A DNA stretch of 39,621 nucleotides from Methanobacteriota archaeon (lineage in GTDB: Archaea > Thermoplasmatota > Thermoplasmata > RBG-16-68-12). Both the position numbers and the translations under genes were made by a program. Location of the stretch: positions 1 to 39,621 of the forward strand of contig VBML01000030.1 of the NCBI GenBank assembly GCA_005878915.1. Direction: 5' to 3'. This document shows, piece by piece, positions 1 through 39,621 of this stretch (position 1 is its first letter; the number at the start of each line of letters is the position of its first letter). A model generated the notes under the pieces. It searched no databases. It had not been told where the DNA came from and was given only the letters and a program-made list of their open reading frames with translations.

Positions 1-102
1 GAGGGACTGTCGTACAGAAAGAGGATTCTCGCAGGCCCCTTCGAACCCCGGGATTCCCGCGAATCTCGGCAATTCGACGGCATCCTGTTCGAGACCAGCT
101 GA
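1..102 (+). CDS. C-terminal fragment of an upstream CDS (ends EGLSYRKRILAGPFEPRDSRESRQFDGILFETS*)
   Basis: Frame 1 is open from base 1 to TGA at 100-102; truncated by the window edge; family not recognised. Confidence 0.35.
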   Translation, partial: EGLSYRKRILAGPFEPRDSRESRQFDGILFETS

Positions 103-161
103 AGGCCCAAGAACTTTCCTGTCCCGCGGGATAAATAGGAGGGAGGACATGCGCGCTCCCG

Positions 162-1295
162 TTGACTCGCATCCTGTTTCTTGCCGCCGACATTGACCTC
201 TCGCGGAACCGCGGGGACACCCTGCACGCGCGAAATCTCGCACGAGCCCTCGTGCGCGTCGGAAACGAGGTTCACATGGTCGTAGGAGCGAGCCCAAGCG
301 CGGAGCCAATCGATGGGGTGAACGTTTCGGTACGGCCGGATCGCGGGGACGCACGCATCGTACGGTTCCTCCTCAGGAAAGTCCGAGACGTCCGGCCGGA
401 CATCATCTATGAACGTCGATTTTCGCCCAAGCTGGCGTCCGCGCTTTCCGTGCTCACTGGCCTGCCCTTCGCGGTGGAAATCAACGGGATACCGGGCATG
501 GAGGCGGCGATGCAAGGCCGGCCGGGACCTAGCGGGCTTTCCGCTCGCGTGAGGCGAACCGCGCACACTCGCTTCCTGAGGAGCGCCGCCTCCATCGTGG
601 CGGTCACGCCCGGGTTGAGGAACGCTCTGGTCACCGCATACGGAGTCGACCCCTCACGGGCGTTTGTCGTTCCGAACGGAGTCGACGCGGAAATGTTCCG
701 CCCTGAAGACCGGACGGCCGCGCGAAGAGACCTGTCCCTTTCGGACGGGAAGATCGTGTGCTTCGTGGGGAACCTCGTCCGGTGGCAGGGGCTCGACCTG
801 TTCATGGCCGCGATGGAACAAACCCCTGGGTCCCTGTCTGCCGTCTTAGTAGGGGATGGCCCGGATCATGCACGACTGGTGGAGCTCGCGAGGAGCCGAG
901 GTCTCGGTCATCGCGTGCGATTCATGGGAGAAGTTCCCTACTCGACCGTCCCCCGCTATCTTGCGGCAGCCGACGCATGCGTCGCACCGTTCACCGCAGA
1001 ACGAAACCTTCCCTTGGGAGTCTCTGCGCTCAAGGTCCTCGAATATCTTGCGAGTGCCCGCCCGATTGTCGTCACAGCGATCCCCGGAGCACGGGATCTC
1101 GTGGACGAGCTTGGATGCGGGTTGGTCGTGCCGCCGGAAGATCCCGCTGCATTAGGAGAAGCCATGGTCGAAGTCGTGTCGAACGAAGCGTTTGCAGGAG
1201 CAGCGCTCCGGGCGAGCGAAATCGTCCGAGAGAGGTACTCGTGGGACCGAACCGCGCAGATGGTCACCGACATTCTCCGAAGAAGTCTGAATTAG
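162..1295 (+). CDS. GT4-family glycosyltransferase
   Basis: N-terminal Rossmann-type start, VVPNGVDAEMFRP, GDGPDHARLVELA and EYLASARPIV motifs; TTG start after TATA-like gataaata. Confidence 0.88.
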   Translation: MTRILFLAADIDLSRNRGDTLHARNLARALVRVGNEVHMVVGASPSAEPIDGVNVSVRPDRGDARIVRFLLRKVRDVRPDIIYERRFSPKLASALSVLTGLPFAVEINGIPGMEAAMQGRPGPSGLSARVRRTAHTRFLRSAASIVAVTPGLRNALVTAYGVDPSRAFVVPNGVDAEMFRPEDRTAARRDLSLSDGKIVCFVGNLVRWQGLDLFMAAMEQTPGSLSAVLVGDGPDHARLVELARSRGLGHRVRFMGEVPYSTVPRYLAAADACVAPFTAERNLPLGVSALKVLEYLASARPIVVTAIPGARDLVDELGCGLVVPPEDPAALGEAMVEVVSNEAFAGAALRASEIVRERYSWDRTAQMVTDILRRSLN

Positions 1296-1360
1296 CCCGC
1301 TGGGGTCGTCATCCCGAGCGGGATAAGGCCTATCTAGCGGTGGGGTGTTCGCGCGCCTAG

Positions 1361-2440
1361 TTGGTGGTCCCTGCGGCAACGAGACGAATCATGGTGACGG
1401 GCGCTGGGGGATCCGCCGGGATCAATTTCATCGACTCAGTACGAGTGTCGAGTCGACCGTACTACATCGTCGGCGTCGATGTGAATCGCTGGCACCTGGA
1501 GCTCCCCAAGGTCGATGCCGCCTATGTGGTACCGAAGGCCGCGGAAGAACGCTACATCCCGTCGCTCCGAAAGGTGATTCGAAAGGAGAAGATCGAGTTC
1601 GTCCACCCCCAGCCCGATGTCGAGGTAGAAACGATTTCGGAACACCGAGACGAACTCGGAGCGCGGACGTTCCTGCCGTCGAAGGAGACGGTGCGCGTCT
1701 GCCGGGACAAAATGGCCACGAACGCGAAACTCCGGTCTGGCCACGTGCCCGTCCCGGAATCGTACTTGGTCGAACGCCTGCCGGACCTGCCGAGAATTCT
1801 CGGGCGGCTCCGCAAGGGGAACAACCCCGTATGGCTGCGGGCGGTTCGCGGCGCGGGCTCGAGGGCCGCTCTCCCGGTGATGACTGCCCGGCAGGCCCGT
1901 GAATGGATCCACTATTGGCAGACGATGCGAGCCCTCGAGTCTCGCGATTTCATGATGGCCGAATTCCTCCCGGGCCGGGAGTACGCATTCCAGAGCCTTT
2001 GGCGGGACGGCGACTTGATCACGTCCGCGTGCCGGATGCGGCTCGAGTACCTCATGGGCAATCTCTCGGTCAGCGGTCAATCCTCGTCCCCCTCGGTCGC
2101 GGTCACCGTTCGCAGTGACGCGGTCAACGAGGTGGCCACGAGGGCGGTCCAGACTATCGATCCGCACGCGACGGGCGTGTTCTGTCTCGACATCAAGGAG
2201 GACTCTAGCGGCACACCGTGCATTACGGAAATCAATGCGGGCCGATTCTTCACAACGAGCAACTTCTTCGCGCGGCTTGGCGCGAACATGCCGGATGACC
2301 TGATCCGCCTCGCGTTCGGCGAGAAGCTCCCCAGACGGCGGAGGTACGATGCCGTCCCGCCGAACTGCTACTGGATCCGCTTGATGGACGCAGGGCCCGT
2401 CCTGGTGCGTGGTGAGCGGTGGCGGGGTTCAGAAGCCTGA
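1361..2440 (+). CDS. ATP-grasp protein, carbamoyl-phosphate-synthase-like
   Basis: MVTGAGGSAGINFIDSVR N-terminus, EFLPGREYAFQSLWRDG and FCLDIKED...ITEINAGRFFTT ATP-grasp signatures. Confidence 0.82.
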   Translation: MVVPAATRRIMVTGAGGSAGINFIDSVRVSSRPYYIVGVDVNRWHLELPKVDAAYVVPKAAEERYIPSLRKVIRKEKIEFVHPQPDVEVETISEHRDELGARTFLPSKETVRVCRDKMATNAKLRSGHVPVPESYLVERLPDLPRILGRLRKGNNPVWLRAVRGAGSRAALPVMTARQAREWIHYWQTMRALESRDFMMAEFLPGREYAFQSLWRDGDLITSACRMRLEYLMGNLSVSGQSSSPSVAVTVRSDAVNEVATRAVQTIDPHATGVFCLDIKEDSSGTPCITEINAGRFFTTSNFFARLGANMPDDLIRLAFGEKLPRRRRYDAVPPNCYWIRLMDAGPVLVRGERWRGSEA

Positions 2441-3063
2441 AAGGGTTGCTCGTCGACTTCGATGGGACCCTCGTCGACCTCCCCACGGACTACGAGGGGA
2501 TGAGGCGGGACCTGCGCGCCGCGTTTGGCGGGTATGGACGGGATCGGCCCTTCCGGCCGCTGCTGGACTCGTTGGCGCAGATCCGTGGCGAACTTCTCCG
2601 CGATGGGGTCCCCCCCGCCGAAGTCAGCACACGGATGTACGTCGCAGAGGGGGTCGTGACGAGATATGAGGAGGAAGCGGCGGGTAACGCTCGCGCCCGA
2701 GGCGGCGCGGGTGCGTTTCTCGAGGAGGTCAAGAAGCGGAGCCTGGGTGTGGCGATTGTCACGAACAACGGGCGCAGCGCCGTCGACAAAGCCTTTCAGT
2801 TGCTCCAGCTCCCGCGCCCGGACTTCATCGTCGCCCGCGGGGAAGCCGAGAGGTTCAAGCCGATGCCCGAACCCGCAATCAAAGCACTCGCCTTGCTGCG
2901 CATGGAGCCTCGCGACGTTCTCCTCGTCGGAGACGACGAGCGTGACTACGCAATGGGCCTAGCGGCGGGAATCGAGACCGTGCTCGTCGGGGGAAGGGTG
3001 CCGGGAGCGACCCGCGTTGCGACGTTGCTGGATGTCATCGGTCTCCTGGGGCCCTCGCCATGA
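2419..3063 (+). CDS. HAD-superfamily hydrolase
   Basis: DFDGTLVD motif I, VTNNGR motif II, VLLVGDDERDYAMGLAAG motif IV; overlaps the ATP-grasp gene. Confidence 0.88.
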   Translation: MAGFRSLKGLLVDFDGTLVDLPTDYEGMRRDLRAAFGGYGRDRPFRPLLDSLAQIRGELLRDGVPPAEVSTRMYVAEGVVTRYEEEAAGNARARGGAGAFLEEVKKRSLGVAIVTNNGRSAVDKAFQLLQLPRPDFIVARGEAERFKPMPEPAIKALALLRMEPRDVLLVGDDERDYAMGLAAGIETVLVGGRVPGATRVATLLDVIGLLGPSP

Positions 3064-3812
3064 TTGCCCGGACGAACAAGGGCCTTCGGGAGTACTACGA
3101 CCAGAAGGCCCTGCGGCTGAACGAGCTCGCCGCGACGTACGAGCATCCGAACTGGTACAAGCGCTTCTTCTACCAGAGACGGTTCCGCGTCGTCTTTGAT
3201 TCCCTCGACCCGCGGTCGAATGAACGAATCCTTGATCTCGGTGCGGGTCCGGGATACTACTCGCACCGCATCGCGGAGCGCGGCGCGACTCCCGTGGCCA
3301 CGGACATCGCGAGAAACTACCTCGTTCAGATCCCGAGCTCGGTGACGCACCGCGTGTCGGCGAGCGCGGAATCCCTCCCGTTCCAGCGAGGGGCTTTCGA
3401 CAAGGTCCTCGCGACGGAGATCCTCGAACACACGCTCAACCCTGAGGCGGTGCTCTCCGAGATCGCCCGGGTGTTGAAACCTGGAGGGCGGGCCGTCATC
3501 ACATCCCCCAGCAGCACGTCGTACATGGACCGACTGTACGAGCTGAAGGCCGCGGTTCATCGATACGAATTCACCGAACACCTGCAGGAGTTTCAGCGGG
3601 CGACGTTCGTCGCCCTGCTGAGTCGCTTCTTTCGGGTCAAGCAGATGCGCTTCGCCAACTGCCTCGTCCCCTATCCGCTCGATTTTCTCGTCATGAGAAT
3701 CCCGGGGCGAATCGGGGTCCCCATGGTCACCCGAATCGAAGAGTCCCTCGCAGAGGGCCGCGGGGGCCCGCGCTTCGGCTGGACCATGGTTGGTGTCGTC
3801 GAGGGGGCTTAG
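3060..3812 (+). CDS. Class I SAM-dependent methyltransferase
   Basis: ILDLGAGPGYYSHRIAERGA motif I, VLATEILEHTLNPEAVLSEIARVLKPGGRAVIT; ATGA overlap with the HAD gene. Confidence 0.88.
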   Translation: MIARTNKGLREYYDQKALRLNELAATYEHPNWYKRFFYQRRFRVVFDSLDPRSNERILDLGAGPGYYSHRIAERGATPVATDIARNYLVQIPSSVTHRVSASAESLPFQRGAFDKVLATEILEHTLNPEAVLSEIARVLKPGGRAVITSPSSTSYMDRLYELKAAVHRYEFTEHLQEFQRATFVALLSRFFRVKQMRFANCLVPYPLDFLVMRIPGRIGVPMVTRIEESLAEGRGGPRFGWTMVGVVEGA

Positions 3813-4996
3813 GTCGCGGGTCCGCCAACGGCCGAATACACACTTCGGTACGCCTGCGCGACCTCTCGGATGGAAAACGTGTCTTCTGCGAGCTTCCGCG
3901 ATGCGCGTCCGAGGCTCTCCAGGATCGACCTCTCGCGGAGTTTGGATAGAGCCTGGAAGAAGGTCGCGGGGTCCGATGCGTCCACAATGGGGGACACATC
4001 GACCGGGAGCTCCGCCGATCGGGCCCCGTCCCCGGCGAGCCGGATCACGACGCGGCCACAGGCGAGCGCTTCGAGTGAGGTTCGCGGCGCGCCGAAGCTC
4101 CACGGGTCAAGAAACAGGTGGACAGAACCGTAGAACTCGGGCATCTGCGCGTTCGGCAAGTTCCACGATAATGTGGCCCGCGTGCGCCCGGCCTCGGCAC
4201 CGGCATTGCGAATCTGATCCTCCGTCGCGGCGAGGGCGAGGCGAAACTCCACCCAGTCGGGCGCTTCCGCGGCAAGACGCAGGACGCGGTCGGTGCCCAA
4301 CCTCTCGTAGCGCCCCGCATATCCGACGATCAGGCGGTCGGTCGAGGGCAGGGGGGCGGGGCGGAACCGTTCCGTGTCCACCGGGTTGGGGATCCACCAT
4401 GCTCGGACGCGGAGACCCCGCTCGCGCGCCAAGGCGTCGACGTTCGCTTTCCCGCTCCGTTCCACACACACGACGTTCGTCAGTCGCTCGAGGAGGAGGT
4501 CGTTTCGAATCGAGTCAAACTGCTCCCGAGATCCCCCGAACAGCGAATGGTCCGTGAAGAGGAGGGGATGTCCGTACCCGTCGAAGAAGCGAAGCCAATC
4601 TACCAATGACTGGCTCAAGCGCGACGGATGTCGGGAACGGAAGTTTGCGAAGTACCGGAACGCCGCGAAGCTGTGAAGGTGCACAAGATCCCCTTCCATG
4701 GCCGACGCGACCTCCCGCCGATACCACTCGTCGACCAACCACGAGGCAAGGGCAACGTACTTGCGCTTCCCCGGCGGGACAACCGCCGAGACAACGCGGC
4801 GGACCGCGTTCCCAGCACCAATCGTCCGGAGGGTGACGTTGCTCCCCCATTTCCTATCCCCTCCTCTCGCGTGTGCGGGAGAGATCAACGTGACTTGAAC
4901 ATCCGGCATCGCATCGATGAGCGTGGCGAGCGCAGTTTCAATCCCCCCGAGCCCGGGGGGTGCCACATCCGTCACATGGAGCACGCGCCGAACCAT
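3809..4996 (-). CDS. GT4-family glycosyltransferase
   Basis: DVAPPGLGGIETALATLIDAMP N-terminus, NPVDTERFRP, VGYAGRYERLGTDRVLRLA; stop codon overlaps the convergent methyltransferase stop. Confidence 0.83.
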   Translation of the reverse strand: MVRRVLHVTDVAPPGLGGIETALATLIDAMPDVQVTLISPAHARGGDRKWGSNVTLRTIGAGNAVRRVVSAVVPPGKRKYVALASWLVDEWYRREVASAMEGDLVHLHSFAAFRYFANFRSRHPSRLSQSLVDWLRFFDGYGHPLLFTDHSLFGGSREQFDSIRNDLLLERLTNVVCVERSGKANVDALARERGLRVRAWWIPNPVDTERFRPAPLPSTDRLIVGYAGRYERLGTDRVLRLAAEAPDWVEFRLALAATEDQIRNAGAEAGRTRATLSWNLPNAQMPEFYGSVHLFLDPWSFGAPRTSLEALACGRVVIRLAGDGARSAELPVDVSPIVDASDPATFFQALSKLRERSILESLGRASRKLAEDTFSIREVAQAYRSVYSAVGGPAT

Positions 4997-5171
4997 TTCC
5001 TGCCGGAGCGCAGGAACCCTCCGACCCTATCAACGTTCGGCTGACGTTCTCACCGGTGTCGCCGGTTCGACAAGAAGGAGCGCCGCCACCGTCGGCGTGT
5101 TCGCCGTTTTGAGCACCGTACCTATGAATTCAAATACACATGCTGCCACTAAATGACACGGGATTCGAATC

Positions 5172-5450
5172 GTGATCAAATACACGTGGCTGAAGATCCT
5201 CGACACGCTCAAGAAGCACACCTCACGGACAACGGTGGGCGACCTACGGAGGGAACTCGACGCCCGCGGGTTCCGCATGGGGGCCGACGAGTTCGCGGAC
5301 GACCTCGTGAAGCTCCGAGAGCTCGGCCTTGTCGAGTCCGATATCCTCGTCACCACAGACGCCGTTGCGGCGACATCCTTCGACGACTACTCCTCCGTGG
5401 GGATCACCGCGGCTGGGCTGCGGAAGGTCACGTCGATCGTGAAGATCTAG
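5172..5450 (+). CDS. Small predicted winged-helix-like protein, 92 aa
   Basis: GTG start; helical pattern WLKILDTLKKHTSRTTVGDLRRELDARGF...LVKLRELGLVESD reads like wHTH; antisense is gene-free. Confidence 0.55.
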   Translation: MIKYTWLKILDTLKKHTSRTTVGDLRRELDARGFRMGADEFADDLVKLRELGLVESDILVTTDAVAATSFDDYSSVGITAAGLRKVTSIVKI

Positions 5451-5459
5451 CGCGCGTAA

Positions 5460-6683
5460 TCATGGAAGAGCGGCACTGCCCCCGCCCGTTGCGCTGACCT
5501 TCATCGGCCGGTGACACCTCGCGCACTCCTCTACCGTCGCAGCGCAGGCCACGTGGTAGAACTTCCCGCACTCGCAGCGGTACCCGGGAAGGGCGGGCGT
5601 GAGCGCATCCTCGCAGATGCCGCAGAGGACCCCGCGCTTCCGGGGTGCCGGCGTTTCCGTGACCGTGACCGCTCTCGTACCCGATACCGACGGCGGCTTG
5701 ACGATAAAGCGGAAGGCGAGGCCCCAGAACAGGGCGATCCACGCGAGGAAGATCAGCCATCCCAGGTTCGAGTGAGCAACGGCGAGGTTCTGGACAGCCT
5801 CCTGCTGGGTGTCGCTATACGCCCCGACCAGGACGATCAGCACCATACGGAGGATGTTCGCGACGTAGCTCGTGACGAACCCAAGGGCGAGGAGCGCGAG
5901 GGCCCGCGGCTCGAATCGCTCGTACTCCGTGAGGACGAACGCGACGAACGCGCTCGCGAAGATACCGAAACTGTAGATTCCGGAGCACGCGGTCGTGATC
6001 ACGACCGTGATCGGCAAGCCCGCCTTCGTGACGAACGTGAGCCCGGGAGCAGTCGAGAGGGGGACCGGGTGAACGTTCGCAGACACTCCAAGGACGTTCA
6101 GGACCCAGGAGGTCTGGGGGGCGAGGGCCGTCCAGGAGTAGATGTCCACGCTCCTTTCGAAATCTTGGTAGTACAGGCGCGCGACGAGGAGCGGAACGAC
6201 GAGGACGAGAATCAGGGCTGCCATAAACATCAGGACGAAGTCCCTCTCCCGTGAAAACCGCGGGGGGACGAACGGGTACGCGAACAATGCCGCGGCGAAC
6301 AACAGGACGGACGTGTCCTCCGTGCCCAGGGAGATGCGATCGAACACCAGCTGGTTGTACGCGAGGTCGACGGCGATCCCCGCAATCGCGAACGCAGGGA
6401 ACCAGCGGACGATTTTCCCCCGTAGGGTCACGAAATTCAGGAACCTCGAGGCTAGGGTACGCGCGTCCCTCGGAGCCGGGGCTCCGGCGGACTTTCGGAA
6501 CAAGATGGCGAGGACCGCCAGACCGGCGGCGACAAGCGGAATCCCCAGGAACTCGACGTCTTGACCCTTCGGCGGGTTCAGGAGGAGATCGACTCCGGCG
6601 ACGACGAGCAGAAACGCGAAAAGGAGGGAGACCCGTGCGTGTCGTCTCAGAACGGTCTCGAAACGGGCGAGGTCGAATCGCAC
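5460..6683 (-). CDS. Archaeosortase/exosortase-family transmembrane protein with C-terminal RING-like zinc finger
   Basis: Multi-TM; catalytic-type residues in ITTACSGIYSFGIF (Cys), VANILRM (Arg), VAHSNLGW (His); C-terminal LCGICEDALTPALPGYRCECGKFYHVACAATVEECARCHRPM zinc-binding pattern. Confidence 0.8.
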   Translation of the reverse strand: MRFDLARFETVLRRHARVSLLFAFLLVVAGVDLLLNPPKGQDVEFLGIPLVAAGLAVLAILFRKSAGAPAPRDARTLASRFLNFVTLRGKIVRWFPAFAIAGIAVDLAYNQLVFDRISLGTEDTSVLLFAAALFAYPFVPPRFSRERDFVLMFMAALILVLVVPLLVARLYYQDFERSVDIYSWTALAPQTSWVLNVLGVSANVHPVPLSTAPGLTFVTKAGLPITVVITTACSGIYSFGIFASAFVAFVLTEYERFEPRALALLALGFVTSYVANILRMVLIVLVGAYSDTQQEAVQNLAVAHSNLGWLIFLAWIALFWGLAFRFIVKPPSVSGTRAVTVTETPAPRKRGVLCGICEDALTPALPGYRCECGKFYHVACAATVEECARCHRPMKVSATGGGSAALP

Positions 6684-6707
6684 GGACCGTCACCACGGGC
6701 GCTTAGC

Positions 6708-6716
6708 GTATAAGAG
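6708..6716 (-). promoter_or_regulatory. Putative TATA box (CTTATACGC on - strand) for the archaeosortase gene
   Basis: Located about 26-33 nt upstream of the GTG start at 6683, compatible with a near-leaderless archaeal promoter. Confidence 0.45.
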
Positions 6717-6752
6717 GGTTTTCCCCCGGCTATCGCCAAGGTGGTGGACGTC

Positions 6753-6926
6753 TCATCCTGTTGGTGGCCCTGAGGCACCGCGCCCTGAGTCCGGGACAAT
6801 CCTTGGCATCTTCGAGGCCGGACACCCGCACGTCCGATCGACGAGCAGGGTCTCGAGGCTCTGGTCGTCATAGACGACGCTGACCGGTTTCCCGCACGTC
6901 GTGCAGCGGGACCTCAGTAGCCCCAT
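6753..6926 (-). CDS. Small zinc-ribbon-like protein, 57 aa (below the ORF-track cutoff)
   Basis: Hand translation MGLLRSRCTTCGKPVSVVYDDQSLETLLVDRTCGCPASKMPRIVPDSGRGASGPPTG*; CxxC and CxC metal-ligand pairs; otherwise empty intergenic space on the same strand as its neighbours. Confidence 0.5.
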   Translation of the reverse strand: MGLLRSRCTTCGKPVSVVYDDQSLETLLVDRTCGCPASKMPRIVPDSGRGASGPPTG

Positions 6927-7074
6927 CGATCAATACCAAGCGATAGGCGGGTAAAAGAACCCTCGGCGCCGATTCTCCGATTCGATACGGAGAAAGGAAA
7001 CGACCGAGTCGTCCAATGCGCCCTTGCTGGTGTCTTGGGCTCTCGAAGCCACGGAGCGGACTGTCCAAGCCGCG

Positions 7075-7614
7075 TTACTTCCAGCGACGGACGACGTCCT
7101 CCGCGGCGGTGATCTCACCCAGGTAGTTCGTCTTGATGTAGTCGAGCCCGTCTCGGTGGGCCGCCTCCGTAAACGACTCCACCCCGTCCTCTGGGATTAC
7201 GGGGTGATACCCGCGGAAGAACGCGTCGGCACTCGTGTGGCGCGCGCAGATGTTCGTGTGAAGGCCGACGATGACAATGTCTTCGACACGAAGCGAGCGA
7301 AGGAGGGAGTCCAGGGACGTCTCGAAGAACGCGCTGTACGTTCGCTTGTCGAGGATGTAGTCTCCCTTCCGCGCGGGGATCCGCTCAATGATCTCCCCGC
7401 CCTTTGTCCCCTTCATCGAATGCGGGCCCCAGATCTTGAGCTCGAAGTCGGACGGGACGTGGGCATCGTTCACGTAGATTCGAGGGACGTCCGATCGCCG
7501 GGCAGCGTCCGCGAGCCGGCGGATGTTCGGGATGATGCGCTCCGCCCTCGGGCATGCGAGCTTCCCCGTGACGAAGTCGTTCACCATGTCCACGATTACG
7601 AGCGCGTCGTTCAT
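7075..7614 (-). CDS. Isochorismatase/nicotinamidase-like cysteine hydrolase
   Basis: LVIVDMVNDF (Asp), DKRTYSAFFET (Lys), VGLHTNICARHT (Cys) triad context; start chosen at MNDALV. Confidence 0.9.
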   Translation of the reverse strand: MNDALVIVDMVNDFVTGKLACPRAERIIPNIRRLADAARRSDVPRIYVNDAHVPSDFELKIWGPHSMKGTKGGEIIERIPARKGDYILDKRTYSAFFETSLDSLLRSLRVEDIVIVGLHTNICARHTSADAFFRGYHPVIPEDGVESFTEAAHRDGLDYIKTNYLGEITAAEDVVRRWK

Positions 7615-7687
7615 CGGGGCTGCCCGCAACGGCTAGGAGCCGAGAAGAATTAAAGTTGCGGCCACGCGCGCGGCTGCGGCGGGACGG

Positions 7688-7694
7688 TTTATAT
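7688..7694 (+). promoter_or_regulatory. Putative TATA box (TTTATAT) for the PRPP synthetase gene
   Basis: AT-rich heptamer about 35 nt before the TTG start in GC-rich DNA. Confidence 0.5.
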
Positions 7695-7725
7695 CCGGCG
7701 GGGCCTTCCGGACGACGGTGGCGCG

Positions 7726-8595
7726 TTGAAGGTCGTCGCGGGGTCGGCAAGCGTAGGGCTCGCTCGGGAACTTGCGAAGACCACTGGAGCAGACTTCGTT
7801 GACGTCGCGTACGAGAAGCACGCGGGCGGGTTCCCGGACGGGGAGAGGTACGTCCGGGTGATGGATGCGCTCGAGGGCGAATCCGTGTCGGTCGTCGCTT
7901 CGACCCATCCGGACCCGATGATCGTGGAGCTTCTTCTGCTCCTCGACGCGGTGCGGGATCTGCGCCCCCGCCGCGTGACCCTCGTGATTCCGTACTTCGG
8001 ATATGGCCGGCAGGACAGGCGCTTCGAATCCGGCGAAGCGGTCTCGGCGAAGGCCCTCGCGAGGCACCTCTCCGAGGGAGTGGACGAGGTCCTGACAATG
8101 GGACTGCACAGCCCCGACATCCTGAAGTTCTTCGAGGTGCCCGCGCGCGAGGTCAGCGGCATGCCCGCGGTCGGCAGGTTCCTGAAGACCCGGGAGATCG
8201 ACCTGGTGCTCGCGCCCGACAGGGGAGCCGTCCGCCACGCAAAAGAGGTCGCCTCCGCCTCCGGGAAGCCATGGGATGCGCTCGAAAAGACGCGCATCGA
8301 CTCATACACCGTGAGGTTCGAGCCGAAGCGATTGGACGTGCGTGGGCGCCGGGTCGCAATCATTGACGACGTCATCTCCACGGGCGGGACCGTCGCGCTC
8401 GCAGCGAAGGAACTCCAGGCCCAGGGGGCGAAGCACGTCCTCGTCGCCACCCTGCATGGGCTCTTCGTGGGGAACGCGTGGGACAAGCTCGCCGTCTGCG
8501 ACGAGGTCGCGAGTTCGGACACGGTTCCCTCGCGGGCGACGAAGTTCTCCGTAGCTCCTGAGCTTGCGGCGGGGATCAAGGCCGCCCGCCCATAG
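7726..8595 (+). CDS. prs: Ribose-phosphate pyrophosphokinase (PRPP synthetase)
   Basis: GFPDGERYVRV, IPYFGYGRQDRRFESGEAVSAK, VAIIDDVISTGGT PRPP-binding signature. Confidence 0.95.
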   Translation: MKVVAGSASVGLARELAKTTGADFVDVAYEKHAGGFPDGERYVRVMDALEGESVSVVASTHPDPMIVELLLLLDAVRDLRPRRVTLVIPYFGYGRQDRRFESGEAVSAKALARHLSEGVDEVLTMGLHSPDILKFFEVPAREVSGMPAVGRFLKTREIDLVLAPDRGAVRHAKEVASASGKPWDALEKTRIDSYTVRFEPKRLDVRGRRVAIIDDVISTGGTVALAAKELQAQGAKHVLVATLHGLFVGNAWDKLAVCDEVASSDTVPSRATKFSVAPELAAGIKAARP

Positions 8596-8610
8596 CGGTG
8601 CCTCCGGTCT

Positions 8611-9669
8611 TCACGCGGAAGGCTCGACGGGCCGACTAAGATTCGTCGCCCTCTCGAGGTATCGGTTGTACGCGATGAGCGCAATCGACCTGGCGTATCC
8701 GCCCACCTGTGCGAGGTGCGTGTAGATCGTCCCGAGAGGGAGGATGCCCCTCGCGTCCTTCACGCCACGCATCACGAGCCGGACGAGCTCTCCCTGCTGC
8801 GCTTGGAGTTCCGCACACAGGCGAAGGGCTTCGTTCGCCTGCTTGAGGTCTCGGGAGAGGAGAGCCCCGAGAGCCTTCCCGTATGCCCGCCCGATGAGTT
8901 CTGCGGTCGCCTGGAGGGCCTTCAGGAGGGAGGCGGGCAGCGCGAGGTCCATCGCGATCACCTCCCGCACCTGTGACGCGATGGCGTAACAGTGATCCGC
9001 CGCCTCCTCGAGGTCCCGGGCGATCGCGCGATTCCCCGCGATCTCGAGACGGGAGCGCATCCCGAGCCGCTCGACGAGGGCCTCGTCCGTTTGCGCAAGC
9101 AGAATGAGTCGCAGGATGAGCCAGTACATCGTGTCCGCGTCGTCCTCCCGTTTCATCGCGTCCCCCGCGAGCGTCGCGTCCCCGTGAGCCAGCGCGTCGA
9201 ACGATTCCGTAAGCATCGTCGACGCGAGGTTGTAGAGCCTTTTCAGGAGGGTCTCGATCGGGTAGTTCGAGGGATCGATGGAGGCGTGCAGGGCGACGCG
9301 CTGCGGATTCTCTTCGATGATTCCGATGCCCATCAGCCGACGGACCGCCCGGCGGATCTCGTCCTGGTGATCGCTTCGGATTCGCTGGGTAGCCCGGATG
9401 AGGATTTTGTCTCGACCAAGGACGTAATTCCCCACGATGACACGCTCGAGCATCCCGGGTTCGTCGCACAGGTCCGCGTCGACGACGACCTCCGCGGTCC
9501 TTCGGGCCCGCTCCTCGGCGAGGGGTCCGGGGAGTAACAGTAGGGCCTCCCCCTCTTCGACCACGAACAGCTGGTCTCCCTTCTTCAGGTTCCGCTGCTC
9601 CACCCATTCCTTGGGGAGGGACACGGTGAGAGTCGCCGCGCCCACCTTCTGGATCTTCCGGGACTCCAT
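8611..9669 (-). CDS. phoU: Phosphate-uptake regulator, AbrB/SpoVT DNA-binding domain plus PhoU domain
   Basis: MESRKIQKVGAATLTVSLPKEWVEQRNLKKGDQLFVVEEGEALLLLPG followed by PhoU-like helical repeats; start chosen at MESRKIQ (ORF extends to 9702). Confidence 0.9.
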   Translation of the reverse strand: MESRKIQKVGAATLTVSLPKEWVEQRNLKKGDQLFVVEEGEALLLLPGPLAEERARRTAEVVVDADLCDEPGMLERVIVGNYVLGRDKILIRATQRIRSDHQDEIRRAVRRLMGIGIIEENPQRVALHASIDPSNYPIETLLKRLYNLASTMLTESFDALAHGDATLAGDAMKREDDADTMYWLILRLILLAQTDEALVERLGMRSRLEIAGNRAIARDLEEAADHCYAIASQVREVIAMDLALPASLLKALQATAELIGRAYGKALGALLSRDLKQANEALRLCAELQAQQGELVRLVMRGVKDARGILPLGTIYTHLAQVGGYARSIALIAYNRYLERATNLSRPVEPSA

Positions 9670-9880
9670 GGACTCGCCTCTTGACCGGTTTGTTTCGAGC
9701 ATGCGTCTTCTAACGATGAGTCGGTACTCGACCCCTGTATACCTTAAGAATATACTTGAATATACTGCTCTTTCATAATATATATTGCCTCACGCAAACG
9801 CGACCCTCGTGCCCGCGGTAACCCCCTTTCGCTCCCTTTCTTATACGAGCGACCCCTTCGGCCTGCGGGGATCGGAGGGC

Positions 9881-10615
9881 ATGACAGAAATCGCGTTTCG
9901 GACCTTCAAGGAGGTCAACCTCGCGGGGGGCACCGTCATCGAGGCGATCCCGTCCGTCGGCCTCGTCAGCACGATCGCGGCGACGTACATGATTACGACC
10001 CTTCCCACGGACCAAGTATGCGCGATCGATTCGGATGAGTTCCCTCCGCTCTCGATGGTGTACGCGTTCAAACCCAAGTTCCCCGTCCGGATCTACGCCA
10101 TGGCCGACACGAAGCTCGCCATCTTCATCGCCGAGGTCCCGCTCCCGCCCCGCGTCCACCGGGCGTTGGCCTTGGAGCTCCTCAAGTGGGCGACGGCGCA
10201 CCACTGCCGCCAGATCGTCTCCCTCGAGGGCCTCCCGTTGCCGGCCGCGGACCCGCCAAAGGACATTGAGGTGTGGGGCGTGGGATCGACGGACTCCGCC
10301 CGCAAGACCTTAGAAACGGCGGGGATCCGGCAGCTCGAGACGGGAATGGTCTCAGGCGTTTCCGGCGTCCTGCTGAACGAGGGACGGTGGCAGTTCTATG
10401 ATGTGATTACTCTTCTGGCGGAGGCCCAACCCGCGATTCCTGACGCGAATGCGGCGGCGCGGCTGCTCGAGACCGTCGACATCCTCCTCCCGGAGGTCAA
10501 GCTCGACCTCCAGCCTCTAAAGGAGCAGGCCAAGGCACTGGAATTTCACCTGAAACAGCTGCGCGACGAAGCAAGGCCGGCGATTTCAGATACCTCGGCG
10601 GGGATGTTCCGGTAG
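9881..10615 (+). CDS. PAC2-family protein (proteasome assembly chaperone-like)
   Basis: FKEVNLAGGTVIEAIPSVGLVSTIAATYMI...PLSMVYAFKPKFPVRIYA; start chosen at 9881 (track ORF from 9785). Confidence 0.88.
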   Translation: MTEIAFRTFKEVNLAGGTVIEAIPSVGLVSTIAATYMITTLPTDQVCAIDSDEFPPLSMVYAFKPKFPVRIYAMADTKLAIFIAEVPLPPRVHRALALELLKWATAHHCRQIVSLEGLPLPAADPPKDIEVWGVGSTDSARKTLETAGIRQLETGMVSGVSGVLLNEGRWQFYDVITLLAEAQPAIPDANAAARLLETVDILLPEVKLDLQPLKEQAKALEFHLKQLRDEARPAISDTSAGMFR

Positions 10616-11260
10616 GCGCCCTCCGGGAACCGTTGGGGGCAGGCGCCCCATGGACCCTTTCGTCGCACCCGCCTTCAGCCGGAGGTACCGATCCTTGTAG
10701 AGCTTCTCGCACGACGTGCAACATAGATAATGTGTGCGTCCGTCCATCTTCCAGCGAACCGGGTCGCCCTCGATGACTCGCCCGCACTCGAAACATTGGA
10801 GGATGGCGATGAGCCCTTCGGACACCAGAGCCCGCGGCGCGTCCTTGAATCCTTTCTGGGCGACGTGATGCTCCACCGAGCGAACCCCCGGGAGTCCCCG
10901 TGCCTTCCTGACGAACTGTGAGATCAGGCCGGGCGCCGACAAGAACGCCTCTGCAATAATCCGCGATCCCTCTGTCCGGATCGTCCATCGGACCTCGTTG
11001 AGGGCGGAAAGGGCAGCCCCCACGCTATCCTCGGTTCCCCGCACACACCGCAACAGCAGGACGACGCGGGTTTGGCGGAGCCTGTTAGCGTCCACAACCG
11101 CGCGGTACGCCGTCAACACGCCGATCTGCTCCAGGTTCGCCACCCGGGCGCTCACCGTGGGTACGCTCACGCCGACTCTGCGAGCAAGTTGCCGATACGA
11201 CAGGCGAGCGTCCTCCTGCAGCGCGCGAAGAATTTCGACGTCCGTCCGGTCGAGCTTCAC
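10586..11260 (-). CDS. Lrp/AsnC-type transcriptional regulator with C-terminal TRASH metal-binding domain
   Basis: [92 protein letters not shown]-type cysteines. Confidence 0.92.
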
Positions 11261-11292
11261 GGATCAACGACGCTGCTCGGCCTCATAAGACT

Positions 11293-11304
11293 TTACAAAT
11301 GTAA
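11293..11304. promoter_or_regulatory. Inverted repeat TTACA-AA-TGTAA, candidate metal-regulator operator
   Basis: 5-bp arms with 2-nt spacer between the divergent Lrp-TRASH and copper-ATPase genes. Confidence 0.45.
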
Positions 11305-11344
11305 GGCGATTGTCGGATGGCCTCCCTCCGACTCTCGGTTCGCG

Positions 11345-13510
11345 ATGGCAGTAGACCCGGTCTGCGGGATGTACGTCGATGAGGCGACTTCCACCCTGAA
11401 TGCCATCGTCCGCGGGAGGAAGTACTACTTCTGCTCGACGACGTGCTTGGAGACGTTCCTTGAACCGGAGAAGGAGCTGAACCGGCTACGCTTCCTCGTC
11501 CTTTTCTCCTTCGGCCTCGGGATCCCCGCCTTCGTCCTCTCGCTCGCCATGGAGCTTCGGCCAGTGCCGGAGGCGTGGATGCTCCCGCTCACCTTCGCCG
11601 TCTTCCTCATGGCGACGCCCGTCCAGTTCTGGCCCGGCTGGCGATTCTACCGGGGAACGAGGGACGCGATCAAGAACCGGAGCGCGAACATGGACGTCCT
11701 GATTGCTTTGGGGACGACCGCCGCCTGGGGGTACAGCACAATCATAGTAGCCGCCTTGCTCCTCGGTGTGCCGAACGTCGACCCCTCGACCTACTACGAT
11801 ACGGCGGCAATCATCATCGCCCTCATCCTTCTTGGAAAGTACTTTGAAGAAGTCGCGAAGGGCCGAGCCTCCGAGGCCTTGCGCAAGCTGATGGACCTCC
11901 AGCCCCGGACCGCGAAGGTCCTGCGGGATGGGAAGGAAGAGGACATTCCCGTCGAGCTCGTGCAGGTCGATGACCTCGTCGTCGTCCGGCCAGGAGAGCG
12001 GATTCCCGTCGATGGTGTGATCGCGGCGGGATTCTCAGCGGTCGACGAGTCGATGATCACAGGGGAGTCGATTCCCGTGGAAAAGAACGTCGGGGACCCC
12101 GCCATCGGCGCGACGATCAACAAGTCGGGGCTGCTGACGATTCGTGCGACGAAGGTCGGGAAGGACACGGCGCTCTCGCAGATCATCCAACTCGTGGAGG
12201 CCGCTCAGGTCTCCCGCGCGCCGATCCAACGTCTGGCGGACCGGGTCGCCTCCGTGTTCGTTCCCGCCGTCATCCTTTCTGCGGTCGGCGCCGCCGCGTA
12301 TTGGTACTTCCTTGGCTTCTCGGCCCTGACGTCTGTCCTCCAGACATACCACCTCGACACCCCGATCACCGCGTCCCTGTTCGTGTTCGTCGCAGTCATC
12401 ATCATTGCGTGTCCTTGCGCCCTCGGGATTGCGACCCCGACCGCCATCATGGTCGGGACAGGAAAGGGAGCGGAAAACGGGCTCCTAATCAAGGGCGGGG
12501 AATACCTCGAGAAAGCCCAGCGTCTCACGGCGATCGTGTTCGACAAGACGGGCACCCTAACGAAGGGACGGCCCTCTGTGACGGACGTTGTTGAGGTCGG
12601 GGGGACCAGGGAGGAGCGCGTCCTCGAGCTCGCGGCCTCCGCGGAGAAGGGGTCCGAGCACCCACTCGGGGAGGCGATCGTTCGGCGGGCCCTCGCCGCC
12701 GGACACGCGCCGTCGAACCCCGTGGATTTCGAGGCCGTTCCCGGCCAAGGCGTGCGCGCGCGGGTCTCGGGATCCGCCGTCCTCCTGGGAAACCGGAGGC
12801 TCATGGCGCAAGCGGACGTTCCCACGGATCCGGTGGAGCCTATCCTCGCCCGCCTCGAGAGCGAGGGGAAGACCGCCATGCTTCTCGCCGTCGACGGGAG
12901 CCTCGCGGGGATCATCGCCGTCGCGGACACACCGAAGGAACATTCCGCGGAGGCGATCGCTTCTCTAAAGCGGATGGGGCTCGAGGTCGTCATGCTGACC
13001 GGGGACAACCGGCGGACCGCGGAGTCTGTCGCCCGCCAGCTTGGTATCGACAATGTGATCGCGGAGGTCCTCCCCGGTCAGAAGGCGGAGAAAATCCGCG
13101 AACTCCAACGCGCGGGAAAGGTCACCGCCATGGTCGGGGACGGGATCAACGATGCGCCCGCCCTCGCGCAGGCGGATGTCGGGATCGCCCTAGGGAGTGG
13201 GACGGACGTCGCGATGGAGGCGGGTGGGATCGTGCTGATTAAGGACGACCTGCGGGATGTCGTCGCTTCCATCCAGCTGAGCAAGAGCACGGTGAAGAAG
13301 ATCCGATCGAACCTGTTCTGGGCGTTCTTCTACAATGTCGCATTGATCCCCGTTGCGGCGGGCGTGCTCGCTGGGTTCGGGATTCTGCTCGACCCGATTC
13401 TCGCGGGGGCCGCGATGGGGTTCAGCTCCGTCTCTGTCGTAACGAACTCCCTCACGCTGAAGAGGTTCCGGATCTCCTCGCGGTCGTCGCGACGAGCCTC
13501 GCGGCCCTAG
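11345..13510 (+). CDS. copA: Copper-type P1B ATPase with N-terminal YHS domain
   Basis: [31 protein letters not shown] (YHS), [15 protein letters not shown] (CPC), [36 protein letters not shown]; start chosen at 11345 (track ORF from 11072). Confidence 0.95.
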
Positions 13511-13590
13511 CGGTCGCCGCCGCCTCGGACGTCGGCCCCCTTCGATTTGTCCTCGGCTTCGCCCTCGTCCTATTCCTCCCTGGCTACTCG

Positions 13591-14346
13591 ATGGTCGCCG
13601 CTGTCTTCCCGAGGAACGGCGAGGTGGGGTGGATCGAGCGCGCCGCTCTGAGCTTCGGCCTTAGCATCGCGACCGTGCCCCTCGTTGGTCTCCTCTTGGA
13701 CGCCTCCCCCTGGGGGGTCCGCCTTGAATCTGCCGTCGCCGCGCTCTTGGTTGTCACGCTCGGGACTACCGCGGTCGCGTACTGGCGTCGAGTCCGTGTG
13801 CCCCCGGAAGAGCGGCTCGCCCTTTCCCTGGAGTTCGCCCCGCCAAGATGGCGCGGGCTCTCACCCTTCGACAAGGCTCTTACGATTGGCGTCATCGTCT
13901 CGCTCTCCCTCGCCGCCGGTGGCCTCGCGTACGCGCACGGGACGCCGCCCGCCCGAGCCGGCTTCACGGAATTCTACCTCTTGGCCCCCAACGGAGGAAT
14001 CAATCCGGAGGACTATCCGCTGCGGGTCAACGCGAGCGAACCAGCGGCCGTAATCATCGGAATCGCGAACCACGAGAATCGGGAGATGAACTACACGGTC
14101 TCGATCCAACTCGTGAACGTTCAGTACGTGTACAACGGAACGACGAAGAGGAACGACACCGTCGAGCTTGGCAACGCGACCCTAGACGTGCTGCAGGTGA
14201 CCGTGCCAAACGCCGAGCGATGGGAATCCCGGTACGGATTTCGGATTCCGAGTCCCGGGGAGTACCAACTGCGGTTTCTTCTCTTCACATCCCCGCCCCA
14301 GGGGCTCCCCTATCGCTTTGTCCAGCTACGCATCCACGTCGACTAG
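13591..14346 (+). CDS. DUF1616-family membrane protein; the annotated start is probably too far downstream
   Basis: SMVAAVFPRNGEVGWIERAALSFGLSIATVPLVGLLLD...; upstream same-frame translation [40 protein letters not shown] looks like the missing first helix. Confidence 0.78.
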   Translation: MVAAVFPRNGEVGWIERAALSFGLSIATVPLVGLLLDASPWGVRLESAVAALLVVTLGTTAVAYWRRVRVPPEERLALSLEFAPPRWRGLSPFDKALTIGVIVSLSLAAGGLAYAHGTPPARAGFTEFYLLAPNGGINPEDYPLRVNASEPAAVIIGIANHENREMNYTVSIQLVNVQYVYNGTTKRNDTVELGNATLDVLQVTVPNAERWESRYGFRIPSPGEYQLRFLLFTSPPQGLPYRFVQLRIHVD

Positions 14347-14792
14347 ATATCACCTACACCGTGACCGCTGAGGCGGCGATGGGAATCCCGAACCCGACTG
14401 CCGATGCCGCCTCACAATCGGCGAAAGACAAACGCCTGGCGCGGGGGACTGCCCAGAACACTCTACACTTGACGAGCGCCCCAGCTCCCGAAATCATTGT
14501 CGGGCGGCCCCAAGCGAGGCGGTGCACGTCTAACCGTTGGTCGCCAGACGTAAACATAGGTGCCTTTTCTGTCCTCGGACATGGCAGGCCCGGAGGTGAA
14601 CGACAAGCACGCTCTGTGAAACGGGCCGATGGGGCGCCGACGGGCCGGCGACTCTGGGCCCCGACGCCCCGCTTCGGCAATCAAAATCGCCCCCCTGCAG
14701 CCGAATCTCCCCTCGTTGCATTCTGCTCGGCAGTCACCAAGGTTTAGCGCATCGGCGAACGGGATCCGATGCTAGCGGTCACCCGAGCCTAG

Positions 14793-14813
14793 GCCCGAAG
14801 AACACATTCGGGC
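14793..14813. repeat. Perfect 7-bp hairpin GCCCGAA-gaacaca-TTCGGGC
   Basis: Seen directly; 68 nt upstream of the ATPase ORF at 14881. Confidence 0.6.
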
Positions 14814-14880
14814 ACACGAGAGCACAGGCGCGTGAAATACCCTCCAGGGAATCCCCCACTGTGGGTCGCGGGTGATCTAG

Positions 14881-15423
14881 ATGCTGAAAATTGAGAAAGG
14901 GCCGAGCTCAGACATGCCCTTGCCTCCAGAACTGGAGAAGCTCCTACATCGTGAAACCCTCCTCGTCCTCGTCAAGGGGGAGACCGGCACCGGGAAGACG
15001 ACCGCGGCGCTCGAACTCATGGCCCGCCTCCAGTCGGCAGGGGATACCGTCCACCTGTCCACTCGAACGTACCCCGACAAGCTCGCGTACCAACACGCCC
15101 TATTCTCGAAGCTCGCGGGCCGCAAGAACGTCCATTTCTTCTCCAGCCTCGAGTTCGATCCGACGCAGTTCCTCGTCGCTCACAACGTTGTGTCTGGGCT
15201 GTATCGCCTCCTGTCGACGATGGACCGTCCCCTCCTCGTCCTCGATTCGTGGGAGGGGATCGCGGACTACGTGCCCCCCGAGGCCCGGATGAAGGTGGAG
15301 GCGTCCCTAATGGCCGTCCTTGAGGACGCCCGCGCTCGGATGATCCTCGTGAGCGAGCGCCCGGATCACCCTCGAAGGCGGCCGGTTCCGGTACCTCGAA
15401 CCATTCGCCTTCACGCTCCCTGA
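14881..15423 (+). CDS. KaiC/GvpD-like RecA-superfamily ATPase, N-terminal half of an apparently split gene
   Basis: LVKGETGTGKTTAALELM Walker A, PLLVLDSWEGIADY Walker B-like, RMILVSERPD; C-terminal tail after RPD looks out of frame. Confidence 0.75.
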   Translation: MLKIEKGPSSDMPLPPELEKLLHRETLLVLVKGETGTGKTTAALELMARLQSAGDTVHLSTRTYPDKLAYQHALFSKLAGRKNVHFFSSLEFDPTQFLVAHNVVSGLYRLLSTMDRPLLVLDSWEGIADYVPPEARMKVEASLMAVLEDARARMILVSERPDHPRRRPVPVPRTIRLHAP

Positions 15424-15433
15424 GCGCACGTCC

Positions 15434-16273
15434 ATGTTTCGTCCCCTGGCGAATACACCGACCCACATGTCCACGGGAAGCCGGGACATCGACGCCCTTT
15501 TGGGGGGCGGAGTCCCTCGGGGTTCCACGGTCCTCTTCGAGATCCGCGGGGACGTCCCGTTCGACGCGCAGGTGTACGTACCCGTCACGGCCCTCTTGAA
15601 CTTCCTTGCGACGAACAATGCTGTAATGGCGTTCCTCTACAGCGACTACGACCCGACGCGGGCACGTCTTTTCGCCACGCAGTTCATGCCTGAGGATGTG
15701 TACGATGCGAATATGCGAGTGTTCACGACGGACCGAGTCGAGGACCCCGTCGCCATCAAGTTCTCCCTGAACCCGAAGGAGGACTTCGACAAGTGGCTGG
15801 ACACATACAGCGCGTACAAGAAGGAAGGAAAGACGATCTGGATGTTGATGGCCCTGGATACCGTCGAGAACTTCTACGGGCAGGGAGTCATGAACTTCCT
15901 TGCGACCGTCGCAGCCCGAGCCGCCGTGAACAAGGACATCCAGTCGATCGTCGCGCGGCCGAATCTGGAGCTCACTCAGAAGGTCGCGAACATCTCCCAG
16001 ATTCACCTCGTCCTGAGCCAGCGGTGGGGCACCCTGATCCTTTACGGAGTGAAGCCGAGGACAGGATTCTACGCGCTCCAGTTCACGTTCGGCCACGGGT
16101 ACCCGGAGTTCGAGCTCATCCCGCTCGATGATATCTCTTTGAGCAAGGAGGTCCTTGCGGAGAAGGAACGACCCCCGCTTGTGTCGTTCGCGGACCGACG
16201 CCATGAGGCCCGCGAAGACTTCTTCGAGGCCGTGATGACCTCCCTGATTCGATCAAGAAAAGGGGGCACGTAA
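15434..16273 (+). CDS. Second RecA-like domain (degenerate P-loop), C-terminal half of the split KaiC/GvpD-like gene
   Basis: MSTGSRDIDALLGGGVPRGSTVLFEIRGD KaiC-like entry without GxxxxGKT; frame is open upstream to 15353 and gives ITLEGGRFRYLEPFAFTLPERTS. Confidence 0.7.
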   Translation: MFRPLANTPTHMSTGSRDIDALLGGGVPRGSTVLFEIRGDVPFDAQVYVPVTALLNFLATNNAVMAFLYSDYDPTRARLFATQFMPEDVYDANMRVFTTDRVEDPVAIKFSLNPKEDFDKWLDTYSAYKKEGKTIWMLMALDTVENFYGQGVMNFLATVAARAAVNKDIQSIVARPNLELTQKVANISQIHLVLSQRWGTLILYGVKPRTGFYALQFTFGHGYPEFELIPLDDISLSKEVLAEKERPPLVSFADRRHEAREDFFEAVMTSLIRSRKGGT

Positions 16274-17010
16274 TGGAGGACAAGGTAATGACCAAGGTAA
16301 TCGCGGACTCAGACGGGCGTACGTCAACAGGGATTCCGGGGCTTGACGGCATGCTCGAGGGGGGCTTTCCGAACGGGAGCTTGATCACCCTCGCGGGTCG
16401 CCCGGGGACGGGGAAGACGATTTTCGGATCCCAATTCCTGTATTACGGCGCGGTGGAGGAGAAGCAGCCCGGGATGTACGTCTCCATGCTCGAGGGCCGC
16501 AGGGCGTACCTCCGGAACACGGCCCGGCTCGGCCTCGACATTCCGCCGCTCGAAAAGAAGGGACTCTTCCGGTTCCTCGAGATGCCGACGTTGACCGCGG
16601 AAGGGCTACCCACGATCTGGGAAGAAATCGTCCGGAACATCGAGGAGATGGACATCGTCCGCCTCGTGATCGACTCGTACACCGCGATGGCCCAGGCCTT
16701 CGAGACCCCGGGCGACATCCGGGTCTTCACCCACATGCTCCTCGGAAAAATCGTCGGGTCGGCGGGGTGCACGACGTTGATGATCACGGAAACTCCGCCA
16801 CAGGATGGCCACCCGGGCCTGGGGATGCACGAGTTCATCGCGGACGGCGTCCTCCATTTCCACCTCGTCCCCGTAGCAGGGGACGCCCGAGTCCGATACA
16901 TCGAGATCACGAAGATGCGAGGCACGAGCCACCAGATGGGACCGATTCCGATCGAGATCGGGCGAAACGGGATCACGGTCCGATCTCCGCACATTCCCGG
17001 TCGGAGATAG
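16273..17010 (+). CDS. KaiC/RadA-like ATPase
   Basis: STGIPGLDGMLEGGFPNGSLITLAGRPGTGKTIFGSQFLYYGA; RLVIDSYTAMAQAF. Confidence 0.87.
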   Translation: MEDKVMTKVIADSDGRTSTGIPGLDGMLEGGFPNGSLITLAGRPGTGKTIFGSQFLYYGAVEEKQPGMYVSMLEGRRAYLRNTARLGLDIPPLEKKGLFRFLEMPTLTAEGLPTIWEEIVRNIEEMDIVRLVIDSYTAMAQAFETPGDIRVFTHMLLGKIVGSAGCTTLMITETPPQDGHPGLGMHEFIADGVLHFHLVPVAGDARVRYIEITKMRGTSHQMGPIPIEIGRNGITVRSPHIPGRR

Positions 17011-17033
17011 GGACGTGAGCGGGCGGAAGCGAG

Positions 17034-17282
17034 ATGCCACACCTTGCCGCTAAGCTGGGCCTGAAGAGTGACGAGAGCTTCCAGAAGGCGTACTGGAAGT
17101 ACTTCGAGGAGTTCTTCGGAAAGCAGAATTCGGCGGTCGTGAAGGCGATGCTTCTCGCGAAGAACGACAAGGCGGACACTGGGGCCGAAGAGATTGATCG
17201 AGTGTGCTTCGGCTTGCGGCAATCCATGGGGTGGCTCGCGGAAGCCATTGAACGGAAGGCGCTCGACGTCGCTCATCACTAG
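17034..17282 (+). CDS. Small helical hypothetical protein, 82 aa
   Basis: Co-directional with the KaiC-like gene; MPHLAAKLGLKSDESFQKAYWKYFEEFFGKQNSAVVKAMLLAKND...; CTAG overlap with convergent RHH gene. Confidence 0.65.
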   Translation: MPHLAAKLGLKSDESFQKAYWKYFEEFFGKQNSAVVKAMLLAKNDKADTGAEEIDRVCFGLRQSMGWLAEAIERKALDVAHH

Positions 17283-17722
17283 CGGGGACCGGTGAGGGAC
17301 CACTTCGCCCCCGAGCCGTGTTTGAGGATCACCGTCCACTTGCCATCCTTGGCGTGCTCCTCATATTCGAAGGCCCGCCCGTACCGGGAGGTGAGGCGGG
17401 GGAACCCGACGACCATGGACTGTAGGCTGACCTCCTTGAACCAGAACGTCATGAATTCCGGGAGTAGGTTCTTCCCGACCCACCGGCCGAGTTCCGCGGC
17501 CTCTTCGTTCGTAAGGTGATCCATCAACCGCTCGACGAGGGAGGAGGGCAGGGCCACGAGGCCGAACTTGTCCGCGTAAATGTCCCACTCCACGAGCCTT
17601 CGGATCGCTTTGTTCACGAGGAGATTGACGCTGACCCCTTCTCGGTCCCCGAACTTCCGGAGGAATTCGTCGACATCCCGCTCGAGGCGAATCGTCCGGG
17701 TCACGCTGTTGCTCGGTGGCAC
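17279..17722 (-). CDS. Ribbon-helix-helix-type DNA-binding protein, shorter paralog
   Basis: SVTRTIRLERDVDEFLRKFGDREGVSVNLLVNKAIRRLVEWD; aligns with the neighbour at 17759-18304; GTG start. Confidence 0.75.
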   Translation of the reverse strand: MPPSNSVTRTIRLERDVDEFLRKFGDREGVSVNLLVNKAIRRLVEWDIYADKFGLVALPSSLVERLMDHLTNEEAAELGRWVGKNLLPEFMTFWFKEVSLQSMVVGFPRLTSRYGRAFEYEEHAKDGKWTVILKHGSGAKWSLTGPR

Positions 17723-17758
17723 GGGTGCGTCCGATATTGGACGTACTGCGGATGCTAC

Positions 17759-18304
17759 TTAACCCTTTCTCCCGAACAGCCGGAAGCGGACGACAACCTG
17801 GTTATCCGACTTCTCGACCCGCACGTCGCGCTGCAGTAGGTCCCGGAACGCCGTCCGGATCGTTGTCTCGTAGAACGTCGACCACCGTGGGCCGCCGCCA
17901 TGCTTGAGGATGATCACCCGCCGGTCGTCTTCGACGAGCTCCTCGTACGCGAACGCCCTCCCGTACTTCGACAGCAGCCTCGGGAACCCCTCGAGCAGCG
18001 TCTCCGGGGTGACCTCGGTGAACCAGAACGTGATGTATTCCTTCAGGAGGTTCTTCCCCGCCCACTCCCCAAGGGCCGCCGCCTCCTCGTCCGTGAGACA
18101 GTCCATCAGCTTGACAAGGATCACGGCGGGGAGGGTGATGAACCCAAACTTCTCGCCGTAGGCATCCCACTCGACGAACTTCCGGAGGGCGCGGTTGACA
18201 AGCGTGTTCACGCTCGTGTCCCCTTGGTCCGCGAGTAGGCGCAGTCGTTCGTCGGCGTCCTTCTCGATTCGGACGGACCGGGTCACACTCCCTCTGCCGG
18301 GCAT
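17759..18304 (-). CDS. Ribbon-helix-helix-type DNA-binding protein, longer paralog
   Basis: SVTRSVRIEKDADERLRLLADQGDTSVNTLVNRALRKFVEWD plus shared C-terminal region ending KHGGGPRWS...; start chosen at MPGRGSVTR (track ORF extends to 18904). Confidence 0.77.
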   Translation of the reverse strand: MPGRGSVTRSVRIEKDADERLRLLADQGDTSVNTLVNRALRKFVEWDAYGEKFGFITLPAVILVKLMDCLTDEEAAALGEWAGKNLLKEYITFWFTEVTPETLLEGFPRLLSKYGRAFAYEELVEDDRRVIILKHGGGPRWSTFYETTIRTAFRDLLQRDVRVEKSDNQVVVRFRLFGRKG

Positions 18305-18590
18305 CTTGCTGTCCCCTAGCTCCTGTAGGTCAAGTCCTTTTGTGTTCTTAGATGTTCTTTTGCAACCGATGTGACGCGTTGGGAGACAGACGCTCGGGTC
18401 CCTTTCTTGATGAAACATACCCCTCTTGAGTCTCCCGGCCCAGACAATCCCCTGTATGGAACCGTGGTACCCGGAAGAGACGGGCACGCCCGGCCTCGGA
18501 GGGCTCCCGCCGACTGATCGATCGCCAGCGCAACATCCGCCGGCGGGACCGGGGGCGGGGAAGGCCGGGCGAGCTAGTCCCAGGCGGGAC

Positions 18591-19436
18591 ATGAGCTTCG
18601 AGAATTCCCCTCCGTCGGATAACGACTTCGAACCGCATTTTCGCTCAGGCCCTCGCTGCGAATCGAAGGGCAGCATCGAGGTCGTGCTCCCCGCCCTCAA
18701 TGAAGAGAAGGGCGTGGGAAACGTGATAGACCGGATCCCGCAGGACAAACTGGTCCAATCCGGATTCCAAGTCCGTGTCTGGGTGGTCGATGGGAAGTCC
18801 AAGGATGCGACCCTTGAGGTCGCTCGGAACCGGGGGGCGAACACGTTCGTGCAGACGGGCGACGGCAAGGGGAACGGTGTTCGCCAGCTCCTGGACCATA
18901 TCATCGCCGATGGCCGGGGTCCGGACCAAGGATCCCGGGTTTTCGTGATGCTCGACGCCGACGGCAGCTATCCCCCGGAAGCGATTCCAAAATTCGTCGA
19001 GGCCCTCAAGGCTGGCTCGGACGTGGTCGTAGGATCCCGTTTCCTCGGGGAGGTCCAGGAGGGGGCAATCACTCCCCTCAACCGCCTCGGGAACCGAATC
19101 CTGAGCCGCCTCGCAGGCTTCCTGTTCGGCACCCCTGTTAGCGATGTCTGCACGGGGATGTGGGCATTCCGGGAGGACTCCCTCCGCCGCCTGGGTTTGG
19201 CCGCGGACGGCTTTGACCTCGAGGCGGACCTGTTCGCATCCTCCTGCGAGAGCGGCGCGCGTCTGCGGGAGCTGCCGATCGACTACCGTCGCCGCATCGG
19301 GGACCCGAAGCTTGTCCCGCTCCGCACCGGTCTCCTCATCGCGTGGCGGCTCCTCCTCAAGCGGTTGAACCGTCGCGAAGGTGTCGTCCCACGGATCGAC
19401 CGACGGAAGGCGTCCTTGGTGGAGGACGCGACGTGA
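18591..19436 (+). CDS. GT2-family glycosyltransferase, dolichyl-phosphate-sugar synthase-like
   Basis: EVVLPALNEEKGVGNVIDRIP, VVDGKSKDATLEVARNRGA, VMLDADGSYPPEAIPKFVEAL, GSRFLG, DVCTGMWAFR. Confidence 0.9.
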   Translation: MSFENSPPSDNDFEPHFRSGPRCESKGSIEVVLPALNEEKGVGNVIDRIPQDKLVQSGFQVRVWVVDGKSKDATLEVARNRGANTFVQTGDGKGNGVRQLLDHIIADGRGPDQGSRVFVMLDADGSYPPEAIPKFVEALKAGSDVVVGSRFLGEVQEGAITPLNRLGNRILSRLAGFLFGTPVSDVCTGMWAFREDSLRRLGLAADGFDLEADLFASSCESGARLRELPIDYRRRIGDPKLVPLRTGLLIAWRLLLKRLNRREGVVPRIDRRKASLVEDAT

Positions 19437-20620
19437 AGGTGTGCATCCTGACACCGGAATTCCTTCCCGCCTGGGGCGGGATCGGTACGTACACGTACAA
19501 CCTCGCTCGCGGGCTCAGGGATCGCGCGGAGGTCCATGTCCTGACCGGTGCCGCGAACCCGGAGTACGCCGAGCTTGACGGGGTCCGCGTCCACCACGCC
19601 CTCCCGGGGGACGGACTGCGGGCGCCAACGTCCCCATTCCGATTTCAGGCCGCAGTCTTCCGCCGCCTTCCGCGTCTCGCGAAGACCTACGGATTCGACA
19701 TCGTCCACGCGAACCACGCGTACATGTCGGACCTGCTGTCCCGGCTCCGAGGGAATCGGACCCCAACGGTTGTCACCGTCCACACGACCCTCGACACGCA
19801 GGTCGGGGGGACCCTGCTCGCGGGCCCTTCTGTACCGCGCCAGGGTCTCGAGGGGAGCCTCGCCCGGTGGCGGTTCGCTCTCCAGGCCGTCGAGCGAAGG
19901 TACCTCCGGGGGACGCAGGCGATGATCTTCGTGTCCCGTTGGGTAAGGGACCGCACCATTCGTCGCTACCGCGTCACCCCGCGACTGAACACGGTCGTAC
20001 CCAACGCCGTCGACACGGAACGCCTCGCCCCTGCGGGCCCGAGTGGCGGGCTCGACTCCCGGGCTCTGGGGGACCGGCCGACCGTCGTCTTCGCCGGGAG
20101 GCTCCTCGCCCTGAAGGGCATCGATACGCTCTTCCGCGCGATGGCCCGAATCGACTCCCGGGTCGTTCTCGCCCTCGCAGGCCCCGGGGACCAAGCGCCG
20201 TGGAAGGCATTGGCGAGGGGCCTGGGACTCGAGGAACACCGCTACAAGTTCCTCGGGCGGGTCCCGTACGCCGAGATGCCTGACCTCTATCGCAGTGCGG
20301 ATGCGGTCGTCTTGCCGAGCTTCACGGAGAGCTGTCCCCTCGTCGCGCTCGAAGCGATGGCATGCGGAACCCCGATCATCGCGGCAGACTCAGGCGGGGT
20401 CCCAGAGGTCGTGCGGGACGGGGAGACCGGCTGGCTGTTCCCCCCGGGCGACGCGAACGCGCTCGCGTCTCGAATCGAAGCTGTCCTGTCGGACCCATCG
20501 GGAGCGGAGCGCGTGACGGCACAGGCCCGCGCATGGGTGGAAGCGAACGCCAGAATCGATCGGATGGCCGACTCGACGTTCCGGTTCTATGAGCGGGTCC
20601 TGGAGGGGGAAGCCTCGTGA
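19433..20620 (+). CDS. GT4-family glycosyltransferase
   Basis: GTG start overlapping upstream TGA; PEFLPAWGGIGTYTYNLARGL, PNAVDTERLAP, PSFTESCPLVALEAMACGTPIIAADSGGVPEVV. Confidence 0.93.
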   Translation: MKVCILTPEFLPAWGGIGTYTYNLARGLRDRAEVHVLTGAANPEYAELDGVRVHHALPGDGLRAPTSPFRFQAAVFRRLPRLAKTYGFDIVHANHAYMSDLLSRLRGNRTPTVVTVHTTLDTQVGGTLLAGPSVPRQGLEGSLARWRFALQAVERRYLRGTQAMIFVSRWVRDRTIRRYRVTPRLNTVVPNAVDTERLAPAGPSGGLDSRALGDRPTVVFAGRLLALKGIDTLFRAMARIDSRVVLALAGPGDQAPWKALARGLGLEEHRYKFLGRVPYAEMPDLYRSADAVVLPSFTESCPLVALEAMACGTPIIAADSGGVPEVVRDGETGWLFPPGDANALASRIEAVLSDPSGAERVTAQARAWVEANARIDRMADSTFRFYERVLEGEAS

Positions 20621-21939
20621 ACATAGCCATCGTGAACCCTCCTCGGTTCGACGGGGTTTCCGTCGTGAGGGAGGAGCGATGTGAGGTAACGGAACGATAC
20701 TCCGTCCTCGAGCCGTATAGCCTCCTCCAGCTCGCCGCCCTCCTTCAGGCGGGCGGCCACCGCGTGCGTCTCCTCGATGCCAACGGCGCGAACGCGTCGT
20801 ACGGGCATGTCGAGTCGTGGCTGCGCCGCACTGCTTACGACGCGCTGATCTTCCGGTTCACCCCAACCACGTTCGACCACGATCTTCGCCTCGCCACGCT
20901 TTCCAAGAAGCTCCGGCCGGACGCCCGTACAATCGGAATCTGCTGGACCCTCCGCACGATGCCCGCGGACGTGCTCCGGGAAGCGCCCGACCTCGACATC
21001 TATCTCCGCCACGAATACGAGAACGTTGGAACCCGCCTCCTCAACGCTCTCGAGAACGGCGCCCCGCTCGATGGCGTGCCCGGGATCGCCTTCCGCGAGA
21101 ACGGCGGATTCCACGTCACGAACGACGCGCGCGCGATCGCGGATTATGACGCAATGCCCATCCCGGCATACGAGCTGCTCCCCTCCCTCGATCCGTATTT
21201 CATTTCCGCCCACGCCTGTCAGCCGTTCACGATCATGTACGCCAGCAAGGGATGCCCGTTCGCGTGCTCCTTCTGCACCGTAGCTCGCACGACCTGGAAG
21301 TTTCGGTCTGCGGCGCACGTGCTTGAGGGACTCGACGTCCGCTGGTACTGCAACACGCGCGTCCACCTCGTGGACCCCGACCTGCTCCGGGAAATGCGGT
21401 CCGCCGGATGCAGCGGCATCTCGTACGGGGTCGAGTCCGGAAACCAGGGAATTCTCGACACCGTCAGCAAACAAGCGACGGTCGCACAGGCGGAGCACGC
21501 GCTCCGATGGGCGAAGGAGGCGGGGATCAAGACGTACGCCGCATTCATTCTCGGGTTGCCCGGGGAGACATGGGAGAGCGCGATGGACACTATCGAGTTC
21601 GCGATGCGGACGTTGCCGAACGGCGCGCAGTTCAACGTCCTGGCCCCCTATCCGGGCACGGAGCTGTACGAAAACCTCCGTCAACGGGGGGTCCTGCCCG
21701 AGGTGGACTGGAGGGCGCTCTACCAGGACAGCGCCGTCGTCGGAACCGACGGCCTCTCCAGGGCAGAGCTCAATCGGCTCCGTCGACTCGCTTACACGAA
21801 GCTCTACTTCAACCCGCGTTGGTGGTGGCAGAACCTCCGCTTCGCCCTGTCGAGCCGCGACGACTTCCAGCTAGCATCGCGGTATGGCCTTCGGATCCTG
21901 TCGAACTATTTCGTCCACGGAATGCGCGGCAGTCACTAG
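20617..21939 (+). CDS. B12-binding-domain radical SAM protein
   Basis: N-terminal cobalamin-binding-like Rossmann region (MNIAIVNPPRFDG...LLQLAALLQAGGHRVRLLDANGANA) and SKGCPFACSFC (CxxxCxxC); GYxVESGNQ and GLPGETWES motifs. Confidence 0.9.
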   Translation: MNIAIVNPPRFDGVSVVREERCEVTERYSVLEPYSLLQLAALLQAGGHRVRLLDANGANASYGHVESWLRRTAYDALIFRFTPTTFDHDLRLATLSKKLRPDARTIGICWTLRTMPADVLREAPDLDIYLRHEYENVGTRLLNALENGAPLDGVPGIAFRENGGFHVTNDARAIADYDAMPIPAYELLPSLDPYFISAHACQPFTIMYASKGCPFACSFCTVARTTWKFRSAAHVLEGLDVRWYCNTRVHLVDPDLLREMRSAGCSGISYGVESGNQGILDTVSKQATVAQAEHALRWAKEAGIKTYAAFILGLPGETWESAMDTIEFAMRTLPNGAQFNVLAPYPGTELYENLRQRGVLPEVDWRALYQDSAVVGTDGLSRAELNRLRRLAYTKLYFNPRWWWQNLRFALSSRDDFQLASRYGLRILSNYFVHGMRGSH

Positions 21940-21946
21940 GGGGACC

Positions 21947-23230
21947 ATGGAGACCCTACGGTTCCTCCTCGCGACGACCTTCTACCCGCCGTACCACCTC
22001 GGCGGGGATGCCGTCCACGTGCAGTACCTCGCAGAGGCGCTTGCCGCGCGCGGCCACGAGGTCCACGTCGAGTTCTCTCCCGCTGCGTACCGACTCAAGC
22101 GCAGGGGGACGCCGCCCCGGGGGGCGACGAATCACGATGTTCGAATCCATCCAATCCCCAGCCCGTTCGGCAGGGCCCAGCCCATCGCGGCATACGCGTT
22201 CGGGCGGTCCGCGGGGGTCTCGCGATCCCACGAAGCGCTCGTGCGCGAGATCCGACCCGACGTGGTCCACGTCCACAACATCTCTTTGTTGGGGCTCGGC
22301 GTCTTGAAACGCCCCCCGGACGCTCTGATGGTGTACACTGCCCACGACTACTGGGCACGGTGCCCTCGGAGCGACCTCCTCAAGTACGGGAAGCGGCCGT
22401 GCGAGACACCATCGTGCGTCGCGTGCTGCCTCGTCTCCCGCCGACCGCCACAGCTGTGGCGTTTCGGGAAGCGATGGCGGGGCCTCCCCGGGCTCGATCT
22501 CGCGATTGCTCCCAGCCGTTTCATGGCGGGAGCGATCGGACCCTCCCTCCGGTGCCCCGTCGTGCACATCCCGAACTTCGCCCCGGACCCGAATCCGGAA
22601 GGGACTCTCTCCGAGCCCGAGGACTACTTCCTGTTTGTCGGCGTGATGGAACCGCACAAAGGCCTGCCCATCATCGCTGACGCCGCTACACGCCCCGGAC
22701 CCCTGAAGTCGAAGATCGTCGGACAGGGTTCACTGGAACGTTCCCTCAAACTTCTCCAGAGCCAAGGCGTCGCTCGCTTGGACATGGAGGGGTGGGTCTC
22801 CCGCGAACGACTCTCCCAGCTGTACCGCCGTGCAAGGGCCCTCCTGATTCCGTCGATCTGGCCGGAGAACGCGCCCCTCGTCGCTGTCGAGGCGCTCGCG
22901 TGGGGCGCGCCTCTCCTGACTTCCCGGTGGGGGGGACTCGAGGAGCTACTGTACGGAGGGGCGACGGGGCGGGCCTTCGAGCCAACCGGTGACGGCCTCG
23001 TGACGGCCGTGGAGGCATTCCTCGCAGACGACCTCCCCCACAAGCTCCGATCTGCCTGCCGCGGCGCGTTCGTTGCGAACCATCGCCCGGAGACGTACGT
23101 GGACCGCTACATGGAGATCGTGCGGAAGCAGCGGGTCGCCGCACCGACGCCACACCCAGAGTACAGCCCTTTTGCAGGGCAAGATACTCGTGTCCCTGTC
23201 GTGACGAGTTCCTCCGGAGTGTCACCATGA
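21947..23230 (+). CDS. GT4-family glycosyltransferase
   Basis: TTFYPPYHLGGDAVHVQYLAEALAARGHEV; HDYWARCPRSDLLKYGKRPCETPSC; PSIWPENAPLVAVEALAWGAPLLTSRWGGLEELL. Confidence 0.9.
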   Translation: METLRFLLATTFYPPYHLGGDAVHVQYLAEALAARGHEVHVEFSPAAYRLKRRGTPPRGATNHDVRIHPIPSPFGRAQPIAAYAFGRSAGVSRSHEALVREIRPDVVHVHNISLLGLGVLKRPPDALMVYTAHDYWARCPRSDLLKYGKRPCETPSCVACCLVSRRPPQLWRFGKRWRGLPGLDLAIAPSRFMAGAIGPSLRCPVVHIPNFAPDPNPEGTLSEPEDYFLFVGVMEPHKGLPIIADAATRPGPLKSKIVGQGSLERSLKLLQSQGVARLDMEGWVSRERLSQLYRRARALLIPSIWPENAPLVAVEALAWGAPLLTSRWGGLEELLYGGATGRAFEPTGDGLVTAVEAFLADDLPHKLRSACRGAFVANHRPETYVDRYMEIVRKQRVAAPTPHPEYSPFAGQDTRVPVVTSSSGVSP

Positions 23231-24432
23231 ATATCGCCCTCGTGGACCCGATCGCTGCAACGGCCAACGTCACCGGACGAGCGATCCTCCACCCGGAGGT
23301 GCCGACGGTGAGCCGAGATTCTCGGACGTTGCAGGAAACGAAGCTTGTCGAACTCGCGACCCAGCTCGCCCTTCGCGGGCATCACCCCACGGTCCTTTTC
23401 GGGGATGTCTTCCTCGACGGCCAGGAGTGGACGACGCCCGAGGGCGTCCGGATCGCCCCGCTGAATACGGTGATGAGGGTCCCGTTCCACCCGGGCCTCC
23501 TCCCCGCGATTCCCTCCCTGCTCGGCCACACGGCGCTCCGCGAGGCGGATGTCATTCAGGTGGCTGAATATCACCAGCTGTCCACCTTCTTCTCGTGCAT
23601 CGCAGCGCATGACGTCGCCGCTCCCTTCGTCGTCTGGCAGGAAACGTACCAACACATGCGATTTCCGGGCTCGTTGTACCAGCAGATGTACGAATCCACC
23701 ATCGGATCGTATGTGCGCGCGCACACACGTCGATTCATCCCTCGAACCACGAAAGCGCACACGTACCTGCGCCACTTGCAGGTGCCTGAAGGTCGCATCG
23801 GGCCGTGGATTCCCACGGGAATCGACGTCGACGCATTCCTTCCGCGGAAGACACCGCTGTCGACGGCCGATTTCGGTTGGCCTGCGGACGCTCCCCTCCT
23901 CCTCGTCGTTGGACGGCTCCATCCCACGAAGGGGATTGATCTCGCCCTGCAGGCTCTGAGGTGGGTCCTACGTAGGCATCCAGACACGAAGCTCGTCATC
24001 CGGGGGTCGGGACCCGAGGGTCCTCACCTCGTGAGCCTGGCGAAAGCCCTCGGAGTCGAAAACTCCGTTCGGTTCCTCGAGCGCATGCCTCGGGACGCAA
24101 TGGTGGATCTGTACAACCTTGCGGACATCGTCCTGTGCCCCAGCCGCGTCGACTTGATGCCCTTCTCGCTCATCGAGGCGGGGGCGTGCGGCCGGCCTTC
24201 CGTCGCGACAGACGTTGGCGCGATTCGAGACATCGTCGTGGACGATCGCACCGGAATCATCATCAAGGAGCGAAGCGCGAGGGCCCTGGGAACTGCGATC
24301 TGTGGCCTCTTGGACGACCCTGAGAAGCGCGTCGCCCTAGGATCCGAGGCCCGCAAGCGGGCCGAACAGCGCTTCGCCATCACGCTCATCGCAGAGGAGT
24401 TCATTGATGTCTATCGAGACGCGGCCTCGTAG
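23227..24432 (+). CDS. GT4-family glycosyltransferase
   Basis: ATGA overlap with upstream gene; IPTGIDVDAFLP, VVGRLHPTKGIDLALQALRWV, PSRVDLMPFSLIEAGACGRPSVATDVGAIRDIV. Confidence 0.9.
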   Translation: MNIALVDPIAATANVTGRAILHPEVPTVSRDSRTLQETKLVELATQLALRGHHPTVLFGDVFLDGQEWTTPEGVRIAPLNTVMRVPFHPGLLPAIPSLLGHTALREADVIQVAEYHQLSTFFSCIAAHDVAAPFVVWQETYQHMRFPGSLYQQMYESTIGSYVRAHTRRFIPRTTKAHTYLRHLQVPEGRIGPWIPTGIDVDAFLPRKTPLSTADFGWPADAPLLLVVGRLHPTKGIDLALQALRWVLRRHPDTKLVIRGSGPEGPHLVSLAKALGVENSVRFLERMPRDAMVDLYNLADIVLCPSRVDLMPFSLIEAGACGRPSVATDVGAIRDIVVDDRTGIIIKERSARALGTAICGLLDDPEKRVALGSEARKRAEQRFAITLIAEEFIDVYRDAAS

Positions 24433-26146
24433 CTTATCCGTTGGCGCAGGTGAAACGGGGGACGGGTCCCGTTCCCCACCCGCCAGCAAGAGGCCACGGG
24501 GCCTCCTGATCGCGGGGTATTCGGTAGCGGGCCTGCTCCACCTCGCCGTCGCAAGCCTCACCACCCGCGTCACGGAGATCCCTCTCTCTGCGCAGTTCGG
24601 GCTTCTGCAGCTCCTGCCGCCGGCGTACTGGATCGGGATGGGGCTCCTCGGGCTGGCCACCGTGCTCGCCCTTCGGGAGCGATCCGACGCTCTGACCCTT
24701 GTCACCGGTGCGCTCCTCCTCGCGGCTATCGCAGGCACGCCCTCCCTGTTCGAGCCGAACCCGAGGTACTGGGACTCCTACCTTCATCTCAGCCTAGGCC
24801 AGGCAATCCAAGGGTCCGGCCATCTCCCCGCGGGGAACCTTGGCCAATACTCAGCGAATTGGCCGGGCACCTTCCTCCTTGACGCCTTCGTGTTGCTCGC
24901 GAGCGGGATGCCTGCTATTCTCCTGCTGACCGTGTATCCGTTTCTCACGGGCGCCATCACCTTCCTCGCCCTATTCGTGTTCATCCGGTCAACGTTCCCC
25001 CGCCCCGTCGCGGGACCCGCGACCGTCCTCACGTCGCTGTTTGCTGTGTGGGCCCAGTACCACCTATCCCCGCAGTCCCTCGGTTTTATCGTCATGCTCC
25101 TCATCCTCTCAATCATTTGGCGCGGCGCGACCCGGTGGCGCGCCGTGTGCGCGGTCCTCTTCGTGGGACTCGTCGTGTCCCACCCGACGTCGACCCTCGT
25201 CCTCCTGAGCATCCTTGCCGTCCTGTCAATCTCGTCGCTGTTCCCCCTTCGAAAATCTCCGGAGGCGAAACAAGACGCCCGATTCGCCCGACGGGTGACG
25301 GTGGCCTACGCGACGACCTGGTTCGCATGGCTCTTCTTCCACGCGACGGCGTCATCGGAGGCGGCGAGGACCGCCATCCTGAATCGCATCGGGGGTCTGA
25401 TCAGCCTCCCCGAGGCCACGTTGAACCTCGCAACGGCGCGTGCCGTTGAGAACCTGCTTCCGCTGGCGCCTCTTCTTCGGTTAGGGAGCCTCGCCATTTA
25501 TGGCCTCCTCGCGATTCCTTCGCTGATTATTCTCGCGCGGCGGGAGGCCTCCCGCCCGCTCGCACGCTTCCTTCTCGCGGGGCTGATCGGTCCCGGCATC
25601 ATCGGAGGAGCGGACATCCTGGGATTCGGAGGCCAGTTCTATGACCGTCCTCTGCTGTTCTTCTCGACCCTCGCTCCTGCGATGTGTCTGACCGCGCTCC
25701 AGGGAATCCGGATCCGACTCCCCAAGATTGCGTACCCCGCGGTGGCTGCAGTGCTGATCGCGGCGACCCTTGTCGCCGCCTCGACGGTGTACTACCAGGA
25801 AGCGTTCAACCACGTATCGAATGAATCCGTCGCAATCTCGCAATTCCTCGACCGGACCCCTCCGCAAGCAATCGTCCTCGATGGGACCTTCCCCGTACCG
25901 GTCTGGATCGATCCGACGGTGCGAACGCCGCACGTCCTGGTCGGGTACGCACAGACGTATCGAACCCCGTTGCAAAACATGAGCGCACGCAATGTCTATG
26001 CCGTCTTTGACCCCACGAGCGAACTTTGGTACCGCCAATGGAAGGGGATCAACATCTACGCGTTCTATGACTCCGAGCAACCGTCCCTTTCCGTCATCTA
26101 TTCGAACGGCAGAGGAGTCGTCTGCCTCGCGGGGGCGATGAGATGA
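24404..26146 (+). CDS. Polytopic membrane protein, GT-C-like
   Basis: Many TM segments; NPRYWDSYLHLSLGQAIQGSGHLP loop resembles a GT-C acidic motif region; located inside a GT operon. Confidence 0.6.
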   Translation: MMSIETRPRSLSVGAGETGDGSRSPPASKRPRGLLIAGYSVAGLLHLAVASLTTRVTEIPLSAQFGLLQLLPPAYWIGMGLLGLATVLALRERSDALTLVTGALLLAAIAGTPSLFEPNPRYWDSYLHLSLGQAIQGSGHLPAGNLGQYSANWPGTFLLDAFVLLASGMPAILLLTVYPFLTGAITFLALFVFIRSTFPRPVAGPATVLTSLFAVWAQYHLSPQSLGFIVMLLILSIIWRGATRWRAVCAVLFVGLVVSHPTSTLVLLSILAVLSISSLFPLRKSPEAKQDARFARRVTVAYATTWFAWLFFHATASSEAARTAILNRIGGLISLPEATLNLATARAVENLLPLAPLLRLGSLAIYGLLAIPSLIILARREASRPLARFLLAGLIGPGIIGGADILGFGGQFYDRPLLFFSTLAPAMCLTALQGIRIRLPKIAYPAVAAVLIAATLVAASTVYYQEAFNHVSNESVAISQFLDRTPPQAIVLDGTFPVPVWIDPTVRTPHVLVGYAQTYRTPLQNMSARNVYAVFDPTSELWYRQWKGINIYAFYDSEQPSLSVIYSNGRGVVCLAGAMR

Positions 26147-27315
26147 GTGCCGCGATCGCAGATGTACAGGGCCAAGGGCCTCCGGGCCTCCACACAGGCA
26201 CACACGACCCGCTCCGGATCCTCGTCATTCCCAAGGCGGAGTCGTCTGGGACGTCCGAGCGGAGCCCCTCCCTGTACCGGCTCATGAGGTCGCGCCACAG
26301 GGTGGCCGCGCTAGAGGCTCCATGGGATGGAATTCTGTACAACCCCTCCAGGGCCCGCTGGCCGAGACTCTTCTTGTACATCGTCGACAAAATTCTCCTC
26401 GGGCTCCGGGGCCTGGTATACGCACGTCGCTTCCGGGCGCAGGTCGTGTTTTGCGAGACCGCGCACCATGCAATCGCCGGCCTGGCGATCGCGAAAATCC
26501 TCGGAATCCGGTGCGTCTGGGATAGTCACGGGAACGGAAAGCTGTTCTACGAAAGCCTGGGAAAGAGCCGATTGGCGGTCCGTCTGATCGGAGCCTTTGA
26601 AAAATTCTTAGGAAACCGCGTTGATGCGTTGATGACTGTCTCCGGAGTTGATGCCGCCGCATACGTTTCGATGGGATTGGACCCCTCGAAGATCCATGTC
26701 GTTCCAGTCTTCGTCAACTTGCATGAAATCGATTCGACCTTGCAATCCTCATCGAGTCCTCCGACCGCGCCAACAAGTGGCCGACCCGCTCTGATCTTCA
26801 TGGGAAGTTTCGGGTACTCGCCGAACCGGGAGGCGCTCGAGTGGGCGAACGACGTCCTGGCTCCCTATCTCGAACGCCGGGGAACTCCATGCGAGATTTG
26901 GATTGCGGGCCGAGAGATCCCCAAAGTCCCGTTCCATCCATACATCCGGCCTCTGGGGTTCGTACCGAACATCTACGCGTGCATCCGCTCCGCGAGCCTG
27001 TGCATTGTCCCCGTTCGGCGGGGCGTTGGCATGCTGACGAAGGTCATCGACAGCATGGCGGTCGGGACGCCTGTCGTTCTCTTCGATTTCGCCGCGAAGG
27101 GAATCCCGGAACTCCGCGCCGGGTTCAACGCGTACGTGGCCACGACTGATTCCGAATTTCTCCGCGATGTTGAAGAGGCCCTTTCCGACCCGGAGGGGCG
27201 TCGGGCGATGTCGGTCCGCGCGCGCCGCCTCGTCGAACAGAAATTCGATCGCGAAGCCTACGCAGGTCAGCTCGATGCAATCATTCGGGGCCCCACGGGA
27301 GTCCCAGGAGGGTAG
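26143..27315 (+). CDS. GT4-family glycosyltransferase
   Basis: ATGA overlap; CVWDSHGNGK, VVPVFVNLHEID, FMGSFGYSPNREALEWANDVLAPYL, SMAVGTPVVLFDFAAKGI. Confidence 0.85.
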   Translation: MSAAIADVQGQGPPGLHTGTHDPLRILVIPKAESSGTSERSPSLYRLMRSRHRVAALEAPWDGILYNPSRARWPRLFLYIVDKILLGLRGLVYARRFRAQVVFCETAHHAIAGLAIAKILGIRCVWDSHGNGKLFYESLGKSRLAVRLIGAFEKFLGNRVDALMTVSGVDAAAYVSMGLDPSKIHVVPVFVNLHEIDSTLQSSSSPPTAPTSGRPALIFMGSFGYSPNREALEWANDVLAPYLERRGTPCEIWIAGREIPKVPFHPYIRPLGFVPNIYACIRSASLCIVPVRRGVGMLTKVIDSMAVGTPVVLFDFAAKGIPELRAGFNAYVATTDSEFLRDVEEALSDPEGRRAMSVRARRLVEQKFDREAYAGQLDAIIRGPTGVPGG

Positions 27316-27321
27316 TCGCAC

Positions 27322-28461
27322 TTGCACGTCGAGATCATCACATCGAACGCCGACCCCGACCACGGCGGGTTCGGCACCCGCGTGCACGGGATCATCTCGA
27401 TGTTCTCCGAGTTCTCGGATGTGCGCGTCGTCCTGACGGACTGGTTCGGCGGCCCGAGAGTTCCACGCGTACGGTATGAGCTTGTTCCCCGTCGAAACAC
27501 ACTTCGCACGAGGCTCCAGCGACTCCAATCATACTACGGAGTCCGGTTCGAAGAACGCGACCGGAGAGACCCGCCGGATCTGGTCGTCGTGGAATCCCCC
27601 GATCTCCTCGGCCTACACCAATACGGCCCCCGGGTCCCTATGATCTTCGACGAACACAACATCTACTGGAACCTTCTCCAGTACGACCTCGTCAATTCGC
27701 CCTTCTTTCGAACCTGGCTCGGGCGCAGGAGGGCGATCCGACGCCGTCTGGTTCCCCGAGTCCTCGAGCGCGCGAAGCGATTCGAGATCGAGGCGATTCG
27801 GAAGTCCTCCCGGACCCTGGTCACCTCCGAGACGGACCGGGAGTCGATCCTCGCGGAGTGCCCGGACGCGGAGTGGAAGGTCAGGGTGTTGCCGAACTGC
27901 GTGGACGCGCAACGCATCCCCCCGCTTCCGGACCCGGCAGGATCGCGTCACGTACTTTTCGTCGGGGACTTCGGCTATGGGCCGAATCGGGAGGCCGCGG
28001 AGTTCGTCTCTCGGAATCTCGCTCCCAACCTCCCCGACGCCCGCTTCCTCCTCGTTGGTGCGAACCCCCCTGCCGGGGTTGATCGCGCAAACGTCGTGGT
28101 AACCGGGCGCGTGGAGGACCTCATGGGGATCCTGCGCGATTCCGCGGTCTGCATCGCCCCTCTCGCCCACGGAAGCGGGACGCGAATCAAGATCCTCACG
28201 TATTTCGCTGCGGCGAGGCCCGTGGTCGCGACGACGAAGGCGTGCGAAGGGCTCCCCGTCGTAGACGGGCGTCACCTCCTGATTCGAGACGAACCCGGCG
28301 AGTTCCGAGCCGCGGTGCAAGGGTTGCTCGAGAATTCCTCCGAGCGCCGTCGCCTCGGGATGGCGGGCCGAGAGCTCGTGGAATCCGAGTTCGACTGGCG
28401 GGTCCATGTGTCCAAGCTCCGGGACCTCGCGACCGAGGTCATCGCGGGCTCCCGTTCCTAA
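27322..28461 (+). CDS. GT4-family glycosyltransferase
   Basis: IFDEHNIYWNL, PNCVDAQRIPPLPD, FVGDFGYGPNREAAEFVSRNLAPNLPDARFLLVGANPP, AHGSGTRIKILTYFAAARPVVAT; TTG start. Confidence 0.87.
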   Translation: MHVEIITSNADPDHGGFGTRVHGIISMFSEFSDVRVVLTDWFGGPRVPRVRYELVPRRNTLRTRLQRLQSYYGVRFEERDRRDPPDLVVVESPDLLGLHQYGPRVPMIFDEHNIYWNLLQYDLVNSPFFRTWLGRRRAIRRRLVPRVLERAKRFEIEAIRKSSRTLVTSETDRESILAECPDAEWKVRVLPNCVDAQRIPPLPDPAGSRHVLFVGDFGYGPNREAAEFVSRNLAPNLPDARFLLVGANPPAGVDRANVVVTGRVEDLMGILRDSAVCIAPLAHGSGTRIKILTYFAAARPVVATTKACEGLPVVDGRHLLIRDEPGEFRAAVQGLLENSSERRRLGMAGRELVESEFDWRVHVSKLRDLATEVIAGSRS

Positions 28462-28488
28462 CGCGAGCGGCGCCCCGCGTCCCGTGCG

Positions 28489-29448
28489 TCACCGCCCTCG
28501 GAGGAGAAGCGGCCAACGATCGTCCACCGCCTCCCGCATCCGGCGAGCCATCTCGGAAGGATTGAACGCGGACCACTTGCCGTCCACAAGGGTCCGATCG
28601 CCCAGCGCGGAAAGAGTGTGGATGCCCGAGCCACTGGGACCGTGTCCGAAGGGACCGACCTTGGCGACGGCTTCCTCGCAAAAGTCCGTGGGGGTGAGTC
28701 GCACGACACGGTTGATCGTGACCCCCCCTCCGTATCCATTTGTGCAATCCTGTGAGGGCCGATACAGCTCCCCGCGGAAGCGGAACGGAGTGCCCGCGGG
28801 ACGGGCCGAGGCCGCGTCCGTCTTCACGGGGTTCAAAGGGTGCGCCGTCCACGGGCCGAAGAGGTCCGGGGCATACCAGACCCGGAGCTTCGAAATGGGG
28901 CCGTCGTTCTGATCCGTGCAGAAGAGCCAGAACCGGCCGTCGTGTTCGAAGACCGTGCTGTCGAGCCCCGCGACACCTGGAACGAGGACGGCCGCCTTCG
29001 TCCATCGAAGAGGGAACTCGTCCGCCCGGAAGATAGCGACCTCCTTGCCCTTCGCGGTCTCCGGAATGCAAAACAGGGAGTCGTCCCGCTCGATGAGGTA
29101 GGGGTATGCGGTGTGGAACGGGAATTCGATCGCGGGCCGGGGTTGGGAGAACCGCCCGTCCGCGTTCTCGTGGACGGACGAAATGACCCCCTTGTCCGAA
29201 CGAAAGTCGTACTCCTCGAAGAGAATTTCCGTCTCACCAGCCTTCGTGACCCCGAAGGGATCGGCATAGAACTTCCCAGGACCCGGAGGAGGCATCCAGT
29301 GGACCATCGGCGCGACCGTGGGGTCGAGGAACGCATGAATCGGAACGTCGGCGATCCCGATATTCCAGTGGTCGTGGCGGAACGCTAGGTCGTATTCGGT
29401 TTCGAGAAATCCTCGAACGCGTCGAATCGTGATTGGACCGCGGACCAT
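28489..29448 (-). CDS. Beta-propeller-type sugar-transferase-like protein
   Basis: DHWNIGIAD, PGPGKFYADPFGV, EILFEEYDFRSDKGVISS, YPYLIERDDSLFCIPETAKGKEVAIFRAD, DSTVFEHDGRFWLFCTDQN repeat-like blades; resembles glucosamine inositolphosphorylceramide transferase-type domains; exact start uncertain. Confidence 0.68.
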   Translation of the reverse strand: MVRGPITIRRVRGFLETEYDLAFRHDHWNIGIADVPIHAFLDPTVAPMVHWMPPPGPGKFYADPFGVTKAGETEILFEEYDFRSDKGVISSVHENADGRFSQPRPAIEFPFHTAYPYLIERDDSLFCIPETAKGKEVAIFRADEFPLRWTKAAVLVPGVAGLDSTVFEHDGRFWLFCTDQNDGPISKLRVWYAPDLFGPWTAHPLNPVKTDAASARPAGTPFRFRGELYRPSQDCTNGYGGGVTINRVVRLTPTDFCEEAVAKVGPFGHGPSGSGIHTLSALGDRTLVDGKWSAFNPSEMARRMREAVDDRWPLLLRGR

Positions 29449-29623
29449 GCGCGCGATTGAGGAAGCGAGAGGAAGGATATCCTGCGTACGACGGCGAACG
29501 ACGGGGTCGAGGTCAACCTGAACACACCCGATGGCGGGTGTGTCGCACGCAACCTTGAGGGGCTCGTCCCATGAACGTCGGCCCCACATGGGAGGATTCA
29601 AGCCCGAGGAGACAGCGGACCCG

Positions 29624-30682
29624 ATGGGCGACACCCGCATCGCTATCCTGACACAGCATGCACCTCCGGAGCAGGCCGGCGGAGTCGAGGTCTTCAACGA
29701 GTCGCTCCGTCGATCCTTTGGCCACGTCGAAATCTTTTCTGACGAGCACAGGGAGGCGGGCGATGGGGGGCTGCGGCGCGTCCTAGGGCTCGAGGGGCCG
29801 GCCGAGGCCGTCCGGGCCGCGCGCGCCCTCCTGCGGAGACACGAGGAGGACCCCTTCGACGTGATTCTGAGCAACGGGCTCTACGGCTGGCCGCTGACGC
29901 TGGCGCGGCCCGGTGTCCCGCTCGTCCAGGTGTATCACTGCACGATGGCGGGGTTCGCCCGCCACACGCTGACCCTCCGGAGCGAGCGACTCGCGCAGGG
30001 CCATGTGATGGCCCTCTTCGATCGCCTCGCGGGGATCGGGAAGCACGTCGTCGTCGTCAGCCAGCCCGTCCTCCGCGAAGTCGAGTCTTTCTATGGCCTG
30101 AAGGCCCGACTCATTCTCCACGCCGTGGACACGAACCTGTTCCGGCCGATGGACCAAGCCTCGGCTCGGGAGAAGCTAGGACTGCCGCAGGACACCCGCA
30201 TCGGCTTGTTCGTTGGGCGTCCAGACCACACGAAGGGATTCGACATCCTGCTTCGGGTCGCGCAGGGGATGCCTCGGGTCCTCTTTCTCACGGCGGGGGT
30301 TCGGCACCCGAGCCTGCTTGAGAACCTGCTGTCCCTCGGCCAGATTCCGCATGACGAGCTCCCGATGTGGTACGCCGCCGCGGACTTCTTCTTCCTCCCT
30401 TCGCGGTACGAGGGGTTTGGTCTTTCTACGCTCGAAGCCCTCTCGTTCGACCTCCCAATCGTCGTGAGCGACGCCGCGTGGCCGTTCCCAGAGGATCCGT
30501 CGCGCTGCGGGGTCGTTGTCCAGGGCACCCGAGAGCACGACTATGCAAAAGCGATCCAACGCGTCGTCGGGTCGAGGTCGCGGTTCACGCCCCGGAGCTT
30601 CGTGCTCCCACGCTTCGACTTTGCCATGTTCCGCGAGACGTGGCGGGGGTACATCGCATCGATCCTCGACACAGGGGGCTGA
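29624..30682 (+). CDS. GT4-family glycosyltransferase, tandem copy 1
   Basis: GGVEVFNESLRRSFGHVEIF, GLFVGRPDHTKGFDILLRVA, FFFLPSRYEGFGLSTLEALSFDLPIVVSDAAWPF; start chosen at ATG 29624. Confidence 0.88.
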   Translation: MGDTRIAILTQHAPPEQAGGVEVFNESLRRSFGHVEIFSDEHREAGDGGLRRVLGLEGPAEAVRAARALLRRHEEDPFDVILSNGLYGWPLTLARPGVPLVQVYHCTMAGFARHTLTLRSERLAQGHVMALFDRLAGIGKHVVVVSQPVLREVESFYGLKARLILHAVDTNLFRPMDQASAREKLGLPQDTRIGLFVGRPDHTKGFDILLRVAQGMPRVLFLTAGVRHPSLLENLLSLGQIPHDELPMWYAAADFFFLPSRYEGFGLSTLEALSFDLPIVVSDAAWPFPEDPSRCGVVVQGTREHDYAKAIQRVVGSRSRFTPRSFVLPRFDFAMFRETWRGYIASILDTGG

Positions 30683-30780
30683 GAGACTCGACGCCGCAGA
30701 GAGTAGCGGAGGCGACGGTTGCGTCGAAACCAACTGCGAGGCCCCCTGGACGGCGTGAATCCAACTCCGGAGGCAGCTCC

Positions 30781-31839
30781 ATGAACGCGGACGTTCGCGT
30801 TGGGGTCTTGACCCCCTACGGGCCCCAGGTCGTCGGGGGCGTGGAGGTCTTCAACGAGGGCCTTCGTCGCGCGTTCGGCGACGTAGAGATCTTTGCAAAC
30901 ACTGGCAATCACGGCCCGCAGTCCCGGGCGGATCTACGTCGCGTCGGGCTCGACCAACCAGTCGGCGCCGTTCACGCGGCACGTGCCCTCCTCCGGAGAC
31001 ATCGGGAAGAACCCTTCAACGTGATCCTGAGCAACGGGGTCTCCGGCTGGCCGTTGACCATCGCGAGACCCGGTGTCCCCCTTGTCCAGGTGTACCACAA
31101 CACGATGGCGGGGTTTGCCCGCCGCGCCCTCTCTCTTCGCGGGGATCGGTTTACGACGGGGCGTGTAATGGGATTGTTCGACCGCCTCGCGGGGATTGGC
31201 AAGCACGTCGTCGGCGTGAGCCAGCCCGTCCTACGTGAGGTCGAGTCTCTTTACGGGTTCAGGGGGCGGCTCATTCCAAACGCCGTGGACACCGAAGCAT
31301 TCAAACCCGCAAACCCAGGGCCCGAGCGCGCTCACCTTGGAATCCCCCGGGAGGCGAAGGTGGGCCTCTTCGTGGGCCGGCCGAACCGCACCAAGGGTTA
31401 CGATATCCTCCTGCGCGTCGCAGAGGCGCTGCCAGATGTCGAGTTCCTAGTGGTCGGTGGGCGCCAAGGGACGACGGGCAATGTTCAGTCCCTCGGCCCG
31501 ATTGCCCACGGTGACATGCCTCGAGTGTACGCGGCGTCGGACTTCTTCTTCCTCCCCTCGAGGTACGAAGGCCTCAGCCTCTCCCTCCTCGAGGCGCTCT
31601 CGTGTGACCTCCCCGTGGTCGTGAGCGAAGCCGCATGGCCGTTCGACGAGGAGCCCCTGACGTGCGGGGCCGTCGTCCCCGGAGATGGGGAGCGGGGGTT
31701 CGTCGATGCGATACGATACGTCTTGGGCGACCCCCAGAAGTTCTCACCCCGGGCGTTCGTCGTCCGTCGATACAACCTTGACGTGTTTCAGGAGACGTGG
31801 CGCAACTTCGTCGAGGCTCTCCTAGGCATGGGGAGCTGA
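30781..31839 (+). CDS. GT4-family glycosyltransferase, tandem copy 2
   Basis: GGVEVFNEGLRRAFGDVEIF, GLFVGRPNRTKGYDILLRVA, FFFLPSRYEGLSLSLLEALSCDLPVVVSEAAWPF; start chosen at ATG 30781 (track ORF from 30367). Confidence 0.88.
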   Translation: MNADVRVGVLTPYGPQVVGGVEVFNEGLRRAFGDVEIFANTGNHGPQSRADLRRVGLDQPVGAVHAARALLRRHREEPFNVILSNGVSGWPLTIARPGVPLVQVYHNTMAGFARRALSLRGDRFTTGRVMGLFDRLAGIGKHVVGVSQPVLREVESLYGFRGRLIPNAVDTEAFKPANPGPERAHLGIPREAKVGLFVGRPNRTKGYDILLRVAEALPDVEFLVVGGRQGTTGNVQSLGPIAHGDMPRVYAASDFFFLPSRYEGLSLSLLEALSCDLPVVVSEAAWPFDEEPLTCGAVVPGDGERGFVDAIRYVLGDPQKFSPRAFVVRRYNLDVFQETWRNFVEALLGMGS

Positions 31840-31841
31840 TC

Positions 31842-32717
31842 ATGTCCGGAGGAATTCGGTTGGCTCTGCCGTACGCCACTCCCCCGCCAATCCCAAATCA
31901 ACGAGAGGACGGCATGGGACCGCCAACGACGATTCCGGTCGACGATCCCCTTCGCGACCCCCTCGAAACTCCCGTGCGCCCAAGAGGGTCGAGCGACATC
32001 GCGACCCGGGAGAGGCATCTGGGACTCTGCCGGGACTTCGTGACCCGGCACCTCACGCACGACTCGATTCTCGTCGAAGTTGGAAGCGCGGACGCGCCGT
32101 TCGATCATCTGCCCAACCTCGGCCTCCGAAGACGGGTCTCGATGGATGTCGACATCCCTGCGTTGGGCAGGGCCGAGCGGGAGCGGAAGATGGAAGGGGG
32201 CTCGTTGATCGCCGCGGACGGCCACCACATGCCGATACGGGAGGAGTCCATTGACGGCATCGTCGCGGTGTTCGTCCTCGAACACCTTCGCTATCCTCGA
32301 CGGTTTCTCCGGGAGGCGTGGCGGGTGCTCCGGCCGGGAGGGTTCCTCTTCGCCGTGACCCCGAACGTCGCGAATCCGATGTTCCTGCCCGTCCTCCTGA
32401 TTCCGGTTCGCCTTCGGGAAAGGCTCCTTCGGATGGTCGGTGGCCATCCTGAGCATCGGTATCTCACATACCTTCGGGCCAACACGGCCCGGCGCCTGGA
32501 CGCGCTCGCGTCCCAAACCGGGTTCGAGGTCGCACGAGTCGCGTTCCTTTGGGAAGACCACTACATTCTCAAGCTCCCCGCGGGAGAAATGATTCTCGGG
32601 GCCCTCGACCGGTGGGGCTCGGGGACGGACTTACAAGGGTTCGCGGGTCGCTTGTATGTTCTGCTGAAGAAAGGGGACAAGGCGGCACCGGACCCCAAGG
32701 GGGGCGGGCCTAGTTAG
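31842..32717 (+). CDS. SAM-dependent methyltransferase
   Basis: SILVEVGSADAPF, IDGIVAVFVLEHLRYPRRFLREAWRVLRPGGFLFAVTPN; start chosen at 31842. Confidence 0.82.
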   Translation: MSGGIRLALPYATPPPIPNQREDGMGPPTTIPVDDPLRDPLETPVRPRGSSDIATRERHLGLCRDFVTRHLTHDSILVEVGSADAPFDHLPNLGLRRRVSMDVDIPALGRAERERKMEGGSLIAADGHHMPIREESIDGIVAVFVLEHLRYPRRFLREAWRVLRPGGFLFAVTPNVANPMFLPVLLIPVRLRERLLRMVGGHPEHRYLTYLRANTARRLDALASQTGFEVARVAFLWEDHYILKLPAGEMILGALDRWGSGTDLQGFAGRLYVLLKKGDKAAPDPKGGGPS

Positions 32718-33603
32718 TCCCCAATGAAAGCGGTTTCTGAAGAACATAGAAAATGTTCATCACCATCAGTTTCTCTATGACGCTCGTCGGATGATACTTG
32801 GTCTTCCGAGGGAGCAGCGAACAAAGAATCTCGTCCAGGAAGACGACCGGCATCGAGGAATAGACGGGGCGATTGATGAGGGTCGATACCTTGGCCACGA
32901 TCGAAGAGCAACACCTCTGCTCGTGCACGATCGCAAAGCCGGCGTCGGTGATGATCCGCCGAAAGATCCCCAGGGGGATTCCTCGCTCTCGCTTCGTGGT
33001 CCCCGGTCGGGGCCTCCTCCAATCGCCCATCGAGATGATGGGTTCGCGAGTCAGAAGATACGCGCCCGGCTTCAGGCATCGGAAGAGCTCGCGCACGACC
33101 CGGGTGACCCTCGGGAGATGATGAAGGACGCCGAGGCAGGTCGCCAGGTCAAAATGGTCGTCTGGGAACGGGAGGGAACCGTCGATTCCGGGCGCGACAT
33201 AGCGCATCGGAACGCCGTTCAGATCCGGATGGGCGTAGTAGTCTGAGGGTTCCACAACGGTAATCGAGTCGATTCTAGCGAGGATCGGTTCAAACTCGTC
33301 TCCGTACGCACTCCCGAAGCCGAGGACCCTCGAAAACCGCCGGTTAGGGAGGAACCGAAACCCATACCGCACGTTGAGTGCGCGATCCGGGTAGGTGTAG
33401 CGCTCCCCTCGCTTCAGCTCGACGAAAGCTCCCTTCTCGTCCTCGAACCAGCGGGCGATTTCGTTGCGGTCGAAGTCGTCGCCATACAACTCGGTGCCAT
33501 CGAAGTATCGCTGGAAGTCCCCGGACACCGCCAGGGAATCAGCGGGAACGACCTCATCCCCGCTTTCGGATCTTGCGGCAATCGGCCCCGGTCGAGCCAT
33601 CAC
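32710..33603 (-). CDS. SAM-dependent methyltransferase
   Basis: RVLGFGSAYGDEFEPILARIDSITVVEPSDYY, DHFDLATCLGVLHHLPRVTRVVRELFRCLKPGAYLLTREP. Confidence 0.85.
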   Translation of the reverse strand: MMARPGPIAARSESGDEVVPADSLAVSGDFQRYFDGTELYGDDFDRNEIARWFEDEKGAFVELKRGERYTYPDRALNVRYGFRFLPNRRFSRVLGFGSAYGDEFEPILARIDSITVVEPSDYYAHPDLNGVPMRYVAPGIDGSLPFPDDHFDLATCLGVLHHLPRVTRVVRELFRCLKPGAYLLTREPIISMGDWRRPRPGTTKRERGIPLGIFRRIITDAGFAIVHEQRCCSSIVAKVSTLINRPVYSSMPVVFLDEILCSLLPRKTKYHPTSVIEKLMVMNIFYVLQKPLSLGTN

Positions 33604-35043
33604 TCACCCTTCGCGGCCTAGGGCACCAATGAATGCGTCGCGGAGCATGCTCCAATCCGCCTTCACGATCCCGCCGATTCCGTAGAGGCAGGCGAAGTAA
33701 ACCAGGGCCCCGGCCGGCACCCCAACGGAAAGAGGCAAGCTCAGCGCGAATAACGCGAAGACCATCAGGCCGCCCGCGAGGGAGGGGCGCACGAGGATGT
33801 TCCGGAGGTCGACGCGGACCGCGAATCGACGTGTGATAATCGTCCCGAGAATTCCGGTTACAGCCGAGCCTGTGACGAATCCGGCAGCCGCTCCGAGGGG
33901 GCCGAATCCGGTAATCAGAACGACAGAGAGCCCCACCAACGTGAGCGCCCCTGCGCACCCCACGTAGAGGTTCTCCGTCTGCCGTCCCACCACAGCCAGC
34001 ACCGCCCCGTTCCCGATGCACGCGCTGGAAACGATGACGGCCCCCATGAGGACCCTGAACGCCTCCGCGGAACCCGCGAAGGCGGGACCGAACGAGATGG
34101 TCATGATGTCTCTGGCGTAGAGCGCGGCCCCGAGGGCCACCGGCAGGCCGAGGGCAAAGAAGAACCGTTGAGTGTGCTCGAGGATCGACGCAAGGCGCTC
34201 GGGGTTCGTCGCCCGGATTCGAGCCATCGTGGGAAGGAGGACGACATGGGCGAGCGTGAGGATGGACAGAACGATCAGGAGGAGGGAGAGGCCCGCGTTG
34301 AACAACCCGGCGTCGCCCGCGCTGCGAAGGATCGTCAGGAGCACGGGCCCGGTGCTCAGGATGATTGTCGAGATCACCGCACCGAGCGCAAAGGGAACCG
34401 CTCTCCGGAGAACGCTGGACGCTGTCCTTCGGTCGAACGTGTGGGAAAACCACGTGAACTTCCGCCGGACAAGTGCGATGGACAGGGCGAGCGATAGCCC
34501 GCCACCCGCCAGGAACGTGGCAGCAATCTCAAGCAAGCCGTAGCCGAGGGCGAGAAGCGCAAATGTGACCCCGATCGTGATCCCGCGTTCGGCAAGGACC
34601 ACGAGGGCCGTATATTCCAGCCGTTCGTAGGCTCGGAAGAACGATTGAAACGTGCCCGCAAACGCCTGGAGCATCGTGGACCCCCCCAGGAGGAGGGTGA
34701 CGGCCCGCGCGAAGGGATCGCTGAGAAGAACCTGGAGGCTCACCCACAGGGCGAGGAGAGAGACCGCGACGAAGGGCAAGCGGAGGACCGCCACGACGGT
34801 CAAGTACGCTCGCGCCCGCGAGGGGTCCGCGGCGACATCTCTCGCGATCACTTCGTCGAGGCCCGCAGACACGAACAGGAGGAAGAGCGAAGGGAACGCG
34901 AACCCGAAGACAAAGATGCCGTACGAGGTTGTGCCCAGTCTCCGGGCGAGGGTGACGGAGAGAAGGAAGGTCAACACCTGCACGATGAACTGAGCACCGG
35001 TCACCGCGGCAAAGTTGCGGCCTAGGCGGACAGCTTCGCGCAT
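33604..35043 (-). CDS. Polysaccharide/oligosaccharide flippase (Wzx/MATE-like)
   Basis: N-terminal LGRNFAAVTGAQFIVQVLTFLLSVTLARRLGTTSYGIFVFGFAFPSL and about 14 hydrophobic segments. Confidence 0.9.
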   Translation of the reverse strand: MREAVRLGRNFAAVTGAQFIVQVLTFLLSVTLARRLGTTSYGIFVFGFAFPSLFLLFVSAGLDEVIARDVAADPSRARAYLTVVAVLRLPFVAVSLLALWVSLQVLLSDPFARAVTLLLGGSTMLQAFAGTFQSFFRAYERLEYTALVVLAERGITIGVTFALLALGYGLLEIAATFLAGGGLSLALSIALVRRKFTWFSHTFDRRTASSVLRRAVPFALGAVISTIILSTGPVLLTILRSAGDAGLFNAGLSLLLIVLSILTLAHVVLLPTMARIRATNPERLASILEHTQRFFFALGLPVALGAALYARDIMTISFGPAFAGSAEAFRVLMGAVIVSSACIGNGAVLAVVGRQTENLYVGCAGALTLVGLSVVLITGFGPLGAAAGFVTGSAVTGILGTIITRRFAVRVDLRNILVRPSLAGGLMVFALFALSLPLSVGVPAGALVYFACLYGIGGIVKADWSMLRDAFIGALGREG

Positions 35044-35105
35044 CTCAGGCCGTCACTCCGGACCCACCCCCGCGCCTTGAAGCGACACCAGGATGCGCAT
35101 CCCCC

Positions 35106-36710
35106 CTAGGCGGTCCGGACGTAGTTTCTCTGGAAGCAGTTCTCCCAGAACACCTTCTGGTTCGCGTAGGCGTCGATCCCCGTCAGCGCCCGGAACCGCT
35201 CATTGTATGCCATGAACAGGTCCCGCTTGATCGTGTAGCCGGTGGAATTGAGGTTCGCGGGGTACCGAGAATCCGCCCAGCCGATCGGATAATCGATGAA
35301 CCACTGGCGGGCCCAGGGAGCGCCCCGCTCGATCGAGATCGTGCGGATTAGGTCCGCAACCGCCAGGTGGTCCGAATGATCGGAACAGGTCCTGCAGTTC
35401 TGGCCCTCAAAACTCTGGCGGGTCCTATCGAAATCGGGGGCGTTGATCGTCGTCGTGGAATCGTACGGGGCGTACGTAGACACGATCGCGCTCACCGTAA
35501 GGTACAAATCCTGCCAGCTTCCGTATGTCGTCGACCCATCGACCGCCGTGAGGCTCAGGATGAGTCCGTCGCGAAGCTTCGCGAGGCTGACGAACCCAGT
35601 GGACAGCCATCCGAATCCGTCCTCATTGCCATCGGGCAGCCGCATGAAGATTGAGATGGTTTGTCCGTACGACCGTTGCCACACATTGTGGCAGACGGCG
35701 GGAGTGCTGTGGCAGAACGGCACGCTCTTTGCGATCTCCGTCTGAGGCCCGGTGACGTACTGCACGCTCGCCATCGTAGCCTCCTCCCGGGCCTGCCAAT
35801 AGCTTGGCGACATACCGGCGTCTCCCGCCGTGACGATGATGAAGAGCAGGTTGTTCCCAGCCTGGTAGTCGGACACAGAACTCGGCGACTCGAACAGCTG
35901 CCAATCGTCCTCGTGTGCGTGAACGTAGACGGACCATGCGGGGCCGCTGGGGGGAGGGGAAGGAGGGGGAGGTGGTGGGGTCTGGCCTGGGATCGCAATC
36001 GCCGTCGCCTTGCACTGACAGAGGTTGGGATAGACGTGGAGCTGTGCGTAAACGGTCTGCCCGACGAGTTCCAGCGGGAGCTGGAAGGATGCGTGGACGC
36101 TCGTGACAACGACGGGAAGGGGCGTGTTCACGCCGATGAAATATTCGTCCGCGCCTCTCGTGTTCACGTCAAAGTGGACGTGGGCATAGTACAGCTGGAA
36201 ATATCCGTCAGGGTTCACCGAGACGGCGTCGCCGTAGGCGTCGGGGTTCAGGTCGTGATCCGGGTGGGTGTCGTAGGGTTGAGGATACTGCACGGAATAG
36301 TAGACCCCGATTGTGCTGCCAGAGAGACGGAGAGTTCCGCCGGACGATGGGCCGTTGAAATCGACAAGAACGCTTACGACGAAGCACCCGCTGTCCAAGT
36401 CCTCGTAGAGTCGCACAGACCCATCCCACTGCGCATACGTGAAAACGTCACCGTCCCATCGGAACGAATTGTCGTAGCTCGCGATGAGGACCCGACCCGG
36501 TTGACATGAAATCGCCGAGGCTCGGACGGTGGTCAGGCCGGTGGAAATTGTCGCGATGGCGAGGCACATGAGAACGACCACCGCCAGCCGATGTCGTCCC
36601 CGCCCGAACGCGCGTGTGGGGGGTATCTTCGCACGGATTCCCAGTCGTCCCGACTCTTTGCCAAGCATGACCGAATTCATTGCCGGGAGGCCCTTAACCC
36701 CCATGTACAC
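35106..36710 (-). CDS. Secreted PIG-L/LmbE-like deacetylase with N-terminal beta-sandwich-like domain and proline-rich linker; true start probably near 36680 or downstream
   Basis: Hydrophobic signal-like LAVVVLMCLAIATISTGL; VHAHEDDWQLFESP, ITVTAGDAG-type VTAGDAGMSPSYWQAREEA, CSDHSDHLAVADL; PPPPPPSPPPSGP linker. Confidence 0.75.
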   Translation of the reverse strand: MYMGVKGLPAMNSVMLGKESGRLGIRAKIPPTRAFGRGRHRLAVVVLMCLAIATISTGLTTVRASAISCQPGRVLIASYDNSFRWDGDVFTYAQWDGSVRLYEDLDSGCFVVSVLVDFNGPSSGGTLRLSGSTIGVYYSVQYPQPYDTHPDHDLNPDAYGDAVSVNPDGYFQLYYAHVHFDVNTRGADEYFIGVNTPLPVVVTSVHASFQLPLELVGQTVYAQLHVYPNLCQCKATAIAIPGQTPPPPPPSPPPSGPAWSVYVHAHEDDWQLFESPSSVSDYQAGNNLLFIIVTAGDAGMSPSYWQAREEATMASVQYVTGPQTEIAKSVPFCHSTPAVCHNVWQRSYGQTISIFMRLPDGNEDGFGWLSTGFVSLAKLRDGLILSLTAVDGSTTYGSWQDLYLTVSAIVSTYAPYDSTTTINAPDFDRTRQSFEGQNCRTCSDHSDHLAVADLIRTISIERGAPWARQWFIDYPIGWADSRYPANLNSTGYTIKRDLFMAYNERFRALTGIDAYANQKVFWENCFQRNYVRTA

Positions 36711-36772
36711 AGGTGACGAGCAAAAGAGCCCCGTACTGGTTTGTAGGACCCGCGGGCCAGCCCATGGGTTGG

Positions 36773-36800
36773 TGGGAGGTCGTTAGATTCGAACCTCCCA
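36773..36800. repeat. Perfect 8-bp hairpin TGGGAGGT-cgttagattcga-ACCTCCCA; minus strand resembles a tRNA 3' end
   Basis: Seen directly; minus strand reads GGTTCGAATCTAACGACCTCCCACCA. Confidence 0.55.
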
Positions 36801-36862
36801 TTGGGCCATTGGAGGCGTCAACCCGGTCGAAGCGACGGCTGGGCTCGCGGCGGTCATCGGTC

Positions 36863-36880
36863 AGTCACTTTTTTGTGACT
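36863..36880 (-). terminator. Hairpin AGTCAC-TTTTTT-GTGACT in the intergenic region downstream of the PIG-L-like gene at 36963-38531
   Basis: 6-bp perfect inverted repeat with homopolymer loop; role as terminator is inferred. Confidence 0.35.
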
Positions 36881-36962
36881 CAGTCATCAAAAGATTACTA
36901 TCTGCTTTAAGAGGGGTCCCTCCCCGAATCAGGAGACCCACCCCGCGACACTCACGATCGGC

Positions 36963-38531
36963 TCATACCACCCTAAAGTAGTTTCTGTGGAAACAGTTCT
37001 CCCAGAACGTCGGGTTGGAGGCATAGGTGTCCGTGCCCGTAAGGTCCTTCAGGCGATTGTTGTACGCCATGAAGAGATCCCTCTTGAGCTGATAGTCCGA
37101 GGGGCTGAGGTTTTCGGGATACCGCGAATCGGCGAAGCAGATCGCGTAGTCGATAAACCAGGCGCGGCTCCAAGGCGCCCCCGGGGCAATGGTGATCGCG
37201 TAGACCAAATCGGCGACCGCGAGATGGTCCGAGTGGTCGGCGCAGCCGGTGCAGTCCCGCCCTTCAAAGCTCTGGCGGTTCCGGTCGAAATCGGGGGCGT
37301 TCACCTTGGTCGTGGAGTCGTATGGAGCGAACGTGGAAAAGGCCGCCGCCACGGTGAGGTAGAGGTCTTCCCAGCTGTTGTACGTCGTCGACTGGTCGAC
37401 CGCCGTGATGCTCAGGATCAGGCCGTCCCGCAGCTTCGCGAGGCTCTGGAACCCGGTGCCGGGGAACCCGCTCCCGTCCGTGTTTCCATCGGGAAGGCGC
37501 ATGAATAGGGTGACCGTCGTCCCGTAGTTCCACTGCGAAATGGTGTGGCACACCGAAGAGGGACTGTTGTAGCAGACCGTCGTCGCTGACGTGCTTTCGG
37601 ACGCGGCGCCGACTACGAACTTCACGCTCGCCTTGAGGGCTTCCTCCCGCGCTTGCCAAAACGACATCGAGTTCCCCGCGTCGCCCGCCGTGAGTACCAC
37701 GAAGAGCAAATGATTCCCGGCTTGGTATTCCTCTACCGATGTGGGGGTCTCAAAGAGTTGCCAGTCGTCCTCGTGGGCGTGAATGAAGACAGACCAGGAG
37801 CCAGAAGGAGGCGGGGGAGGAGGTGGAGGGGGTGGGGGCGGCGGGGGAGGACCGGAGGGGAGATCGAGGCTCGTCACCTTGCACGTACACTTGTCCGGTC
37901 CAACGTGGATCTGCGCCTTGACCGTGTTCCCGAGGAGGTCCAGGGGCAGGGTGAACGTCGCACCGACATTCGAGACGACGGCGGGAACCCCAATGCCCTT
38001 GATGGCGAATTCGTCCGCTCCCCGTCCATTGATGTCGAAGTTAGTCTTGACACGGTACGTGAGGTAGTCACCGGCGGGGGGGTTCCAAGACGTCAGGTCA
38101 CCATAAGCGTTCTGACCCTTGTTCGCATAGGACGTGAAGTCATTGGGAAATTGAATCGTGAAGGAGACAAGGGGGTCGCCGGTGAGGGCAAGGACCCCTC
38201 CCAACGGAAGACCGGTGAAGGCGACCTCGACTCCAAGAACGTTGCAGTCCTGATCCCGCTCCACGAGCAGCTGGACCGAACCCGTCCACGTGACCGTGTT
38301 CGTCGGCGTGAGCCCGCCGTCAGCCCACGTGAACGAGTTGTTTACATCGGCGTCCACCGTCCAGCCCGGTTCGCACGACGCGGCGGCGGCGCGACCGCCG
38401 AGCAGGCCGGAGCTCACCATCAGGAAGACCAGGCTCACCGCGAGAATGGAACCCACAGGCACCCTTCCCGCCCGTCGCGCGGACGTGACGGACGTCATCA
38501 ACACCGAAGATGTGGACCGAGCGTTAGGCAT
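36963..38531 (-). CDS. Secreted PIG-L/LmbE-like deacetylase, paralog, with poly-proline linker
   Basis: Signal-like VGSILAVSLVFLMVSSGLLGGRAAA; IHAHEDDWQLFETP, VLTAGDAGNSMSFWQAREEA, CADHSDHLAVADL; PPPPPPPPPPPPPP linker. Confidence 0.78.
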   Translation of the reverse strand: MPNARSTSSVLMTSVTSARRAGRVPVGSILAVSLVFLMVSSGLLGGRAAAASCEPGWTVDADVNNSFTWADGGLTPTNTVTWTGSVQLLVERDQDCNVLGVEVAFTGLPLGGVLALTGDPLVSFTIQFPNDFTSYANKGQNAYGDLTSWNPPAGDYLTYRVKTNFDINGRGADEFAIKGIGVPAVVSNVGATFTLPLDLLGNTVKAQIHVGPDKCTCKVTSLDLPSGPPPPPPPPPPPPPPPSGSWSVFIHAHEDDWQLFETPTSVEEYQAGNHLLFVVLTAGDAGNSMSFWQAREEALKASVKFVVGAASESTSATTVCYNSPSSVCHTISQWNYGTTVTLFMRLPDGNTDGSGFPGTGFQSLAKLRDGLILSITAVDQSTTYNSWEDLYLTVAAAFSTFAPYDSTTKVNAPDFDRNRQSFEGRDCTGCADHSDHLAVADLVYAITIAPGAPWSRAWFIDYAICFADSRYPENLSPSDYQLKRDLFMAYNNRLKDLTGTDTYASNPTFWENCFHRNYFRVV

Positions 38532-38647
38532 GATTCAAACGAATCGGGCGGGGACTAAGTCGAGTATGTACACACGTTGAGCAGAACGGGCACAGGTAGC
38601 GTGGAGGGTTTAATTGGGCCTCCCGCCACGAGCGTCCAGGATCCGGA

Positions 38648-39621
38648 ATGCGTGAGCGTGAAGACGGCGCACCGGGATTCGTGTTCGAGTACTCCAAGGA
38701 GTTCCACGACCTCGTTATCGAGATGCACCGGGGTCGGGAGCGCCTCCCCCGCTACTCGAACTGGATCCACGACAACCTAGGGGCCGAAGGAAGCCGGCTC
38801 GACCACTTCTCGAGATATCTCTACCCGGAGATTCGACGTCATTGCGGCGACCTGGCCGACCGGCGCGTCCTCGATTTCGGATGCGGCACGGGGGCCTCGA
38901 CGGCGGTCCTCGCGAGCCATTCCCGCGAGGTCGTCGCCTTCGACATCAACCCGCAGGTCGTTGGGATCTGCCGAAAGCGCCTCGAGGAGCATGGTCTTGG
39001 GGATCGGACGCGGGTCATCTCCGCCCCGGATCTCCGATCCATCCTCGGCGACATCGGCACGTTCGACTTCATTCTCCTGGAGGCGGTCCTCGAGCACGTC
39101 CCAATCTCCTTGAGCGGACTCCGGGGGGACCTGCTCCGCTCCCTCTTCAGCGTCCTCAAACCCGGGGGGCATCTGTTCATCAGCGGGACGCCGAATCGCA
39201 TCTGGCCATACGACTTCCACACAACGCAATTGTGGTGGATCCCGTGGACCCCGCCGGGGTCGAGATGGGCGTACGCGAGGGCTCTCAGGAAGGGGCGGGT
39301 CGCGAACAATCCCCGAGGCCCTCTATTCCTCGAGGAGGAGGGTGCTTGGGGGATGACGTACTTCGAGATCTTGAGGTCTCTCCCTCGGGGCGCGTTTCAG
39401 GTCGTGAACTCTCTGCCGGGCCACAATCGCCACGTCTCGTACTCATACCGCCCGCACTACCGGGAGATCTTCGACCTTCTCGTCTACTCGTTCCTCACGT
39501 CGTGGACGAAGCTCCCTCCGACAGTACTGTGCCCCGCAATCGAGAACCTGGCCATTCGGAAGCTCGACGGCTCACGACGCAGCAATCCCCCAGAGTCAGC
39601 GTCAGGCAACGTTCGTGGGGA
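38648..39621 (+). CDS. SAM-dependent methyltransferase, truncated by window end (absent from ORF track)
   Basis: Hand translation MREREDGAPGFVFEYSKEFHDLVIEMHRGRERLPRYSNWIHDNLGAEGSRLDHFSRYLYPEIRRHCGDLADRRVLDFGCGTGASTAVLASHSREVVAFDINPQ...LEAVLEHVPISL...LFSVLKPGGHLFISGTPNRIWPYDFHTTQLWW; open to base 39621. Confidence 0.85.
   Translation, partial: MREREDGAPGFVFEYSKEFHDLVIEMHRGRERLPRYSNWIHDNLGAEGSRLDHFSRYLYPEIRRHCGDLADRRVLDFGCGTGASTAVLASHSREVVAFDINPQVVGICRKRLEEHGLGDRTRVISAPDLRSILGDIGTFDFILLEAVLEHVPISLSGLRGDLLRSLFSVLKPGGHLFISGTPNRIWPYDFHTTQLWWIPWTPPGSRWAYARALRKGRVANNPRGPLFLEEEGAWGMTYFEILRSLPRGAFQVVNSLPGHNRHVSYSYRPHYREIFDLLVYSFLTSWTKLPPTVLCPAIENLAIRKLDGSRRSNPPESASGNVRG

Follow-up and report, generated by a model that had tools for sequence, protein, structure and literature searches.

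Sorting of PEF-CTERM surface proteins by archaeosortases is an established theme, and the pairing of archaeosortase C (ArtC) with PEF-CTERM is stated in a passage of PMC5244752 that cites Haft 2012. The two partners are represented by the models TIGR03762 and TIGR03024, respectively. Archaeosortase A (ArtA, TIGR04125), which is paired with PGF-CTERM, belongs to the same superfamily and presumably shares the same chemistry. In Haloferax, ArtA was found to gather at midcell with its lipid-synthesis partners PssA and PssD (PMC7157517); the placement of an archaeosortase can therefore matter.

RING fingers of prokaryotes have been described separately from these enzymes, and the ligand order C4HC3 was reported for them (PMC11354881). 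The small RING finger protein (srfp) of Caldiarchaeum, an archaeal E3, is a free-standing protein of the RING-H2 type (C3H2C3) encoded inside a Ub operon (PMC5654768).

The DNA analysed here (the window) is a stretch of 39,621 nucleotides from a soil archaeon. It encodes an archaeosortase carrying a RING-like finger at its C-terminus, and this variant, with the finger on the predicted cytosolic side, is what the locus adds to the known archaeosortase/PEF-CTERM sorting. No report of an archaeosortase fused to a zinc finger of this kind was found among titles and abstracts of the literature. The protein is probably an ArtC-like PEF-CTERM sorting enzyme equipped with a cytosolic zinc docking domain.

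Layout of the protein and family assignment of the core

ORF calling and translation delivered the gene as a single uninterrupted reading frame of 407 amino acids with a GTG start (Table 1). The catalytic motifs named in the original prediction are present, Cys233 lying in ITTACSG, Arg279 in ANILRM and His304 in VAHSNLGW. The assignment to an archaeosortase-type core was confirmed by two models above their cutoffs, namely the NCBIfam superfamily model TIGR04178 (7.3e-12, 45.4 bits, cutoff 23) and the Pfam family Exosortase_EpsH (PF09721; 6.1e-9, 36.1 bits, cutoff 25.7), and the Cys/Arg/His triad was retained in all full-length homologs aligned. The NCBIfam matches span residues 104-319. ArtC (TIGR03762) was the best named NCBIfam model with 2.5e-16 and 60.3 bits, which is under its curated cutoff of 100. 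Judged by these scores, the core is nearest to archaeosortase C and is a divergent ArtC relative, because 60 bits stand against a cutoff of 100; it is no formal member of TIGR03762. The finger is likewise absent from that model. ArtA represents another subfamily: the window protein gave no match to TIGR04125, and the tails found in its genome are of the PEF and not of the PGF type. A second archaeosortase of the same genome, located on another contig and lacking the finger, is of the ArtA type (117 bits, cutoff 75).

Eight helices were detected by hydropathy in the 407-residue protein. Hydropathy and charge place Cys233 and His304 at the outer face of the membrane and residues 329 onward at the inner face, with ten Lys and Arg residues following the last helix. 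The membrane side of the tail was deduced from charge, and the finger is thus predicted to face the cytosol. The length of the linker differs between relatives, in which the finger is followed by a C-terminal extension of 7-23 residues. With only two usable sequences each, the structure models of the full-length protein (pLDDT 50.5) and of the isolated finger (pLDDT 58) were too weak to show a fold.

Table 1. Positions of the archaeosortase gene, its parts and other genes in the window.
Feature	Position	Strand	Basis or remark
Complete gene of the archaeosortase C-like protein bearing the RING-like zinc finger at its C-terminus	5460..6683	-	ORF; Pfam and NCBIfam; homologs with the same fusion
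Archaeosortase core with eight helices predicted in the membrane, residues 1-328	5700..6683	-	NCBIfam, hydropathy, charge pattern
Catalytic codons Cys233, Arg279, His304	5985-5987, 5847-5849, 5772-5774	-	Triad conserved in full-length homologs
Basic linker with proline, residues 329-353, predicted to be cytosolic	5625..5699	-	Alignment of relatives, topology
RING-like C4HC3 finger, residues 354-390, eight ligands	5514..5624	-	Ligand pattern in 22 genomes; Prok-RING_1, RING_2 and RING-H2 profile matches
Short C-terminal extension past the finger, residues 391-407	5463..5513	-	Translation
Gene for a 92-aa, possibly winged-helix protein, convergent to that of the archaeosortase	5172..5450	+	Also adjoining in two genus relatives
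Glycosyltransferase	3809-4996	-	Next same-strand gene to the archaeosortase
Ribose-phosphate pyrophosphokinase (PRPP synthetase)	7726..8595	+	Near the archaeosortase in 14/18 loci compared
Probable heavy-metal pump: P-type ATPase containing a YHS domain	11072-13510	+	
Polysaccharide flippase	33604-35043		
Two large proteins	35106-38531	-	Weak PIG-L deacetylase matches; adjoining the flippase

Nature, conservation and reuse of the finger

The eight ligands of the finger (C354, C357, C370, C372, H377, C380, C387 and C390) follow the spacing C-x2-C-x12-C-x-C-x4-H-x2-C-x6-C-x2-C. Shuffling the predicted cytosolic tail 200,000 times did not produce this pattern once. The RING-like finger of the original prediction held in its C4HC3 ligand order and in the profile matches of its family, but the window finger itself stays under every Pfam cutoff, with C1_2 at 20.0 bits and RING_2 at 18.0 bits. 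At E-values up to 0.1, RING_2 matched 13 of the 14 aligned fingers and Prok-RING_1 (Prokaryotic RING finger family 1, PF14446) matched 12; fingers of relatives reached the latter at 2.7e-8. The profile built from the 14 fingers matched structures of RING-H2 ligases (RNF165, Arkadia and AMFR) along the full length of the domain at about 1e-5, while its PHD matches were weaker and partial. A search of the PDB with the single sequence gave no match. The finger would be expected to bind zinc. It shares the C4HC3 order with PF14446, from which it differs by its sub-cutoff score and by its fusion to an archaeosortase. With srfp it has in common an archaeal RING-like zinc domain; unlike srfp, however, it shows C4HC3 ligands, is joined to a membrane enzyme and lies outside any Ub operon.

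Conservation was followed by a search of 100 relatives, the best matches of which were aligned. The fusion is found in relatives: it occurs in the genus of the window, in its family, in other families of the order and in several families of the class. The strict eight-ligand finger was present on the same core in 22 genomes (23 rows, two of which belong to one contig), and one further core (L021) carries a variant of the pattern. Three loci were interrupted by contig ends or masked bases, and four cores have no finger. When 28 cores were arranged in a tree, L021 grouped on one side with the order's 18 sequences, and every one of these bears the finger; by parsimony the finger needs two changes across the whole tree, one being also possible. 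An assembly error, a frame artefact or a chance pattern was ruled out by the recurrence of the same strict fusion in 22 genomes.

ArtC homologs from other classes of the phylum (L155 and L157) carry a zinc-ribbon-like C-terminal tail at the place of the finger, pointing to more than one acquisition of a cytosolic zinc domain by ArtC homologs. Since any small zinc domain may then serve at this place, and since the finger is missing from several relatives, it could be seen as a mere stabilising or ancestral cap without a specific partner. This explanation is unlikely, as the eight ligands were strictly retained in 22 genomes over a long divergence and the same module sits on several different proteins of one genome.

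Three proteins other than the archaeosortase carry the same finger in the window's own genome, namely a DUF835 membrane protein, a repeat protein and an ABC-transporter ATPase, the last with the finger at its extreme C-terminus. At least one such finger was detected in 54 of the 61 relative genomes (E up to 1e-5). Its presence on these proteins identifies the finger as a reused module that is not specific to sorting. This defines, for the class, a small RING-like module that recurs on several membrane-linked proteins, and its sharing among unrelated proteins fits a generic cytosolic interaction module.

PEF-CTERM-like tails and their co-occurrence with the core

The PEF-CTERM model gave six weak matches in the window's own genome, all of them C-terminal, the best with 16.1 bits against the TIGR03024 cutoff of 23. 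A profile made from these six reached 13 places of the genome (E up to 10), and at 11 of them inspection showed a PEF motif, hydrophobic residues and a cluster of basic ones close to the stop codon. The extended profile (A3) likewise delivered 11 tails (E up to 0.01); its scores for own-genome tails are not independent, as the profile was built from them, in contrast to those for the tails of relatives. Two of the places retrieved (L039 and L043) represent one and the same tail. At least 11 proteins of this genome hence end in a PEF motif, a hydrophobic stretch forming one helix and an Arg/Lys cluster, the number being a lower bound because the tails were collected by profile searches and not by a full proteome scan. 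Tails of relatives fitting the PEF motif are also C-terminal. Some own-genome tails are followed by 20-50 extra residues, which would be unusual for PEF-CTERM proteins. The genes of three PEF-tailed surface proteins of this genome repeatedly adjoin genes of KaiC-like ATPases.

The window's contig was missing among the tail matches, in line with the original prediction, which saw no sorting substrate in the window. Its further statement that the targets are unknown can now be made more precise, at least 11 PEF-CTERM-like candidates being encoded in other parts of the genome.

Co-occurrence of tails (E up to 1e-3) and core was computed over relatives at least 90% complete. Tails were present in 19 of the 24 genomes that encode an ArtC-like core and in 1 of the 30 that do not (Fisher p = 4e-9, kinship ignored); the remaining five core-bearing genomes had no detected tail. 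Over all genomes of any completeness the link was weaker (37/44 with the core versus 21/55 without), as expected, because many of these are incomplete. The correlation of tails with ArtA was weaker than that with ArtC (p = 0.02). Among ArtA-negative genomes, tails were found in 11/13 with the ArtC core and in 0/27 without it, while in the ArtA-positive subset (16/20 versus 3/5) the link between ArtC and tails is not resolvable. By motif and co-occurrence each tail may be assigned to ArtC, with kinship ignored and ArtA also present. The system thus resembles ArtC/PEF-CTERM in its best named core model, its triad and the PEF-type tails that occur in the same genome and accompany the core across relatives; it differs in that the core and the tails both score under the respective cutoffs. 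PEF-type sorting, with its candidate substrates, would herewith be extended to a poorly studied archaeal class.

For an enzyme of this type, the outward-facing site of Cys233, Arg279 and His304 would cut exported proteins at the PEF motif, just before the C-terminal helix. The acceptor of the new C-terminus would most likely be a membrane lipid, as was proposed for ArtA. The PEF-CTERM-like surface proteins, whose genes lie outside the window, would serve as substrates. Since PEF tails also occur in relatives that lack the finger, the core reaction can do without it.

The finger and the basic ends of the substrates are both predicted to be cytosolic, and several own-genome substrates have long basic cytosolic ends. 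The finger might accordingly bind the Arg/Lys-rich ends and help to present the substrates to the core, a role that is rather unlikely, since finger-less members of the class from three families have similar PEF tails, the finger shows no marked acidity, and it is also present on proteins unrelated to sorting.

Genomic surroundings and possible role of the finger

In the preferred account of an ArtC-like enzyme with a docking domain, the predicted cytosolic finger would dock proteins and so place or assemble the enzyme, for instance with partners of envelope or glycan biosynthesis. Recruitment of partners had been proposed in the original prediction, and we infer it to be the most likely role. 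Beside the archaeosortase of many relatives, genes were found for a flippase, GalU, a UDP-sugar dehydrogenase or epimerase and glycosyltransferases; as a lead, these glycan-related genes count for the docking account. Through its conserved finger, predicted to be cytosolic, such an archaeosortase would give direct access to the partner that places or coordinates the enzyme.

Other neighbours were also recorded. The neighbourhood with ribose-phosphate pyrophosphokinase is probably positional and not functional. A gene for a Ras-like small GTPase directly adjoins the finger-bearing archaeosortase at three loci of one family of relatives. In 4 of 10 genomes of the window's family, Roadblock/LC7 genes are found no more than about 4 kb away from the archaeosortase, which corresponds to about two independent placements, and none lies near the archaeosortase in the window's own genome; overall, 6-10 such genes occur per genome. 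The GTPase and Roadblock/LC7 neighbours are leads and no evidence of function. A match to anti-phage defence was not obtained.

The coupling of surface-protein processing to a ubiquitin-like pathway, suggested in the original prediction, was followed through E2 homologs (PF00179). These were detected above the Pfam cutoff in 22 of the 61 relatives and in none of the 14 controls. No E2 was found, however, in the window's own genome (83% complete) or in 21 relatives of its family, and it is absent even from four fusion-bearing family genomes that are 91-98% complete. Among genomes with at least 85% completeness, E2 was present in 7 of the 17 with the fusion versus 9 of the 18 others, which gives no association (p = 0.74). 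The coupling is not borne out by these results. As the family has no E2 and the fusion shows no association with E2, the finger is independent of any E2 in the window's lineage.

It could still be argued that the finger works as a genuine RING E3 and links the processing of surface proteins to ubiquitin-like conjugation. The match to RING-like profiles, the hydrophobic residue that precedes the second Cys and the CPxC often seen at the end would agree with such a function, as would the operons for an E1-like ThiF protein, a ubiquitin-like protein (Ubl), an E2 and a JAMM peptidase in fusion-bearing relatives of the order and class, five genomes being examples. Against it stand the E2-free family of 22 genomes, the lack of a link between fusion and E2, and the position of the archaeosortase gene outside the Ubl operon in the loci examined. 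A true E3 is very unlikely on this balance. A narrower version, in which the finger would act as a membrane-bound RING E3 in relatives with the E1-Ubl-E2-JAMM operon while in the lineage of the window the E2 would later have disappeared and the finger would have been retained for docking, is to be regarded as highly improbable. If true, the E3 function would couple the sorting of surface proteins to ubiquitin-like marking. A cytosolic docking domain is preferred here to both.

In 12 of the 14 E2 sequences read out, the HPN motif is followed by a cysteine where one is expected. L143 and L144 are the exceptions; these E2-like proteins are divergent, carry an N-terminal extension and lack a cysteine at the exactly aligned active-site position. 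A protein of 1454 amino acids with the same RING-like finger at its end is encoded beside these two genes. Many E2 genes lie in the E1-Ubl-E2-JAMM operon; it was seen at ten loci in relatives of the order and class, with a ubiquitin-like protein of 80 amino acids, and in several relatives it is near ribosomal or informational genes. A free RING E3 was not seen in these operons. In one relative, E1, E2 and JAMM genes (positions 972-6188 of the locus L154, genome G060) adjoin the gene of a 694-aa protein with weak matches to RING_2 and RWD, a possible E3.
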